From positions 3,239,001-3,303,000 of the forward strand of contig NZ_CP058986.1 of NCBI RefSeq assembly GCF_019278525.1: DNA of 64,000 nucleotides. Direction: 5' to 3'. Positions within the stretch are counted from its first letter, which is position 1. Each line of letters begins with the position of its first letter. Below, piece after piece: positions 1 to 64,000 of the stretch. The notes under the pieces were generated by a model that worked only from the letters and a program-made list of their open reading frames with translations, did no database searches and was not told the DNA's origin. Made by a program: the position numbers and the translations under genes. The stretch is from Polaribacter sp. HaHaR_3_91. GTDB taxonomy: Bacteria > Bacteroidota > Bacteroidia > Flavobacteriales > Flavobacteriaceae.

Positions 1-1
1 A

Positions 2-1018
2 AATTCTCCAGATGCTTTTGAGGCAGTTGCAAATGCTAGAAATATTTATATTGACAATGGCAATTTAAACGAGTATGTAGATTGGATATCTGGTTTAAAA
101 TTCATCAATGTTACAGATTCAGATTTAGACAATACGACCTTTGCTGTGGCAGAGAAAAAATACTTTGAAGCAAAAGATGGTAGTGAAATTATTAGAGCAC
201 TTTCTAAATACACTATTTCTTTTCCTGAAGGAATTCACAAGCTAAAAGCTAATTATTATTTGGCAGACATCCTTTTTAAGGAAAAAGAATTTAACAAGGC
301 TATTGCCTATTATCAAAATGTTCTAGAAGAAGGACAAAATGAATATAGTGAAGATTCTCTAGCCAAATTAGCGCAAATATTTCTTGAAAGAGATGAGTTT
401 GAAAATGCCATACAAATATTAGATCGATTAGAATTGGAAGCTTATTCTACCGAGAATGTATTATTTGCACAGAGTAATCTAATGAAAGGTTATTATGAAA
501 CAGAAGCTTACGACCAAGCTATTGCATACGCTAAAAAAATTCTTGCAAAAGAGAAGTTAAATACCCAATTGGAAAATGATGCTAAAATAATTATTGCACG
601 TGCTTCTTTTAAAACCGAAGATTTTTACACTGCAGAAGAATATTATACAGAAGTAGAACGTAAAGCTACAGGAGAATTAAAAGCAGAAGCATTGTTTTAT
701 AATGCTTTCTTTAAGAATCAAAAAGAAGAATACTTAGACTCTAATAAAACGGTTCAGAATTTAATAGCAAATTACTCTTCTTACAAATATTGGGCTGTAA
801 AAAGTTATATTATAATGGGTAAAAATTATTATGGTTTGCAAGATGTGTATCAAGCTACTTTTGTGCTAGAAAACATCATTAAAAACTTTACACAATTTGA
901 AGACATTGTAGAAGAAGCTAAAAAAGAGCTAAAAAATATAAAAGAAAACGAAGCCAAAACGAATAACTCTGTAACTCCTATTAAAGAGGACAACACAATT
1001 AAAAACAATAAAAAATAA
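2..1018 (+). CDS. TPR-repeat protein, C-terminal part (5' end outside window)
   Basis: The reading frame is open from the first bases of the window (N-S-P-D-A-F-E-A-V...), so this is the C-terminal ~338 residues of a longer protein; the first in-frame ATG at 146 is only an internal Met. The visible part is helical with repeated Tyr/Ala-rich units such as FNKAIAYYQNVLEEG and YDQAIAYAKKILAKE, spaced ~34 residues apart, typical of tetratricopeptide repeats, and ends in a Lys/Asn-rich tail. The stop TAA shares its last A with the ATG of the next gene, so the two are almost certainly co-translated. TPR proteins of this type usually scaffold protein complexes; pairing with an outer-membrane barrel suggests a cell-envelope role, but the specific function is not recognised. 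Confidence 0.85.
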   Translation, partial: NSPDAFEAVANARNIYIDNGNLNEYVDWISGLKFINVTDSDLDNTTFAVAEKKYFEAKDGSEIIRALSKYTISFPEGIHKLKANYYLADILFKEKEFNKAIAYYQNVLEEGQNEYSEDSLAKLAQIFLERDEFENAIQILDRLELEAYSTENVLFAQSNLMKGYYETEAYDQAIAYAKKILAKEKLNTQLENDAKIIIARASFKTEDFYTAEEYYTEVERKATGELKAEALFYNAFFKNQKEEYLDSNKTVQNLIANYSSYKYWAVKSYIIMGKNYYGLQDVYQATFVLENIIKNFTQFEDIVEEAKKELKNIKENEAKTNNSVTPIKEDNTIKNNKK

Positions 1019-2781
1019 TGAAAAAAGGTTTCACATTATTTCTAGTCTATTTTTCATTTTTAAGTTTAAACGCTCAAAAAAAGGATCAGGCTAAAGACAC
1101 CGTAAAAACAGAAGTTGTAAATATTGTAACAAAATACAATCCTAAAATTTCTGATGCCAAAAAAATTAATAAAAACCCTAAAATAGAATTGCTTAAAAAC
1201 AGCGAAAAGAAAAAACTAGAATATACTATTTTTTCTGCTCCAGTTGCCTCTACTTTTATTCCTAAAAGTGGTGTTGTAAAAGGCATTGATGTTGGCGTTA
1301 AAGAAAGGGTCTACAAGAACTATTTAGCCGCAGGTATCGGAAATTATACAACTCCATATTTAGAAACATATCTAACCCATAGTACTAATTATGAAAACGA
1401 GTTTGGTTTTAATGCTAAGTATTTAGCATCTCTAGATAATGTTAAAAACTCGGTACTTAACAGTAATTTTTCTAACTTTAATATTGGGGCATTTTACAAA
1501 CAACAGGAACGTTATTTCGACTGGAAAGTAACTTTAAATTCTGAAAGAAATCTTTATAATTGGTACGGTTTACCAGATATTACTTTTACAGAACCAACTG
1601 TATCTGCAATAAATGAAGAGCAAGTATTTAATTATTTTGACTTAATTGGGGAATTAAATTTTGAAGATTCTTATATTCAATCTGGAAAAGTAAACTTTGC
1701 AAACTATACAGATAGCCATGAAAGTAGCGAAATCTTAGCAAAATTTCAAGCAAAATTAAATTTGCCTTTAGATTATTTACTACCTAATTTAAATGATATC
1801 TCTATAGCAACAAGTATCGAATTTTTAAAGGGAGAATTTAAAAACGATTACAGCAATTCTAACCCTGTAAAATATGGTACCTCTACCATCAACATAAACC
1901 CTCAATATAAAATGGAATATCAAGGTTTTTCTATAAAACCGGGTCTTAAGTTAATTGCTTCTTTTGATTCAGAAAACAGCGCTAATAACTTTTTTATACT
2001 GCCAGATATTTTTGTTGAAGGACCAATTATAGAAGAATATTTAAATGTGTATGCAGGTATTACGGGTGATTTACATACCAATACTTACAAAAACTTTACA
2101 GAAGAAAATCCTTATGTATCTCCAACACTTTTTATAACACAAACTTTAGAAAAATCGAACCTCTTTTTAGGATTTAAAGGTCTAATTATAGATGATTTAA
2201 GTTTTAACGTAAAAGCAAGTTTTAAGTCTGAAGAAGACAAACCAATGTTTATAAGAAACAATTCTAAGTCCGACGGAACCAATACTACTTATAATAGCAT
2301 GGATTTAAAAGGTTATGAATACGGCAACTCTTTTGATGTTCGTTATGATGATGTAAAAACCAACACCTTCTTTACAGAATTAGAGTATGAATATTCTAAA
2401 AACTTATCATTCGGTATGCAAGGAATATACAATAGTTACACATTAGAAAATGAAGTAGAGGCTTGGAACCTACCTTCTGTAGAAGGAAATATTTCTGCGA
2501 AATACAAAACAAATAAATGGTTTGCAGGTGCCAATATTTTTTATGTTAGCGAAAGGAAAGATGCACTTTATAGCAGTCAATATCCAACTGCCTCAACTGG
2601 TTCAGAAAACGTAGCTTCATTTACCGATGTAAACCTAAACGGAGGGTATCATTTTAACGATAAGTTTTCGGCTTTTCTAAAGTTAAACAATGTATTTAAT
2701 ACAAAATACCAACGTTTTGCAAATTTTGATACACAAGGAGCTCAAATACTTGGTGGTTTAACCTATAAGTTCGATTTTTAA
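1018..2781 (+). CDS. TonB-dependent-receptor-type outer-membrane beta-barrel lacking a plug domain
   Basis: The 587-residue product begins with a flavobacterial signal peptide (MKKGFTLFLVYFSFLSLNA, cleavage before Q). It then shows alternating aromatic/polar beta strands. The C-terminal block, with LNGGYHFNDKFSAFLKLNNV and FNTKYQRF, is the usual end of TonB-dependent receptors, and the last residue is Phe, the usual outer-membrane insertion signal. The length is short, and there is no recognisable plug (no DGV or RG-type plug motifs) and no CarboxypepD_reg domain. Residues 20-100 are instead a Lys-rich periplasmic segment. It overlaps the upstream TPR gene by one base. It could be an assembly factor or pore rather than a true transporter. 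The barrel call is solid; the substrate is unknown. Confidence 0.75.
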   Translation: MKKGFTLFLVYFSFLSLNAQKKDQAKDTVKTEVVNIVTKYNPKISDAKKINKNPKIELLKNSEKKKLEYTIFSAPVASTFIPKSGVVKGIDVGVKERVYKNYLAAGIGNYTTPYLETYLTHSTNYENEFGFNAKYLASLDNVKNSVLNSNFSNFNIGAFYKQQERYFDWKVTLNSERNLYNWYGLPDITFTEPTVSAINEEQVFNYFDLIGELNFEDSYIQSGKVNFANYTDSHESSEILAKFQAKLNLPLDYLLPNLNDISIATSIEFLKGEFKNDYSNSNPVKYGTSTININPQYKMEYQGFSIKPGLKLIASFDSENSANNFFILPDIFVEGPIIEEYLNVYAGITGDLHTNTYKNFTEENPYVSPTLFITQTLEKSNLFLGFKGLIIDDLSFNVKASFKSEEDKPMFIRNNSKSDGTNTTYNSMDLKGYEYGNSFDVRYDDVKTNTFFTELEYEYSKNLSFGMQGIYNSYTLENEVEAWNLPSVEGNISAKYKTNKWFAGANIFYVSERKDALYSSQYPTASTGSENVASFTDVNLNGGYHFNDKFSAFLKLNNVFNTKYQRFANFDTQGAQILGGLTYKFDF

Positions 2782-2820
2782 AAACCTGTTTAAAAGCAAC
2801 CTTTTTACCAAATTAATTTT

Positions 2821-3537
2821 ATGTTATATTACTTAGTTATTGGACTTCAAATTTATTGTGCATACCACGCCTATAAGAATAGAAACAATATGTATTGGTA
2901 TTTTATCATATTCTTTATTCCGGTAATTGGTTGCATTATTTATCTTTTAACACAGGTAATCAGCAAAGGAGACGTTACTCATATTACAGAAGAAATAACG
3001 ACTATAATTAATCCTACAAAAAAGATTAAGGAGTTAGAAACAGCTTTAAAATTTTCTAACACATTTCAAAACAAGATTAATTTAGCCGATGCGTATGCAC
3101 AAAACAAAGAGTACCACAACGCAATTGAACACTATGAAAATGCGCTAGAAAGCAACTTTAAAGACGACCCTCACACCATAAACAAACTTATTATTTGTTA
3201 TTATAATATTCAAGAATACGACAAGGTTATTGCATATGCTCCCAAATTAGACCTTCAAAAAAACTTTAAAGAAACGCTCTTTTTTTACGGCTTAGCTTTA
3301 GAACAAAAAGGAGAACTAGAATTGGCAGAAATTCAATTGAGAAAAATTGATATCCGTTACTCTCATTACGATGAAAGACTTGAACTCTCTAAATTCTTAA
3401 TTAGGAATAACAAAAAAGAGGCAGCTAAAGAGATTTTAACTGAAGTTATTACAGAAATAAACGCAATGACCAACGCAAATGTAAAAAAACATAGAAGCAT
3501 ACTTTCTGAGGCTCGTAAAATTCTAAATGAGAAATAA
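2821..3537 (+). CDS. Membrane-anchored TPR protein (PLDc_N-like N-terminus)
   Basis: The 238-residue product starts with two hydrophobic helices (about 1-45; YWYFIIFFIPVIGCIIYLL) resembling the short membrane module seen at the N-terminus of cardiolipin synthases (PLDc_N). About four TPR-like helical pairs follow, from ~70 to 215 (for example YHNAIEHYENALESNFKD). The TPR part therefore projects from the inner membrane. It lies 39 bp after the barrel gene and overlaps the following peptidase-like gene by 11 bp, which suggests translational coupling with it. No catalytic motif is visible; it is probably a protein-interaction partner of the neighbouring peptidase. Confidence 0.7.
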   Translation: MLYYLVIGLQIYCAYHAYKNRNNMYWYFIIFFIPVIGCIIYLLTQVISKGDVTHITEEITTIINPTKKIKELETALKFSNTFQNKINLADAYAQNKEYHNAIEHYENALESNFKDDPHTINKLIICYYNIQEYDKVIAYAPKLDLQKNFKETLFFYGLALEQKGELELAEIQLRKIDIRYSHYDERLELSKFLIRNNKKEAAKEILTEVITEINAMTNANVKKHRSILSEARKILNEK

Positions 3538-4339
3538 CTATTTTTTTAAAGGAATTCTACATTTATTAATTTTCATATTTCTAACTGTAGCAACTCAAAT
3601 TGGAGGCTTTTTATATATAATTCCATTTTTACTGATTTCTAATAAAGTATCAAAATATAAATTGAAAAGAACATTCTTTTTCATCACTTTATATTTAACA
3701 GCATCCTTTTTAATTGTTCCAAAAGTTGCACCATTATTTGGACGCATTAAAATTGAAAACAACAAAAACTTAGAAGCACATAATTTTCTAACTAAACTCT
3801 TTAATAGAAATTATGTAACGCCTAAAATGCAAAAAGTATTGACAAATATTTCTTTAAAAATAAAAAAAGAATCGCCTTCTCTAAAAGTTATTTATTTAGA
3901 TGCAAATTTCCCTTTTTTTAATGGCTTTCCACTGCTCCCACATTTAAGTCATAATGATGGTAAAAAGATTGACATATCATTTATATATCAAACCGAAAAA
4001 GGTATAAATACAAATGCGAAACCGTCTAATAGTGGCTACGGAATCTTTGTAGCTCCAAAAAATAATGAAAATAATCAAACCAATATTTGTAAGAAAAAAG
4101 GGTTTTGGCAATATGACTTTACTCAGTATTTTACGTTTGGCAGCTTCCACTCAGATTTAAAAATATCAGAAAAAGCAACCAAAAACCTTATTATACAAAT
4201 ATTAAAAGAAGATGCGATTAGTAAAATTTTTATAGAACCTCATCTTAAAAATAGGTTAAACCTCCGTAATTCTAAAATTAGATTTCATGGTTGTGGTGCC
4301 GTTAGACATGATGATCATATTCATTTTCAAATTAAATAA
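3527..4339 (+). CDS. Membrane-anchored MepA-like (M74/LAS family) metallopeptidase
   Basis: The 270-residue product has two N-terminal membrane segments (about 8-36 and 48-65) and a C-terminal domain with the zinc-site layout of penicillin-insensitive murein endopeptidase. His142 and Asp149 (SHNDGKKID) are 7 residues apart, followed at the very end by His261, His264 and His266 (RHDDHIHF). The MepA ligand and active-site set has the same pattern, H-x6-D and H-x2-H-x-H (from memory of the family). The inferred role is cleavage of peptidoglycan cross-links on the periplasmic side of the inner membrane. It overlaps the TPR gene upstream by 11 bp. Overall similarity to MepA is otherwise low, and membrane tethering is unusual for that family. 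Confidence 0.6.
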   Translation: MRNNYFFKGILHLLIFIFLTVATQIGGFLYIIPFLLISNKVSKYKLKRTFFFITLYLTASFLIVPKVAPLFGRIKIENNKNLEAHNFLTKLFNRNYVTPKMQKVLTNISLKIKKESPSLKVIYLDANFPFFNGFPLLPHLSHNDGKKIDISFIYQTEKGINTNAKPSNSGYGIFVAPKNNENNQTNICKKKGFWQYDFTQYFTFGSFHSDLKISEKATKNLIIQILKEDAISKIFIEPHLKNRLNLRNSKIRFHGCGAVRHDDHIHFQIK

Positions 4340-4388
4340 ATAGTCATTTCATTTTTGTAGCTTTATAGAATCAAATAAACTACCCAAC

Positions 4389-5822
4389 ATGAAAAAATTA
4401 CTACTCCTATTCTTATCATCAATCTTACTAATTTCTTGTAATCAAAAACAAGAAAAACCAATAGACAATACCCAATTTTCTGCAGAAGAAAAAATTGATT
4501 CCACTAAAATAAAAACACTATTCAACACTGCTTTAACAGAAGGTAAATCTTATGAATGGTTACGAGATTTAACTCAGAATATTGGTGGTCGTTTGTCCGG
4601 TTCTCCAGAAGCTGAAAAGGCCGTTATTTGGGGAGAAGGATTAATGAAAGAAGTTGGTTTAGATTCTGTTTGGCTACAACCTGTTATGGTGCCTCATTGG
4701 GTTCGTGGCGAAAAGGAAGTTGCTAATTATGCAATAAACGGTGTTCAAAAAAATGTGCCTATTTGTGCTTTAGGCTTTTCTATTGCAACTTCTAAAGAAG
4801 GTGTTTTAGCAGAAGTTATAGAAGTAAAAAGTTTAGAAGAAGCAACAGCTTTAGGCGATAAAATGAAAGGTAAAATCATTTTTTTTAATCGTCCGTTTGA
4901 TAATACTTTAATAAAAACCTTTGAAGCATATGGAGGTTGTGTAGACCAACGTGTTAAAGGAGCTGCTGTTTGTGGAAACTTTGGTGCAAAAGGTGTAATT
5001 GTACGTTCTATGACCAATGCTGTTGATGACTATCCGCATACAGGAACCATGAGTTATGGAGATTTACCTAAAGAAAAACACATACCTACTGCTGCAATAA
5101 GCTCTAGAGCTGCAAATATTTTAAGTGATGATTTAAAAGCAAATCCTAATTTAAAATTCTACCTTAAACAAAATTGCGAAACTTTACCAGACGCTCCTTC
5201 TTTTAATGTTGTTGGAGAAATTAAAGGTTCTGAAACTCCAGAAAATGTTTTTGTTGTTGGTGGGCATTTAGATTCTTGGGATTTAGCAGAAGGCGCACAT
5301 GATGATGGTACAGGAATTGTACAATCTTTAGAAGTTGCTTACTTATTTAAAAAAAATAACATTAAGCCTAAAAACACCTTACGAGTTGTCTTTTTTATGA
5401 ATGAAGAAAACGGAACAAAAGGTGCTAAAAAATATGCTGAATTAGCAAAACTAAACAAAGAAAACCATATTGGAGCTTTAGAATCTGATGGTGGCGGACA
5501 TACACCTAGAGGTTTTTCTATTGATGCTAATACTGTTAATACAAAATTATTACAAAGCTGGAAAAAACTATTATCGCCTTATGGTTTACACGATTTAGAC
5601 AAAGGCGGTTCTGGTGCAGATATTAGTCCGCTTAAAGCAGAAAATGTAACCTTGGTTGGTTACAGACCCGATTCTCAACGTTATTTTGATTATCACCATA
5701 CAAGTACAGATACTTTTGACAAAGTAAACAAACGCGAGTTAGAGTTAGGTAGTGCCTCAATGGCAAGCATTATTTATCTAATGGATAAATATTTATATAA
5801 CAATACTCCGGTAAAACCGTAA
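4389..5822 (+). CDS. M28 family metallopeptidase lipoprotein (carboxypeptidase Q-like)
   Basis: The 477-residue exported lipoprotein has signal peptide MKKLLLLFLSSILLIS followed by lipobox Cys17. A PA-type insert (about 120-255) precedes the di-zinc peptidase core. Visible ligands and catalytic residues are His293 (GGHLDSWD), Asp305 in HDDGTG, Glu339/Glu340 (MNEENG), Asp367 (ESDGG) and a late His in FDYHHTSTDTFD. GGHLDSWD with a nearby HDDGTG is the pattern of the plasma glutamate carboxypeptidase/CPQ branch of M28. It probably releases amino acids from peptides in the periplasm or at the outer membrane. The next two genes follow at 4 and 17 bp, forming an operon. Confidence 0.9.
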   Translation: MKKLLLLFLSSILLISCNQKQEKPIDNTQFSAEEKIDSTKIKTLFNTALTEGKSYEWLRDLTQNIGGRLSGSPEAEKAVIWGEGLMKEVGLDSVWLQPVMVPHWVRGEKEVANYAINGVQKNVPICALGFSIATSKEGVLAEVIEVKSLEEATALGDKMKGKIIFFNRPFDNTLIKTFEAYGGCVDQRVKGAAVCGNFGAKGVIVRSMTNAVDDYPHTGTMSYGDLPKEKHIPTAAISSRAANILSDDLKANPNLKFYLKQNCETLPDAPSFNVVGEIKGSETPENVFVVGGHLDSWDLAEGAHDDGTGIVQSLEVAYLFKKNNIKPKNTLRVVFFMNEENGTKGAKKYAELAKLNKENHIGALESDGGGHTPRGFSIDANTVNTKLLQSWKKLLSPYGLHDLDKGGSGADISPLKAENVTLVGYRPDSQRYFDYHHTSTDTFDKVNKRELELGSASMASIIYLMDKYLYNNTPVKP

Positions 5823-5826
5823 TTCC

Positions 5827-6189
5827 ATGGACATTTTCATTCTAATTTTAAAAATATTTTTCGGTATTTTATTCTGCTTCGCAGGAATTATGCACGTTAT
5901 AAAACCGGATATTTTTAAACACTTTATCCCCGATTTTTTACCGAAACGATTGGTAAATTATATTGCAGGGATTATTGAATTCTGTTTAGGCTTAGGCTTA
6001 TTTTTTCCATCAACCGTAAAATATGCTGCAATAGGTATTTTTATGCTGATGGTTCTTTTTCTTCCCATTCATATTTGGGACGTTACTAAAGAAAGACCTG
6101 CTATTGGATCTAAAAAAATAGCTATTATTAGAATTCCGTTACAATTTTTATTGATGTATTTATCATACCTTATTTATCTAAATTCATAA
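5827..6189 (+). CDS. DoxX-like four-helix membrane protein
   Basis: The 120-residue protein is almost entirely four transmembrane helices. It has the DoxX/DoxD-type opening (LKIFFGILFCFAGIMHVIKP) and a conserved small loop (PAIGSKKIAIIRIPLQ) before the last helix. Members of this family are small quinone- or redox-associated membrane proteins of mostly unknown function. It lies 4 bp after the M28 peptidase and 17 bp before the amidohydrolase, so all three are probably one transcript. No cofactor residues are evident. Function is unassigned beyond the family. Confidence 0.8.
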   Translation: MDIFILILKIFFGILFCFAGIMHVIKPDIFKHFIPDFLPKRLVNYIAGIIEFCLGLGLFFPSTVKYAAIGIFMLMVLFLPIHIWDVTKERPAIGSKKIAIIRIPLQFLLMYLSYLIYLNS

Positions 6190-6206
6190 ACCTAGAATAA
6201 ACCAAA

Positions 6207-7823
6207 ATGAAACAACTTCTTTTCTTTTTCACCATATCAATTGCACTGCTTTCTTGTAATAACAAACAGCAAGCAGATTTAATTGTTATCAATTCAAATG
6301 CTTATACTGTTAATAATAATTTTGACAAAGCAGAAGCTTTTGCTATAAAGGGTGGAAAGTTTATTGCTGTAGGAACTTCGAAAGAAATTCAAGAAAAATA
6401 TCAATCTAAAAATATAGTTGATGCAAAAAATCAAACAATTGTACCTGGTTTAATTGATGCTCATTGTCATTTTTTCAGAATGGGATTACAGCAACAAAAA
6501 GTATCTCTAGAAGGCACTAAAAGTTACGATGAAGTTTTAGAGAAGATTGTCGATTTTCAAAAAGAAAAAAACGTCACTTTTATTACGGGTCGTGGATGGG
6601 ATCAAAACGATTGGGAAGTAAAAGAGTTTCCTACTAAAGAAAAATTAGATCAATTATTTCCAACAACTCCTGTTGCAGTTGGTAGGGTTGATGGACATGC
6701 CTTGTTAGTAAATCAAGCTGCATTAAACTTATCTGAGATAACAAAAGACACCAAAGTTTCTGGTGGAGAAATTATTTTGAAAGATGGCGAATTAACTGGA
6801 GTCTTAATTGATGCTGCCATGGATTTTATTAAGTTTCCAGAAACTACAAATCAAGAAGCAATTCAAGGATTATTAGATGCTCAAAAAATTTCTTTTTCTT
6901 ATGGATTAACCACAGTGGATGATGCAGGAATCAACAAAAAAACAATTGAACTAATTGATAGTTTACAACAAGTTGGAAATTTAAAAATGCGTATTTATGC
7001 AATGGTTTCTGGCGATAATCAACAAGAAATAGATTATTATATTAACAACGGCATTGTAAAAACTGACAGATTAAACGTTCGTTCTTTTAAAGTGTATGGA
7101 GACGGCGCTTTAGGTTCTAGAGGAGCTGCAATGCGCATACCATATTCTGATAGAGAAAACCATTTTGGTGCCTTAATTTATAGCCCAGAGAGATATCAAG
7201 AAATTGCAAGACAAATTGCTGCATCCAATTTTCAAATGAACACGCACGCTATTGGAGATTCTGCAAATACTTGGCTTTTAAAAACCTATAAAGAAGTTTT
7301 AAAAGATGAAAAAGACAGACGTTGGAGAATAGAACATGCACAAATTATTGCTCCTGATGATTTTAAAAACTTTGATAATATATTACCTTCTGTACAACCA
7401 ACGCATGCAACTTCAGATATGTATTGGGCAAAAGATAGAATCGGAAAAGAGCGAATAAAAGGTGCTTATGCTTTTAAAGACTTATTAAATACATATGGAA
7501 AAATTGCTTTGGGCACCGATTTTCCAGTAGAGCAAGTAAATCCATATTTAACGTTTTACGCTGCTACTATCAGAAAAGACCTCAACAATTATCCTGAAAA
7601 TGGTTTTCAGATGGAAAATGCCTTAACCAGAGAAGAAACTTTAAAAGGAATGACCATTTGGGCAGCTTATTCTAATTTTGAAGAAGACGAAAAAGGTTCT
7701 ATTGAAGTTGGTAAATTTGCAGATTTTGTAATTCTAAATCAAGATATTATGAAGGTTAAAGGCAATAATATACCGAATACAAAGGCCGTTTCTACTTTCT
7801 TAAATGGTGAAAAAGTTTATTAA
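6207..7823 (+). CDS. Amidohydrolase lipoprotein, YtcJ-like (amidohydrolase family 3)
   Basis: The 538-residue lipoprotein (MKQLLFFFTISIALLSC, lipobox Cys17) carries the amidohydrolase TIM-barrel metal motifs. These are GLIDAHCHFF (H-x-H after strand 1), a central NTHAIGDSAN, RIEHAQII and the C-terminal GTDFPVE Asp. These motifs and the ~500-residue length fit the Amidohydro_3/YtcJ group of metal-dependent hydrolases acting on C-N bonds. Export as a lipoprotein is common for this group in Flavobacteria. It is last in the M28-DoxX-amidohydrolase operon and could process products of the peptidase, though this is inference from neighbourhood only. The true substrate cannot be read from sequence. 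Confidence 0.88.
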   Translation: MKQLLFFFTISIALLSCNNKQQADLIVINSNAYTVNNNFDKAEAFAIKGGKFIAVGTSKEIQEKYQSKNIVDAKNQTIVPGLIDAHCHFFRMGLQQQKVSLEGTKSYDEVLEKIVDFQKEKNVTFITGRGWDQNDWEVKEFPTKEKLDQLFPTTPVAVGRVDGHALLVNQAALNLSEITKDTKVSGGEIILKDGELTGVLIDAAMDFIKFPETTNQEAIQGLLDAQKISFSYGLTTVDDAGINKKTIELIDSLQQVGNLKMRIYAMVSGDNQQEIDYYINNGIVKTDRLNVRSFKVYGDGALGSRGAAMRIPYSDRENHFGALIYSPERYQEIARQIAASNFQMNTHAIGDSANTWLLKTYKEVLKDEKDRRWRIEHAQIIAPDDFKNFDNILPSVQPTHATSDMYWAKDRIGKERIKGAYAFKDLLNTYGKIALGTDFPVEQVNPYLTFYAATIRKDLNNYPENGFQMENALTREETLKGMTIWAAYSNFEEDEKGSIEVGKFADFVILNQDIMKVKGNNIPNTKAVSTFLNGEKVY

Positions 7824-7860
7824 AAACACTTTCTAAATTGAATATAAGTTTGATAAAAGA

Positions 7861-10095
7861 CTAAACTTTCTTAATGTTTTTTATCAAACTTTCAGACAAG
7901 CTTAACAACCACCTAACCTGTTCAGAGACCATTTGTGTTTCGTGTAATTGAGATCTCATTTCTTTTGTAATAGGCAATCCCTTTGCTATTTCTTTGTCTC
8001 TTTGGTTTGATAAACTTTGAAAATAATCATCATAGTTCTTGGCAGCAAAACCTAACTCTTCTGTATCCAAACAAATGGTAGATTCCGAATTATTTAAGAG
8101 TTCCATCGCTATTTCTAAATTGGATAAAATGTGCTTAATATAAACTTCAAATTGTTCGGGCACCTTACCTGTTTCATTCGTTCTAATATACATCCCTAAA
8201 GAAGAAAGAGAAGACAAATACGTATTAATTATGGTTATAAGTTCATAAAATACTGCAATATTTTCTTGTCTAGATTTTGGTTCTTGTGCTAATCTTTGAT
8301 ACGCCGCATTTAAGTTTCCTACTTGTAAAAAGGCTTCTTTTCTGGCCAAAGCATATACAGTAGGCACTTCTCCTTTCTCGTGATAAAAAATAGCTATTTG
8401 TTTTAAAAACTCTGAAAAACCTTCAATTGATTTCGATAAAACTTCCTTAATATTTTTAGCTTCCCAAGCAGGCCAAAAAAGATAATTTGCAACGTATGCT
8501 AGCATAGAACCAATAAGAGTATCAATCACCCTAAACTGAATAACCGTTAAAATATTAGGGTGAATTAAAGCATACATAAAAATAACATATAGCGTAATAA
8601 AAGCTGCTGCATTTCTATAATTTTCCTTCACTAAAGAAAAACCTATTATTAAAGAAACGGCAGCTATTACAGCATAAATTACTGGATTTTGAGTTAAAAA
8701 AATAATTCCAACTCCTACAGCTGCTCCTATTAACGTACCTACTACCCTGTTCTTTGTTCTTTCTTTAGTTAAACCATAACTAGGTCTCATTATAACGACT
8801 ATCGTTAACAAAATCCAATAAGATTGCTGCATTTCTATAACAAAACCAATAGCAAAACCAATAAGCATGGTAAGCGTTAATCGTAAAGAATGTCTAAAGA
8901 TAGGTGACTTAAAAGTGAAATTTGCTTTTAGTTTTTTAACATCATAATCTTGAGGCGTTAAAAACTGTTCCGCGTCTTTAATAGCTCTAATTTTATCGTT
9001 TTTAGAATAGTTATCTAAAATTCTAACGATATCCATTAAATTACTAATTTGTTTTTCTTGATACGCTTTATAATTTAATAGAAAAATTACTCCTTCTCTA
9101 GATTCTGGCAAGCCAATATCTACTTTATAAATTTGAATATGATTTTCTATTTTTTTTATTAAAACCTTAAAATTATTTTTATACGTAAGTTTTTCTTCCT
9201 TTAGAATAACTTTTGAAATGTGATTTAGTTTATCTGAAACTTCAAAAATTAAAAGTTTAAACTCATCTACTTTCTCGTGGTGCTCTTTAAATAAAGTATC
9301 GAATTTGTCATAATCAATGGCATTTGAAATAGCAAGCTCATAGATTTCAATAATTTTAGAAAAAATTAATTGCTGACGTCTTGTTCTATTACTAAACCCG
9401 GAATTGAATCTTTTTTCTAAAACAACTTCCCGAATATTCTCTTGAAGTTCATTAATAGCTGTTTGCAATTTAAAGTTTTCCTTTAAGAGACTTGTTCTAT
9501 CATTTTCTTCCGCTAACAGTTTTCCTCTTATTTTTATAAATTCTGCTGTTTTCTCCAACAATTCAACAAATAAAAAGTCCGCCTGAACTCTAGGTAATAA
9601 CAATTGTGTTGAAATTGCTAAAACTAAATACCAAACACCTCCTAAGACAATAAATAATGAATGTTCTAAAATACTAATTTCTGTGCTTTGATGTCCAAAA
9701 GCCAAAACCAAAGCAATTAAACCGGATAAGGAAATTAAAGAAGCCCTAAAACCAAATACAGAAATATAAGAAATTAAAAAGACTAAAATGATTAGTAAAG
9801 GAACTAAAACAGGAAGGTAATTGTTAAAATAACCAATTAAAAATGTGATAGAGAAAGCTAAAATTAGAGACGCTAACATTCCATAAAACTTATGTTTCAC
9901 ACTACCTGAGACATCTGATGGTGCACATAAAATAGCGCCTAAAGCAACACTAAACCCTACATCAAAACTATCGAAAAAATATACAGAGACAATTACAGCA
10001 ATTACCATGGCTAAAGCAACTAAAAATGCTTTAATAAAATAAATGCCCTTAAAATATCTAATTAAATTTTTAACCATAATCAAATTAATATTCAA
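7861..10095 (-). CDS. FUSC family inner-membrane protein (YccS/aromatic-acid exporter-like)
   Basis: The 744-residue protein has two sets of membrane helices (about 20-165 and 400-530) separated and followed by long soluble helical regions. This is the duplicated architecture of YccS/YhfK and fusaric-acid-resistance-type (FUSC) proteins. The second membrane block contains the family stretch SYWILLTIVVIMRPSYGLTK followed by RTKNRVVGTLIGAAVG. A transport role in export of toxic organic acids is typical for the family but not demonstrable here. The start is ambiguous: Met7 (10077) gives the more usual MVKNLIRYFKG start. It converges on the amidohydrolase gene, with only 37 bp between the two stop codons. 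Confidence 0.85.
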   Translation of the reverse strand: MNINLIMVKNLIRYFKGIYFIKAFLVALAMVIAVIVSVYFFDSFDVGFSVALGAILCAPSDVSGSVKHKFYGMLASLILAFSITFLIGYFNNYLPVLVPLLIILVFLISYISVFGFRASLISLSGLIALVLAFGHQSTEISILEHSLFIVLGGVWYLVLAISTQLLLPRVQADFLFVELLEKTAEFIKIRGKLLAEENDRTSLLKENFKLQTAINELQENIREVVLEKRFNSGFSNRTRRQQLIFSKIIEIYELAISNAIDYDKFDTLFKEHHEKVDEFKLLIFEVSDKLNHISKVILKEEKLTYKNNFKVLIKKIENHIQIYKVDIGLPESREGVIFLLNYKAYQEKQISNLMDIVRILDNYSKNDKIRAIKDAEQFLTPQDYDVKKLKANFTFKSPIFRHSLRLTLTMLIGFAIGFVIEMQQSYWILLTIVVIMRPSYGLTKERTKNRVVGTLIGAAVGVGIIFLTQNPVIYAVIAAVSLIIGFSLVKENYRNAAAFITLYVIFMYALIHPNILTVIQFRVIDTLIGSMLAYVANYLFWPAWEAKNIKEVLSKSIEGFSEFLKQIAIFYHEKGEVPTVYALARKEAFLQVGNLNAAYQRLAQEPKSRQENIAVFYELITIINTYLSSLSSLGMYIRTNETGKVPEQFEVYIKHILSNLEIAMELLNNSESTICLDTEELGFAAKNYDDYFQSLSNQRDKEIAKGLPITKEMRSQLHETQMVSEQVRWLLSLSESLIKNIKKV

Positions 10096-10249
10096 ATTTA
10101 AGAAGTTTTCTTTCTAACACTAATAATTAAAGGGAATTAAAACAAAAAAATAAGTGAAGTAAAAACACTTGAGAACTTAACATCAATATAAAAAAAGGTT
10201 TGTAAAACATAAAATAATTGTCGATCCTAATTATTTAAGAGTAACATTA

Positions 10250-10369
10250 TTATTTATGAAAACCATCACATAAATGTTTATTTTCAGACAAACCACAAGT
10301 ACACCATGCATAGTTCCCTCCTTCTAATTCTACTGATAGAGATCTATTTTTAGCTCTTTTGGTAATTCC
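10250..10369 (-). pseudogene. Remnant of a CDGSH iron-sulfur domain protein
   Basis: In the otherwise gene-free 10096-10479 gap, the minus strand between two stop codons reads 39 residues. They include SVELEGGNYAWCTCG and, directly after, LSENKHLCDGFHK, then a stop. The CDGSH family signature is C-x-C-x2-S-x3-P-x-C-D-G-S-x-H (the Cys3His 2Fe-2S site). Here all three Cys and the His are present, but the Pro is His and the residue before His is Phe. There is no ATG, and a stop codon lies immediately upstream of the fragment (10370-10372). The three Cys and the spacing make the assignment strong. A functional start at ATT (second codon) cannot be excluded, but decay is the simpler reading. The rest of the gap shows nothing else. 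Confidence 0.6.
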
Positions 10370-10479
10370 TTATTTATTTTAGTGAATAATATAACAAAAT
10401 TTCAGGAATAGTTTATAAAATTTTAATTTATAATGATTTTTAATTATTTTATATTAGCCCGAAATTTTAAAACTATAAA

Positions 10480-11319
10480 ATGAAATCCTACTTAACACTT
10501 TTTTTATCAGTAATTCTTTTTACCTCTTGTATTAGCGATGATGAAACTACTTGTACACCTCAAACAGATGAAGACATTGTTGAATATATTGAGAGTAAAG
10601 ACTTAATAACTACAAAGACTGAATCTGGCTTATATTATACTGTAAACAATGAAGGTACAGGAGAAACTCCAACTGAAAATTCTATTGTAGATGTTAAATA
10701 TAAAACATATTTTTTAGACGGAACTGGTAATGCAGAAAGTGAATCTATCGCTCTAAATTTAAGCACATTAATCCCAGGATTAAGTGAAGGAATTCAACTA
10801 TTTAAAGAAGGAGGAAGTGGAACTTTAATTATTCCTTCTGAATTAGCTTTTGGAGAATCTGGAAACTCTACTGGATCTATTCCTTGTGGAACTGTTTTAG
10901 TTTTTGAAATAGAAGTTTTAGCTGTTCATGATAGTTATGAGGCACAAAATGAAGTTGCTATTTTAAAATATATTGATGACAACGATTTAGATGCTATAAA
11001 AACAGAGTCTGGTTTATATTACGTTATAAATACAGAAGGAACAGGAGCACAACCAACAAGTACTTCTAACGTAACTGTTTCTTACAAAGGAACTTTTTTA
11101 AACGGAGAGACTTTTGATGAAAGCACTGTGTCTGGAATAGACTTTAATTTAAGTCAAGTAATTGCTGGTTGGACAGAAGGCATTACATACTTTAAAGAAG
11201 GTGGAGAAGGCATTCTTTTAGTCCCTTATACTTTGGGTTATGGACAGTACGGAAGTGGCGCTATTCCTGGTTATACTCCTTTAGCCTTTGATGTAAAATT
11301 AATTAGCGTTAATAACTAG
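10480..11319 (+). CDS. Tandem FKBP-type peptidyl-prolyl isomerase lipoprotein
   Basis: The 279-residue lipoprotein (MKSYLTLFLSVILFTSC, Cys17) contains two FKBP domains in tandem, about 45-150 and 165-279. Each opens with a similar block (ESGLYYTVNNEGTGETP and ESGLYYVINTEGTGAQP) and closes with a L-x-F-x-(I/V) strand. The second domain keeps the fuller active-site layout (GTFLNGETFDES, GWTEGITYFKEGG, YGSGAIPGYTPLAFDV). The first is more divergent (GTGNAESESI, an inserted Cys-containing SIPCGTVL). It probably assists folding of exported proteins in the periplasm, anchored in a membrane. A strong hairpin terminator follows. Confidence 0.88.
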   Translation: MKSYLTLFLSVILFTSCISDDETTCTPQTDEDIVEYIESKDLITTKTESGLYYTVNNEGTGETPTENSIVDVKYKTYFLDGTGNAESESIALNLSTLIPGLSEGIQLFKEGGSGTLIIPSELAFGESGNSTGSIPCGTVLVFEIEVLAVHDSYEAQNEVAILKYIDDNDLDAIKTESGLYYVINTEGTGAQPTSTSNVTVSYKGTFLNGETFDESTVSGIDFNLSQVIAGWTEGITYFKEGGEGILLVPYTLGYGQYGSGAIPGYTPLAFDVKLISVNN

Positions 11320-11337
11320 ACTAGTTTTTAAACTACA

Positions 11338-11372
11338 AAAAAAAGCGAAACTTATTAAGTTTCGCTTTTTTT
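11338..11372. terminator. Bidirectional terminator between FKBP and S41 genes
   Basis: A-run, AAAAGCGAAACTT, loop ATTA-like, AAGTTTCGCTTTT, T-run. The inverted repeat is flanked by A7 and T7, so it can terminate both the plus-strand FKBP gene and the convergent minus-strand protease gene. Confidence 0.85.
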
Positions 11373-11390
11373 ATGCTTATTATTTATTCA

Positions 11391-14300
11391 CTAATTTAAA
11401 TCTTGCAATAAAACCTCTACAGCTTTCTTTAACTGATCATCTTCTCCCCTTGCTTTCCATCCCGGTTTATTTTGTACTAAAATATCTGGTACTGCAGGTC
11501 CGTTTTCCATATTCATACCAGATTCTTTAACATACCAAGCTCTATAAGGCATTCTAATAGAACCATCTTGCAATCTTTGAGAACCTGTAGAAATTACAGC
11601 TCCAAAGGTTGGTTGCCCTACTACTTTACCTAACTTAAAACTTTTAAATGCGTGTGCAAAAATTTCTGCATTAGAATAACTGCTTTCATTTGTTAAAGCA
11701 ACTAAAGGCTTTGTATTTACAGCCAATAAAGCTCTTTCGTTAAAAGGATAATTGCCAGAGAAATTTTTGTTATCTCTTTGTAAATTATCAGTTGCTCCTC
11801 TTGGTACAGTGTAAGAATGTTGTTGCACTGTTAAAACAGCCATTAAACGGTCTGTAGTCCAACCTCCACCATTATTTCTAACATCTATTACAATTCCTTT
11901 TTTACCATAACCACTTGCTTTTAACTCTCTTTCAAAACGCTCAAAACTTGGTAAATTCATTCCTTGTATATGAATATATCCTAATTGTCCGTTAGAATAT
12001 TCATCTACTAACTTTTTTCTAGAGTTTATCCATTCTTCATAACGTAAATTACTAATCGTTCTCGTAGATTCTGTTCTTACCACAATTTCTCTTTTATCAG
12101 CTAGATTTAATAAGATTTCATTTTCAGAAGTATTTTTTAACAAACTATAAAAGTTAGTATTTTCTTTAATTTCTACTCCATTTACAGTGGTAATAACATC
12201 TCCTTTTTGCAAAGAAACATTGTTTTTTGTTGCTGTAGAGTTTGGTAAGATAAAGTTTATTTTCACTCCTTTTTTTACATTAGAAACATCCAAACCTAAT
12301 AAACCAATATTATCATTAGAAACTTTTTCTGGCGTTTTACCTCTATATCCCATATGACTTGCATTTAACTGCCCTAACATATTGTTAAACATAAAAGAAT
12401 AGTCATGTTTACTTTCGGCTGCTAAAACCATTGGTCGGTATCTTTCTACAATTTTATCCCAATTATATCCATGAAACTTAGGATCATAAAAACCTGCAGT
12501 AATTGCCCTAACACCTTCTTCAAAAACTTGTTCATTTAGTTTACTAAAGTTTGTTGTATAGGTAGCTGAATGAGAAAATGATAAAACTTTATCAGATTTT
12601 AAGTTTAAAGATTTTAACTTTCCTTCTGCAGCATAATATAAATTATCCTTATGTAAACTATAACCGCGTAAACCACCAACACCTTTAACTAATTTTGGTT
12701 TGCCTCCTTTTAAGTCTAATTTATACAAACCACTTTCACCTGTTGTTGCATCTAAAGCTGCAATATAAATACTCTTACTATCTGCACTAAAAAATCTTCC
12801 GCTTTCATTACCTGCCCAATTTGTTAACTGTACAAGTCTGTCGTAAATTTTATCTTCATCAATTTTTACATCAACAACTTTCTTTTCATCCTTGCTTTTA
12901 ACATCTTCTTTAGAACTGTAATAATCTCCTTCTTCAAAATCTGTTTTGGTTTTTTCCCAATCAGATTTTTGTAACCAAATCATCCAAGTATCGTAATTAA
13001 TACCTCCTCTATCTCCTGCTCTATTAGAAACAAAAGAAAGTTTTTTTCCGTCTGGACTCCAAGCCGGAGAAGAATCTGACCTAGGATGCATAGAAACATT
13101 TATCTTTTTAGATGGATTTTCTATAGATTGAATATAGATTTCACTATCAAAATTTAAATCATCTTGAGAATATGCAATGTACTTACTGTCCGGGCTCCAG
13201 GCTACACCTTCTGCTGCTGCCCATGTATCTGAATAACTTTTAACGTTAACTATTTTACCCTCTTTTAAATCTGCAATTACCAATTGTCCTCTACCAATTC
13301 TATAAGAAATTTTCTTTCCGTTTGGCGAAACTAATGGTTCAAAAACATCAATTTTACTTTTTGTTAGTTTTGTAACTTTCGTTTTTAGGCTTCTACTTAA
13401 GTTTACTTTATCATCTGTAGAAACAACTTTATATAGCTCATTTTGACCGTTTCTATCTGATAAAAAACCTAATGTATTATCGTCTATCCAAAAAGGATTA
13501 TCATCTTTAAAAGGATTATTACTAACATTATTTGTTTTCTTTTTATCCTTATTATTTTCTTTCACAAAAATTTCTCCGTTAATACTTAACGCTATTAATT
13601 TTCCGTTTGGCGAAACATTTAAATCTTTAATTCCGCTAGAAACCGTCTCTGTTTCTTCTAACTCAAATCTATTATCTGTTGCTAAGTTTAGGTTTATTTT
13701 TGATGTTGATCCATTTTCTATTTTAAAAACATCTAATCCGCTGTTGTAAATAATAGTACCATTGTTACTTACAGAGTAAGATAAAACACCATTAACTTTT
13801 AAATCTGTTAACTTATTTTCTGTACCATTTTTGCTACCGTTTGTATTTAATAAAGTTTTATAAATATTATATCTACCGCTTTCTGCACCTATATAAAACA
13901 AATTGCTTTGCGCATCCCAAAACGGAGAATGATCGTTTTTGTTACTTGTAGTAATTTGATGATATTCTTGGGTCTTTATATTATAAATCCAAATATCTCT
14001 TTGTGCAGGACCGTTATAATCTTCTCTAGAAATTCTACAAGTTCCTTTTACAAAAGCAACTAAATTACCGTTAGGCGATATAGAAGCCTGACTACCTAAA
14101 GCAGTCATAAAACGATTAGGAGTTTCTCCGTTTTCGTTAATTTTATAAATTGATGTTTCTCTTTCTGTTCCTTTATAAATTCTATTACTTGAAAATATAA
14201 TTTCTCCATCAGCATTCCACTGACTCGGTGTATCTGTTGTAGGATAGTAGGTTAATTGTTTAGGGATTCCTCCGTTTAAACCTGTTTTAAAAATGTTTGT

Positions 14301-14558
14301 ATTTCCTCTTCTATTAGAAGTAAAAACTAACTGATTACTTTCTGAATTCCATGTAGGACTGGTCTCATAAGCTTGATGAATTGTTAGCCTTTTAGGCTGA
14401 TTTGTTTTTAAATCGAGAACCCAAATATCACCATCAAAACTAAATGCCATCTTAGAAGCGTCTGGGCTTATAGATGGCATTCTTATTAAGGTGCTTTGAG
14501 CAATTAAAACAGTTGTACTAAATAGAACTGCATAAAAAAATAAAGTCTTTTTAATCAT
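11391..14558 (-). CDS. Tricorn-like S41 protease with TolB/WD40-like propeller and PDZ domain
   Basis: The 1055-residue secreted protein is read from Met9 of the longest frame, because MIKKTLFFYAVLFSTTVLIAQ is a clean signal peptide there; an upstream ATG at 14582 adds 8 residues. The N-terminal ~650 residues are beta-propeller repeats with TolB/tricorn signatures (ISPDASKMAFSFDGDIWVLD, WSPDGKKLSFVSNRAG). A helical connector (FYDPKFHGYNWDKIVERYRP), a PDZ domain (LQKGDVITTVNGVEI) and an S41 catalytic domain follow. The latter has DVRNNGGGW and SYSNAEIFAHAF, containing the presumed nucleophilic Ser. This is the domain order of tricorn protease, which degrades peptides. Here it would act in the periplasm. 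It stands alone, convergent with the FKBP gene, next to the end of the trp operon. Confidence 0.92.
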   Translation of the reverse strand: MIKKTLFFYAVLFSTTVLIAQSTLIRMPSISPDASKMAFSFDGDIWVLDLKTNQPKRLTIHQAYETSPTWNSESNQLVFTSNRRGNTNIFKTGLNGGIPKQLTYYPTTDTPSQWNADGEIIFSSNRIYKGTERETSIYKINENGETPNRFMTALGSQASISPNGNLVAFVKGTCRISREDYNGPAQRDIWIYNIKTQEYHQITTSNKNDHSPFWDAQSNLFYIGAESGRYNIYKTLLNTNGSKNGTENKLTDLKVNGVLSYSVSNNGTIIYNSGLDVFKIENGSTSKINLNLATDNRFELEETETVSSGIKDLNVSPNGKLIALSINGEIFVKENNKDKKKTNNVSNNPFKDDNPFWIDDNTLGFLSDRNGQNELYKVVSTDDKVNLSRSLKTKVTKLTKSKIDVFEPLVSPNGKKISYRIGRGQLVIADLKEGKIVNVKSYSDTWAAAEGVAWSPDSKYIAYSQDDLNFDSEIYIQSIENPSKKINVSMHPRSDSSPAWSPDGKKLSFVSNRAGDRGGINYDTWMIWLQKSDWEKTKTDFEEGDYYSSKEDVKSKDEKKVVDVKIDEDKIYDRLVQLTNWAGNESGRFFSADSKSIYIAALDATTGESGLYKLDLKGGKPKLVKGVGGLRGYSLHKDNLYYAAEGKLKSLNLKSDKVLSFSHSATYTTNFSKLNEQVFEEGVRAITAGFYDPKFHGYNWDKIVERYRPMVLAAESKHDYSFMFNNMLGQLNASHMGYRGKTPEKVSNDNIGLLGLDVSNVKKGVKINFILPNSTATKNNVSLQKGDVITTVNGVEIKENTNFYSLLKNTSENEILLNLADKREIVVRTESTRTISNLRYEEWINSRKKLVDEYSNGQLGYIHIQGMNLPSFERFERELKASGYGKKGIVIDVRNNGGGWTTDRLMAVLTVQQHSYTVPRGATDNLQRDNKNFSGNYPFNERALLAVNTKPLVALTNESSYSNAEIFAHAFKSFKLGKVVGQPTFGAVISTGSQRLQDGSIRMPYRAWYVKESGMNMENGPAVPDILVQNKPGWKARGEDDQLKKAVEVLLQDLN

Positions 14559-14645
14559 TATTACTGAGGTTTTAATGACCAAATTAAACTTTATTAAGTT
14601 TATAACGTTTTTTTAAATACTCTTTAAGAAATATTTAAGAGTTTC

Positions 14646-15410
14646 TTAACTTATTATAGGTTTAATAAAATCATCAATTTTATCAATACCATTTTCTCCT
14701 AAGTTCTTTATAAATGCAGAACCAATAATGGTTCCGTTTGAATATTTACAAGCAGTTGTAAAAGTTTGTTTATCAGAAATACCAAAACCAACAATTAAAT
14801 TACTTTGCAAGTTCATGTTTTTAATTCTTTCGAAATATGCAATTTGTTGATTAGATATATCGCCTTTTGCACCGGTAATAGAAGCAGAAGCAACTACATA
14901 AATAAACGCTTTAGAATACGCATCTATTTTTCTAATTCTTTCTTCGGATGTATGCGGAGTAATTAAAAATACACTTGTAATTCCGTATTTTTCAAACAAT
15001 GCTTTATAATGATTTTCAAACTCTACCATTGGTAAATCTGGAAGAATAACCGTTTCTATACCACAATCTACTACTTTCTGACAAAACTTATCCTCACCAT
15101 ATTTAATCATCTGATTTAAATACCCCATTAAAACTAAAGGTGTTTTATTAGTGTCTTTAATCGTCATTAATTGATCGAATATAATGTCTAAATTAATTCC
15201 GTTTTCTAATGCTTTTTGGCTACTTTCTTGTATCGTAGGACCATCTGCTAAAGGATCTGAATATGGTAAACCAACTTCTATAAAATCTACACCACTTTTT
15301 TCTAATGCAGTAATTACCTTAGTAGTATCATCTAATTTAGGATAACCACAAGTAAAATAAATCGATAATAAATTTTTCTTTTCCTGAAAGATTGTTTCTA
15401 ATTTTTTCAT
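14646..15410 (-). CDS. trpA: Tryptophan synthase alpha subunit
   Basis: The 254-residue TIM barrel cleaves indole-3-glycerol phosphate to indole and glyceraldehyde-3-phosphate. Catalytic Glu45 (FIEVGLPY) and Asp56 (SDPLADGPT) are 11 residues apart, as in Salmonella TrpA Glu49/Asp60. The C-terminal phosphate site GFGISDKQ...GTIIGSAFIK is also present. It is the last gene of the trp operon. Its ATG overlaps the stop of the DUF3050-like gene by 4 bp (ATGA type), so translation of the two is coupled. It is separated from its partner trpB by that extra gene, which is unusual for trpBA pairs. Confidence 0.97.
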   Translation of the reverse strand: MKKLETIFQEKKNLLSIYFTCGYPKLDDTTKVITALEKSGVDFIEVGLPYSDPLADGPTIQESSQKALENGINLDIIFDQLMTIKDTNKTPLVLMGYLNQMIKYGEDKFCQKVVDCGIETVILPDLPMVEFENHYKALFEKYGITSVFLITPHTSEERIRKIDAYSKAFIYVVASASITGAKGDISNQQIAYFERIKNMNLQSNLIVGFGISDKQTFTTACKYSNGTIIGSAFIKNLGENGIDKIDDFIKPIIS

Positions 15411-16198
15411 GCTAAAATTGGTTCGTTTTTACTTTTTAATTCTTCTTCTACAGCACTCCACAAATTAATTCTTACTTGCAAAGATTCTTTAGCAACCTCT
15501 AAAACTTCTTGCCATTTCTTATCGTCATTACCACATAATTCCTCAATCATTTGTAATGATAAAGGTCCGTGTTCATCTCCATCTAACTCAATATGTCTTT
15601 CTAAATAATAGATAAAATTATCAAACTTTTTATTACTTTTTAAAGTTGTTTCACCAACAATTTTTAAAAACATATCTGGTATAATATCTTCTCTACCAAA
15701 TGTAAAAGCTGCTGCAATTTTATGATCTTCTTTAGTATCAATTATTTTAAAAGTATACGCAACAAAGTCTTTTATACTCTTATGAATCGATAATTTTTCA
15801 ATCGATTTTACAACGTCTTCACCTTTAGAAATTTCATCAATAAAACCTGCTATTTTAGAGCAATCTGCATTCATTTCTTGCATTGCATCTAAATACATTT
15901 CATAATGACTTTTTAAAACACCATCTTTATTAACGTCACTTTCTTCTGCCAACGTAATTTCGTTGATAAAACGAACTAAGTTGGTGTTCTTCTTCGGAAT
16001 CCAAGGAATTGAAACCGTTGTTAAGTTGATTTGCAATGCTTTTAAAAGCGACATAAAATCCCAAACGGCAAAAACATGTGCTTCCATAAAAGTTTTTATA
16101 TCTTCTATAGAATTTAACTTTTTATAAAGTTGATGGTTCTTTAAATCTTCTCTTAAAGACACCAACTCACTTTCAATATGTGCTATTTTAGAACTCAT
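15407..16198 (-). CDS. DUF3050-like (haem-oxygenase-fold) protein inside the trp operon
   Basis: The 263-residue all-helical protein is, from memory of the family, a DUF3050 member with the haem-oxygenase-like fold. Possible metal-ligand clusters are Glu39/His41 (EAHVFAVWDFM), His98 (KSHYEMY), Glu170/Asp171 (FGRED), and Glu200, His202, Glu204, Asp206, His210 (YLERHIELDGDEH). The D-x3-H near the C-terminus resembles di-iron oxidases/oxygenases of this fold. It overlaps trpB by 1 bp upstream and trpA by 4 bp downstream, so it is fully embedded in the operon and presumably expressed with the tryptophan synthase subunits. No trp-pathway step is missing from the operon, so its function is not assigned. 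An oxygen-dependent role on a tryptophan-related compound is only a hypothesis. Confidence 0.7.
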   Translation of the reverse strand: MSSKIAHIESELVSLREDLKNHQLYKKLNSIEDIKTFMEAHVFAVWDFMSLLKALQINLTTVSIPWIPKKNTNLVRFINEITLAEESDVNKDGVLKSHYEMYLDAMQEMNADCSKIAGFIDEISKGEDVVKSIEKLSIHKSIKDFVAYTFKIIDTKEDHKIAAAFTFGREDIIPDMFLKIVGETTLKSNKKFDNFIYYLERHIELDGDEHGPLSLQMIEELCGNDDKKWQEVLEVAKESLQVRINLWSAVEEELKSKNEPILA

Positions 16199-17382
16199 TA
16201 TTCTTCTAAATGATTGATAAACGTTTCTAAATCTTTATCTCCTCTACCCGATAAATTAACCACCACAACTTGGTCCTTTTTAAATTTAATTTTTGATAAA
16301 ACAGCCAAAGCATGCGCACTTTCTAAGGCAGGAATAATTCCCTCAATTCTAGTTAATTCATATGCTGCTGCCAATGCTTCTTTATCTGTAGCATCCATAA
16401 ACTTAGCTCTTTTACTTTCGTATAAAAACGCATGTAAAGGGCCAACTCCCGGATAATCTAAACCTGCTGAAATAGAATAAGGTTCAACAATTTGTCCGTA
16501 TTCATCTTGCATTAAAATGGTTTTAGAACCATGAATAATTCCTACTTGTCCTAATTGAGAAGTGGCAGCACTTTCACCAGAATTAACTCCTAAACCAGAA
16601 GCCTCTACTGCTATTAGTTCTACCTCTTCATCATCCATATAGTGATAAAAAGCCCCAGCAGCATTAGATCCTCCACCAACACAAGCTATAATTGTATCCG
16701 GATTTTCTTTACCTGTTTTCTCTTTTAGCTGCCATTTCATTTCTTCTGAAATTACTGCTTGTAAACGTGCAACCATATCTGGGTACGGATGCGGACCAAC
16801 TACAGAACCAATTAAGTAAAACGTTTCTGGATGCTGAATCCAATACCTTATCGCTTCATTTGTTGCGTCTTTTAAAGTTCTACTTCCGCTTAAAGCAGGA
16901 ATTACTTTTGCACCCAACATTTTCATACGTGCAACATTTGGCGCTTGACGCTCAATGTCTTTTTCTCCCATAAAAACAGTACACTCTAAGCCCATTAAAG
17001 CACAAACTGTAGCGGTAGCGACACCATGTTGCCCTGCACCTGTTTCTGCTATAATCTTAGTTTTCCCTAATTTCTTAGCAACCAAAATCTGACCAATCGT
17101 ATTGTTTACTTTATGTGCTCCTGTATGGTTTAAATCTTCTCGTTTTAAATAAATAAAAGCACCGTATTTTTCTGACAAACGTTTTGCCAAATACAACGGA
17201 CTTGGGCGACCAACGTAATCTTTTAATAAGGATTTATATTCTTCTTGAAACTCTTCCGATTCTAAAATTTGAAGGTAATTATCTTCTAACTCCTTTACAT
17301 TCGGATATAACAATTCTGGGATAAAAGCACCTCCAAATTGTCCGTAATAACCATTTTTGTCTGGGTGAAATTTTGATTTCAT
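16198..17382 (-). CDS. trpB: Tryptophan synthase beta subunit
   Basis: The 394-residue PLP enzyme condenses indole with serine to tryptophan. Lys91 in HTGAHKVNN is the PLP Schiff-base lysine, [10 protein letters not shown] binds the cofactor phosphate, and [15 protein letters not shown] motifs are intact (here [10 protein letters not shown]). Length and motifs fit TrpB1, the partner of TrpA. It is preceded by an 80-bp gap filled with an inverted-repeat element and is translationally coupled to the DUF3050-like gene downstream (stop and start share one base). Confidence 0.98.
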
Positions 17383-17389
17383 ATCTTAA

Positions 17390-17465
17390 ATTGTGTAATT
17401 GTTTATTTGTTTAATCGTGTAATTGTTGATGTGCTTTTTTACACAATTCAACTTTTACACAATTA
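17390..17465. repeat. TGTGTAATTG-type intergenic inverted repeat, copy 1
   Basis: The gap between trpF and trpB is built of units TTGTGTAATTGTT and CGTGTAATTGTTG on one side and ACACAATTCAA and TTACACAATTA on the other, so it can fold into a long imperfect hairpin. Its edge contains the trpF stop codon. A related element lies at 46474-46562 between hpt::adk and obgE. Confidence 0.65.
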
Positions 17466-18158
17466 CCTAGATATTTTATTTTTAAATTTTTCTAACTCTT
17501 CTATTTTCTTAACTCCTGGTTTACTTTCAAATTTACTATTTACATCTAAAGCGTAAATTGGTAAATTAGATTTCAATATTTTTTGTACTTCTTCTACATC
17601 TTCTAAACCGATTCCTCCACTTAAAAAGAAAGGTTTTTCAAAAGGATATTTTTCTAAAACAGACCAATCAAATTTTGTTCCGTTTCCGCCTCTTTCTTTA
17701 CCTTTAGTATCAAACAGAAAGAAATCTACAACTTCTAAATAAGGCTTCAAAACATCAAAATTAAATTCGTCTTTAATTCCGAATACTTTAATAACCTCAA
17801 CTTCATTTTTAGAAATGTAGTGTTTGTTTTTTTGCTTTTTTATCGTCTTGTTTTCTTCAATAAACAAAACTCTATTTTCTGCTAATTGCTTTTTTAAATT
17901 GATAACATATTCAACAGATTCATCTCCGTGTAACTGAATAGCTTCTAATCTATATTCTTCAACTAAAGAAATAACAATCTCTATATATTCATTTACAAAA
18001 ACACCCGTTTTTTTTATCGAATTAGAAAATTCTGGAATAATTCCTTCAAAATTTCTTTTTGATTTTTCATAGAAAATAAAGCCCAAATAATCAGGTTGCA
18101 ACGCTGCAACTTGTTGGATATTTTCGGTGAATTTCATTCCGCAAACTTTCAGTTTCAT
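17463..18158 (-). CDS. trpF: Phosphoribosylanthranilate isomerase
   Basis: The 231-residue TIM barrel performs the Amadori rearrangement of N-(5-phosphoribosyl)anthranilate to CdRP. The N-terminal KVCGM carries the catalytic Cys6. AIQLHGDES is the conserved strand after the barrel centre. FFLFDTKGKERGGNGTKFDW contains the catalytic Asp and substrate loop, and FFLSGGIG the phosphate site. All are classical TrpF motifs. The insert at ~115-140 (Lys-rich, NKTIKKQKNKHYISKNE) is longer than in enterobacteria. It starts 2 bp after trpC, so the two enzymes are separate proteins, unlike the trpCF fusion of E. coli. Confidence 0.96.
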   Translation of the reverse strand: MKLKVCGMKFTENIQQVAALQPDYLGFIFYEKSKRNFEGIIPEFSNSIKKTGVFVNEYIEIVISLVEEYRLEAIQLHGDESVEYVINLKKQLAENRVLFIEENKTIKKQKNKHYISKNEVEVIKVFGIKDEFNFDVLKPYLEVVDFFLFDTKGKERGGNGTKFDWSVLEKYPFEKPFFLSGGIGLEDVEEVQKILKSNLPIYALDVNSKFESKPGVKKIEELEKFKNKISR

Positions 18159-18160
18159 AT

Positions 18161-18949
18161 TTATCTAATTTGATTGATAAATTCTAAACAAGCTTCTCCC
18201 GGGTTGTCTGTTTTCATAAAGTTTTCTCCTATTAAAAAACCTTGAAAACCAAATTCTTTCAATCCTGTAATTATCTTTGGATCAGAAATTCCGCTTTCTG
18301 AAACCTTTAAACAAGTATCAGGAATTTGACCAGCCAATTTAATCGAATGTTCTAAATCTACTTCAAAAGTATTTAGATTTCTATTATTAATACCGATAAT
18401 CTTATTATCTAAATCGTTAATTTTATCTAAATCTTCTTGGGTATGAATTTCATACAAAACCTCTAACCCTAAATCTGCCGCTAGATTTCCGTAGTTTTTT
18501 AGTTCTGTAGCAGTCAAACAAGAAGCAATTAATAAAATGACATCGGCGCCAATGGCTTTTGCTTCTACAATTTGAAATCCATCAACAATAAAATCTTTTC
18601 TAAGAATAGGTTTTTGTTGATTAATGATTCTTGCTTCCATTAAATCTGCCATCGTTCCTCCAAAAAATGAAGTATCTGTTAAGATTGATTGTGCCGCTAC
18701 ATTGGCATCTAAATACCCATTGGTAACCTCTGCAATAGTTGCTTGGTCGTTAATGATTCCTTTTGATGGAGATTGACGTTTAAACTCTGCAATAATTCCG
18801 GTAGAACCAACTTCTAACAAAGATTTTTTTAATGAAAAAGTTGTTCTTCCAAAACTAGGACTTTTCACTAAATTCTGAACAGGAACTTCTGCTTTTATCT
18901 TAGCAATTTCCTTCTTTTTAAATGCTATTATTTTATCTAAAATTGTCAT
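18161..18949 (-). CDS. trpC: Indole-3-glycerol-phosphate synthase
   Basis: The 262-residue enzyme closes the indole ring from CdRP. Catalytic and substrate residues are visible: Glu55 and Lys57 (IAEFKRQSPSKG, with the phosphate-binding SPSKG at 60-64), RKDFIVDGFQI, IGINNRNLNTF and SESGI. Its neighbours are trpD upstream, across a 240-bp gap occupied by two dispersed repeats, and trpF 2 bp downstream. Confidence 0.98.
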   Translation of the reverse strand: MTILDKIIAFKKKEIAKIKAEVPVQNLVKSPSFGRTTFSLKKSLLEVGSTGIIAEFKRQSPSKGIINDQATIAEVTNGYLDANVAAQSILTDTSFFGGTMADLMEARIINQQKPILRKDFIVDGFQIVEAKAIGADVILLIASCLTATELKNYGNLAADLGLEVLYEIHTQEDLDKINDLDNKIIGINNRNLNTFEVDLEHSIKLAGQIPDTCLKVSESGISDPKIITGLKEFGFQGFLIGENFMKTDNPGEACLEFINQIR

Positions 18950-18962
18950 TTCTTATATATTC

Positions 18963-19083
18963 TGTCATTGCGAGGTACGAAGCAATCTGTTAATTCAAAT
19001 TACAAGATTCCTTCAGTCACAAACTTCGTTTGAGTATCTTCAATTAAAAAATATTTTAATTTCAATAATCTTCGGAATGACGT
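18963..19083. repeat. GTCATTGCGAGG dispersed inverted repeat, copy R1 (long form)
   Basis: The element starts TGTCATTGCGAGGTACGAAG and ends CTTCGGAATGACG, so its ends are inverted (GTCATTGCGA / TCGGAATGAC). The internal block TTCAATTAAAAAATATTTT is shared with copy R5 at 59792. It lies in the trpD-trpC gap. This type of short non-coding repeat with CGAAGCAATCT is common between flavobacterial genes (from memory). Confidence 0.8.
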
Positions 19084-19110
19084 TTTATTTATTACTATTT
19101 ATTTTACTTC

Positions 19111-19183
19111 TGTCATTGCGAGGAACGAAGCAATCTCTTTTTATAAACAGATTACTTCACTCGTAACCTCATTAGTAATGACG
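19111..19183. repeat. GTCATTGCGAGG dispersed inverted repeat, copy R2 (short form)
   Basis: It begins TGTCATTGCGAGGAACGAAG, includes CAATCTC and GATTACTTCACTCGTAA, and ends GTAATGACG. It is the second copy within the same trpD-trpC gap and ends 6 bp before the trpD stop codon. The 240-bp gap holds nothing besides R1 and R2. Confidence 0.8.
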
Positions 19184-19189
19184 TTCTAA

Positions 19190-20179
19190 TTATAAACTCA
19201 CTAACTTCTCTAATGTTTGTTTTGCTTTCAATCCAAATAACGAATCTTTAGCTTCTGCAAAAGCAGTTTCAAAAGACTTGGTATCATCTACAATAGTTAA
19301 AGCAAAAGCTGCATTTGTTAACACTACGTTATTCTGAGCTTCCGTTCCGTTTCCTCCTATAATAGATTTAAAAATGGTAGCTGCATCTGCAACAGAATTT
19401 CCTCCAAATATTTCTGATTGCTGAATTCTTTTCTGCCCTAAATCTTCTGGATTTATAATTTGTTCTCCATACTTCGTGAAGAACTTAAATCCGCTTGTTA
19501 ACGAAATTTCATCATAACCATCTAACGCGTGAATAATACCATAATTGATGTCTTCTTCTTGTAAAATATAATTGTACAAACGTGCAACTTCCAAATTAAA
19601 AGTCCCTAGCATGTGGTTTTTTGGCGAACTTGGGTTTACCAAAGGACCTAACATATTAAAGAACGTTTTTAACGCCAACGCTTTTCTTGTTCCACTTACA
19701 GCTTTCATTGCTGGATGAAATTTAGGCGCATGTAAAAAACAAATATTTGCCTTTTCTAGATGTTCTCTTAAAACACTTACATCATTGGTAAAATTGTACC
19801 CAAAACTTTCTAACATATCTGAAGAACCAGATTGAGAAGACACAGAATAATTACCGTGTTTTGCTACTTTTTGTCCTGTTCCTGCAACAATAAAAGAAGT
19901 TAAGGTTGATATATTGAAGGTATCTTTTCCATCACCACCAGTACCAACAATATCTATGGTATTATAATCTGATAAATCTACTCTTATAGCCAATTCCATT
20001 AACGCATCTCTAAAACCAGCAAGTTCATTTGCGGTAATTGGGCGCATCATAAAAACAGTCATAAATGATGCTAAATGAGCATCATTGTATTTCTCTGCAG
20101 CAATATCTTTTAAGATTTGTTTTGCTTCAGATTTAGACAATCTTTCGTGATTATATAATTTGTTTAAAATTGCTTTCAT
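19190..20179 (-). CDS. trpD: Anthranilate phosphoribosyltransferase
   Basis: The 329-residue enzyme transfers phosphoribose from PRPP to anthranilate. The glycine-rich PRPP/Mg loop GTGGDGKDTFNIST (79-92) and KHGNYSVSSQSGSSD are the two hallmark segments. FNMLGPLVNPSSPKNH and the helical N-terminus complete the family pattern. It is a stand-alone TrpD, not fused to trpG. Dispersed repeats flank it on both sides (20190-20270 upstream, 19111-19183 downstream). Confidence 0.98.
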   Translation of the reverse strand: MKAILNKLYNHERLSKSEAKQILKDIAAEKYNDAHLASFMTVFMMRPITANELAGFRDALMELAIRVDLSDYNTIDIVGTGGDGKDTFNISTLTSFIVAGTGQKVAKHGNYSVSSQSGSSDMLESFGYNFTNDVSVLREHLEKANICFLHAPKFHPAMKAVSGTRKALALKTFFNMLGPLVNPSSPKNHMLGTFNLEVARLYNYILQEEDINYGIIHALDGYDEISLTSGFKFFTKYGEQIINPEDLGQKRIQQSEIFGGNSVADAATIFKSIIGGNGTEAQNNVVLTNAAFALTIVDDTKSFETAFAEAKDSLFGLKAKQTLEKLVSL

Positions 20180-20189
20180 AATTCTTACT

Positions 20190-20270
20190 TGTCATTGCGA
20201 ATCAAATGATAATTTGATGTGGCAATCTTTTAATTAAAAATGAGATTACTTCGTTTCTCTCGTAATGACA
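20190..20270. repeat. GTCATTGCGA dispersed inverted repeat, copy R3
   Basis: It begins TGTCATTGCGAATCAAATG, includes TGGCAATCTTTTAATTAAA and GAGATTACTTCGTT, and ends CTCGTAATGACA. It fills the 91-bp gap between trpG and trpD, and its end abuts the trpG stop codon at 20271. Confidence 0.8.
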
Positions 20271-20849
20271 TTACTTTTTTACACTATTTATAAAATTTGT
20301 AACCAACTGCTCACCAACGTCTGTTAAAATAGATTCTGGGTGAAACTGAACCGCAGAAATTGGAAATATTTTGTGCTCAATTGCCTGAATTAAACCATCT
20401 TCATCTCTTGCTGTTACTTGTATTTCTTCTGGAAAACCTTCGTCTGTTGCTGCCCAAGAATGATAACGTGCCGCCATAAATGTTTCTGGAACATCTTTAA
20501 AAATAGTCGCGTTTTTATCTGTTACTTTCATCTCTGTAGCAACTCCGTGAAAAACATCGTCTAAATTGATGATTTTGCCACCAAAAACTTCTGTAATTGC
20601 TTGCAAACCTAAACAAACTCCGAATATTGGTTTTATGCCTGCGTATGTTTTAATGACTTCTTTTAAGATTCCTGCTTCATCCGGAATTCCTGGACCTGGA
20701 GATAACATAATGATATCATACGTACCTACATCTGCAATACTGATTTCGTCATTTCTAAAAACCGCAGGAAAGTTTCCTGTAATTTTTTCTACCATGTGTA
20801 CCAAATTGTAGGTAAACGAATCGTAATTATCTAAAATTAATATTTTCAT
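20271..20849 (-). CDS. trpG: Anthranilate synthase glutaminase subunit
   Basis: The 192-residue class I glutamine amidotransferase supplies ammonia to TrpE. The start at 20849 (MKILILDNYDSFTYNLV) is the family N-terminus. An in-frame ATG 18 bp upstream lies inside a dispersed repeat and is rejected. The oxyanion loop SPGPGIP, nucleophile Cys79 (FGVCLGLQ) and the His/Glu pair in FHPESI are intact. It is a free-standing subunit downstream of trpE across a 259-bp gap crowded with repeats. Confidence 0.97.
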   Translation of the reverse strand: MKILILDNYDSFTYNLVHMVEKITGNFPAVFRNDEISIADVGTYDIIMLSPGPGIPDEAGILKEVIKTYAGIKPIFGVCLGLQAITEVFGGKIINLDDVFHGVATEMKVTDKNATIFKDVPETFMAARYHSWAATDEGFPEEIQVTARDEDGLIQAIEHKIFPISAVQFHPESILTDVGEQLVTNFINSVKK

Positions 20850-20861
20850 GTTTTTTCTAAT

Positions 20862-20949
20862 TGTCATTGCGAAGCAAATTTTTCATTTGCTGTGGCAATC
20901 TGTTTATTAATTAAGAGATTACTTCGTCGGAAAAACTCCTCGTAATGAC
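20862..20949. repeat. GTCATTGCGA dispersed inverted repeat, copy R4
   Basis: It begins TTGTCATTGCGAAGCAAAT, includes TGTGGCAATCTGTTTATT and GAGATTACTTCGTCGG, and ends CTCGTAATGACT. It sits immediately upstream of trpG, so that an alternative in-frame ATG falls inside it. Confidence 0.8.
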
Positions 20950-20959
20950 TTAATACTCA

Positions 20960-21050
20960 ATTTCGCGTTAGGGATTGAATGGTCTGTTTGAGCTCTTTTT
21001 TGTTTTTCTCAAAAAAAGCGAGTAATGAAAGCCCGTTAAAACGCCCAAAT
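20960..21050. repeat. GCGTTAGGGATTGAA-type intergenic element
   Basis: The trpE-trpG gap contains TTTCGCGTTAGGGATTGAAT, then a run TTTTTTGTTTTTCTCAAAAAAA, and ends CCCGTTAAAACGCCCAAATT. GCGTT...AACGC form the inverted ends. I recognise this as a type of flavobacterial interspersed sequence from memory only. No coding capacity is seen. Confidence 0.4.
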
Positions 21051-21080
21051 TAAAATCAATCTCTTTTTATTTTATGCCTA

Positions 21081-21099
21081 CAAGGTTTTGAAAACCTTG
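21081..21099. repeat. CAAGGTTTT perfect palindrome downstream of trpE
   Basis: CAAGGTTTTGAAAACCTTG is a 9-bp perfect inverted repeat about a single G, in the context GCCTA..GCTGG. It lies 10 bp past the trpE stop and could act as a weak hairpin or be another dispersed repeat. Confidence 0.6.
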
Positions 21100-21108
21100 C
21101 TGGATACT

Positions 21109-22500
21109 TTATATGTTTTCTGCTAAAATTAACGCTTTATTTAACGCTGCTAATTTATTATTTACTTCTTGTAATTCCTTTTCTTCATCGGAATGAATAA
21201 CGATTCCTGCGCCTGCTTGCGAGTACAAAACGTTGTTCTTACTCACAAAAGAACGAATGGCAATCGCTAAATTTACAGAACCATCTAAACCGATAATTCC
21301 GACTGCTCCACCATAAAAACCACGGGTTTGATTTTCATATTTATCGATCAGCTCCATTGCTTTGTACTTTGGCGCTCCACTTAAAGTTCCGGCAGGAAAA
21401 GTGTCTCCAACAATTTCTATTGGGTTTCCTTTAATCTTACCTCTAACCGTAGAAACCAAGTGAATTACATGGCTAAAATACTGTACTTCTTTAAAAACCT
21501 CTACCGTAACTTTATCGGCATGTTTGCTTAAATCGTTACGTGCTAAATCTACCAACATTACGTGTTCTGCCGTTTCCTTTTTATCTTCGGATAATTTTTT
21601 ACCCAACTTAATGTCTTCTGCCATATCTCCCGTTCTTCTAAACGTACCTGCAATAGGGTTGATAGTGGCTCTACCTCCAGAAATTTTAATTTGTGCTTCT
21701 GGTGAAGAGCCCATTAATTTGAAAGATCCGTAATCGAAATAAAATAAATATGGCGACGGATTTATAGAACGCAATGCTCTATACACATTGAATTCGTCTC
21801 CTTTAAATTTTTGTTGAAATTGGCGTGATAATACTAGTTGAAAAACATCGCCTCTTTTACAATGCGATTTTGCTTTTCTTACATAGTCTTTAAATTCTTC
21901 GCCTGTAACATTGGAAGTTTCTTCGCCTACAATTTCGAATTTCTGCGTATTAAATGCTTGTGCATCGATAATAGTTTGAACTTCTTTAATACGAGATTCT
22001 GTACCTTCTTCTATATTTTCTATCAATGTCATTTCATCATTAAAATGATTGATGGCAATAATAAAACGGTAAAAACTGTACTGCATTTCTGGAATTGCAG
22101 AAGGTGCTTTTTTGTTAGTAAATTGAATATTCTCAAAATACTGAACAGAATCAAAAGTAGTATACCCGTACAATCCGTTGAATGATTTTAATTCGTCAGG
22201 ACACTCTAATTCTATAGAATTGGTGAATTTATCGAATAACTCATAAAAGTTTTTATTGATAGGTTGTTCATCTAGTTGTGTTCCTTTGTGAGAAACAGAA
22301 AACTGATAATTATCTACTTTCATAGAAACAATTGGCTCCACGGCAATAAAAGAGAAACTTTCTTCTTTACTATGATAATCTGAACTTTCTAACAACAAAG
22401 TGTTAGCGTATTTGTCTCTAAAACGCAGGTACAAACCTACCGGCGTAACGGTATCTGCAATCTTTGTTTTGTGAATTGTTTTAAACTGTAATTTTTTCAT
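21109..22500 (-). CDS. trpE: Anthranilate synthase component I
   Basis: The 463-residue chorismate-utilising enzyme makes anthranilate with TrpG. The tryptophan-feedback pocket motif LLES (residues 36-39, LLLESSDYH) indicates end-product inhibition. The catalytic domain shows GDVFQLVLSRQF, INPIAGTFRRTGD, VDLARNDLSKH and PAGTLSGAPKYKAM. It is the first structural gene of the trp operon, 186 bp after the end of the leader peptide. Both an attenuator and an inverted repeat (22514-22563) lie in the leader. Confidence 0.98.
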   Translation of the reverse strand: MKKLQFKTIHKTKIADTVTPVGLYLRFRDKYANTLLLESSDYHSKEESFSFIAVEPIVSMKVDNYQFSVSHKGTQLDEQPINKNFYELFDKFTNSIELECPDELKSFNGLYGYTTFDSVQYFENIQFTNKKAPSAIPEMQYSFYRFIIAINHFNDEMTLIENIEEGTESRIKEVQTIIDAQAFNTQKFEIVGEETSNVTGEEFKDYVRKAKSHCKRGDVFQLVLSRQFQQKFKGDEFNVYRALRSINPSPYLFYFDYGSFKLMGSSPEAQIKISGGRATINPIAGTFRRTGDMAEDIKLGKKLSEDKKETAEHVMLVDLARNDLSKHADKVTVEVFKEVQYFSHVIHLVSTVRGKIKGNPIEIVGDTFPAGTLSGAPKYKAMELIDKYENQTRGFYGGAVGIIGLDGSVNLAIAIRSFVSKNNVLYSQAGAGIVIHSDEEKELQEVNNKLAALNKALILAENI

Positions 22501-22513
22501 TTTACTTTTTATC

Positions 22514-22563
22514 TGGTCGAGCGCAGTCGAGACTTATTTTGGAACCTCTCGACTGCACTCGAG
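22514..22563. repeat. GGTCGAGCGCAGTCGAG inverted repeat in the trp leader
   Basis: GGTCGAGCGCAGTCGAG and CTCGACTGCACTCGAGG face each other across ~15 bp, giving a 15-16 bp imperfect hairpin. It lies between the attenuator and the trpE start and would be part of the mRNA 5' region after read-through. Its GC content is far above its surroundings, consistent with a dispersed repeat. Confidence 0.7.
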
Positions 22564-22613
22564 GGGACATTTGTCTATTCTTTTTAACTTTGGATGATTT
22601 AAAAAATCATCAT

Positions 22614-22642
22614 AAAAAAAAGGCTTATCGTGAGATAAGCCT
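22614..22642 (-). terminator. trp attenuator terminator
   Basis: On the minus strand AGGCTTATC - TCAC loop - GATAAGCCT is followed by a run of eight T. The 9-bp perfect stem and U-tract form a strong rho-independent terminator 110 bp upstream of trpE and 44 bp after the leader-peptide stop codon. It sits before the structural genes, as in classical attenuators. Confidence 0.88.
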
Positions 22643-22710
22643 TTTTAAATTTTATGTTGTATACATATAGGTTTTTTCTCACTTATTATATAAGAGAGTT
22701 CCACCAACCT
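22630..22710 (-). promoter_or_regulatory. trp attenuator: competing RNA segments
   Basis: Three segments can be read on the minus strand. Segment 1 AGGTT (22706-22710) overlaps the Trp codons. Segment 2 GTGAGAAAAAACCT (22669-22682) starts 3 nt after the leader stop. Segment 3 AGGCTTATCTCAC (22630-22642) is the 5' arm and loop of the terminator. GTGAGA pairs with TCTCAC and CCT with AGG (2:3, antiterminator), while AGGTT pairs with AACCT (1:2). A ribosome stalled at Trp-Trp would cover segment 1 and free segment 2. A ribosome at the stop codon would mask segment 2 and allow termination. Confidence 0.75.
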
Positions 22711-22733
22711 GTATTTATTGTATTATTTTTCAT
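22686..22733 (-). CDS. trpL: trp leader peptide MKNNTINTGWWNSLI
   Basis: The 15-codon ORF has tandem Trp codons TGG TGG at codons 10-11, followed 14 bp later by TAA and then by a terminator before trpE. Trp is the rarest amino acid, so two adjacent Trp codons in a 15-codon ORF at this exact place are the defining mark of a trp attenuator. The ATG lies only 7 nt after the -7 promoter element, so the mRNA is probably leaderless or nearly so at its 5' end. Confidence 0.88.
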   Translation of the reverse strand: MKNNTINTGWWNSLI

Positions 22734-22740
22734 TGTTTAA

Positions 22741-22771
22741 CAAAAGTAAGATAGATTTTTTAAACAAGCAA
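22741..22771 (-). promoter_or_regulatory. trp operon promoter
   Basis: On the minus strand TTG (22769-22771), a 20-bp spacer, then TACTTTTG (22741-22748) match the Bacteroidetes housekeeping consensus TTTG-N19/20-TAnnTTTG. Transcription would start about 22735-22738, just before the leader-peptide ATG. Confidence 0.75.
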
Positions 22772-22840
22772 CCTTTAGTTTGATTTATTTTGGATTTAAC
22801 CAAAAAGAGCGGATTTCTTTTGTAAAAAATTCTTTCTAGC

Positions 22841-22888
22841 TTACCTTCTTTTTTCAATAGGATTTCGATAAGAATCGAATACTTCTAC
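22841..22888 (-). pseudogene. C-terminal remnant of a RelE/ParE-type toxin
   Basis: Directly after the antitoxin-like gene, in the next frame and starting within its last Trp codon, the minus strand reads VEVFDSYRNPIEKRR and a stop. A V-E-V-hydrophobic-F-D-x-R-x-N-P-x-K tail is how many RelE/ParE-superfamily toxins end (from memory). No toxin body is present, because the preceding sequence is the antitoxin coding region itself. It is read as a deletion that joined the antitoxin 3' end to the last codons of its toxin. Confidence 0.5.
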
Positions 22889-23136
22889 CAGCTTTTTGAT
22901 TCTTTTTCTAAATATTCTACAGTGGTAAAGTTTCCGTTTTTTACAGATTTCAAAGTACTCTGCACCTTCTCTACATACATTTCTTTGGTTAAAGCTTCTC
23001 CTTGAACTGTATAAGCCACATTTTTTTTATTAGATAGTTGCAACTCTAAAAATTCTTCAAAACGCTGAATTAAATCGATGTCTTTTATTTGATCGAAACG
23101 TTCTTTAAATATATTTTTTCTTGCAGCTAAATCCAT
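22885..23136 (-). CDS. Antitoxin-like small protein, orphan
   Basis: The 83-residue acidic/basic helical protein consists of an N-terminal charged helix (IDLIQRFEEFLELQLSN) and a C-terminal segment with ALTKEMYVEKVQSTLKSVKNGNFTTVEYLEKES. This arrangement is typical of flavobacterial RelB/Phd-type antitoxins that precede a ParE-like toxin. Only a 15-codon toxin-like tail follows. A promoter -7 element TATATTTG lies at 23158-23165, with two copies of ATATGGAATT around it that could be binding sites. The family assignment is tentative. Confidence 0.55.
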   Translation of the reverse strand: MDLAARKNIFKERFDQIKDIDLIQRFEEFLELQLSNKKNVAYTVQGEALTKEMYVEKVQSTLKSVKNGNFTTVEYLEKESKSW

Positions 23137-23157
23137 AACGTAAAGGTTTAAGTACTA

Positions 23158-23191
23158 CAAATATATGGAATTTTAAAATAAATATGGAATT
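23158..23191 (-). promoter_or_regulatory. Antitoxin promoter with repeated ATATGGAATT sites
   Basis: TATATTTG (23158-23165, minus strand) is a consensus -7 box 22 bp upstream of the start codon. The 10-mer ATATGGAATT (plus strand) occurs at 23163-23172 and 23182-23191, 19 bp apart, overlapping and preceding the box; such spacing suits a dimeric autoregulator. The rest of the 23137-23395 gap shows only the terminator at 23348. Confidence 0.4.
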
Positions 23192-23347
23192 CAGTCTCTT
23201 ACAGCTTTCTTATCGAGTGTTTAAAATAATGGTTGTGGTACTTGTTGAAAATGAGCAATAACAAATATTTTTAAACTATTCTCATAAAAAAAATGGTTAA
23301 CAAACACTTAATATCCCATCATTCTTAATTAAATAATAATAACAAAA

Positions 23348-23374
23348 AAATCTCGCTTTCGCGAGATTTTTATA
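23348..23374. terminator. Terminator after gatB::aspS
   Basis: AAATCTCGC-TTTC-GCGAGATTT, flanked by A-run and T-run. The 9-bp stem lies 22 bp past the stop of the minus-strand gatB::aspS gene; it can work in both directions. Confidence 0.85.
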
Positions 23375-23395
23375 TTTTAAAGAATTCTTAAAAGA

Positions 23396-26300
23396 CTATT
23401 TCCTAATAATTCTAACATTCATCTCTTCTACTTTTTTATCAGATAAAATTGAAGGTGCATTAAACAATAAATCTTCTGATGAACCTGTTTTAGGGAAAGC
23501 CATTACCTCTCTAATAGAAGCTTTCTTTTCTAAAATCATCATTAAACGATCTACTCCCCAAGCAATTCCTCCGTGAGGAGGTGCTCCATACTGAAAAGCT
23601 TTGTACATCGTGCCAACACTTTTCATCATTTCTTCTTTATTGTAACCCATATTTTTATAGGTTGCTTCTAAAATTTCTGCTTTGTGAGCACGAACAGAAC
23701 CTCCACCAATCTCGTAACCGTTTAAGATTAAATCGTATTGTTGCGCTATAATGGTTCCTATTTCTTCTCCTTCTCCAGTCATGTGCTTTTCTAAGTCATA
23801 GATTGCTGGCATAGAAAAAGGATTGTGTGTAAATGTCCATCTTCCTTCATCTGTTTTTTCAAACATTGGAAAATCTACAACCCAAGCTGGTCTTAATTCT
23901 TTCGGGTTTATCAACTTTAAAATACGTCCCATTTCTTGACGAACAGCATCTAACGCTTTGTTAGCAGTTGCATAATCTGCTGCTGAGAAAAATACAATAT
24001 CACCAACTTGTGCATCTGTAGCTTTAATAATATTGGCTGCAATTTCTTCTCCTAAAAACTTAATAATTGGCGATTGTAAATCATTTTCATTTACAATAAT
24101 ATAAGCCAAACCACCTAAACCATTTTGTTGTGCAATGGCCGTTAAATTTTCTATTTGTCCTTTAGACATACGTTTGTTTCCTTGCTCTGCTACAGAAACT
24201 TTAATACATTTTACAATTCCGCCGTCTTCAATTGGTTTGCTAAAAACTTGGAATGTGGTATCTTTTACAATATCCGTAATGTCTTGCATTTGTAAGCCAT
24301 AACGTAAATCTGGTCTATCACAACCATATTTATCCATCGCGTTTTTATACGTAATTACTTCAAACGGACGTAAAGTCCATTTTTTACCGTAGATTTTCTT
24401 CACAATTTCATTAAACATTTTGGTGTTTAAATCGATTATTTGCTGCATACTTGCGTACGCAATTTCTATATCTAATTGTGTAAATTCTGGTTGTCTATCT
24501 CCACGAGAATCTTCATCTCTAAAACAACGTGCTATTTGAAAATATTTTTCAAAACCACCTACCATCAACATTTGCTTAAATTGTTGTGGCGCTTGTGGTA
24601 ACGTATAAAAAGAACCTGCTTGTTTTCTTGTTGGCACAATAAATTCTCTTGCTCCTTCGTCTGTACCTGCAGTTAAAATAGGCGTTTCAATTTCTAAAAA
24701 CTCTTCTTCATCTAAGATATCACGCATTAGCTTGATTACTCTATGACGGTTTACAATTGCTTTACGAACCTCATCGTTTCTATGATCTAAAAACTTATAT
24801 TGAAAACGAACATTCTCGTTCGATTTCATTGCTCTTTTTATTTCAAAAGGAAGCGTTTTAGATAAGTTTAAAATATCTAAAGCAGACGTTTCTAATTCTA
24901 ACTTACCGGTTCTTAAACCTGCATTATAATCATCTTCTTTACGCTGCACCACAATTCCGGTTACAGAAATAACAGATTCTGATTTTAATTTTACAAGCTC
25001 ATCTAAATTAGGAAATGTTTCTCTACTTAAACGTACTTGAAAAACTTGATTGCTAGAATCGCGTAAATCAATAAAAATTAATTCACCATGATCTCTAACA
25101 CTAGAAACCCAACCCGATAAAGTAACCTCATCATTAATTGAATCTTCTGATATTTGAGAAATTTTATGTGTTCTGTATTCCTCTTTTATAATAATAGGAA
25201 CTTGAGGTAACGTTTCTTCTTCTATTTTTGCCTTTGGCTGGTCACTAGTTGCTTTTAACTCATCAGCTACAGCTGCACTCTTTGTCGTTTTAGCATCCGC
25301 AGAACAAGCATTTAATATTTCTTGACGAATTACTTTCCCTGAAGCGCCTTTACCAATAATACCAATAACTTTACCAACAAGAATACCTGCTTTCCCTTGG
25401 TTTCCTGCTTTAATATCGTTTGCAGTTGCTTCATTTTCTGAAACTACTTTTGCAACGGCAGCTTTAATTTTATCTTCAGAAATGGTATTGTCTTCAAAGT
25501 ACTTTTTATAATCGAAAGTTCTATCTTTTAAATAAGATGTAATTCCGTTTTGCACTAAAACAGACGTTATTTTATCTTCTTTAAATAATTGAAAAATTTC
25601 AATTAACTGATCCACACTATGAATATTCTTATACTCATCTGCTCCAATATTATTTACCAATGTTTTGGCAACAAAAGAAGCGTCATTTATTTTATTATTG
25701 ATCGCAACAAAAACTTCTGAACGTAAAGAATCTGCTGTAAAAAACTTAGCATCTTGTGGTAAAACGCCACCTTTTATCAAAATAGATTCTACTGCAAAAG
25801 GCAAAGAACTAATATCAACATGTATACTATCTACAACTTTTTTGATGTTTACAAAAGGTAAATCTGGTTCAGAAATAAAACGATAATCTGCTTCAAATTC
25901 CTTTTTACGCATTGTTTTGGTTTGCTTTAAATCTGCATCCCATAAAACAGTTGTTTGGTCTGGTCTAAATGCTTTATTTTCTACATAATAGCTTAATTGC
26001 TTTTCAATTTCTTCCTTTAAAGCATCTACCATAAACTTAAAAGAATTTAAGTTTTTGATTTCTGTTCTTGGGTTTAAATCGTAGGTATGTTTTTTACGAA
26101 GCGATACAGAAACATCCGATTTAAACTCACCTTTTTCTAGATTTGCTTCAGATATTTTTAAATTCTGAACAATTCTTTGAATGTATTGTGCATATGTAGA
26201 TGCATCTTCTATATGACGAATACAAGGATCTGTTACAATCTCGATTAACGGAACACCTGCTTTGTTAAAATCGACTAAAGAAATTTTCTTTTCGTGCATC

Positions 26301-26731
26301 AATTTTGCAGCATCTTCCTCAATATGAACCTGCGTTAAACTTACTGTAAATTGCGAACCATCATTTCTATAACAAGAAACTTGTCCGTCTGGAATTACAG
26401 GATTGTGAAACTGTGTAATTTGTATGTTCTTTGGGTTATCTGGGTATTCGTAATGTTTACGATCCCACGAGATAATCTCGTTTGAAAAAGATGAATTAAC
26501 AGCTTTACCGAAGTAAATAGCCTTTGTAATTGCTTCTTTATTAATAGAAGGTAAAACGCCCATTTGTCCGGTACAAACCGAACATATATTCTGATTTGGT
26601 TGTTCTATTTCTTGATTTGCACAAGAACAGAATAACTTTGTTTTTGTATTTAATCGAACGTGAGTTTCAATACCGATTACTAACTCTAAGTCGTGCTTTT
26701 TAATAAGCTCATTTAATTGTTCCAGTTCCAT
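23396..26731 (-). CDS. gatB-aspS: Fusion of GatB (tRNA amidotransferase subunit B) and aspartyl-tRNA synthetase
   Basis: The single 1111-residue frame has no internal stop. Residues 1-~475 are GatB: EIHVQL-like GIETHVRLN, zinc Cys35, Cys37, Cys50, Cys53, DFNKAGVPLIEIVTDP, and the YqeY-like tail ending KVIRQEILNA. A ~40-residue Ala/Lys/Glu linker (~478-517) follows. Residues ~519-1111 are a bacterial AspRS with OB-fold (SGWVSSVRDHGELIFIDLRD), class II motif 2 (FRDEDSRGDRQPEFTQLDIE) and motif 3 (GIAWGVDRLMM). His548 in RDHG corresponds to His31 of the non-discriminating Pseudomonas AspRS (Leu in E. coli). The enzyme probably charges Asp to tRNA(Asn) and hands it to the fused amidase. The start shares one base with the gatA stop. 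Confidence 0.95.
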   Translation of the reverse strand: MELEQLNELIKKHDLELVIGIETHVRLNTKTKLFCSCANQEIEQPNQNICSVCTGQMGVLPSINKEAITKAIYFGKAVNSSFSNEIISWDRKHYEYPDNPKNIQITQFHNPVIPDGQVSCYRNDGSQFTVSLTQVHIEEDAAKLMHEKKISLVDFNKAGVPLIEIVTDPCIRHIEDASTYAQYIQRIVQNLKISEANLEKGEFKSDVSVSLRKKHTYDLNPRTEIKNLNSFKFMVDALKEEIEKQLSYYVENKAFRPDQTTVLWDADLKQTKTMRKKEFEADYRFISEPDLPFVNIKKVVDSIHVDISSLPFAVESILIKGGVLPQDAKFFTADSLRSEVFVAINNKINDASFVAKTLVNNIGADEYKNIHSVDQLIEIFQLFKEDKITSVLVQNGITSYLKDRTFDYKKYFEDNTISEDKIKAAVAKVVSENEATANDIKAGNQGKAGILVGKVIGIIGKGASGKVIRQEILNACSADAKTTKSAAVADELKATSDQPKAKIEEETLPQVPIIIKEEYRTHKISQISEDSINDEVTLSGWVSSVRDHGELIFIDLRDSSNQVFQVRLSRETFPNLDELVKLKSESVISVTGIVVQRKEDDYNAGLRTGKLELETSALDILNLSKTLPFEIKRAMKSNENVRFQYKFLDHRNDEVRKAIVNRHRVIKLMRDILDEEEFLEIETPILTAGTDEGAREFIVPTRKQAGSFYTLPQAPQQFKQMLMVGGFEKYFQIARCFRDEDSRGDRQPEFTQLDIEIAYASMQQIIDLNTKMFNEIVKKIYGKKWTLRPFEVITYKNAMDKYGCDRPDLRYGLQMQDITDIVKDTTFQVFSKPIEDGGIVKCIKVSVAEQGNKRMSKGQIENLTAIAQQNGLGGLAYIIVNENDLQSPIIKFLGEEIAANIIKATDAQVGDIVFFSAADYATANKALDAVRQEMGRILKLINPKELRPAWVVDFPMFEKTDEGRWTFTHNPFSMPAIYDLEKHMTGEGEEIGTIIAQQYDLILNGYEIGGGSVRAHKAEILEATYKNMGYNKEEMMKSVGTMYKAFQYGAPPHGGIAWGVDRLMMILEKKASIREVMAFPKTGSSEDLLFNAPSILSDKKVEEMNVRIIRK

Positions 26732-28131
26732 TATATCGTATCTTTTAAGAAGTTAGCAAACTTCAAAACAAGTTCGTCATTATTTTTTGCTGCCGTAATT
26801 TGTAATCCCGTTTCTGTTCCTTGTGGCACTGTTAATGTTGGTAATTGACCTAAACTAAAACCAACGGTATACGCATCCGATAAATACATCGCTAAAGGAT
26901 CGCTTAAACTATCTCCAATTTTTGGAGGAGAATTAGGCGTTACTGGTGATAAAATAATATCTACCTCTTTAAAATCTTTTTCAAAATTAGCTACAATTTG
27001 ATCTCTAACATTTAATCCTTTTAAATAGATTTCATCAGAAAAACCTTGCGATAACACTTGATTTCCACCAACTATTCTACGTTTAGATTCTTCAGAGAAA
27101 TTTTCCGATCGTGTTATAGAATACGTATCTTTTAAAGTATCGCCTTCTATTCTGTTTCCGTAATTGGTACCATCTAATCTAGAAAGATTCGATGCTGTTT
27201 CTGCCATTGCTAATGTATAGTATGTAGAAACTAAGGTATCAGATTCAAAGAAATCTAATTCTCTCACCTCAATTCCTTTGGCTTTTATTTTTTTGATGGC
27301 TGATAAAAAATCTGCTTTTACTTGCGCATCAATTGCATCATTTTCAATGAAATTTTTAAAATACCCAACAGTTTTAATTCCATCAGCATTTAAAATAGTT
27401 TCTTCGGATATTGCTTCTGATGGGTACGTAGTTAGATCTTTAATATCTTTACCACTCATCACGTTTAAAACAATTCTAATATCTTCGATAGATTTTGCAA
27501 TGGGCCCAACACAATCTGTAGACGACGCGTATGCCATTAATCCGAATCTAGAAATTCTTCCGTAGGTTGGTTTTAATCCGTATATTTTATTGTAACCTGC
27601 CGGTTGACGAACAGAACCTCCTGTGTCTCCACCAATTGAAAATACCGTAAAGTCTTTGGCTACATTTACTGCAGAACCTCCACTTGAACCTCCAGAAACC
27701 AACCCTGTATTAATCGCATTTTTAACAGCTCCGAAAATGGTATTTTCAGAAGAAGAACCATGACCAAAAGAATCACAATTTTCTTTTACTAAAGGAATGG
27801 CACCTGCATCAAATAATTTCTGAATAGCAGTTGCTGTATATGGTGATTTGTATTTTTTTAATAAATCTGAACTTGCCGTTGTTAAAGTTCCTTGTACCAT
27901 GTACACATCTTTAATTCCGAATGGAATTCCCTCTAACAAACCAATTTCTTGTCCGTCTGCAATTTTAGCATCTACTTTTGCAGCCAATTCTAACGCTAAA
28001 GTATCTAAAAGTGAATTGACGGTATTGTGGGTGTTCGATTTTAATAAATCTAATCTTTCTTGCACTAATTTTGTACACGAAATTTCTTTGTTCACCAATT
28101 GCTGATGAATTTTACGTATTTGCGATTCCAT
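26731..28131 (-). CDS. gatA: Asp/Glu-tRNA amidotransferase subunit A
   Basis: The 466-residue amidase-signature enzyme releases ammonia from glutamine or asparagine for transamidation. The Ser-cisSer-Lys triad is intact: Lys74 (FGIKDVY), Ser149 (SGGSSGGSA) and Ser173 (GGDTGGSVRQPA). The spacing of 75 and 24 residues equals that of S. aureus GatA (79/154/178). It lies 2 bp after gatC and overlaps gatB::aspS by one base, so the complex is made from one coupled transcript. Confidence 0.97.
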   Translation of the reverse strand: MESQIRKIHQQLVNKEISCTKLVQERLDLLKSNTHNTVNSLLDTLALELAAKVDAKIADGQEIGLLEGIPFGIKDVYMVQGTLTTASSDLLKKYKSPYTATAIQKLFDAGAIPLVKENCDSFGHGSSSENTIFGAVKNAINTGLVSGGSSGGSAVNVAKDFTVFSIGGDTGGSVRQPAGYNKIYGLKPTYGRISRFGLMAYASSTDCVGPIAKSIEDIRIVLNVMSGKDIKDLTTYPSEAISEETILNADGIKTVGYFKNFIENDAIDAQVKADFLSAIKKIKAKGIEVRELDFFESDTLVSTYYTLAMAETASNLSRLDGTNYGNRIEGDTLKDTYSITRSENFSEESKRRIVGGNQVLSQGFSDEIYLKGLNVRDQIVANFEKDFKEVDIILSPVTPNSPPKIGDSLSDPLAMYLSDAYTVGFSLGQLPTLTVPQGTETGLQITAAKNNDELVLKFANFLKDTI

Positions 28132-28133
28132 AA

Positions 28134-28400
28134 TTATTCTTCTATCACTTTAGAAACTACTAAAAATCCGTTTTTCTCTTTCGGGAAGTTTTCGATGATG
28201 ATTTGTTTTTCCGCTTGCGGACTATCAATAACAACATCTTCTCTTAAATCATCTAAAGTTACAGCATTGTTATGATTGGTATTAACGTTAGTATCTGATG
28301 TATTTGCATTTTTAATTACCTCAAATAATTGATTCACCGATTCCGATGGCTCTGCTCCTTTAATACTAGACAAAATGTCTACCGTCATTATTTTGCTCAT
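28134..28400 (-). CDS. gatC: GatC-like subunit, divergent N-terminus
   Basis: The 88-residue protein has the GatC belt signatures LREDVV (52-57) and ENFPKEKNGFLVVSKVIEE (70-88), which normally wrap around GatA and bridge to GatB. The N-terminal part is shorter than usual: the standard first helix with its I-A-x-L-A-R-L motif is not recognisable. Residues 31-45 are Asn-rich (7 Asn of 15, NANTSDTNVNTNHNN). A second Met at position 5 is an alternative start. It is the first gene of the gat operon, 2 bp before gatA, and follows the Asn-leader attenuator. Confidence 0.8.
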   Translation of the reverse strand: MSKIMTVDILSSIKGAEPSESVNQLFEVIKNANTSDTNVNTNHNNAVTLDDLREDVVIDSPQAEKQIIIENFPKEKNGFLVVSKVIEE

Positions 28401-28443
28401 TTCTTTATTTTTTAATTAAGATTCTGAAACCAGTTCAGAACAT

Positions 28444-28471
28444 GAAAAAAGCCTTCCGATTAGGAAGGCTT
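28444..28471 (-). terminator. gat operon attenuator terminator
   Basis: On the minus strand AAGCCTTCC (28463-28471), loop TAATC, GGAAGGCTT (28449-28457) and then a T-run. The 9-bp perfect stem and U-tract form an intrinsic terminator placed upstream of gatC, 44 bp before its ATG, rather than after a gene. Transcription must read through it to reach gatC. Confidence 0.88.
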
Positions 28472-28519
28472 TATGTATATATCTATAAACAACAACCTCC
28501 CTACCCTAACAATTAGGAT
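28461..28519 (-). promoter_or_regulatory. Asn-responsive attenuator: competing RNA segments
   Basis: Minus-strand RNA segment 2 UAGGGAGGUU (28494-28503) pairs over all 10 positions, with two G-U wobbles, with segment 3 AGCCUUCCUA (28461-28470), the 5' arm of the terminator. A further hairpin AUCCUAA-UUG-UUAGGGU at the end of the leader ORF can compete with segment 2. The leader stop codon (28506-28508) lies 2 nt before segment 2, so a ribosome finishing the leader would mask segment 2 and permit termination. A ribosome stalled at the early Asn codons would leave it free to form the antiterminator. Confidence 0.75.
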
Positions 28520-28553
28520 TATTGAAATTACGATTGTTATTATTATTTATCAT
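28506..28553 (-). CDS. Asn-rich leader peptide MINNNNNRNFNNPNC of the gat operon
   Basis: The 15-codon ORF has Asn at positions 3-7, 9, 11, 12 and 14: nine Asn codons, eight AAT and one AAC, with five in a row. It starts 18 nt downstream of a consensus -7 box and ends 2 nt before the antiterminator segment. The operon behind it encodes the GatCAB amidotransferase and AspRS, which together can produce Asn-tRNA(Asn). The Asn codons would therefore sense the product of the very enzymes encoded. Position, codon content and RNA folding agree; translation is not proven. Confidence 0.8.
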   Translation of the reverse strand: MINNNNNRNFNNPNC

Positions 28554-28570
28554 TGTAACGTTATTGATGT

Positions 28571-28578
28571 CAAATATA
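28571..28578 (-). promoter_or_regulatory. gat operon promoter, -7 element
   Basis: TATATTTG on the minus strand matches TAnnTTTG. A good TTG box is not visible 19-20 bp upstream. Transcription would begin about 28565, leaving a 5' region of roughly a dozen bases before the Asn leader ATG. Confidence 0.6.
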
Positions 28579-28691
28579 TAGAGAAAATGTCGTTTATAAT
28601 CTTCTTTTTTAAGATTTTATATAGCTGTTGCAGAATTTATAAAATATCGTTGTTTATTTATTGATATAACAAAATATCAAAGTTTATTTAC

Positions 28692-28724
28692 AAGAAACCT
28701 ACTAATTAAATAGCAGGTTCCTTA
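28692..28724 (-). terminator. Terminator after the hydrolase::GDPD gene
   Basis: The minus-strand RNA GGAACCUGCUA - UUUAAU - UAGUAGGUUUC makes an 11-bp stem including two G-U pairs, about 50 bp past the stop of the fusion gene. The downstream U-tract is weak. The rest of the 28554-28773 gap holds only the gat promoter. Confidence 0.5.
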
Positions 28725-28773
28725 TAAATTCAGCGGAAAAATTGGGGGATTTTACTATTTTTAATAAAAAAAC

Positions 28774-30537
28774 TTACTTTCTTAAAGGAATTGCAATATT
28801 TGGATAATCGGTAATAATTCCATCTACACCCATTTTTAGTAGGTTTACCATGTCCTCTTTTTTATTGACCGTCCAAGGAATTACTTTCATATTTTTATTT
28901 TGAATCGTTTTTACCTCATCTTTATTCAATAAAGCAAAATACGGACTGTAAATTTCTGGCACAAAACTTAACATCTTCATATTCGTTTCAAAATCATTTT
29001 GATACGTTAAAAACGCCAATATAAACTCAGGGTATTTCTTATGAATGTATTCTAAAATACGAGGATCAAAACTTTGAACCGTTATTTTATTTTTAGGAAT
29101 TTTGGCTTTTATCAATTCCGCTATAACAAGGTCAGAAAATTTAGCAACAGCAGGTTGAAATTCTCTTTTTTCGTCATCAGGCGTACTTTTTATTTCAATA
29201 TTATAACGAATCTCCTCATTTTTAGCTTGGGCAAAATCAATTACCTCAGACAACAATGGTTTGTAAGCTTTCTCTTTTTTCTGCTCTAAAAACTTAGGAT
29301 TTCCAATAGAACCAACATCATAACTTTTAATTTTCTTGTATTTATTTTTATACATATTAAAAACCAATGCGCTTTCTTTAGAAATCTTATTTCCTTTAGC
29401 ATCTAAAGTAACTTCTTCATTTAACCAAGGCTCATGAGAAACAACCACTTTGTTATCTTTACTAATTACAACATCTAATTCCAACGTATTTACACCTAAT
29501 TCTAATGCTTTTTCAAAAGCCTGAATTGTGTTTTCTGGTGACAAACCTCTCGCTCCACGATGACCCTGTAAATCAAACTCAAACTTTTGTTCTTTCTCTA
29601 AAATTACCTCATCAATAAAAGTTACTGTTTCGTTATAAACACCTTGCCAATCGTTAGATCTTAAATCGCATGCAATTACATGGTTTCCTGCTTCTGGAAA
29701 AGCAACTTTTGTTTTTTTATCCGCAGGAGTCCCTAAACCATCATACATTTTTAAAATTGCCCCAACAGAAACCACTTGATCTTGTTCTTCTTCATTCTTA
29801 TAATAATAACCAACAAATACAGGAACTTTAACTTTAGCAAAAGTTGCTGGCTTCATATTATCTAATAACATTTTTATTAAAGCCTCGTAACCGTTAACAT
29901 GATACGTAGTAGACCAATATTTAGCTTCTTCTTCAGGTCTTTTCTGCTTTGTAATTTCACTACCGTTCATTTTTATAAATCCGGCTTTTCCTTCTGGAGT
30001 TGTAATGGCTGCAAATGCAGGATTTTTAAGTCCGATAAACGGAGAATACATTACCAAACCTAAAATAGAAGTATCTTCCGAAGCTAGTTTTAAACTTAAA
30101 GTTCCACCAGTAGATGTACTTACCAAAACTACTTTCTTACCAATTATTTTACCGATGGACAAAGCTTCTTTTGCTGTTTCTATATAGTTTTCTGGAGTTA
30201 ACTTCTTAAAACTATCATCTCTTTGTATACCATGTTCTTTTAAACGAGACACATAAACATTTGCGTTGTATTTTTTAGAAAGCATACTTAATATAGGCTC
30301 TCCTTCCCTACCACTTGCTCCAAAACCATGCAAATAGACAAATGCAATATCAGATTGTTTATTTTTATAATTATCAGCCCAAATAATTCTAGCATCATTA
30401 TTGGGTTTGATGTTTTTATTACTATCCTCTTTCTTTTTTACAATACTTTCAATTGTCATAATCGTTTTTACTTCTTGACCTAAAACTGTAAAATTAAAGG
30501 CTATTAATAAAAGCGAAGTTAAAAATGTTTTTTGCAT
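28774..30537 (-). CDS. Exported alpha/beta-hydrolase fused to glycerophosphodiester phosphodiesterase
   Basis: The 587-residue secreted protein (signal peptide MQKTFLTSLLLIAFNFTVLG) has two enzyme domains. Residues ~50-312 form an alpha/beta hydrolase with oxyanion HGFGASG (70-76). Its nucleophile elbow reads STSTG (probable Ser142, the first Gly of GxSxG replaced by Ser), and catalytic His286 lies in GNHVIACD. Residues ~320-587 are a GDPD domain with GHRGARGLSPENT (His326, Arg327), LELDVVISKD and VSHEPWL, the metal and acid-base motifs of that family. One plausible joint role is to deacylate phospholipids and then split the glycerophosphodiester head group in the periplasm. It follows a TonB receptor gene but is separated from it by a terminator. 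Confidence 0.88.
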   Translation of the reverse strand: MQKTFLTSLLLIAFNFTVLGQEVKTIMTIESIVKKKEDSNKNIKPNNDARIIWADNYKNKQSDIAFVYLHGFGASGREGEPILSMLSKKYNANVYVSRLKEHGIQRDDSFKKLTPENYIETAKEALSIGKIIGKKVVLVSTSTGGTLSLKLASEDTSILGLVMYSPFIGLKNPAFAAITTPEGKAGFIKMNGSEITKQKRPEEEAKYWSTTYHVNGYEALIKMLLDNMKPATFAKVKVPVFVGYYYKNEEEQDQVVSVGAILKMYDGLGTPADKKTKVAFPEAGNHVIACDLRSNDWQGVYNETVTFIDEVILEKEQKFEFDLQGHRGARGLSPENTIQAFEKALELGVNTLELDVVISKDNKVVVSHEPWLNEEVTLDAKGNKISKESALVFNMYKNKYKKIKSYDVGSIGNPKFLEQKKEKAYKPLLSEVIDFAQAKNEEIRYNIEIKSTPDDEKREFQPAVAKFSDLVIAELIKAKIPKNKITVQSFDPRILEYIHKKYPEFILAFLTYQNDFETNMKMLSFVPEIYSPYFALLNKDEVKTIQNKNMKVIPWTVNKKEDMVNLLKMGVDGIITDYPNIAIPLRK

Positions 30538-30553
30538 AATAAATTGTGTTTAA

Positions 30554-30600
30554 AAAAAAGCTATCTAAAATGTTTGTTAAAATACATTTAGATAGCTTTT
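30554..30600 (-). terminator. Terminator after the TonB receptor gene
   Basis: AAAAAGCTATCTAAAATG and CATTTAGATAGCTTTT form a ~15-bp stem with A/T tracts on both sides, 20 bp past the receptor stop codon and before the hydrolase::GDPD start. It would limit cotranscription of the two genes. Confidence 0.8.
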
Positions 30601-30620
30601 CTAATGAATTATAAGCGTTC

Positions 30621-33125
30621 TTAAAAGTTCGCTTTTACTTGTACTCCAAAAAATCTTGGTGCCCCAGCAATAAAAGTTGGTATACCAAAAGCACCACCTG
30701 TATTACCTGCATCAACAATAAACTCTTTATCTAAAGCATTGTTCATAAAAAAAGTAAGCTCGTAATCTTTGTTAATTACAAGACCTGTTTTAAAATTTAA
30801 GATCCCGTACCCATCTTGAGAAATATCTGGTAAATTTGTTTCTTCAAAAAATACTTTAGACTTATATGTATAAGTAGGTCTAAAAAAGTAGCTTAAGTTT
30901 TTAGTTGCATCTATGTTGATATTAAATCCTGCAGAAAAGGAATTCTTAGGTGTTAATCTAAATGTATTTCCTGCTAAAGCTTGAGCATTTCCATTAGAGT
31001 CTTCGTCATCAAAAGAAGCATCTATATAACTATAATTTGCAAAAAAGCTTGATGTCTTTGAAAACGCATATTGCATAGCCGTTTCAAAACCAAAAGAACT
31101 TGCACTTCCACTATCTTCTGGCGTTGCTGTTAGGACTCCATCTTCAAATTTAGAAATAGTTGTTTGAAAATTTGAATACTCATACACATACGCATTTACA
31201 TCAAATTGTAATTTATTATTTAAAAACAATGATTTTGCACCTACCTCATAAGACCAAACTGTCTCATCTGATAATACATTTGTTTCTGTTGCCGTTACAT
31301 TAATAACATTTGGCCTTCTCCCTCGAGCTGCCGTACCAAATAATGTAATATTATCATTTACATCATAATTTAAGGCAAAACGCCCAACAGCTGACAAAAA
31401 GTTTTCACTAGCTTCTATTTTTTCTCCGTTTGTTGATGCAAACAACACATTTGGATAACTACCTAATAAGTGTCCTAAAACAGAAGGGGTTTCTGAATCT
31501 GTTACTTGATACCCTGCATTAATGTTTTCCCAAGTAGCTCTTAATCCTAAAGTAACAGATAATTTATCAGTGAAATCATAAGAAGCATCAGCAAAAACAT
31601 CTCCAGAATAATTTTCTCCAAAATTAGTATTTGATTCAGTATTAAAAGAATTTAACGGAGCACCTGCAAGTGGTCCAAAAGTAGCTGGATCGTTTGGTAT
31701 ATTTGGTAATAATGTTGGTACACCACTAATTAATAAAGCTTCCGGATTTAAAAATAACATTGCTACACTTTGCTCATTATATTCCCAAGGCACTCTTTGT
31801 GATCCTTTTTCGTAAAAGAAATTTCCTCCAAAAAACCCTCTAAATTTATCATCAGTATCAAAGTTAAACCTAACCTCTTGACTAAATTGCTTCCCTTCTG
31901 ATATCTCATGAAAAAATAAAGCAGGAGCTGCAGTTCCGTCTGCATCAAAAGCTTCATCAGAATTAAATTTTCTATACGCAGAAGTAGCAGTAACATCCCA
32001 AACATCATTTAAATCATGTTTTAAAATTGCAGTAACACCCCAAACAGTTCTATCCAAACCTAACTCTTCTCCTCTTTCTAAATCTGCAAAAGTATTTGGG
32101 TTTGTATCTCCACCTAATGGTGCATAAGTCCCACTTTTAAAAGAAGTTCCCGGAGGTGTATCTTGTTGCCAGTTTGCAATTACATCTAAAGTAGTATCAT
32201 CATTTAATAAATATCTAAATGAGGTTCTAAAAGCAACAGTTTCTTTTCCGTTTAAATCTCCACCAGAAAGGTTTTCGATATAACCATCTCTTTTATTATA
32301 AATTGCAGCAGCTCTAAAAAATAATTTATCGTCTACTAAAGGAGCATTATAATGTCCTGTTGCCAAAAACTGATTAAAGTTGCCATACCCTAATTTTACA
32401 GCACCAGACGTTTCATTTTTTGCTTTATTTTGAATGATATGCATTGCACCAATTTGAGCACCTCTACCAAACAATGTTCCTTGAGGTCCTTTTAAAACTT
32501 CTACACGTTCTATATCGTATAATTCAACCACAGAACCTCTAGATTTACTAATTGAAACTCCATCTTGAAAAATAGAAACCCTTGGTTCTACTCTAGAATC
32601 TCCACTATCACTTGTAATTCCTCTAACCACAATCCCTGGATTATTAACACTCTGGATTTGCACTTGAAAACCTGGTACATATTCCGATAAAGCATCATAT
32701 TCAAACGTTCCTTGATTTTCTAAAAAATCTGTTCCGTAAGAGGTAATTGCAATAGGCACATCTTTATTTTTTTGTTCTCTTTTTTGAGATGTTACCACAA
32801 CACCTTCTAACTGATAAGCACTTTCTTTTAAAACAAAGTTTTGAATAGTTTCTACCTTATTAATAACTACATTTTTAATAATTGTATTGTACCCTAAATA
32901 TGAAACCTCAACAACGTAAGAGGCATTTGCAATTTTTTCTAATATAAATTCTCCATTTTCATCTGAAGTTGTTCCTTTAGCTATTTTTTTAATATGCACA
33001 TTTGCTCCCATTATAGGCTCTCCTTGTTCTGTAGTAATAGTTCCTTTTAGGACACCTATATCTTGGGCATTTATACTAATTAAACTAAAAAGTGTTAAAA
33101 ATGTAAGTACAATTTTTGAAAACAT
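30621..33125 (-). CDS. TonB-dependent receptor with CarboxypepD_reg-like N-terminal domain
   Basis: The 834-residue outer-membrane receptor has signal peptide MFSKIVLTFLTLFSLISINA. A carboxypeptidase-regulatory-like beta-sandwich (LKGTITTEQGEPIMGANVHI, about 24-105) precedes the plug with VVVTSQKREQKNKDVPIAI, PGIVVRGI and VEVLKGPQGTLFGRGA. The barrel ends in ...GVQVKANF. The plug resembles receptors of the FecA/siderophore and sterol or vitamin type rather than SusC. The substrate is not identifiable; the neighbouring lipid-hydrolase fusion hints at phosphodiester or lipid scavenging. A -7 box TAAATTTG lies at 33157-33164. Confidence 0.92.
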   Translation of the reverse strand: MFSKIVLTFLTLFSLISINAQDIGVLKGTITTEQGEPIMGANVHIKKIAKGTTSDENGEFILEKIANASYVVEVSYLGYNTIIKNVVINKVETIQNFVLKESAYQLEGVVVTSQKREQKNKDVPIAITSYGTDFLENQGTFEYDALSEYVPGFQVQIQSVNNPGIVVRGITSDSGDSRVEPRVSIFQDGVSISKSRGSVVELYDIERVEVLKGPQGTLFGRGAQIGAMHIIQNKAKNETSGAVKLGYGNFNQFLATGHYNAPLVDDKLFFRAAAIYNKRDGYIENLSGGDLNGKETVAFRTSFRYLLNDDTTLDVIANWQQDTPPGTSFKSGTYAPLGGDTNPNTFADLERGEELGLDRTVWGVTAILKHDLNDVWDVTATSAYRKFNSDEAFDADGTAAPALFFHEISEGKQFSQEVRFNFDTDDKFRGFFGGNFFYEKGSQRVPWEYNEQSVAMLFLNPEALLISGVPTLLPNIPNDPATFGPLAGAPLNSFNTESNTNFGENYSGDVFADASYDFTDKLSVTLGLRATWENINAGYQVTDSETPSVLGHLLGSYPNVLFASTNGEKIEASENFLSAVGRFALNYDVNDNITLFGTAARGRRPNVINVTATETNVLSDETVWSYEVGAKSLFLNNKLQFDVNAYVYEYSNFQTTISKFEDGVLTATPEDSGSASSFGFETAMQYAFSKTSSFFANYSYIDASFDDEDSNGNAQALAGNTFRLTPKNSFSAGFNINIDATKNLSYFFRPTYTYKSKVFFEETNLPDISQDGYGILNFKTGLVINKDYELTFFMNNALDKEFIVDAGNTGGAFGIPTFIAGAPRFFGVQVKANF

Positions 33126-33156
33126 TGTTTTATGAGTTTATAATTAATTTGAATCA

Positions 33157-33164
33157 CAAATTTA
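33157..33164 (-). promoter_or_regulatory. Promoter -7 element of the TonB receptor
   Basis: TAAATTTG on the minus strand, 31 bp upstream of the ATG, matches TAnnTTTG; no clear TTG box is seen at the proper distance. Confidence 0.45.
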
Positions 33165-33481
33165 TCATCGTAAACCGAGACTCTTATTAACTTAAAATCA
33201 TACAAACGTTACTTTTTTAATCATTAGAACCTATTCTATACAGATAATTTACAAAACAATAACACCAAGGTTTCAGAATATTAATATTGTTTGCCTTTAT
33301 CAGAAAAAAAACTTTTAGATTAATTACTGATTTATAAATTATTAATCAATTTAACAGTAGAATAAGCTACTTTAAACCAAGAATCATAAACTTAACTTAC
33401 ACACATCCATAACACCTTAATATCACACTAATATTCCTTCAAACGAAGAATGTCTGCTATTTTGTGTTTTTAAAACAAAAG

Positions 33482-33565
33482 TTTTAAGCGATTTTAAAAT
33501 TTTCTAAATTTGATGTTAAAACAAAAAACATCAAATTTTAATTTAACATCATTTTTAAGCGATTT
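33482..33565. repeat. Repeats and hairpin in the gyrB/TonB-receptor intergenic region
   Basis: The 598-bp divergent gap 33126-33723 is non-coding. It holds two copies of TTTTAAGCGATTT (33482-33494, 33553-33565). Between them lies a 12-bp perfect inverted repeat AAATTTGATGTT / AACATCAAATTT (33506-33517, 33527-33538; 9-nt loop). Neither arm is followed by a good T-run, so an operator or structured 5' region is as likely as a terminator. Confidence 0.5.
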
Positions 33566-33699
33566 AAAGCACTTTTATGAAATTAATAAATGTTGATAAT
33601 TTTAAGCTAAAATCACTAAAAAGCTTTTAAAAATACTTTATAAATTGTAAATTTGAGATTATGAATTTCACTTTTCGAAGCTGAATTTCATCAATCTAA

Positions 33700-35661
<1,962 letters not shown>

Positions 35662-35683
35662 AGCTTCCATCTAAATAAGTTTA

Positions 35684-35726
35684 TAAAATACACATTTCTA
35701 ACAATTAGGAATGTGTATTTTTTTTT
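35684..35726 (+). terminator. gyrB terminator
   Basis: AAATACACATTTCTAA... and TTAGGAATGTGTATTT form a near-perfect stem followed by nine T, 20 bp past the gyrB stop. The rest of 35727-35893 shows nothing further. Confidence 0.85.
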
Positions 35727-35893
35727 GACTGCAAAACACTCATATTTCATATGTTTTACACATACTCATCTATAAGTATTTTTCCCCTTTTTGAAGTATT
35801 AAAATATCAGTAACCTTTGTTTATTGATAATTTTATTTATTTTAGCAATGACTTTAACAGAACTTTAACCATTTATAAACAAAGCCACAACCA

Positions 35894-36955
35894 ATGAAAA
35901 AAAGCATTTTAATTTTTACCTGCGTATTTACATTTACATTTAACGCAAAAGCACAAGATGGTTTAGAAAACATTCTTTTTGCCGATATTTCAGACGCAAA
36001 CCTACTTACAGAGGCTTATTTAAAACCGGCAGCAGAAGGCTTTATCTACGGAATGAGCAGTGGCTGGTTTCATACTGCAAAAGTTCACAAAACACTAGGT
36101 TTTGATATCACCATAGGCGCTAATCTTTCCCTTATTCCATCTGATAAAGAAATTTTTAATGTAAATTCATTAAACTTATCCGACAAAATCACAAAAAACC
36201 CAATTACTTCTCCTACCGTTTTAGGGAGTAATGATAGTGCTTTACAAAATGGTTTTGAGGTAACGATACCCGCAAACTCAGACCCCACTATAAACAATGG
36301 TATCCACCCAGAATTAGTGAGAAACTTTACAATGCCAGATGGTTTTGGAGACGATTTACCTTTAAACGCAGCACCAACTCCCTCTGTACAAATAAGTTTA
36401 GGTCTACCTTATCAATTTGAAGCAACTGTACGTGTTGTACCTGAAGTAGGTAGCGATGATGCAAAAGGAAAATTATTTGGTTTAGGTATTAAAAAAGAAA
36501 TTACAGACTGGTTTGGCCCTTTAGATAAATTACCTCTTCATGTTTCAATAATGGGTGCTTTTACAAACATGACCGTTACAAGTGTCATAGACGACCCAAG
36601 CGAAAACGGAGTTACTATAACCGACGGTTTAGGCGAATTAAAATTAGACTCTTACACAGTGCAAGCTTTAGCTTCATTAAATTTTCCTTTTATAAATGTT
36701 TATGGTGGTATTGGATACGTTAGCGGTTCTTCTTCTTTAAACATAAACGGAACTTACGAATTAGAATATTCAGGAGGGCTTGGTCAAACATACAGAAAAA
36801 CACTTATTGACCCTTTAAACTTAAACTACAAAGTTAGCGGATTAACATCTACAATTGGAGCAAGATTAAGCTTAGGATTCTTTAAGATTTTTGGAAGTTA
36901 CACACTACAAGAATACAACACAGTAAATGCAGGTATTGCATTTAGTTTTAGATAA
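35894..36955 (+). CDS. Outer-membrane beta-barrel-like protein (DUF6588-like)
   Basis: The 353-residue exported protein has signal peptide MKKSILIFTCVFTFTFNAKA. The body consists of alternating beta segments with many Gly/aromatic pairs (GMSSGWFHTAKVHKTLGFDI, VYGGIGYVSGSSSLNI). A C-terminal strand YNTVNAGIAFSFR resembles outer-membrane protein ends. I associate this layout, with YLKPAAEGFIYGMSSGW near the N-terminus, with the DUF6588 family, from memory. No function is known. It has its own terminator and no obvious operon partner. Confidence 0.65.
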   Translation: MKKSILIFTCVFTFTFNAKAQDGLENILFADISDANLLTEAYLKPAAEGFIYGMSSGWFHTAKVHKTLGFDITIGANLSLIPSDKEIFNVNSLNLSDKITKNPITSPTVLGSNDSALQNGFEVTIPANSDPTINNGIHPELVRNFTMPDGFGDDLPLNAAPTPSVQISLGLPYQFEATVRVVPEVGSDDAKGKLFGLGIKKEITDWFGPLDKLPLHVSIMGAFTNMTVTSVIDDPSENGVTITDGLGELKLDSYTVQALASLNFPFINVYGGIGYVSGSSSLNINGTYELEYSGGLGQTYRKTLIDPLNLNYKVSGLTSTIGARLSLGFFKIFGSYTLQEYNTVNAGIAFSFR

Positions 36956-36977
36956 AAAGAGTCGAAATCCTTTTCGT

Positions 36978-37013
36978 AAAAAGACACTTTTATAGGGTGT
37001 CTTTTTACTTTTT
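36978..37013 (+). terminator. Terminator after the DUF6588-like gene
   Basis: GTAAAAAGACAC - TTTTATAG - GGTGTCTTTTTAC is followed by T-run; the stem is 10-12 bp, starting 23 bp past the stop. Confidence 0.85.
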
Positions 37014-37040
37014 TAGAACTAAAACCTTAAGTAATTTTCG

Positions 37041-37048
37041 TACTTTTG
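37041..37048 (+). promoter_or_regulatory. mdh promoter, -7 element
   Basis: TACTTTTG matches TAnnTTTG, 40 bp upstream of the mdh ATG; the -33 box is not clear. Confidence 0.5.
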
Positions 37049-37088
37049 TTAGAGATCAAATACATTATAAATCTTAAAAATTATATAT

Positions 37089-38015
37089 ATGAAAGTTTCA
37101 GTAGTAGGAGCAGGTGCAGTAGGCGCAAGTTGTGCAGAATACATCGCAATTAAGGATTTTGCATCCGAAGTTGTTATTTTAGACATTAAAGAAGGTTTTG
37201 CAGAAGGTAAAGCAATGGATTTAATGCAAACGGCTTCTTTAAACAGTTTTGATACAAAAATTACAGGAAGTACAAACGACTATTCTAAAACAGCTAATTC
37301 TGATGTTTGTGTAATTACCTCAGGTATTCCACGTAAACCAGGAATGACTCGTGAAGAATTAATTGGTATCAATGCAGGAATTGTAAAAACAGTTTCAGCT
37401 AATTTAATTGAACACTCTCCAAACACAATTATTATTGTAGTTTCTAATCCTATGGATACTATGACCTATTTAGTTCACAAAACTACTGGGTTACCAAAGA
37501 ATAAAATTATTGGAATGGGTGGTGCTTTAGATTCTGCTCGTTTTAAATACAGATTAGCAGAAGCTCTAGGTGCTCCTATCTCTGATGTTGACGGTATGGT
37601 AATTGGTGGTCACTCAGATACTGGTATGGTGCCATTAATAGGAAAAGCAGCAAGAAATAGTGTTGTTGTTTCAGAATTTTTATCTGAAGAACGTATGGAT
37701 AAAATTGTACAAGACACTAAAGTTGGTGGCGCAACCTTAACTGGTTTATTAGGTACTTCTGCTTGGTATGCTCCTGGTGCAGCAGTTTCTGCAATGGTAC
37801 AAGCAATTGCCTGTGATACTAAAAAAATATTCCCTTGTTCTGCTTTATTAGAAGGTGAATTTGGTTTAAGCGATTTATCAATTGGTGTACCTTGCGTATT
37901 AGGTGCTAACGGAATTGAAAAAATTGTTGAAATTAGCTTAACAGATGCTGAAAAAGCAAAATTAGCAGAATCTGCAAAAGGTGTTAAAGCAACTAACGGT
38001 TTATTAGAATTATAA
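37089..38015 (+). CDS. mdh: Malate dehydrogenase
   Basis: The 308-residue NAD-dependent enzyme interconverts malate and oxaloacetate in the TCA cycle. It has the Rossmann motif VGAGAVGASCAEYIA and the substrate loop SGIPRKPGMTREEL with catalytic arginines. VSNPMDTMTYLVHKTTG and the His of GGHSDTGMVPL (active-site His) are also present. The lactate-dehydrogenase-like length and motifs fit the bacterial MDH type 3 group. It is monocistronic, bounded by a TAnnTTTG promoter and a strong terminator. Confidence 0.96.
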   Translation: MKVSVVGAGAVGASCAEYIAIKDFASEVVILDIKEGFAEGKAMDLMQTASLNSFDTKITGSTNDYSKTANSDVCVITSGIPRKPGMTREELIGINAGIVKTVSANLIEHSPNTIIIVVSNPMDTMTYLVHKTTGLPKNKIIGMGGALDSARFKYRLAEALGAPISDVDGMVIGGHSDTGMVPLIGKAARNSVVVSEFLSEERMDKIVQDTKVGGATLTGLLGTSAWYAPGAAVSAMVQAIACDTKKIFPCSALLEGEFGLSDLSIGVPCVLGANGIEKIVEISLTDAEKAKLAESAKGVKATNGLLEL

Positions 38016-38055
38016 ATCTATTAATAGATTTTATCTAACACCGCATTTAATATTT

Positions 38056-38090
38056 AAAGCCTCAAAGACATTTTCTTTGAGGCTTTTTTT
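38056..38090 (+). terminator. mdh terminator
   Basis: AAGCCTCAAAGA - CATTT - TCTTTGAGGCTT is a 12-bp perfect stem followed by seven T. Confidence 0.92.
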
Positions 38091-38256
38091 ATACTTCACT
38101 ATTTGTTAGACACAGCGTTTATCAAAATAAAAAACTCCACTCCTATTGCATTAAACTTAGTCTGTATACTTTTTCTAAAACCATAATAATTTCAAAGATT
38201 TATACCGTACTTAAAACATCAATAATCAATCTTCTTATAGATTTACAGATAACACG

Positions 38257-38264
38257 TATCTTTG
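38257..38264 (+). promoter_or_regulatory. recQ promoter, -7 element
   Basis: TATCTTTG, a consensus TAnnTTTG box, lies 19 bp before the GTG start codon of recQ. Confidence 0.55.
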
Positions 38265-38283
38265 CATTCTAATTATTGAAAAA

Positions 38284-40395
38284 GTGAAAAAGCAAACACA
38301 TACTCTTTTAAAAAACATATACGGTTACGAGAATTTTCGTCCTTTACAAGAAGAAATCATAGACAGAACCATAGAAGGAAAAGATAGTTTTGTATTAATG
38401 CCAACAGGAGGTGGAAAATCTATCTGTTTCCAAATTCCAGCATTACTTTTTGATGGAATTACAATTGTAGTTTCTCCGCTTATTTCATTAATGAAAGACC
38501 AGGTACAAGCTTTAAAAGCTAACGGAATAAAAGCAGATTTTTTTAATAGTTCCATTTCTCCGCAAGAAGAAAACGATGTAATTGGTAGAGCAATAAATGG
38601 AGAGTTACAATTATTGTATTTATCTCCAGAAAAATTAATATCCGTAAGCAATACTTGGCTAAAAGAATTAAACATAAAATTAGTTGCTATTGATGAAGCA
38701 CATTGTGTTAGTATGTGGGGACACGATTTTAGACCTGAGTATACACAACTAAAAGTCTTTAGAAGCTCTTTACCGCAAGTACCTTTTATGGCTTTAACCG
38801 CTACTGCGGATAAATCTGCAAGAAAAGACATTGAAGAACAATTGGGCTTAACAAACTCTAAATTATTTATCTCTTCTTTTGATCGAAAAAACTTAAGTAT
38901 AGAAGTTAGAGGTCAGGTTCCAAAACAGAGAAAGCTACAAGAAATCGGCAGTTTTATAGAACGACGAAAAGAACAAAGTGGTATTATTTACTGTTTAAGT
39001 AGAAAAAACACCGAAGAAGTAGCGAGTCATCTTAAGCAAAGAGGTCATTCTGTAGCATTTTATCATGCGGGAATGAATAATGAAGAAAGAGAAAAAACAC
39101 AAACTGATTTTATAAATGACGATACTAAAATAATTGTAGCTACGATTGCCTTTGGAATGGGGATTGACAAATCGAATGTTCGTTTTGTAATTCATTATAA
39201 TTTACCAAAAAACTTAGAAGGTTATTATCAAGAAATAGGAAGAGCAGGAAGAGACGGATTGCCATCAGAAACTATCCTCTACTACAACATGAGAGATTTT
39301 GTATTATACAGCCAATTTGCAGATGGTGGTGCAAATAGCGATATGCAAAAAGAAAAATTAAACAGAATGCTTCAATTTGCAGAAGCTAAATCATGTAGAA
39401 GAAAAATATTATTATCTTATTTTGGAGAGCATCTCACAGAAAATTGTGGCAATTGTGATGTTTGCGAAAATCCTCCTAAAGATTTTGAAGGCACTGTTAT
39501 AACTCAAAAAGCACTTTCTGGAATTGCAAGAATGAAAGAAAAAGACGGAATAACCATGTTAATTAATGTCTTAAGAGGAAGTAACAATGCAGATATCCAT
39601 TCCAAACAGTATTATAATCTAAAAACATACGGAATAGGAAAAGATGTTAGTTTTTTTGATTGGCGAGATTATGTAATTCAAATGGCAAACCAAGGTTTGA
39701 TAGAAATCATGTATAGCGAAAATTCTGCTTTAAAAATATCACCCATCGGGTGGAAAGTTTTAAAAGGAGAAAAAACAATACGACTAACAACACCTCTAAC
39801 TTCAGATGATAAAAAGAAGAAAACAAAAACTGTAAAAGCAACTATTGGAAGTGAAGCAAATAAAGACTTACTTACAGAACTTAAAAAGATAAGATACACC
39901 ATTGCTAAAGAAGAAAACATGCCTGCATACATCATTTTTAATGACAAAACATTAAAATTAATGGCAAGTGAACTACCAACAACCGAAAATGAATTTTTAG
40001 CTATTTCTGGAGTTGGGATGAACAAAATGGAAAAATATGGAGAAGAATTTATGAGCGTAATTCGTAAATTCAAAAGCGTGGCAAAAGCTAGAAAAGTTAG
40101 TACAATACAACACACCTTTAATTTATACCAAGAAGGTTTAAATGTTTCAGAAATTGCAGAAAAAAGAAACTTATCTATCACTACTATTTTTTCACATCTT
40201 TCTCAATTGTATATAGAGGGAAAAGAGGTGGAATTAGAAAAACTTGTTGATACAAAAGTTGTAGATAAAGTACGAATTGCTTTTAATGAATTAGACTGTA
40301 AAGTAGCATTGAAACCCATTTTCGAAAAACTAAACGAAGAGGTTTCTTATGGGGAAATAAGGTTGAGTATTACACTCATTTTAAAAAATGAATAA
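38284..40395 (+). CDS. recQ: ATP-dependent DNA helicase RecQ
   Basis: The 703-residue 3'-5' helicase acts in recombination and fork repair. Its start codon is GTG. Motifs in order are Walker A MPTGGGKSICFQ, DEAH IDEAHCVSMWGHDFRPEY, ALTATADKSARKDI, motif VI QEIGRAGRDG, and the zinc-binding cysteines (SCRRKILLSYFGE, CGNCDVCENPP). The RQC winged helix and an HRDC domain (YIIFNDKTLKLMASELP) follow. The C-terminal ~110 residues form a further helix-turn-helix-like region (GLNVSEIAEKRNLSITTIFSHLSQL), common in flavobacterial RecQ. No terminator is evident downstream. Confidence 0.96.
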   Translation: MKKQTHTLLKNIYGYENFRPLQEEIIDRTIEGKDSFVLMPTGGGKSICFQIPALLFDGITIVVSPLISLMKDQVQALKANGIKADFFNSSISPQEENDVIGRAINGELQLLYLSPEKLISVSNTWLKELNIKLVAIDEAHCVSMWGHDFRPEYTQLKVFRSSLPQVPFMALTATADKSARKDIEEQLGLTNSKLFISSFDRKNLSIEVRGQVPKQRKLQEIGSFIERRKEQSGIIYCLSRKNTEEVASHLKQRGHSVAFYHAGMNNEEREKTQTDFINDDTKIIVATIAFGMGIDKSNVRFVIHYNLPKNLEGYYQEIGRAGRDGLPSETILYYNMRDFVLYSQFADGGANSDMQKEKLNRMLQFAEAKSCRRKILLSYFGEHLTENCGNCDVCENPPKDFEGTVITQKALSGIARMKEKDGITMLINVLRGSNNADIHSKQYYNLKTYGIGKDVSFFDWRDYVIQMANQGLIEIMYSENSALKISPIGWKVLKGEKTIRLTTPLTSDDKKKKTKTVKATIGSEANKDLLTELKKIRYTIAKEENMPAYIIFNDKTLKLMASELPTTENEFLAISGVGMNKMEKYGEEFMSVIRKFKSVAKARKVSTIQHTFNLYQEGLNVSEIAEKRNLSITTIFSHLSQLYIEGKEVELEKLVDTKVVDKVRIAFNELDCKVALKPIFEKLNEEVSYGEIRLSITLILKNE

Positions 40396-40451
40396 CAACC
40401 ATAAACTATAAATAGACACCCAGTTTTTCTATTCAATAAAACAGAATAGCA

Positions 40452-41087
40452 TTAAAGCCTTTTCATAATTTCTGCCTTCCAATTTAATTTTTCAGCAAGA
40501 ATCTTTTCTTCATTTATTTTTTTAAGATTCATAATATAATCATGAAACTCAAAATTGAAAGAAAAGTATAATACAGAAAAATTAACCTTATCATCTACAA
40601 AGATAGAATTACCATGAGAATCATTAATAGCAGACTCTGAAAAACAAATATTAGAATCAATATTCAAATATTTTTCCCTTAAGATACTTTCAATTTTTCT
40701 TTTATTATTCATATTAGAAAAAGTATACCTAAAAAGAACTAACTTTTTTTTATAAAAATGAAGTTCCAAGATAACTTTGTCACTTCCAATTATAGTTTTA
40801 GAATATAAAATTACTGTACCACAAAGCGTTTTAACAGTATGAAAATCATCTTTAAGGCCACTTTTAACACTTCTAATTGTACTACCGAATTTAAACTTAG
40901 AAGTAAAAAAAATTTCATTTTCAGTAGTAACTACCTTCTTTCGTTTAAGCTCTTCAAACAACAATAAATAGTAGTTAATATTTTTAATACTAAAAAAAGA
41001 CCTATAAAAATAACTTGCGTCTTTATACTTATTTTTTTTAAGAAAACGAGAAAATAAGTAAGGCTTTAAAGGGGAAAGAGCACTCAA
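40452..41087 (-). CDS. Hypothetical protein, unrecognised
   Basis: The 211-residue Lys/Phe/Ser-rich protein matches no family I recognise. It has no signal peptide, no clear membrane helix and no catalytic motif. The middle part (40-175) alternates beta-like segments (VILELHFYKKKLVLFRYTFS), and the end is a charged helix (NEEKILAEKLNWKAEIMKRL). It converges on recQ (56 bp apart). Base composition is even more AT-rich than the neighbours, and a 433-bp non-coding stretch lies upstream. It could be a lineage-specific or transferred gene. The ORF is long enough to be real, but no conservation can be checked here. Confidence 0.5.
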   Translation of the reverse strand: MSALSPLKPYLFSRFLKKNKYKDASYFYRSFFSIKNINYYLLLFEELKRKKVVTTENEIFFTSKFKFGSTIRSVKSGLKDDFHTVKTLCGTVILYSKTIIGSDKVILELHFYKKKLVLFRYTFSNMNNKRKIESILREKYLNIDSNICFSESAINDSHGNSIFVDDKVNFSVLYFSFNFEFHDYIMNLKKINEEKILAEKLNWKAEIMKRL

Positions 41088-41508
41088 TTGATATAATATT
41101 TTTGGGGGTTACTATATAATAACAAACATACTTAAATTATACAACAATCAAATCAATAAATAAAACCTTTTAAATTATTAACACAATCAAATAATCACAA
41201 TTATCTTAAAATTATTAAGAAATCCACAAACAAAACCCAGTTATCATAAATAAAACACAATTAATAAACTCAAAACATTATAAGAACAGAACAATATAAT
41301 GATGCTATTCTAAGAAATAAAACAAAAGCACAGCATTAGGTCTAATACATTTTAAAAAACTAGAAAACAAAGTAATAAACAAGTAAACAAAACACATAAA
41401 AATATGACAATTACCTTGTATTGAAATTTACATTATAATCAGTTGAAGTTCCTATCAATAAAATTAAATTAGATTCTTTATTACAGAACGATAAAGCAAT
41501 CTTTTTTA
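41088..41508. other. AT-rich non-coding stretch
   Basis: About 420 bp of very A-rich sequence lies between the divergently oriented orphan genes 40452-41087 and 41521-42123. I see no ORF, hairpin, RNA gene or repeat family member in it beyond the promoter of the right-hand gene. Confidence 0.6.
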
Positions 41509-41516
41509 TATATTTG
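41509..41516 (+). promoter_or_regulatory. Promoter -7 element giving a probably leaderless mRNA
   Basis: TATATTTG ends only 4 bp before the ATG at 41521. With a start about 4-7 nt after the box, transcription would begin at or within a base or two of the start codon. Confidence 0.5.
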
Positions 41517-41520
41517 ACAC

Positions 41521-42123
41521 ATGAGAACAAAATGGTACATCTGTACTTTATTCTTACTATTTATTTGTTTCGGAGCATTTCATGAAGAGGTTACTTTACC
41601 CAATCAAGAAATAGTGCTTGAGTTTGTTGATGTTAAAATTGACAAAAAAGATATTGAAAGTACCATTGCTGACGTAAAAGAAAAGCTACTAAAAATTGGT
41701 GTTTCAAATATTAAAATTAATGAAACAGACAGCGGAACTTTAAAAATTTCTTATTACAGTAATTTTCATATTGATAAAATCAAGAAAAAACTTACTAAGA
41801 AACATACGTTAGTTTTAAATGGAGATCATGATCAAAAAGAAAGAGATGAAAACTCTTACAAATACAATATTGATATTCATGAAATTACAAACAAATCTGA
41901 CATTTCTAATTCTGATTTTCATTTTGTTATAGAACTTAAATATAATTTAGACAAAATAACCAATTACAATTCATTTGCTTTCCTAAAAAAAGCAGACCAA
42001 AACAAAGAAAATCAACTTTTTAAAACTACTTATAAAGTTCATAAAACAAATCCTTTTATAAAGGATAAAACATCTTACAACGAACCAGAAGTTAGAGCAG
42101 GTCCCAGAAGCTTCCTTATATAA
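41521..42123 (+). CDS. Secreted/anchored protein with a SecD-P1-like segment
   Basis: The 200-residue protein has an N-terminal hydrophobic segment (WYICTLFLLFICFGAFH, signal peptide or anchor). The family is not recognised. Residues 44-105 (IADVKEKLLKIGVSNIKINE, then SGTLKISYYS and HIDKIKKKLTKKHTLVL) run parallel to the SecD periplasmic P1 segment of the neighbouring SecDF (VLRSRIDKFGVTQPNIQRIG, then SGRIQIELPG and DIERVTRLITSKAELQF). This suggests a related ferredoxin-like fold. It lies 158 bp upstream of secDF, which has its own promoter. A role with the Sec system is speculation from this similarity and position. Confidence 0.55.
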   Translation: MRTKWYICTLFLLFICFGAFHEEVTLPNQEIVLEFVDVKIDKKDIESTIADVKEKLLKIGVSNIKINETDSGTLKISYYSNFHIDKIKKKLTKKHTLVLNGDHDQKERDENSYKYNIDIHEITNKSDISNSDFHFVIELKYNLDKITNYNSFAFLKKADQNKENQLFKTTYKVHKTNPFIKDKTSYNEPEVRAGPRSFLI

Positions 42124-42151
42124 AAAATGTAATCATTTACACTTTTTTATA
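42124..42151 (+). terminator. Weak terminator before secDF
   Basis: AAAATGTAA - TCAT - TTACACTTTTTT has a short 5-bp core stem (TGTAA/TTACA) with flanking A and T runs. It would separate the orphan gene from secDF. Confidence 0.4.
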
Positions 42152-42210
42152 ACCTCTTTAAAATCATGAGTACCAAACTCATAATTACAAAAAACAATCA
42201 ACAAAAATAA

Positions 42211-42241
42211 TTGTCAGATTTTACGAGAAACTATATATTTG
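42211..42241 (+). promoter_or_regulatory. secDF promoter
   Basis: TTG (42211-42213), 20-bp spacer, TATATTTG (42234-42241): an exact TTG-N20-TAnnTTTG promoter 39 bp before the secDF ATG. Confidence 0.75.
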
Positions 42242-42280
42242 CTCGTTTTTTAAAAACCTAGACAGTAAAATAATTATAAA

Positions 42281-45256
42281 ATGCAAAACAAAGGACTTAT
42301 AAAGTTATTTGCTATCCTTTTTGGAATAGTAAGTTTATACCAATTATCATTTACATTTTTAGCCACTAAGGTTGAAGATGACGCTGTAGCTTACGCTGAG
42401 AGCAAAGGTGATAATATTGATGCAAGACAAAAAGCTACTTTTGAGAGAAAGTACTTAGACAGTGTTGCAAACCAAGAGATTATTAACTTAGGTATTGCCT
42501 CTTACAGCTACAATGATGTAAAAGACAAAGAAATGAATCTTGGTCTAGATTTAAAAGGTGGTATTAACGCTATTTTACAAGTATCTGTAAAAGAAGTTTT
42601 AAAAAGCTTAGCTAACGACTCTAAAAACGTTGCTTTTAACCAAGCATTAGACGCTGCAGATGAAGCTCAAAAAAGTAGTAATGCTACTTATTTAGACTTA
42701 TTTTTTGAAGAGTTTGAAAAAGTTGCTGGAGACACTAAATTAAGTGATCCTTCTATTTTTGGAACAAAAGCTTTAAGCGAAAAAATTACTTTTAACGAAG
42801 CAAATGCTACCGTTAAAGAAACTTTACAAGAAGAAATTAACAGTTCTATTGGTACTGCTTTTGAAGTATTAAGAAGTAGAATTGACAAATTTGGTGTTAC
42901 ACAACCTAACATTCAAAGAATTGGAAATTCTGGTAGAATTCAAATTGAATTACCAGGAGCAAAAGATATTGAGCGTGTTACTCGTTTAATTACAAGTAAA
43001 GCAGAATTACAGTTTTGGGAAGTTTATACCAATGCAGAAGTTCAGAATTACTTTTTTACTGCAAATGCTAAAATTGCTGAAATCTTAAAAGACAACAGTG
43101 CTGCAGAAAAAGTAATCGATTCAACTAAAACAGACGATATTGATGATTTATTAGGTGAATCAATCGATTCTACAGATGTAAATCAAAAAAACCTTTTCAC
43201 TTATTTATTTCCTAACGTAGCACAATCTCAACAACAAATGAGTTCTTTAGTAGGACAAGCTAGAGTGTTAGATACTGCTATGGTAAATGATTTATTAAGC
43301 AGAAAAGACGTAAAAGCTTTATTGCCTAACGAATTAAAGTATGTTAAATTCTTATGGGATTACAAATCAAACAAAGGTACAGACGGAACTGAGCTAATTG
43401 GATTATATGCTATTAAAGGAAGCCGTAGTGGTAAAGCGAATATTGAGGGTGATGTTATTTTAGATGCTTCTCAAGTATTTGACCAATTAAACAAGCCAGA
43501 AGTTTCTATGACTATGAATAGTTCTGGATCTAAACAATGGGAAAAATTAACTGGTGATAATACTGGTAAATTTGTTGCTGTTGTTTTAGATGATTATGTA
43601 TATACTGCGCCATCTGTACCTGGAGCAATTGTTGGTGGTAGAACATCTATTTCTGGTGGAAGTATGACTATTACGGAAGCAGAAGATATTGCTACCGTTT
43701 TAAAAGCTGGTAAATTACCTGCAGCTGCAAGAATTATTCAAGCAGAAGTTGTTGGACCATCTTTAGGGCAAGAATCTATAGATCATAGTATTCAATCTTT
43801 TGGATTAGCTATTTTATTAGTTTTAGTTTGGATGATTTTATACTACGGTAAAGCTGGTTTATATGCAGACATCGCTTTAGCAGTAAACATCTTATTTATC
43901 TTCGGAATATTAGCTTCTTTCAACGCCGTGTTAACATTGCCTGGTATTGCAGGTATTATCTTAACCATTGGTATGTCTGTAGATGCAAACGTAATTATCT
44001 TTGAAAGGATTAAGGAAAGTTTAGGTATTAAGAAAGGATTAAAACAATCTGTAGAAGAAGGGTTCTCTATTAAAGGAGCTTTATCTGCAATTATAGATGC
44101 AAATATTACAACGCTTTTAACAGGTGTTATTTTATATGTTTTTGGTACAGGACCAATTAAAGGTTTTGCTTTAACATTAATGATTGGTATTGCAACGTCA
44201 TTATTTACAGCGGTATTTATTACTCGTTTATTAATTGACAGATCTATTGATAAAGGTGGTAAATTAACATTTAACACTTCTATATCTAAAGGATGGTTCC
44301 AAAACATAAATATAGAATTCTTAAGAAAACGTAAAATTGCGTACATCGTTTCTGGTGCTATAATTATTGCAGGTATTGTTTCTATTTTCTCTATCGGATT
44401 AAAGCAAGGTGTAGATTTTAAAGGAGGACGTTCTTACGTTGTTCGTTTCGATCAAAGCATGAATGCTACAGAAGTTGCTTCAACTTTAAAAGATGCTTTT
44501 GGTACAGCTCCAGAAGTAAAAACATACGGTTCTGATCGTCAATTAAAAATAACAACTGTTTATAAAATTGATGAAGATGGACAAGATGTAGATGACCAAG
44601 TTCAAAGTGCATTATTTACAGGTTTAAAATCTTATTTAGGAACAACTACTTATGAAGACTTTAAACCAGGTTTCGAAAAAGAAGGTTCTGGTGTAATGAG
44701 TTATATGAAGGTAGAGCCAACTATTGCAGATGATATTAAAACATCAGCATTATATGCGGTATTTGGATCATTATTAGTTGTTTTCTTATACATCTTATTA
44801 CGTTTTAGAAAGGTATCTTTCTCTATTGGGGCTGTAACTGCCGTTTTCCATGATGTTTTAATTGTATTAAGTGTATTCTCTATTACATACAGCTTTATGC
44901 CTTTTGATATGGAAATAGGTCAATCATTTATCGCGGCAATTCTAACCGTAGTTGGATACTCTCTGAATGATACTGTGGTTATTTTCGATAGAATTAGAGA
45001 ATTTACAGGAACACATCCTAATTGGAAATACAGCGAAGTTGTAGACAAAGCATTAAGCTCTACTTTAGGTAGAACTATAAATACATCTTTAACAACATTA
45101 TTAGTAATGTTAGCAATCTTCTTATTTGGAGGAGATTCTATTAAAGGATTTATGTTTGCCTTAATTATTGGTGTAGTAGTAGGTACTTATTCATCATTAT
45201 TTGTGGCAACACCAATTATGTTTGATACTTCTAAAAAAGAAGAAAAAAATAATTAA
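42281..45256 (+). CDS. secDF: Fused protein translocase subunit SecDF
   Basis: The 991-residue inner-membrane protein uses the proton gradient to complete Sec-dependent export. The SecD half has an N-terminal TM helix, LGLDLKGGIN, the P1 region with VLRSRIDKFGVTQPNIQR and DVILDASQVFDQ-type strands, and a TM block with IILTIGMSVDANVIIFERIKE. The SecF half has QGVDFKGGRSYVV and ILTVVGYSLNDTVVIFDRIRE. Fusion of secD and secF is usual in Bacteroidetes. The long insert (~275-350, Asp/Ser-rich) between P1 parts is a flavobacterial feature. It has its own promoter and terminator. Confidence 0.97.
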   Translation: MQNKGLIKLFAILFGIVSLYQLSFTFLATKVEDDAVAYAESKGDNIDARQKATFERKYLDSVANQEIINLGIASYSYNDVKDKEMNLGLDLKGGINAILQVSVKEVLKSLANDSKNVAFNQALDAADEAQKSSNATYLDLFFEEFEKVAGDTKLSDPSIFGTKALSEKITFNEANATVKETLQEEINSSIGTAFEVLRSRIDKFGVTQPNIQRIGNSGRIQIELPGAKDIERVTRLITSKAELQFWEVYTNAEVQNYFFTANAKIAEILKDNSAAEKVIDSTKTDDIDDLLGESIDSTDVNQKNLFTYLFPNVAQSQQQMSSLVGQARVLDTAMVNDLLSRKDVKALLPNELKYVKFLWDYKSNKGTDGTELIGLYAIKGSRSGKANIEGDVILDASQVFDQLNKPEVSMTMNSSGSKQWEKLTGDNTGKFVAVVLDDYVYTAPSVPGAIVGGRTSISGGSMTITEAEDIATVLKAGKLPAAARIIQAEVVGPSLGQESIDHSIQSFGLAILLVLVWMILYYGKAGLYADIALAVNILFIFGILASFNAVLTLPGIAGIILTIGMSVDANVIIFERIKESLGIKKGLKQSVEEGFSIKGALSAIIDANITTLLTGVILYVFGTGPIKGFALTLMIGIATSLFTAVFITRLLIDRSIDKGGKLTFNTSISKGWFQNINIEFLRKRKIAYIVSGAIIIAGIVSIFSIGLKQGVDFKGGRSYVVRFDQSMNATEVASTLKDAFGTAPEVKTYGSDRQLKITTVYKIDEDGQDVDDQVQSALFTGLKSYLGTTTYEDFKPGFEKEGSGVMSYMKVEPTIADDIKTSALYAVFGSLLVVFLYILLRFRKVSFSIGAVTAVFHDVLIVLSVFSITYSFMPFDMEIGQSFIAAILTVVGYSLNDTVVIFDRIREFTGTHPNWKYSEVVDKALSSTLGRTINTSLTTLLVMLAIFLFGGDSIKGFMFALIIGVVVGTYSSLFVATPIMFDTSKKEEKNN

Positions 45257-45277
45257 ATTTATTTATAGATATATTAA

Positions 45278-45317
45278 AACCGTTTTTAATTTGTGAATCA
45301 GATTAAAAACGGTTTTT
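45278..45317 (+). terminator. secDF terminator
   Basis: AAAACCGTTTTTAAT - loop - ATTAAAAACGGTTTTTT is a 14-15 bp stem with T-run. It overlaps the first codons of the longest frame of the next gene, which argues for that gene's later start. Confidence 0.88.
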
Positions 45318-45352
45318 TCATTCAACAAATAGCTATTAAAAACAACAATCTA

Positions 45353-46471
45353 ATGAGTATTATAAAACTTCAAGATCTATATTTTAAACCTTTTATTACT
45401 AAGGAAGAAATTGCAGTAATCGTAAAGCAATTAGCAGTACAAGTAAAAGAAGACTTACCTAAAGGAGAAGTTCCTATTTTTGTAGGAATTTTAAATGGAT
45501 GCTTTTTATTTGCAGCAGACTTTGTTAGAGAATTTAATGGAGATTGTGAGGTTTCTTTTGTAAAATTAGCTTCTTATAGCGGTACTACTTCTACAGAAAA
45601 CGTAAAACAATTAGTAGGTATTAATGAAGATTTAACAGGAAGAACTGTAATTATATTAGAAGATATTATAGATACAGGGAACACTCTTCAAGAAATTTAT
45701 AATATCTTTAGAGATAAAAATTTAAAACAATTAAAAGTTGCAACGTTATTTTTTAAACCAGACGTATTTAGAAAAGAACTACCAATCGATTATATCGGAA
45801 AAGGAATTGAAGATAAATTTATTGTTGGTTACGGATTAGATTATAATGGTTTGGGAAGAAACTACCCCGCAATTTATCAATTATCAACACAACCTAAAAT
45901 GAAAAACATCGTATTATTTGGCCCTCCAGGTGCAGGGAAAGGAACACAAGCAGATTTTTTAAAGGACATGTACAACTTGGTGCATATCTCTACAGGAGAT
46001 GTATTCCGTTTTAACATTAAAAATAAAACTGAATTAGGTTTGTTAGCTAAAAAATATATGGATGAAGGAGATTTAGTTCCGGATGAAGTAACTATAAATA
46101 TGCTAAAAGCAGAAGTTGAAAAAAAAGCTGATGCTAATGGCTTTATTTTTGATGGTTTCCCTAGAACAGAATCTCAAGCAGAAGCATTAGATGCTTTTTT
46201 AGCTGAAAAAGGTGAACAAATAAACGGAATGGTAGCTTTAGAAGTTCCTGAAGATGCTTTAGTAACTCGTTTATTAGAAAGAGGAAAAACAAGCGGAAGA
46301 ACAGATGATACTGACGAAAGTAAAATTAGAAACCGTTTTAATGAATACAATACCAAAACCGCTGTTTTAAAAGATTATTTTGAGGCTCAAAATAAATACT
46401 ATGGCGTTAATGGTTTGGGTTCTATTGAAGAAATTACACAAAGAATTGCAAAAGTATTTGATACTTTATAA
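45353..46471 (+). CDS. hpt-adk: Fusion of hypoxanthine phosphoribosyltransferase and adenylate kinase
   Basis: The single 372-residue frame starts at the Met of MSIIKLQDLYF. The in-frame ATG at 45293 lies inside the secDF terminator and adds 20 residues of unlikely sequence. Residues 1-~180 are HPRT, with the PRPP loop VIILEDIIDTGNT and SYSGTTST. Adenylate kinase begins at residue 183 (MKNIVLFGPPGAGKGTQ, Walker A), with GFPRTESQAEAL and the short LID form lacking zinc cysteines. HPRT converts hypoxanthine or guanine to IMP or GMP, and adenylate kinase balances AMP, ADP and ATP; both act in purine salvage and energy charge. The junction STQPK-MKN keeps the adk start Met (45899), so separate internal initiation is conceivable. 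Confidence 0.93.
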   Translation: MSIIKLQDLYFKPFITKEEIAVIVKQLAVQVKEDLPKGEVPIFVGILNGCFLFAADFVREFNGDCEVSFVKLASYSGTTSTENVKQLVGINEDLTGRTVIILEDIIDTGNTLQEIYNIFRDKNLKQLKVATLFFKPDVFRKELPIDYIGKGIEDKFIVGYGLDYNGLGRNYPAIYQLSTQPKMKNIVLFGPPGAGKGTQADFLKDMYNLVHISTGDVFRFNIKNKTELGLLAKKYMDEGDLVPDEVTINMLKAEVEKKADANGFIFDGFPRTESQAEALDAFLAEKGEQINGMVALEVPEDALVTRLLERGKTSGRTDDTDESKIRNRFNEYNTKTAVLKDYFEAQNKYYGVNGLGSIEEITQRIAKVFDTL

Positions 46472-46473
46472 AA

Positions 46474-46562
46474 TGTGTAACTGTGTAATTGTTTAACTGT
46501 GTAACCTTTAAACGTATATTACATAGGGCAATTAAACACTTAAACATTTACACGATTAAACA
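46474..46562. repeat. TGTGTAATTG-type intergenic inverted repeat, copy 2
   Basis: The hpt::adk-obgE gap is made of TGTGTAACTGTGTAATTG, TTTAACTGTGTAACC, then CAATTAAACACTTAAAC and TTTACACGATTAAACA: the same units as the trpF-trpB gap (17390-17465), arranged as an imperfect hairpin. Confidence 0.65.
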
Positions 46563-46568
46563 AGAATT

Positions 46569-47558
46569 ATGACTGAAGGAAATTTTGTCGATTACATAAA
46601 AATATACGCTTCTTCTGGTAAAGGCGGACAAGGTTCTATGCACTTACATAGAGAAAAGTATATTACCAAAGGTGGACCTGACGGTGGAGATGGTGGACGT
46701 GGAGGACACATTATTTTACGTGGTGATAAAAATATGTGGACGTTGTTTCATCTAAAATTTAAACGTCATTTTAGAGCCGAAAGTGGTGGCGGCGGAAGTG
46801 CTAGTAGAAGTTCTGGTGCAGATGCAGATGATATTTATATTGATGTGCCTTTGGGTACCATTATTAAAGATGCTGATACTGACGAAGTAATTATAGAAAT
46901 TACAGAACATCAAAAAGAAGTAGTTTTATTACGTGGAGGAAAAGGAGGTTTAGGAAACTGGAACTTTAAATCTTCTACAAATCAAACACCAAGATACGCA
47001 CAACCAGGAATGGATGGTTTTGATGGTTGGTTTAGAATGGAATTAAAACTATTGGCAGATGTTGGTTTGGTTGGTTTCCCTAATGCAGGAAAATCTACTT
47101 TATTATCTGTATTAACCTCTGCAAAACCAAAAATTGCAGATTATGCTTTTACTACTTTAAAACCAAATTTAGGAATTGTAGAACATAGAAATCATCAAAC
47201 ATTTGTAATTGCAGATATTCCTGGAATTATAGAAGGTGCTGCTGAAGGAAAAGGATTAGGACATCGTTTTTTACGTCATATAGAACGTAATTCGGCGCTG
47301 TTATTCTTAGTTCCTGCAGATAGTGATGATATTAACAAAGAATATGAAATTCTTTTAAATGAGCTTAAAAAACACAATCCAGAATTGTTAGACAAAGATC
47401 GTTTATTAGCTATTTCTAAAACAGATATGTTAGATGAAGAGCTAGAAGCAGAAATAAAAGCAGATTTACCAAAAGGTGTAGAAGCTATATTTATTTCTTC
47501 CGTTGCTCAAAAAGGCTTGCAAGAATTGAAAGACAAACTTTGGAAAATGTTGAATTAG
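46569..47558 (+). CDS. obgE: Obg family GTPase (CgtA)
   Basis: The 329-residue protein has the glycine-rich Obg fold ([34 protein letters not shown]; residues 1-157). The G domain follows, with G1 [12 protein letters not shown], switch ...[12 protein letters not shown]3 [20 protein letters not shown] and ISKTDM (G4). It acts in 50S ribosome maturation and the stringent response. It lacks the long C-terminal extension of some Obg proteins. It follows hpt::adk across a repeat-filled gap and has its own terminator. Confidence 0.97.
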
Positions 47559-47617
47559 AGGTTTACTATTTAAAAAAAAGATTCTAAATGTATAATATAT
47601 TAAAGGTTATCATTAAT

Positions 47618-47646
47618 GCGAAAGCAATAATGATAACCTTTTTTTA
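47618..47646 (+). terminator. obgE terminator
   Basis: AAAGGTTATCATTA - TGCGAAAGCA-type loop - TAATGATAACCTTTTTTT: a 12-14 bp stem and T-run about 60 bp past the stop. Confidence 0.85.
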
Positions 47647-47696
47647 TATCATAAAACTATAAAATAGCATGGTTTAATTGTTACTTCTAAAAAACA

Positions 47697-47733
47697 AAAT
47701 GAACCTTTTTAATCAAAAAAAGGTTCATTTCTA
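47697..47733 (-). terminator. Terminator of the sigma-FecR-SusCD locus
   Basis: AAATGAACCTTTTT - AATC - AAAAAAAGGTTCATTT: a 13-bp stem, read on the minus strand after the DUF4302 gene. Confidence 0.8.
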
Positions 47734-47763
47734 GATAATAATTAAAATTGGGGAACAAAATTA

Positions 47764-49137
47764 TTAAAAGTCATACCACTGAGCAAGCATAGTAGTATCA
47801 TCAACAGGAATTAAACCTAAGGTGTTTTGATTTGCATTAAAATCTACCATTTTTTGTACATAGAAACCACTATCTCTAAATAAAAAATCTAATAGCGGCA
47901 ATATACCTGCTCTTCTAGTTGTATTAACTGGTATCGTTTCTGTTAATTTATAAATTTTATTACCAGTAGCATCTTCTGTAACTGTATATGTAAATTTAAA
48001 ATTTAAACTAAATGAACGCCCACTAGATAAATATCTTACTTGAACAAAAGAATTATCACTAGTATCTAAATTATATAAGTATACTCTTGTAACCGTTCTA
48101 CCACTTTGAGTAGCCGTAAAATGTGCTTCCCATTCTTTATAAAAGTTTATAAAATTTTCACTAGATAAATCCGAGTTAGGTAAGTTAGTTCTATATAACC
48201 TCATGTTATTATTTCCTCTTGATTCATTTCCAAAATCATAAAATGGCAATAAAAAACTTAATTCATCAGCATAATTTAAAGTCATTTTAACTCCATCAAC
48301 CTCAGCAACAAACTCGTCATTATCTACACTATAAATAAACTCATCTAAAGTTACATTATCTATTTCTATTGCTGGACTAACAACAAAGCCGGTAGGTGTA
48401 GGCGCAAGACCAAAGCTTAGGTCTGTTTGTGCAACGTCTTTACTGATTGCTGTAACCGTAGCATATCTTCTAGCCTCATTAAAAGAAAAGCTATATAAAG
48501 TAGTATTACCTCCACTTTCTAAAGTTAAATTTCTAAAAACAGATTTTAATGGGTCTATTGGAATATTTGTTTCTAACATTGACCTATTTTGAGTTGTTAA
48601 ACTAGTCCAATCTTCTTTAGATGCTTTAGAGAAACTAATAATGATATCTCGATCTCTGTTCGATTTAAAAAAAATCTCTTCTCCCACTGTTTTAAAGTAT
48701 AAAAACTCAAAACTACCTTTATAACCCTGCCCTCTAAGATCATCATCAGGGTAATTATTGGAGTCAGATAGCTCATGAATTACATTTTTTGATGTAAACG
48801 TAAGCTTAATGGTAGAACCCAATGTAATATCATACAAACTCGTAACAGTAACGTCTGGGGTTCCAAAATCAGAATCCATAATTACTTCGGAATCACTAAT
48901 AAAGTCGAAAAGAAAAGTAAAACCTCCTAGTTCTGAATCATCAGTAAAATAAGTTGTTTTCCATCCATTTTCTGAGTCTTGTAAAGCTGTTTTTAATTCT
49001 GAAATACTCTTTTCTATTCTAACTGTTGGTACATCATCAAACAACAGTTCTGGGTCGCTATTATCTTGACAGCTGTTAAACACTACAAGACAAAAAGCTA
49101 AAATTAATTGATATCTATTTATTTTAAAAATTTTCAT
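47764..49137 (-). CDS. DUF4302-family lipoprotein
   Basis: The 457-residue lipoprotein has a signal peptide MKIFKINRYQLILAFCLVVFNS and lipobox Cys23. The opening LKTALQDSENGWKTTYFTDD, with GGFTFLFDF and later KASKEDWTSL, is what I know as DUF4302. That family regularly accompanies SusCD pairs carrying a zinc metallohydrolase lipoprotein. It is probably a surface component of the uptake complex. It is the last gene of the minus-strand locus, 10 bp after the zinc lipoprotein gene, and ends at a strong terminator. Confidence 0.75.
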   Translation of the reverse strand: MKIFKINRYQLILAFCLVVFNSCQDNSDPELLFDDVPTVRIEKSISELKTALQDSENGWKTTYFTDDSELGGFTFLFDFISDSEVIMDSDFGTPDVTVTSLYDITLGSTIKLTFTSKNVIHELSDSNNYPDDDLRGQGYKGSFEFLYFKTVGEEIFFKSNRDRDIIISFSKASKEDWTSLTTQNRSMLETNIPIDPLKSVFRNLTLESGGNTTLYSFSFNEARRYATVTAISKDVAQTDLSFGLAPTPTGFVVSPAIEIDNVTLDEFIYSVDNDEFVAEVDGVKMTLNYADELSFLLPFYDFGNESRGNNNMRLYRTNLPNSDLSSENFINFYKEWEAHFTATQSGRTVTRVYLYNLDTSDNSFVQVRYLSSGRSFSLNFKFTYTVTEDATGNKIYKLTETIPVNTTRRAGILPLLDFLFRDSGFYVQKMVDFNANQNTLGLIPVDDTTMLAQWYDF

Positions 49138-49147
49138 ATTCTTAGTA

Positions 49148-50128
49148 TTATTTAATTGCTTCTAAAATATTATCTGTAGCTAATTGTTGTAATTCATATA
49201 AATCTATATTAAAAGATTTCTTAAAATATTCTGCTACAATTGCTTCTTTTGCTTTTATCAGTGCTACAGCATTTTCTGCTTGTGGCGTTGCTGTAATAGT
49301 AGCACCTTGAGTAGCTGCATCTATTTCTGCTTGCGTAGCTCCAGAACCTAGATTAGATAAAGCATTAGAAACAGCATTACTTATTATCTTAGCCTTAATA
49401 TTATCTAAAATTTCCTGGTAATCTTCTGCATTGTTGGTAAGAATAGTTTCTACCATTTCTGCAAAATCTTCATTTTCATTAAGCCTCGCATAATCCGTTA
49501 TATAACCAAGGCTATTGGCAATATCAAATCGCTCTTCTTCATCTGCAGGATTAAACCATTGTGCCGTATAACCACTAGGTGTTATTTGTTTAAAGGCTTC
49601 TTCATCATAACGAACTTGTTGATTTAAAATGTGTGTATATTCATGCTGAATTGTTTGAATAAACCTTGTTACTTGGCTTTTATTCTTTACATCTACTAAA
49701 TCCGTTTCAAATAACACAATGTTCTTTCCACCTTCTGCAAAACCTAATGTTCTTGTTCCGCTTGGGTTTAAATTTGTACCACCAACCAACACCATTTCTC
49801 TTGGTGCTATTATTTTTACAAAATCTTCTCCTCCTAACTCCGAGTAAGTATCAATCCAAACTTTTTTAACAACTTGCATAATAGGCACTACTTTATCTAA
49901 AGTTGGTGGAAATAAATATCTATCTAAATCTACACTCCCTTCGTCCCATAAATAATTTACATCAATATTATATGGATAGGTAATGTTTTCTCTTAACCAC
50001 AGATCTGTAGTATTTAAACTTGGCGTTTCTGTATTTAAGTTACTGTCTGTTAATTTATCATCATCTTTAGTACAGGCAGAAATAATTCCGAAAATTATAA
50101 CTGCTACATATATATATATCTTTTTCAT
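49148..50128 (-). CDS. Substrate-import-associated zinc metallohydrolase lipoprotein
   Basis: The 326-residue lipoprotein (MKKIYIYVAVIIFGIISAC, Cys19) contains the zincin motif HEYTH (His162, Glu163, His166). A downstream acidic segment NENEDFAEMVETILTN probably provides the third zinc ligand. This matches the SusCD-linked putative metallopeptidase group. It may trim a peptide or ester substrate at the cell surface before import. It lies 2 bp after susD. The first codons contain an (AT)6 run (about 50107-50119) that could slip during replication. Confidence 0.82.
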   Translation of the reverse strand: MKKIYIYVAVIIFGIISACTKDDDKLTDSNLNTETPSLNTTDLWLRENITYPYNIDVNYLWDEGSVDLDRYLFPPTLDKVVPIMQVVKKVWIDTYSELGGEDFVKIIAPREMVLVGGTNLNPSGTRTLGFAEGGKNIVLFETDLVDVKNKSQVTRFIQTIQHEYTHILNQQVRYDEEAFKQITPSGYTAQWFNPADEEERFDIANSLGYITDYARLNENEDFAEMVETILTNNAEDYQEILDNIKAKIISNAVSNALSNLGSGATQAEIDAATQGATITATPQAENAVALIKAKEAIVAEYFKKSFNIDLYELQQLATDNILEAIK

Positions 50129-50130
50129 AA

Positions 50131-51624
50131 TTATCTAGGATTAGGTGTTAGCCCAAAGTTTATTGCAGATTCTGGGACTTGTAATTGTTTTCTTAAATCT
50201 TCTTTAGTTAATTCTACATCGATATCATCTTTTCTATAATATCTTTTAATAGCAATGTTAAATCTTCTTACATCAAACCATCTTACCCCTTCGTGATAAA
50301 ATTCTTTTTGTCTGAATTTTAAAATAGCATTGATAAAAGAGGTTTGTTTATCATCTTTAAAACCGTAAAAAGGCGTTAATTCATCTGGAGTTACAGGAAA
50401 TAAGTTAACAACCATTTCTTCAGTTAAAATATCTGTACTGCTATTATATCCTTCTGTTTTCTTTGATAAAAAATCATTTAAATCTTTTAAACAGTTTGCA
50501 TAATCTTCTTTCATAGCATATGCTTCTGCCCTATTTAAAAGCGCTTCATCATTACCAAATAACACCAAACTAGTATATCCTCTACCGGTTCCTGCAGATT
50601 GATTTGTTACCTTAAAATACTCATCAAACTTAGGGTTGTTAAAACCTTCACTAGAACCAAAAATATCATAAGCCCAACCTTTACCAAAAGGATTGTCTGC
50701 CTGAAAAATTGCATCAGAATTAATATTTGATAAACCATAGTTCGTTCTCCAAAAATTTCTACCCCACCAAGATGATGTAGAACTAATAAGAATGTTGGAA
50801 TCTTCTAAAGAGCTACTGTATTGAAGCGCTCTTTGCGCATACGATAATTCTTGATACGCTAGCAAATCTCTTATCTGTGCTTGCGGATTGGTGATAATTT
50901 TATTGGTGTAAGAAATTACCTCATCCCATTCTCCTTTATATTGATAAAACCTAGCAGCAAAAGCATTTGCCGCTGCTTTAGAAAAATGGAATTTGGCGTT
51001 TTTTTCTCTGTCTTGTATTAAATCGATACCTTCTAATAGGTCTTTTTCTATAAAATCATACACTTCTGCAACCGTATTTCTAGTATAACTTTGTATTAAA
51101 GTTGTTTCTGGTGTAATTACATAAGGCACCCCTAAATCTGATGCTGAAGTAGTAGGATTATAATGTTTACCCCAAAAATTAACTAACATAAAATGAGCAT
51201 ATGCTCTTGCTATTAATGCTTCTCCTTTTTGTGCATCTAAATTAAATTGACCTTCTAATTCTTCTATAGAAACCAACGCTTGATTAGCTTGTGCAATTGC
51301 TCCATAAGAATTAGACCAAAAAAATGTAGGTGAATCTTGATCTTCTGCTAAACTGGTATCCCAAGTAAACATTTGCTCACCTATTAAAACATTTATGTAA
51401 CTTCTAATATTAGATCTAGAGGTAGCATTATCTGACATTATTTCTGCCATTAACTGATAGTTTCCTATTGAATACGCCCCAGTAACTAATGCACTTATTT
51501 TTTCTGGAGAATCTATTTCTGCTCTATTATCTGGTAATTCAGATAAATAATCATCACAACTAATTAATAAGAATAAAGATATAATTGTGGTTATTTTTAA
51601 AATATTTTTCTGTATTTTTTTCAT
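50131..51624 (-). CDS. SusD/RagB family nutrient-binding lipoprotein
   Basis: The 497-residue surface lipoprotein (NILKITTIISLFLLISC) has the SusD pattern. This is an N-terminal LSELPDNRAE-type segment, EALIARAYAHFMLVNFWG (the conserved TPR-like helix with YFxLVxxFG), AAANAFAARFYQYKGEWDEV, and the C-terminal FRQKEFYHEGVRWFDVRRFN block typical of RagB/SusD. It caps the SusC channel and binds substrate. It is placed 11 bp after susC. The substrate class cannot be derived, but absence of glycoside hydrolases and presence of a metallopeptidase-like gene favour a peptide-type ligand over a glycan. Confidence 0.93.
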   Translation of the reverse strand: MKKIQKNILKITTIISLFLLISCDDYLSELPDNRAEIDSPEKISALVTGAYSIGNYQLMAEIMSDNATSRSNIRSYINVLIGEQMFTWDTSLAEDQDSPTFFWSNSYGAIAQANQALVSIEELEGQFNLDAQKGEALIARAYAHFMLVNFWGKHYNPTTSASDLGVPYVITPETTLIQSYTRNTVAEVYDFIEKDLLEGIDLIQDREKNAKFHFSKAAANAFAARFYQYKGEWDEVISYTNKIITNPQAQIRDLLAYQELSYAQRALQYSSSLEDSNILISSTSSWWGRNFWRTNYGLSNINSDAIFQADNPFGKGWAYDIFGSSEGFNNPKFDEYFKVTNQSAGTGRGYTSLVLFGNDEALLNRAEAYAMKEDYANCLKDLNDFLSKKTEGYNSSTDILTEEMVVNLFPVTPDELTPFYGFKDDKQTSFINAILKFRQKEFYHEGVRWFDVRRFNIAIKRYYRKDDIDVELTKEDLRKQLQVPESAINFGLTPNPR

Positions 51625-51635
51625 TGTAATATATT

Positions 51636-54600
51636 TTATAGTCCAATATTTAAAGACATTGTAAATTGTCTAGTTATAGGTAAAGCAACACCACCTGTGC
51701 CATAAAATTCTGGATCTTGTCCGTTTAATCTATCATCTGAATACAATAAAAACAAGTTGGTTCCTTGTAGTTTAAGTTTTAAATGAGAAAGACTTAATTT
51801 AGCTAATACATCTTTACTAAAACTGTATCCTAAAGAAATGCTTTTCATTCTTAAAAAATCTCCATTGGCAACTCTTGCATCAGAAAAATTATAAGCGTTA
51901 TAAGCTCTAGATAAATCGCTAGTATCATAAATATTGTTATCTCTAACATCTATAACTTTAGGAATATTGGTAATATTTTCATCACCAGGTAAAACCCATC
52001 TATTAATACTACTTTTTGTAAATACATTTGTACCAGAATAAAAGTTATCTAAAGCTGGGTTTAACCTAACTACATTACCACCAGAACCTGTGATTAACAT
52101 ATTTAAATCCCAATTTTTATATTTAAATGAATTTGAAAAACCACCCGCTATATTTGGCAACACAGAACCGTTGTACACTAAATAATCTGTAATATTAGAA
52201 CTGTCTTGAAAATCTACATCTGTAACAGGGTTATCTCCTTCTGGTAAAATAAATGTTGGTATACCGTCTGAATTTAATCCATCGAACTGAAAAGAAAACA
52301 AAGAGTTATTTGGATATCCTTCTAATTTTCCTCCTTGAAGTCCAACAACATCGATTACTCTTGGTTTATTTTGAAGTTTTGTTATTTCTTGATCGAAAAA
52401 AGAGAAGTTTAAAGAAGACGTCCAACTAAAATTATCTGTTTTTACGTTGGTTGATGTTAAAGCAAACTCGATTCCTTTTTGAGTGGTATCAGAATTATTT
52501 CCTGTTTTAAAAAATTCTCCTCCAATACCCGAAGTTCTCACAAAATCGATATTATCAAAAATATCTCTTTGATATACGTCTGCTGTAAATTGAATTCTAT
52601 TATTAAATAACCCTAAGTCTACACCTATATTTAATTCGTGTTGTTTTTCCCAAGTTAATTCAGAGTTTTCTAAATCTTGAATATCTAAATATGTTTCTCT
52701 TTCAGAAGGTGTTAATCTATCTGTAATTTCACTTCTAAAAATTGCCAAAGAGTTGGTAGCAGGACCTGGTGAAGCACTTAAACCATAAGAGGCTCTAAAT
52801 TGTAGGTTGTTAATGGTTTTTGATTTTTGTATAAAATCTTCTTCACTTGCATTCCATTTAGCACTTACAGTTCCTGTAGGTAACCATCTAGATTTAGAAC
52901 TTCTACCTTGTCTATTAGAACCATCATATCTTCCTGTTAAAGAAAAAACATACTTATCATTATATGTATAAGTAGTTCTACCAAAAAAAGCAACCGTTCT
53001 TTCTCTTTCTCTACCTAACCCAAAATAGTTTCCGCCTTCTGCAATTACTTTTTCTAATAATCTAGCATCTGTAAATGGTACATAACCGTTTTCATATTGT
53101 AAGCCATAACCCGTAAAATTTTCGTTATTTCTATCTACATATCTTAATTCTTGACCTAATAAAGCATTAAAATTATGTTTTTGATTAAAATCTTTCTTTA
53201 ATTGAAAACTGTTTCTTACGTAATATGAAGTTAAACTGTTATCAAATTTACGGTACAAACCACCTTCTGGAAAAACAGAAATAGGAATAGCATCTGGATT
53301 GTTTGGGTCTGTATATAAAAAGATATTTGCATTTGCTATTACAGTGGTTTCGTCTGCATTATAAGCTCTAACAACATTAGAGTTTTCTCTAATTTGGTGT
53401 TCTCTAACACTATTTACATATCTCGCAGAAGCATTTAAATCATATGTAATATTGTCTGAAATTTTATAAGAAGCATCTAGTTGAAAGCGAATATCTTTTA
53501 CATCTAAATCTAAGGTATTGTTTTCTAATTCTTCTAAGATATTAAAGTCAGCCCAATTATTGGTGTAGTATTCTAAATTGCCATCATTATCTCTTGGTCT
53601 TAACGCTCTAGAAGTATTTAATGCGTAACTAAACGGATTGATATCAAAATCTCTACTAAACTGACCATCTACAACATTGGCTTCTCTATTAAAAGAACCT
53701 GGTGCTTTTTGTTTTCTAACAGATGCTACTGTAGCAATTGAAATATTAAACTTATCTGAAAAGTAAAATGTATTCTTTAAGTTAGTTGTAATTCTAGATA
53801 CTTTATCTGCAACAGACCAACCCGGATCGTGTAAAAAACCAACAGATGCGTAGAAAGAATTATTCTCTCCACCTCCTGTAAAGTTAATCGTGTGATTTTG
53901 CATTAAAGATTGTCTAAACAATTTTTTAAACCAATTGGTATTTGCCAACTCGTAATCCTTTAAAAAAGCACTTCTACCTTCTACTGTATTTGGCACCCCA
54001 AAACCACCATTAGAATAGCTATTAATTTTCTTTTCTAAAATACCATATACTCCAGAAAATCTAGAATTACCAACATCTGGTAGTCTTAAATAACCTTGAC
54101 TTCTTAAACCTTCTAAAATACCAATGGTTTCTTTAGAATCTAAAATATCATATTGAGAATAAGATGGAATATCTCTTACCGTTTGCTCTAACGTATAACT
54201 TACTTTTAAAGGGCTCTCTCTTTTACCACTTTTAGTCGTTATAACCACAACTCCGTTTCTTGCTCTTGCACCATAAATAGAAGTTGCAGAAGCATCTTTT
54301 AAAATATCTATTTTTTCTATATCTGTAGCATTAACACCTGCTATAGAAGAACTAATTAAAGTAGAAGCATCTCCAGAAGTTAATGCATCTAAATCTTGCT
54401 CTACAATATCTTCTTGTACCACACCATCTATAACATATAATGGATTATTGTTACCAAATACAGAAGAAGAACCTCTAATAGTAATTTGAGGTGCAGCACC
54501 AAAAGTTCCGGTAATGTTTTGTACAATAACTCCGGCTACTTTACCTTCTAACATTCTACTTACATCATTAATACCATCAATTTTTAAATCTGCTGCTTTA

Positions 54601-55280
54601 ATGGTTGTTGCTGCTCCAGTAAAACTTTTCTTGTTAATTTTATCGTAACCTGTTGTAATAACAATTCCTGCTAAGTTTTCTGATGATTCTTGCAAGACTA
54701 CCTTTATAACAAACAAACTACCAACCACAACTTCTTTAGATTCGAAACCTAATGATTGAAAAACCAATACATCTCCTTTAGAAGCTGGCACTGAAAATTC
54801 TCCATTAAAATCTGTAGCAGTACCAATACCTGTAGCCTTTACACGTACAGAAGCCCCCATAATCGGCATGCCTTTATCATCAACTAAAACACCTGAAACC
54901 TTTTGTTGAACAGATTTTTTCTTTAGCAAAATTGAACCATCTTTATTAAATTGATAAATAACATTACTTGCTTGTAAGCTTTTATCTAAAAGATCTTTTA
55001 CAATGATAATACCCTTATGTAGGTTAACTTTTGGAAGTTTTTTGAAAATACTATTTTCGTAAACAAATGTATAATCTGTTTGCATTTTAATTAAATCAAA
55101 AACTTGCTCTACAGATATGGTTTTATCTGTATCTATTTTAATTTTTGAGTTTTGTGACATTCCTTCGCTTGGTACAAATGCAAACGAGATGGCACAGAAT
55201 AAGTATATGAACGTTTTCATAATAGTTGTTAATAGCTTTTTTCGCAACAGAAAAAAGTCTCCAGTAAATTTAATTTCCAT
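51636..55280 (-). CDS. SusC/RagA family TonB-linked transporter with STN signalling domain
   Basis: The 1214-residue outer-membrane transporter has a signal region with alternative start Met21 (MKTFIYLFCAISFAFVPSEG). An STN (secretin/TonB short N-terminal) domain at about 45-120 (TISVEQVFDLIKMQTDYTFV) is followed by a CarboxypepD_reg domain (VSGVLVDDKGMPIMGASV). The plug with DLDALTSGDAS and VLKDASATSIYGARARNGVV is the SusC signature, and a large barrel ends ITRQFTMSLNIGL. The STN domain is the part that contacts FecR-type anti-sigma factors, agreeing with the adjacent fecR and sigma genes. It imports its ligand with the SusD protein. Confidence 0.96.
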   Translation of the reverse strand: MEIKFTGDFFLLRKKLLTTIMKTFIYLFCAISFAFVPSEGMSQNSKIKIDTDKTISVEQVFDLIKMQTDYTFVYENSIFKKLPKVNLHKGIIIVKDLLDKSLQASNVIYQFNKDGSILLKKKSVQQKVSGVLVDDKGMPIMGASVRVKATGIGTATDFNGEFSVPASKGDVLVFQSLGFESKEVVVGSLFVIKVVLQESSENLAGIVITTGYDKINKKSFTGAATTIKAADLKIDGINDVSRMLEGKVAGVIVQNITGTFGAAPQITIRGSSSVFGNNNPLYVIDGVVQEDIVEQDLDALTSGDASTLISSSIAGVNATDIEKIDILKDASATSIYGARARNGVVVITTKSGKRESPLKVSYTLEQTVRDIPSYSQYDILDSKETIGILEGLRSQGYLRLPDVGNSRFSGVYGILEKKINSYSNGGFGVPNTVEGRSAFLKDYELANTNWFKKLFRQSLMQNHTINFTGGGENNSFYASVGFLHDPGWSVADKVSRITTNLKNTFYFSDKFNISIATVASVRKQKAPGSFNREANVVDGQFSRDFDINPFSYALNTSRALRPRDNDGNLEYYTNNWADFNILEELENNTLDLDVKDIRFQLDASYKISDNITYDLNASARYVNSVREHQIRENSNVVRAYNADETTVIANANIFLYTDPNNPDAIPISVFPEGGLYRKFDNSLTSYYVRNSFQLKKDFNQKHNFNALLGQELRYVDRNNENFTGYGLQYENGYVPFTDARLLEKVIAEGGNYFGLGRERERTVAFFGRTTYTYNDKYVFSLTGRYDGSNRQGRSSKSRWLPTGTVSAKWNASEEDFIQKSKTINNLQFRASYGLSASPGPATNSLAIFRSEITDRLTPSERETYLDIQDLENSELTWEKQHELNIGVDLGLFNNRIQFTADVYQRDIFDNIDFVRTSGIGGEFFKTGNNSDTTQKGIEFALTSTNVKTDNFSWTSSLNFSFFDQEITKLQNKPRVIDVVGLQGGKLEGYPNNSLFSFQFDGLNSDGIPTFILPEGDNPVTDVDFQDSSNITDYLVYNGSVLPNIAGGFSNSFKYKNWDLNMLITGSGGNVVRLNPALDNFYSGTNVFTKSSINRWVLPGDENITNIPKVIDVRDNNIYDTSDLSRAYNAYNFSDARVANGDFLRMKSISLGYSFSKDVLAKLSLSHLKLKLQGTNLFLLYSDDRLNGQDPEFYGTGGVALPITRQFTMSLNIGL

Positions 55281-55369
55281 AAATTTGTTAAGTGTTTAAT
55301 TATTAATAAGCATGAACCTAAGGAATTGTGGTTTTAATATTGTGAGAGATGGACAAACCACATTCCTTT

Positions 55370-56509
55370 TTATTTTCTAAATTTAATTTTTCTATTTTCT
55401 ATTTCATAAGTTATATCTGTTGTATTTATAATTGCATCTAAGACAAATTTTATGTCTTGTTTTTTACTCAAAACTCCATTAAATCTTAAATCTTTTATTT
55501 TTTCATCTTCAAAAGAGATGTCAACATCATAACATCTAGAAAGTGTTTTTGTAATTTCTAACAAAGAAGTGTTATCAAAACTAAAATACCCCTTTACCCA
55601 AGAAATTTTTTCTTTTGCATTTACCTCTTTCTTTTGCATTTCTAATGTTAAAACATTTAAAGTTATCTCTTCATTAGGTTCTAAATACATTTTTATTTTT
55701 TCGTTATTTTCAACCAAAACTTTACCTTCTATTAAGCTTGTTGTTATTAAATGATCTTCTGGATATGCCTTTACATTAAAATGTGTTCCTAAAACAGATA
55801 CCCTTTGTAAAGAATTTAAAACATTAAAACCATCTCCTGAATTCTTTTTACTAGATGAAACTTCAAAATAAGCTTCTCCATAAATTAGTTCTACAGTTCT
55901 TGGCTGTCCTTTTATAAAGCTTACCGGATATTTAAGTTTAGATTCTGAATTTAACCACACTTTAGTTCCATCTGCTAAGGTTAAAGAGAATTCTCCCCCT
56001 TTTTTAGTTGTTAGGTAGTTATAGATAATTTCGGGTTGTGTTGCAATTTCTTCAGATTGCTTTGTATTAGCCTTCTTATACGCAATACTTTTATCTTCAC
56101 TTTTAAAAAGAGCGTTTTCTATTTTATGATCTTTAGAAAGAAGAATTTCTTTACCATCATCTAAAGTTAATATTGCTTTATTATTATAACCTACATCAGT
56201 AGTTATTTCCGTAGTATTTACTTTTTCATTAATAGGATTAAATAAATAAGATATTGAAAACAATAATGCAATGGAAGCTGCTGCTGCATAATATTTCCAA
56301 GTTGTTTTCTTTTTGATGTTAGCTTTCCCTTTTATTGCTTTCCAATTCTTTTCTTTGTCAAAAAGGTATTTTTTAGAATTCTTGTTTTCTTGTACACTTT
56401 TAAAATACGCTCTATGTTTTTCTGATTCTGAATACCATTTATCAAACGCTATCTTTTCCTCTTCAGAAAGCGTATTATTTATCTTTTTTATTATTAAGAA
56501 AAATTCCAT
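55370..56509 (-). CDS. FecR-type anti-sigma factor
   Basis: The 379-residue single-pass inner-membrane protein has a cytoplasmic N-terminal helical domain with DKWYSESEKHRAYF. The TM helix lies at ~72-90 (YYAAAASIALLFSISYLF). The periplasmic FecR domain shows LTLADGTKVWLNSESKLKYP and RVSVLGTHFNVKAY, and the C-terminal DUF4974-like region has SFDNTSLLEITKTLSRCYDV. It passes the SusC STN signal to the ECF sigma encoded just upstream. It lies 89 bp upstream of susC and 117 bp downstream of the sigma gene. Confidence 0.94.
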   Translation of the reverse strand: MEFFLIIKKINNTLSEEEKIAFDKWYSESEKHRAYFKSVQENKNSKKYLFDKEKNWKAIKGKANIKKKTTWKYYAAAASIALLFSISYLFNPINEKVNTTEITTDVGYNNKAILTLDDGKEILLSKDHKIENALFKSEDKSIAYKKANTKQSEEIATQPEIIYNYLTTKKGGEFSLTLADGTKVWLNSESKLKYPVSFIKGQPRTVELIYGEAYFEVSSSKKNSGDGFNVLNSLQRVSVLGTHFNVKAYPEDHLITTSLIEGKVLVENNEKIKMYLEPNEEITLNVLTLEMQKKEVNAKEKISWVKGYFSFDNTSLLEITKTLSRCYDVDISFEDEKIKDLRFNGVLSKKQDIKFVLDAIINTTDITYEIENRKIKFRK

Positions 56510-56626
56510 TTTAAGAATGTCTTTTTTAAGTGTAATTATATTTTGTAATTAAATACTATACACTAAAGACAAGGTGAAACAAAAAACGGGTGACAAAAAA
56601 AGTAATATTTTTAAAAAAAACTCAAA

Positions 56627-57208
56627 TTAAATCAACAATAAGAGAAAATCGTTGATAATTATTAAGCAAAACAACATAATCATTAAAGAATTATTAATCT
56701 TAACTCGAGCTCTTTTTAACTGTGTTTTCACCGTATTTAGAGAAATATTTAGCTCTTCGGCAATTTCATTATACTTATAATCCTCTATAAATTTTAATTT
56801 AAAAATTTTTTGCATTTTTAAAGGCATTTCATCTACAATTGCTAAAACCTTTAAATAAAGAGTATTATTTTCTTCTGTAAAATTAAGTATTTCTACACGA
56901 TCAATTAAAGACCTACTATACTCTATATAATCTTGGTTATCGGTTATTTTTATAGATTTTAAATGATTCAAACACCTATTTTTAACCATCACAAGTAAGT
57001 AAGCTTTTAGTGATGTTTTAATTTCTATCTTTTCTGAGTGTTCCCAGATATAAACAAATACTTCTTGAACAATATCTTCACTAACTGAAAAATCTGATAC
57101 ATATCTATTTGCAGAAACCACTAAATCTTGAAAAAATAAATCATAACATTTTTTAAAAGCAACGGTATCTTTCTTTTTTATTTGCGCTATTAAAAGATGG
57201 TTATTCAT
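56627..57208 (-). CDS. ECF-type RNA polymerase sigma factor
   Basis: The 193-residue sigma-70 family protein has region 2 (KKCYDLFFQDLVVSANRYVS, DIVQEVFVYIWEH) and region 4 (MPLKMQKIFKLKFIEDYKYN and EIAEELNISLNTVKTQLKRA). A very hydrophobic C-terminal tail follows (MIMLFCLIIINDFLLLLI), a feature seen in Bacteroidetes ECF factors working with FecR. It is inferred to activate the fecR-susC locus once the transporter is occupied. The 338-bp gap upstream (57209-57546) contains no gene. It holds an AT-rich inverted repeat AACATTAAAT/ATTTAATGTT near 57328-57357 and a shorter one, TATGC/GCATA, near 57433-57452. Confidence 0.95.
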   Translation of the reverse strand: MNNHLLIAQIKKKDTVAFKKCYDLFFQDLVVSANRYVSDFSVSEDIVQEVFVYIWEHSEKIEIKTSLKAYLLVMVKNRCLNHLKSIKITDNQDYIEYSRSLIDRVEILNFTEENNTLYLKVLAIVDEMPLKMQKIFKLKFIEDYKYNEIAEELNISLNTVKTQLKRARVKINNSLMIMLFCLIIINDFLLLLI

Positions 57209-57546
57209 AAAAAAATATAATAATTAGCTTTTTTCTAAAAATACTTTTGCCCTATAAAATAAGTATGTATTCTTATTATAAAGGACAAAAAAGATTAAAC
57301 GTATTTTTGTTAGCGGTAAATATAAAACATTAAATATAAATTAATTTAATGTTACTATAATTCTCATTTTTCAAGGTAATTATTACGAAACCGTTACATT
57401 TTCTATATCAGAATAAGTTAAAGAATAAATTATATGCAGAAAAAAAGGCATATCGACAAAATAATATTAGCTTAAAAACATAGCGACTAGACTCTTTAAC
57501 AAAAAATTAAAAAAGTTAAATAATAGGCAGTAAATTAAATGTTTTT

Positions 57547-58023
57547 TTATTCTTTTAATTGAATTCTAATTGGCAATCTGTATTTTGTAGTAACAGGTAT
57601 TCCTCGCTTGTTTGCAGGGTATATTTTTGGAAGTTTCTCTACACTCGCTTTTAATAAACTATCTAATTCGGGCAATTCCTTTTTAAGGTTTTCAGAAGCC
57701 TGAATAGTGTCTAATCTAAAAATTCCTTCAGAATTAATAATTACATCTACATAGACAATTTCATTAATAGAATCTTTAACAGCAAATGAATGTTGTTGCA
57801 ACTCCGCTCCTATTTTCTGATGGATGGTTGTTCTAAAGCAATCCATTTTTTCTTGTTTATCAATAATCGCATCACAAGTTTTAAAAGAAGGAAAAGTATC
57901 TACCGAAGAAAAATCTACAATAGTGTCTAAATCTGATGTATTTTTATCCTTTGGAGGGCAAAATAAATCACACGAAGTGATAAAAACCAACATTATTAAA
58001 AAAGATAAAACCCTTAAAAACAT
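57547..58023 (-). CDS. Small lipoprotein with TonB C-terminal-like domain
   Basis: The 158-residue lipoprotein (MFLRVLSFLIMLVFITSC, Cys18) has a mature part like the TonB_C-type domain: VYVDVIINSEGIFRLDTI and LLKASVEKLPKIYPANKRG and VPVTTKYRLPI-like ending (GIPVTTKYRLPIRIQLKE). It parallels the C-terminal domain of the neighbouring M56 protein (SVMNSLPKMIPGEHEGKKVG, VKYSIPVSIIVN), including a preceding FPSFKTC/FPGCESG Cys motif, so the two are paralogous. The role is unknown; such domains are fused to many flavobacterial sensors and peptidases. Confidence 0.7.
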   Translation of the reverse strand: MFLRVLSFLIMLVFITSCDLFCPPKDKNTSDLDTIVDFSSVDTFPSFKTCDAIIDKQEKMDCFRTTIHQKIGAELQQHSFAVKDSINEIVYVDVIINSEGIFRLDTIQASENLKKELPELDSLLKASVEKLPKIYPANKRGIPVTTKYRLPIRIQLKE

Positions 58024-58134
58024 ACTTTTATTTAGAGTGTGAATTTACTAAATTTTGTTGACTTGTACTTTAAACTTTTTAAGCCCTAAAAAAAAGCCAA
58101 TTTTAGTTATAAAAACAACTTATATTTAAAAATA

Positions 58135-58164
58135 AAAAAGCCGAGATTTACACCTCGACTTTAA
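58135..58164 (-). terminator. Terminator after the M56 gene
   Basis: Minus strand AAAGTCGAG - GTGTAAAT - CTCGGCTTTTTT: stem with one internal mismatch and T-run, ~50 bp past the M56 stop codon. Confidence 0.75.
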
Positions 58165-58210
58165 CTATTTCAAATAATTATACACTTAATTTTTCCTTTT
58201 CATAGATGTA

Positions 58211-59761
58211 TTAATTTACTATTATTGAAACCGGAATTGAATATTTTACACCTACTTTTTTACCTTCATGTTCACCAGGAATCATTTTAGGCAACGAATT
58301 CATTACCGAAATAACTTCTTCCTTAAGATCTTTATGCGGTGCTCTTGCATTTACATCTACTACATTTCCTTCTTTGTCAATTTTAAAACCTATAAAAATC
58401 CTTTTCCTGCCTGCTTCTAAACCCAATTGATTTGGTAAATCTGCATTAAAGTTTCTAGAAAAATGTTTTTGAACTTCTTTAGAAAAACAAGCTTTATCAC
58501 CAGATTCACACCCAGGGAAAGTTGGTACTTTATCGATAACCATAAATGAAACATCTTCTGTTTCTACAAATTCAGCATTACTATCTTTTTTTATTTTAGA
58601 AAAATCAACAATTGTTGCTAATGTTTTCCTTCCATTTTTCTTTTTATAAATTTTAAGTTCATGCATAGAAGAATATTTTTCAAACTTTACAGAATTAAAT
58701 CTGTTCATAATTTTATCGTATTCCTCTCTTTCCTCAACAGTTAGATCACTCGAACTAACTTCAATTCCTTCTGGAATTCCAGATCCAAAATAAGAATCTA
58801 AGTACGTTTCCTTTTCACCTTTGGTAGCTTTTACTCCTTCTTTAAGTTCAAAATATCTAGTTTGCAATTCCTTTTTTGCAACAACATCTTCTTTTACTTC
58901 ATTTTCTACACAAGAAGTGTAAAATAACATACTCGCCAATACCGGAATTAATACCAAATACTTTAGTTGATTCATTTTTTTTGATTGTTTCTTTTTCATC
59001 ATAATAATTCTTTTTTTGATTAAGGTTTTTTTATAAAATTGGTTCACAAAGGCAATGTTTTCAACTTGAAAAAAGTTGGATAATAAGTTATTAATATAAA
59101 TTTCTTTTGTTTCTGACTTTGCCGCTACTTCGTCAGAAATATATTCGTGAATGAGTGTTATTCTCTTTTGATAAATAAAAATCATTGGATTAAACCACAT
59201 CATTATTTTTAAAAATTCGAAGAATAATAAATCTAAAGAGTGCTTTTGATTACTATGCACTAGTTCGTGTGCTATAATTTGTGCTTGTTGAGAAATTGGA
59301 ATTTCTTTTCCTAAAAAAATAAAGTTGAAAAAAGAAAATGCCTTGGTTTGATTTGGTATTATAACTAAAGTGTAATTCGCTTTTTTTACAACTTCGTATT
59401 TTCTAATTAGGTTTGTTATTTTAAACAGTTTTATTAAAAAAAGTATCAAAAAAAGACTGAATCCAAACCAAAATAAAAGGTTTACATAATTTATAGATTG
59501 ATACAAACTCGTTTCTTGAATAACATCTTGAATTACTTTTTCTGGTGATAAAACGATTTCTGGTAAATAAATAATAAACTCTTCTGGAACCGCTTTTTGA
59601 AACGTAGGAATTTTAATAAAAGGTAAAATGAAAGATACAATTGGTGTACTAATTAAATACCATCTGTTTTTAGTAAAAAAGGTTTCTCTGCTTAGAAAGA
59701 AATCATAAATAGCCAAAAACAATACTTGAAATAATATGACTTGTAGAATATAATTGATCAT
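58211..59761 (-). CDS. M56 (BlaR1-like) membrane metallopeptidase with TonB-C-like domain
   Basis: The 516-residue protein has N-terminal TM helices (about 1-20, 35-52, 88-110). A cytoplasmic gluzincin site HELVHSNQKHSLDLLFFEFL sits in a membrane-associated helix pair, and another TM (YLVLIPVLASMLFYTSC, ~275) follows. The extracytoplasmic C-terminal domain has EVQKHF... and SVMNSLPKMIPGEHEGKKVG, similar to TonB C-terminal domains. This is the BlaR1/MecR1 sensor-protease layout, but the penicillin-binding sensor domain is replaced by the TonB-C-like domain, so the signal is not obviously a beta-lactam. It is paired with the BlaI-like repressor encoded upstream, which it presumably inactivates by proteolysis. 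Confidence 0.88.
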   Translation of the reverse strand: MINYILQVILFQVLFLAIYDFFLSRETFFTKNRWYLISTPIVSFILPFIKIPTFQKAVPEEFIIYLPEIVLSPEKVIQDVIQETSLYQSINYVNLLFWFGFSLFLILFLIKLFKITNLIRKYEVVKKANYTLVIIPNQTKAFSFFNFIFLGKEIPISQQAQIIAHELVHSNQKHSLDLLFFEFLKIMMWFNPMIFIYQKRITLIHEYISDEVAAKSETKEIYINNLLSNFFQVENIAFVNQFYKKTLIKKRIIMMKKKQSKKMNQLKYLVLIPVLASMLFYTSCVENEVKEDVVAKKELQTRYFELKEGVKATKGEKETYLDSYFGSGIPEGIEVSSSDLTVEEREEYDKIMNRFNSVKFEKYSSMHELKIYKKKNGRKTLATIVDFSKIKKDSNAEFVETEDVSFMVIDKVPTFPGCESGDKACFSKEVQKHFSRNFNADLPNQLGLEAGRKRIFIGFKIDKEGNVVDVNARAPHKDLKEEVISVMNSLPKMIPGEHEGKKVGVKYSIPVSIIVN

Positions 59762-59791
59762 AGTTTTTTTTTTATTTTTTTATTATCACAC

Positions 59792-59941
59792 TGTCATTTC
59801 GAAATGAGTCTTTTTAGACGATTGAGAAATCTCATATTGAAAAAACTACTTCTATATAGGAAAGAGATTCCTCTTCTTTAGCTGCGCTAGATACTTTCAA
59901 TTAAAAAAGTATTTTAATTTCAGTAGCATTCGGAATGACAA
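59792..59941. repeat. GTCATTTCGAAATGA dispersed inverted repeat, copy R5 (long form)
   Basis: It begins CTGTCATTTCGAAATGAGTC and ends AGCATTCGGAATGACA. The internal TTCAATTAAAAAAGTATTTT and AATTTCAGTAGCATTCGG parallel copy R1 at 18963. It fills most of the 242-bp gap between the M56 and blaI-like genes. Confidence 0.75.
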
Positions 59942-60003
59942 TTCGTTTCAATACTTTATTTTTAAAAACAATTGAGACTGCCAAATGAATACTGAACTAC
60001 TGC

Positions 60004-60366
60004 CTACTCTTTCTTATTCACTTCCTTTAAAATAGATTCTAATTCAGAAACATCCATTTTATTTTCTTTTACAAAAAAGGAAACCATACTTTTAAATGAA
60101 CCATCGAAATAACCATTCATTAATTTGTGTAAACTTTGGTTGCTGTAGGTTTCTTTTTCTATTATTGGAAAATATAAGAAACCTCTACCGACAGGTTTAT
60201 GACCAACAAATTCTTTAGTTTCTAAAATTCTAATAATTGTAGAAACGGTATTATATGCAGGTTTGGGTTCTGGTAATTTTTCGATAACTTCTTTTACAGA
60301 GGCTTCTTCTAACGTCCATAAAACTTGCATTATCTGCTCTTCTGCTTTTGTTAATTGTTTGCTCAT
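60004..60366 (-). CDS. BlaI/MecI family transcriptional repressor
   Basis: The 120-residue winged-helix protein has TKAEEQIMQVLWTLEEASVK and PAYNTVSTIIRILETKEFVG, the BlaI/MecI DNA-binding domain, followed by the dimerisation helices. It probably represses its own operon (with the M56 protease) and perhaps the divergent DUF456 gene. Two identical palindromes AACTAATTTTTTAGTT lie immediately in front of the start codon and around the -33 region, ideal operator positions. A 242-bp repeat-containing gap separates it from the M56 gene. Confidence 0.92.
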   Translation of the reverse strand: MSKQLTKAEEQIMQVLWTLEEASVKEVIEKLPEPKPAYNTVSTIIRILETKEFVGHKPVGRGFLYFPIIEKETYSNQSLHKLMNGYFDGSFKSMVSFFVKENKMDVSELESILKEVNKKE

Positions 60367-60371
60367 TTTTT

Positions 60372-60436
60372 AACTAATTTTTTAGTTCAACAATACAAAT
60401 ATAACTATTTATTTAGTTTGAACTAATTTTTTAGTT
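60372..60436 (-). promoter_or_regulatory. blaI promoter with two identical operator palindromes
   Basis: AACTAATTTTTTAGTT occurs at 60372-60387 and 60421-60436, perfect 6-bp dyads (AACTAA/TTAGTT) 49 bp apart. Between them on the minus strand is the -7 box TATATTTG (60396-60403). One operator thus covers the transcript start and the other the -33 region; the latter also faces the divergent gene at 60531. The arrangement fits cooperative autorepression by the BlaI-like protein. Confidence 0.75.
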
Positions 60437-60530
60437 AAAATATTTGTAACATAACTTAACTATAATCGTCTTATAATTAGAAAACTGTGATGTTTATTGA
60501 CTTTAAACCCGTATAATTATTAAAATATTT

Positions 60531-61031
60531 ATGGATATATTTTTATTCCTATTAGGATTCCTTTTTGTATGCTTAGGCATTATTGGCGCTTTTTTACCCA
60601 TTTTACCCGGACCTTTAACAAGTTGGGTAGGTTTACTTTTATTACATTCCACTAAAATAATTCCGATGGATTGGACTTTTTTAGGAATTACATTAGCCGT
60701 GGCCATTTTAATTTGGATTCTCGATTATTTTATACCAGGAGTGGGCACAAAACGTTTTGGCGGCACAAAATATGGAGTTTACGGTACTACAATTGGCTTA
60801 TTTATCGGCTTGTTCTCTCCTATTCCGTTTGGAATGTTAATTGGTGCTTTTTTAGGTGCTTTTATAGGGGAATTACTTTATGATAGCAAAGACACAAACC
60901 GAGCTTTAAAGGCTTCTTTTGGAGCGTTTCTTGGTTTTTTAGCTTCTGCAACTATTAAGTTTTCTATAGCCGCTATCTATTTTGTGCTATTTATAATTCA
61001 GTTTTGGAAATTTAAAGGAAGCTTTTTTTAA
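60531..61031 (+). CDS. DUF456 family membrane protein
   Basis: The 166-residue protein has five to six hydrophobic segments. Its glycine-rich signature (GAFLPILPGPLTSWVGLLLL, GVGTKRFGGTKYGVYGTTIG, GMLIGAFLGAFIGELLYD) is the DUF456 pattern. Function is unknown. It is transcribed divergently from the BlaI-like repressor with 164 bp between start codons. One of the two operator-like palindromes lies within that region and might link the genes. It ends just before a repeat-rich 690-bp gap. Confidence 0.85.
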   Translation: MDIFLFLLGFLFVCLGIIGAFLPILPGPLTSWVGLLLLHSTKIIPMDWTFLGITLAVAILIWILDYFIPGVGTKRFGGTKYGVYGTTIGLFIGLFSPIPFGMLIGAFLGAFIGELLYDSKDTNRALKASFGAFLGFLASATIKFSIAAIYFVLFIIQFWKFKGSFF

Positions 61032-61065
61032 ATACCATCTTTTATTCTCAACAAATCATGAGAAG

Positions 61066-61154
61066 CGTCATTACGAGGATGAACGACGATATAATCTGTT
61101 TATTAAAATTTACGTATTCTATATTTAGAGATTGCTTCATTCTTCGCAATGACG
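61066..61154. repeat. GTCATTACGAGG dispersed inverted repeat, copy R6
   Basis: It begins CGTCATTACGAGGATGAACG, includes AATCTGTTTATT and AGATTGCTTCATTCTTCG, and ends CGCAATGACG. It lies in the DUF456-lysS gap. Confidence 0.75.
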
Positions 61155-61305
61155 AGAAAATTCCTTAACGATGATTACATATAATTTAAAGAATGATATA
61201 AGTCTGCAAACAAGTCTAACCCAAATTAACTCCAATTTAATATTTTTTTGAGTCGTTGAATGCTTCGCATTTGAAGTGGCATCCTTTTTATACCTTTTTT
61301 AAAAT

Positions 61306-61385
61306 TGTCATTGCGAGGCACGAAGCAATCTGCTAATCAAAAAGAGATTACCATAGTTTACAAAAAAGCAAACTTCGCAATGACA
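61306..61385. repeat. GTCATTGCGAGG dispersed inverted repeat, copy R7
   Basis: It begins TTGTCATTGCGAGGCACGAA, includes GCAATCTGC and GAGATTACC, and ends CTTCGCAATGACA. Between R6 and R7 (61155-61305) lies AT-rich sequence with TGAATGCTTCGCATTTGAAG and TGGCATCCTTT, perhaps a degraded relative. No gene is seen. Confidence 0.75.
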
Positions 61386-61481
61386 GCATAAAAGATATAG
61401 CTACTAAAAAAAAAGAAAATTTAAGAGACAAATTAACACATTACCTAAAAATAACCGTGTTTTCTATTTACGAAAAGTCAT

Positions 61482-61588
61482 AAAAAAAAGCGTCCCGTTT
61501 CAGGGAAGCTTTCCATTGGTTAACAAAACCACGACGCTTTTACTAAAGCGCCAAAACAACACAACTAATGCTGCCCTAACAAAAAGCA
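61482..61588 (-). ncRNA. Candidate ~105-nt structured small RNA
   Basis: This non-coding minus-strand unit has its own promoter (61594-61624) and ends in a hairpin AAAAGCGTC...GACGCTTTT with eight T. Internal hairpins are GCTGC...GCAGC near the 5' end, TGGTT-TTGTT-AACCA, and CCC-TGAAAC-GGG. The arm at 61533-61541 can alternatively pair with AAAGCG (61545-61550) instead of the terminator arm (61486-61494), so two exclusive folds exist. No ORF follows in this direction before the repeats and the convergent DUF456 gene, so it is not a leader. It is not recognisable as tmRNA, SRP RNA or RNase P. Confidence 0.6.
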
Positions 61589-61593
61589 GCCGA

Positions 61594-61624
61594 CAAATAT
61601 ACGATGTTTTTTAATATTCTCAAA
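61594..61624 (-). promoter_or_regulatory. Promoter of the candidate small RNA
   Basis: Minus strand TTTG (61621-61624), 19-bp spacer, TATATTTG (61594-61601): an exact match to TTTG-N19-TAnnTTTG with no coding sequence downstream. Confidence 0.7.
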
Positions 61625-61654
61625 TAAAGAAGTTGTTTTTTATTTTATTCTCAA

Positions 61655-61685
61655 TTGTCTATTAATTCATTTGATTGTATCTTTG
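61655..61685 (+). promoter_or_regulatory. lysS promoter
   Basis: TTG (61655-61657), 20-bp spacer, TATCTTTG (61678-61685), 35 bp before the ATG. It is divergent from the small-RNA promoter, the two -33 boxes being 31 bp apart. Confidence 0.75.
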
Positions 61686-61720
61686 CATTCTTAAATAAAC
61701 ATTAGAAAACTAAACAGCAA

Positions 61721-63415
61721 ATGCAATTATCAGAACAAGAAGTTGTACGTAGAGAAAAGCTCGTAAAATTACGTGCTTTAGGCATCAATCCTTATCCTGC
61801 AGATTTATATCCAATAGATTCAAATTCAGCAAAGATAAAGCAAGATTATGCTGAAGGAAAAAAGGTAATTATTGCTGGTAGACTAATGTCTATTAACATA
61901 CAAGGAAAAGCTTCTTTTGCACAATTACAAGACGGAGAAGGTAGAATACAAGTGTATTTTAACCGTGATGAAATTTGTACTGGTGAGGATAAAACCTTGT
62001 ACAATGATGTTTTTAAAAAATTACTAGATTTAGGTGATTTTGTAGGGATTGAAGGAGAATTATTTACCACTAAAGTGGGAGAAAAAACAGTACGAGTTAA
62101 GAACTTTACATTATTAAGTAAGTCTTTAAAACCATTGCCTTTACCAAAAGTAAAAGACGGTGTTACTTATGATGCTTTTACAGATCCTGAATTACGTTAC
62201 AGACAACGTTATGCAGATTTAGTGGTAAACCCACACGTAAAAGAGGTGTTTATAAAAAGAACAAAATTGTTTAACGCAATGCGTTCTTTCTTTAATGATG
62301 CTGGTTATTTTGAAGTTGAAACTCCGGTTTTACAACCAATTCCTGGAGGTGCAGCAGCAAGACCTTTTATAACGCATCACAACTCGCTAGATATTCCGTT
62401 ATATATGAGAATTGCTAATGAATTGTATTTAAAAAGATTAATTGTTGGTGGTTTTGATGGTGTGTATGAATTCTCTAAAAACTTTAGAAATGAAGGAATG
62501 GACAGAACTCATAACCCAGAATTTACAGCCATGGAAATCTATGTATCTTACAAAGATTACAATTGGATGATGGATTTTGCAGAGCAACTTTTAGAGCATT
62601 GTGCTATAGCTGTAAACGGAACTTCTGAAGCTACTTTTGGTGAACACAAAATAGACTTTAAAGCGCCTTATGCCAGAGTTACCATGGCAGATTCTATTAA
62701 GCATTTTACTGGTTTTGATATTACTGGTAAAACAGAAGATGAAATTAGAGCTGCTGCAAAAGGCATGAATATTCCTGTGGATGAAACAATGGGGAAAGGA
62801 AAGTTAATTGATGAAATTTTTGGTGAAAAATGTGAAGGAAACTACATTCAGCCAACTTTTATTACCGATTATCCTAAAGAGATGTCTCCACTTTGTAAAG
62901 AACACAGAGACAACCCAGAATTAACAGAGCGTTTTGAGTTAATGGTTTGTGGTAAAGAAATTGCCAACGCATATTCTGAATTAAATGACCCAATTGACCA
63001 ACGTGAGCGTTTTGAGCACCAATTAAAATTAGCTCAAAAAGGAGATGATGAAGCAACTGAGTTTATTGATGAAGATTTCTTAAGAGCGTTAGAATACGGA
63101 ATGCCTCCAACATCTGGAATGGGAATTGGAATGGACCGTTTAATTATGTTTTTAACCAACAACCAATCTATACAAGAAGTTTTATTCTTCCCTCAAATGA
63201 GACCAGAGAAAAAAGCGACTGCAGTAGAATTGAATGCTGATGAAAAAGCTGTTTTGGCAATTGTTACCAAAGCCGAAAAAATAGATTTAAACGACTTAAA
63301 AGTAAAATCTGGTTTGTCTAACAAAAAATGGGATAAAACCATTAAAGGTTTAACAAAACATAAAGTTGCAAAGGTTACTAAAACAGACGAAGGTTTGTTT
63401 GTTGAAATTGCATAG
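61721..63415 (+). CDS. lysS: Lysyl-tRNA synthetase, class II
   Basis: The 564-residue class II synthetase charges tRNA(Lys). The N-terminal OB-fold (VIIAGRLMSINIQGKASFAQ) is followed by motif 1 (FFNDAGYFEVETPVLQPIPG), motif 2 (FRNEGMDRTHNPEFTAMEIY) and motif 3 (GMGIGMDRLIMFL). The ~60-residue C-terminal tail (ADEKAVLAIVTKAEKIDLND and SNKKWDKTIKGLTKHKVAKV) is an extra helical domain beyond the E. coli enzyme, a feature I associate with Bacteroidetes LysS. It has its own promoter, a short 5' region without leader peptide, and a terminator. Confidence 0.97.
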   Translation: MQLSEQEVVRREKLVKLRALGINPYPADLYPIDSNSAKIKQDYAEGKKVIIAGRLMSINIQGKASFAQLQDGEGRIQVYFNRDEICTGEDKTLYNDVFKKLLDLGDFVGIEGELFTTKVGEKTVRVKNFTLLSKSLKPLPLPKVKDGVTYDAFTDPELRYRQRYADLVVNPHVKEVFIKRTKLFNAMRSFFNDAGYFEVETPVLQPIPGGAAARPFITHHNSLDIPLYMRIANELYLKRLIVGGFDGVYEFSKNFRNEGMDRTHNPEFTAMEIYVSYKDYNWMMDFAEQLLEHCAIAVNGTSEATFGEHKIDFKAPYARVTMADSIKHFTGFDITGKTEDEIRAAAKGMNIPVDETMGKGKLIDEIFGEKCEGNYIQPTFITDYPKEMSPLCKEHRDNPELTERFELMVCGKEIANAYSELNDPIDQRERFEHQLKLAQKGDDEATEFIDEDFLRALEYGMPPTSGMGIGMDRLIMFLTNNQSIQEVLFFPQMRPEKKATAVELNADEKAVLAIVTKAEKIDLNDLKVKSGLSNKKWDKTIKGLTKHKVAKVTKTDEGLFVEIA

Positions 63416-63460
63416 CAATTTCTAATCCTGAACTTGTTTCAGAATCTTATTTATAAAAAA

Positions 63461-63500
63461 ATGAAAAAGGAATTACAGCAATGTAGTTCCTTTTTTTTAT
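63461..63500 (+). terminator. lysS terminator
   Basis: AAAAAGGAATTACA - GCAA - TGTAGTTCCTTTTTTTT: 12-bp stem with one mismatch and T8. Confidence 0.88.
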
Positions 63501-63571
63501 GATGCATTTTTTATGTTGTTTCTTAAATTATTTTAGAATAGGTTTGCCTATACTAATACTATAAGTTATCA

Positions 63572-64000
63572 ATGGAAAATTATAAAGAAGTAATTGAATG
63601 CGTTTATGCTGATGTAAAAAATGTAGCTGACATTGGTAAAGTAGCTAGTTATATTCCTGAATTGGCATTTGTAGATCCATCTAATTTTGGCGTTGCTATT
63701 ACAACTATTGATAAAGAATCTTTTGGTGTTGGCGATTTTGACAAAAAATTTTCAGTACAAAGTATTACTAAAATTCTTTCATTAACCTTAGCTTATAAAT
63801 TTGAAGGCATAAAATTATGGGACCGAGTAGACGTAGAACCTTCTGGTAATCCGTTTAACTCCTTATTACAATTAGAAGCAGATTTAGGAAAACCTAGAAA
63901 CCCTTTCATAAATGCTGGAGCAATTGTGGTTTGCGATGTATTGGTCAGTCACCTTAACAACCCAAAAGAAGACTTCTTAGACTTCTGTAAAGATATTTCT
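63572..64000 (+). CDS. glsA: Glutaminase A, N-terminal part (runs off the window)
   Basis: The first 143 residues are open to the window edge. MENYKEVIECVYADVKNVAD opens the protein. The serine-lyase-like S-x-x-K site is Ser64-Ile-Thr-Lys67 (FSVQSITK), matching E. coli glutaminase Ser66/Lys69. PSGNPFNSLLQLE and GKPRNPFINAGAI are the substrate-binding motifs. The enzyme hydrolyses glutamine to glutamate and ammonia. It lies 156 bp after lysS beyond a terminator, so it is likely a separate unit. Confidence 0.95.
   Translation, partial: MENYKEVIECVYADVKNVADIGKVASYIPELAFVDPSNFGVAITTIDKESFGVGDFDKKFSVQSITKILSLTLAYKFEGIKLWDRVDVEPSGNPFNSLLQLEADLGKPRNPFINAGAIVVCDVLVSHLNNPKEDFLDFCKDIS

Follow-up and report, generated by a model that had tools for sequence, protein, structure and literature searches.

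The window analysed here, a 64,000-nucleotide stretch of the genome of Polaribacter sp. HaHaR_3_91, carries a gatC-gatA-gatB::aspS operon on its minus strand. The matches of gatC (28134..28400) to TIGR00135 (25.5 bits) and PF02686 (21.8 bits) are both below cut-off and the gene is placed by its position before gatA, which itself (26731..28131) has TIGR00132 as its best match (430.7 bits, below the cut-off of 481.1) and also matches PF01425 (374 bits). The third gene (23396..26731) encodes a GatB-AspRS fusion of 1111 aa that matches NF004012 (391.7 bits over 338) and NF001750 (715.4 bits over 443), with GatB at residues ~14-472 and, at residues ~518-1109, an AspRS of bacterial type with a GAD domain.

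Reading the minus strand towards the gatC start (28400), we find in order a promoter-like box, a leader ORF, a segment called region 2 and, within a terminator, region 3. The box, TATATTTG (28571..28578), has the form TAnnTTTG, which we take to be the Bacteroidota -7 promoter box; the leader RNA would then start at ~28563. The leader ORF (28506..28553, minus strand, ATG to TAG) has 15 codons, 9 of them Asn, for the peptide MINNNNNRNFNNPNC. Region 1, AAUAACAAUC (28532..28541, minus strand), lies inside the Asn codon run and can pair with GGUUGUUGUU at 28497-28488 (1:2 stem), and a small hairpin, UCCUAA...UUAGGG, seen as a pairing in the alignment described below, spans the stop codon (28504..28518, minus strand). 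Region 2, UAGGGAGGUU (28494..28503, minus strand), is the 5' arm of the putative antiterminator and begins 2 nt past the leader stop. As DNA, this segment (TAGGGAGGTT, 28503-28494) is complementary over its whole length, two G-U wobbles included, to AGCCTTCCTA (28470-28461). The latter is region 3 (AGCCUUCCUA, 28461..28470, minus strand), common to antiterminator and terminator. The intrinsic terminator (3:4 stem; 28445..28472, minus strand) reads AAAGCCTTCC-TAATC-GGAAGGCTTT followed by a T-run, with AGCCTTCCTA within its 5' arm. The original prediction had described the box, the 15-codon ORF with 9 Asn, the post-stop segment and the terminator before gatC, and proved correct to the base; the full complementarity, with two wobbles, that it stated between the 10-nt segment 2 nt past the stop and the terminator 5' arm was likewise confirmed. 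This anatomy is a direct computational observation, and it is unusual in its surroundings: on both strands of the window, only one of 558 ATG-started ORFs of 10-25 codons has at least 6 Asn, and this is the leader ORF. Dinucleotide shuffling of the 300 nt upstream never gave nine Asn in 5000 rounds, and only 2 of 200 shuffles folded better than the 125-nt leader (z -3.04).

We next determined how far the leader is conserved. An Asn-rich leader precedes gatC in 46 of 79 informative fusion loci (45 of 78 named loci plus the window) and is absent from 33, a count made on Asn content alone (at least 5 Asn and at least 35% Asn in a short ORF at most 350 nt before gatC), the CCTTCC terminator not being demanded. 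These loci comprise 80 named fusion loci and the window, less two (L097 and L102) whose contigs end inside gatA. In an overlapping set of 20 genomes plus the window, the leader is present in 13 of 21. A covariance model of the leader, run over 397 genomes of the family, gave 37 strong matches (97.7-133.9 bits, one per genome), set apart by a score gap from the next best at 53.6 bits, and gatC lies ~100-130 nt behind the leader in all 30 of the 37 that were examined. The collection of 66 distinct leaders bears out the proposal that the Asn-rich ORF would be found in relatives: they have 14-17 codons with 6-10 Asn, start with ATG in 65 cases and GTG in one, and stop with TAG in 65 and TAA in one. 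The collecting pattern demands the ORF end AATTTC..CCTAA and the CCTTCC terminator, so that those letters are conserved by construction; one strong model match before gatC (L155) was missed by it and is outside the 66. The TAnnTTTG box, which is not part of this pattern, stands 13-23 nt before the leader start in all 66 (random 60-nt pieces of the window, 4.8%). Within the Asn run AAT (291) and AAC (97) are freely interchanged, and departures from the majority codon fall on the third position 105 times, on the second 70 times and on the first 31 times. In one leader (L074), an extra base before the stop makes the ORF (MIINNNNRNFNNPNLLG) end two codons beyond the usual 15, and the hairpin over the old stop is retained.

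Stem statistics were taken from an alignment of the 66 leaders, in which one row (L075), off by one base in A3, was retained. In the 3:4 terminator stem 97.7% of cells are paired, and it covaries: three pairs are changed on both sides (as high in 22 of 500 shuffles), for a total of 32 cells changed on both sides (as high in 0 of 500 shuffles, with a shuffle mean of 11.5). The 2:3 antiterminator stem is paired in 98.3% of cells, is nearly invariant and displays no covariation among the 66 leaders; it is too conserved to covary, so that covariation speaks neither for nor against the antiterminator. The expectation that both stems would be kept and would covary thus holds for their conservation, and as to covariation for 3:4 only. 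For the 1:2 stem, 93.9% or 87.6% of cells are paired, depending on which of two fixed registers is used, with no covariation beyond shuffles in either; an association between alignment columns 28 and 69 (p 4e-10, 65 of 66 rows) is confounded by ancestry. The hairpin across the stop is paired in 94.7% of cells, with one pair changed on both sides in two sequences, where CCT has become TCT together with G to A after the stop (one such pair in 40 of 500 shuffles; two such cells in 0 of 500).

These last changes bear on a first alternative, in which the conserved C-terminal NFNNPN would answer to a different signal by stalling the ribosome via the exit tunnel, the Asn codons being incidental; TnaC and ErmCL are nascent peptides that arrest in this way. 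The last codons, AAT-TTC-AAT-AAT-CCT, are indeed more uniform than the preceding run, where it must be considered that the collecting pattern demanded most of these letters. However, such uniformity fits RNA pairing, the two leaders with TCT replace Pro by Ser with a compensating G to A, and the Asn leaders before asnA and asnB, presented below, retain Asn runs with quite different C-termini. We thus regard peptide-driven arrest as very improbable.

Folding was then used to follow the pairing of region 3. As long as region 3 has not been transcribed, the Asn run is predicted to be paired with the 3' half of region 2 in 66 of 66 leaders. Equilibrium folding of the full-length RNA gave the terminator in nearly every state (in 66 of 66 leaders both for the free RNA and for the ribosome at the stop, in 64 of 66 for the stalled ribosome) and was dropped as a switch test in favor of folding an RNA cut just after region 3, with assumed ribosome footprints of 13 or 15 nt. 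In this cut RNA, region 3 is predicted to pair upstream in 66 of 66 leaders when the ribosome sits on the Asn run, in 0 of 66 when it sits at the stop and still in 64 of 66 without a ribosome. As the terminator is favored at equilibrium, the switch must be kinetic and occur during transcription; the trp attenuator switch is kinetic as well. When the spacer between stop and region 3 was shuffled, region 3 paired upstream in 151 of 330 cases, so that the folding test taken alone is weak and not very specific. The pairings 1:2, 2:3 and 3:4 are mutually exclusive by computation, and the anatomy of classical attenuation that had been proposed for the locus fits these predicted folds.

A second alternative, in which the terminator would be constitutive, the short ORF incidental or insulating and the regulation located elsewhere, could draw on the equilibrium folds, nearly always the terminator, and on the 33 of 79 informative loci that have no such element. 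It leaves aside that all 66 aligned leaders retain, directly past the stop, another stretch with complementarity to region 3, and that the Asn codons are retained even though their third positions drift; we find it hardly probable.

We next asked what the operon would provide. A full-length match to the fusion occurs in 23 of 149 Flavobacteriaceae genomes (nearly one per genus; fragmented genomes may hide more) and in 3 of 296 genomes of a phylum sample, all three Flavobacteriaceae. One locus from a 6.6-kb metagenome contig labelled Lentimicrobium (L096) groups among Flavobacterium in the fusion tree. The fused AspRS carries RDHG (His548 invariant in 21 sequences) and the standalone AspRS RDKG; we take a His at this site to mark non-discriminating AspRS, for which the literature searched offered no usable marker residue, and it would fit a fused AspRS that is non-discriminating and charges tRNA(Asn). 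Both tRNA-Asn genes of the window genome, read from their letters, have U1-A72, the pair that bacterial GatCAB needs according to the available text of PMC4206432.

Besides the operon, the complete window genome encodes AsnRS, standalone AspRS and GlnRS, and the operon is, to judge from this gene content, not the only route to Asn-tRNA. GlnRS is present in all 40 genomes tested, including the 23 with the fusion, and of the 49 fusion genomes searched for AsnRS (from 50 of the 80 named loci, with L065 left out), 48 have one over cut-off. The one exception, Flavicella marina (L106), lacks the leader too, and here the operon may be the sole source of Asn-tRNA. The idea that leaderless loci are those without AsnRS was rejected, given 48 of 49 genomes with AsnRS and Flavicella marina as a single case.

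Asparagine synthetases were counted next. With NF006949 at its curated cut-off, housekeeping AsnB is found in 0 of 23 fusion genomes and in 52 of 57 others, and AsnA in 0 of 23 fusion genomes and in 5 of 57 others (G007, G023, G033, G053 and G060), the latter being exactly those non-fusion genomes that lack housekeeping AsnB. As a result, neither enzyme occurs in any of the 23 fusion genomes and one of them occurs in each of the 57 non-fusion genomes, a mutual exclusion established by computation, in which the counts are not independent since the genomes are related. The set of 80 holds all 23 genomes with the fusion and 57 of the 126 without a full-length fusion match, the latter chosen by handle order among those 99-100% complete up to a total of 80, with one (G037; 99%, 320 contigs) omitted. 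Whether an AsnB is of housekeeping type was first judged by the manner of its profile match, and the NF006949 recount was chosen after this first result, a tree and a scan of three proteins. TIGR01536 alone was rejected as a marker of housekeeping AsnB, as AsnB-like proteins exceed this looser cut-off in 9 of 23 fusion genomes and 56 of 57 others, and in 16 of the 50 genomes of a further fusion set. A tree was built from 14 of the 52 housekeeping AsnBs, the 11 AsnB-like copies of the 9 fusion genomes and 4 others; none of the 11 copies groups within the clade that holds the 14, and two scanned AsnB-like proteins from fusion genomes reach 247.5 and 293.1 bits with NF006949, vs a cut-off of 499. 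If some of these proteins make asparagine, the operon would not be the sole route in those genomes. The window genome has no AsnA, no NF006949 AsnB and nothing over the TIGR01536 cut-off.

It is this distribution, the mutual exclusion with AsnA and housekeeping AsnB, that leads to a reading as asparagine biosynthesis: the operon most likely takes the place of asparagine synthetase by a tRNA-dependent route. It would be one source of Asn-tRNA in a genome that also has AsnRS, a standalone AspRS and GlnRS. That the operon instead serves Gln-tRNA(Gln) or general tRNA amidation, with Asn codons that are not a logical signal, has in its favor that NCBIfam names GatCAB for both substrates and is exceedingly unlikely in view of GlnRS in 40 of 40 genomes (all 23 fusion genomes among them), of a GatB fused to AspRS and not to GluRS, and of an operon that excludes AsnA and housekeeping AsnB.

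Asn leaders were also found before the synthetase genes. At asnA loci, an Asn-codon leader with a terminator was seen by eye in 5 of 7 (L210, L211, L212, L177 and L215; not L213 and L214), where L177 and L215 had been found via the leader model, so that the unbiased asnA figure is 3 of 5. Four of these five are tandem leader-terminator units (L177, L215, L210 and L212); by eye, the second Asn-rich ORF of L177, L215 and L210 continues into PPPGG codons that lie in a GC-rich stretch. Before housekeeping asnB, an Asn-run leader with a terminator is present in 11 of 52 upstream regions. Six pass an automatic test that demands a perfect-stem terminator (L243, L247, L250, L258, L221 and L223), the same test run upstream of asnB for 12 other amino acids giving 0-2 passes each, and five were accepted by eye on sequence and fold (L248, L254, L260, L263 and L266). 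Uncounted are the asnB Asn ORFs of L237 and L241, with no terminator behind them, and that of L219, with three Asn. Read by eye, all 11 asnB leaders except L221 have a CTTGT after the stop, which in most matches a CAAG of the terminator 5' arm; the gatC leader differs in this. The asnA and asnB leaders have C-termini and stems unlike those of the gatC leader and so are no mere copies of it. The 260 nt scanned upstream of the window genome's own asnS contained no Asn-rich leader.

The leader model also yielded weaker matches, 11 of which were examined; seven lie behind a leader-like ORF (L170, L171, L173, L174, L175, L177 and L215) and four display nothing clear (L172, L176, L178 and L179). Among the seven, Ile/Val- and Ile/Thr-rich leader peptides with terminators precede ilvD (L173 and L175, the gene identity in L175 being read by eye only), ilvE (L174) and an aspartate kinase/homoserine dehydrogenase gene (L171). 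Going by sequence, these four are other amino-acid attenuators laid out as the gatC leader is. A short ORF (MFTLKIIETKMMLQT) with a terminator precedes an EF-G-type gene in L170 (TIGR00484, 841 bits) and is possibly an attenuator of a translation factor. The window itself holds a Bacteroid-trp leader (RF01692, 53.2 bits; 22634-22753, minus strand) before trpE, 5.7 kb from the Asn leader, which by eye encodes a Trp-Trp peptide, MKNNTINTGWWNSLI.

The presence of the leader can be followed on a tree of 79 fused proteins, where 8 changes are required, against 25.4 on average after shuffling, and well supported branches force no fewer than 6 of the 8. This is consistent with an old leader that may have been lost several times. 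Conservation in relatives, as originally proposed, is thus confirmed at 46 informative loci and fails at the 33 others, which also means that the gatC operon can work without a leader. At leaderless loci a loose TAnnTTY lies at most 80 nt from gatC in 32 of 33 (TAnnTTTG in 15), mostly 35-40 nt before the gatC start codon; these are raw counts, not set against chance.

Taken together, the evidence points to a ribosome-mediated transcription attenuator of the trp/his type, which would sense Asn-tRNA(Asn) in front of the operon that makes asparagine on its tRNA, a reading to which we assign a probability of roughly 0.86 on the basis of sequence comparison and modelled folds. In this proposed mechanism, transcription would start at ~28563 and a ribosome would begin the leader peptide. 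With ample Asn-tRNA, the ribosome would reach the stop and cover region 2, so that the 3:4 terminator ends the RNA at ~28445. With scarce Asn-tRNA, it would stall at the Asn codons and mask region 1, region 2 would pair with region 3 as an antiterminator, and RNA polymerase would read into gatC-gatA-gatB::aspS. The fused AspRS would then load tRNA(Asn) with Asp for amidation by GatCAB. This would restore the sensed molecule, and the operon would supply asparagine where no recognised asparagine synthetase exists. We infer that the leader is translated, that ribosomes stall on it, that transcription terminates there in vivo and that the fused AspRS is non-discriminating. We also lean, with less confidence, towards a family-wide Asn regulon, in which at least three sequence-distinct Asn attenuators, probably of separate origins, would stand before gatC-gatA-gatB::aspS, asnA (often in tandem) and asnB; in lineages where the fusion replaced asparagine synthetase, the attenuator would sense the direct product of the operon, and the repeated loss of the leader would leave tRNA-dependent asparagine supply unregulated.

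If true, the leader-peptide attenuation known for other amino acids extends to asparagine, and an aminoacyl-tRNA that arises by transamidation controls its own synthesis via the ribosome and not via a T-box. As asparagine synthetase is cleanly exchanged for the fusion, and some of the genomes have an Asn switch ahead of each alternative, the re-attachment of a signal to replaced enzymes could become testable. Annotation would list the operon as GatCAB and AspRS only; the proposal assigns it a function and a mechanism.

Ribosome-mediated attenuators are known for the trp, his, thr and phe leaders and for pheST. The gatC leader resembles these classical systems in its leader ORF rich in codons of one amino acid, its stop beside region 2, its exclusive 1:2, 2:3 and 3:4 pairings and its terminator before the operon; it differs from them in its Asn codons and in its operon, whose route to the charged tRNA would be Asp charging followed by transamidation. 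The type of switch is classical and its use for asparagine looks new. No Rfam 15 family reaches its gathering score on the gatC leader: below gathering, Phe_leader scores 32.0 (vs 55) and Thr_leader 23.5 (vs 55). The Bacteroid-trp leader is likewise a leader-peptide attenuator of this phylum, with its copy before trpE in the window; however, it has Trp codons and a sequence of its own, and the Asn leader, at 23.5 bits with the RF01692 model (gathering, 49), is not a member. An Asn leader peptide or an attenuation of asnA was not found in the open papers searched, and a GatB-AspRS fusion is not mentioned in the abstracts found. In the same family, leader-peptide attenuation before amino-acid operons was already suspected from the transcriptome of Flavobacterium psychrophilum, where structured 5' regions carry leader-peptide clues (PMC9723704, available text); its main text contains no gatC, aspS or asparagine.

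Direct binding of tRNA(Asn) or asparagine by a riboswitch or T-box would be the other way to sense the same product, and according to the available text of PMC4206432 a T-box has this very purpose in Clostridium acetobutylicum. At this locus we consider it most improbable: the element is largely a leader ORF with two stems, and the Rfam matches listed up to E 5, 13 in number, include amino-acid leader families but no T-box. Rfam contains T-box models, and its scans of the window and of 28390-28640 gave no match to one.

The enzymatic route itself has precedents. As far as the available part of PMC4206432 goes, tRNA-dependent asparagine synthesis was shown biochemically for Bdellovibrio, and a survey already places Bacteroidetes among 18 genera that have it; Bdellovibrio, Deinococcus and Thermus combine AsnRS and GlnRS with GatCAB and a non-discriminating AspRS, and lack asparagine synthetase, as would the present genomes, where the fused AspRS is putatively non-discriminating and no asparagine synthetase is recognised. 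Unlike in those genera, the second AspRS is here fused to GatB and of bacterial type with a GAD domain, whereas a second AspRS in the 18 genera is described, in the same available text, only for Deinococcus-Thermus and is of archaeal type.

For regulation, the closest counterpart is the T-box before the tRNA-dependent amidation operon of C. acetobutylicum (Saad 2012, 2013, cited in the available part of PMC4206432). It qualifies the view that control of GatCAB and AspRS by Asn-tRNA had not been described, a view that seems to stand for the leader-peptide form: leader-peptide control of an AspRS-GatCAB operon via tRNA(Asn) seems undescribed. In both cases, as far as that source extends, the state of tRNA(Asn) controls, or here would control, AspRS and GatCAB despite other routes to Asn-tRNA. 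The Clostridiaceae concerned also have an asparagine synthetase (PMC4206432, available text), whereas none is recognised here, and the T-box, as presented there, binds the tRNA itself, whereas here the predicted sensor is the translating ribosome.
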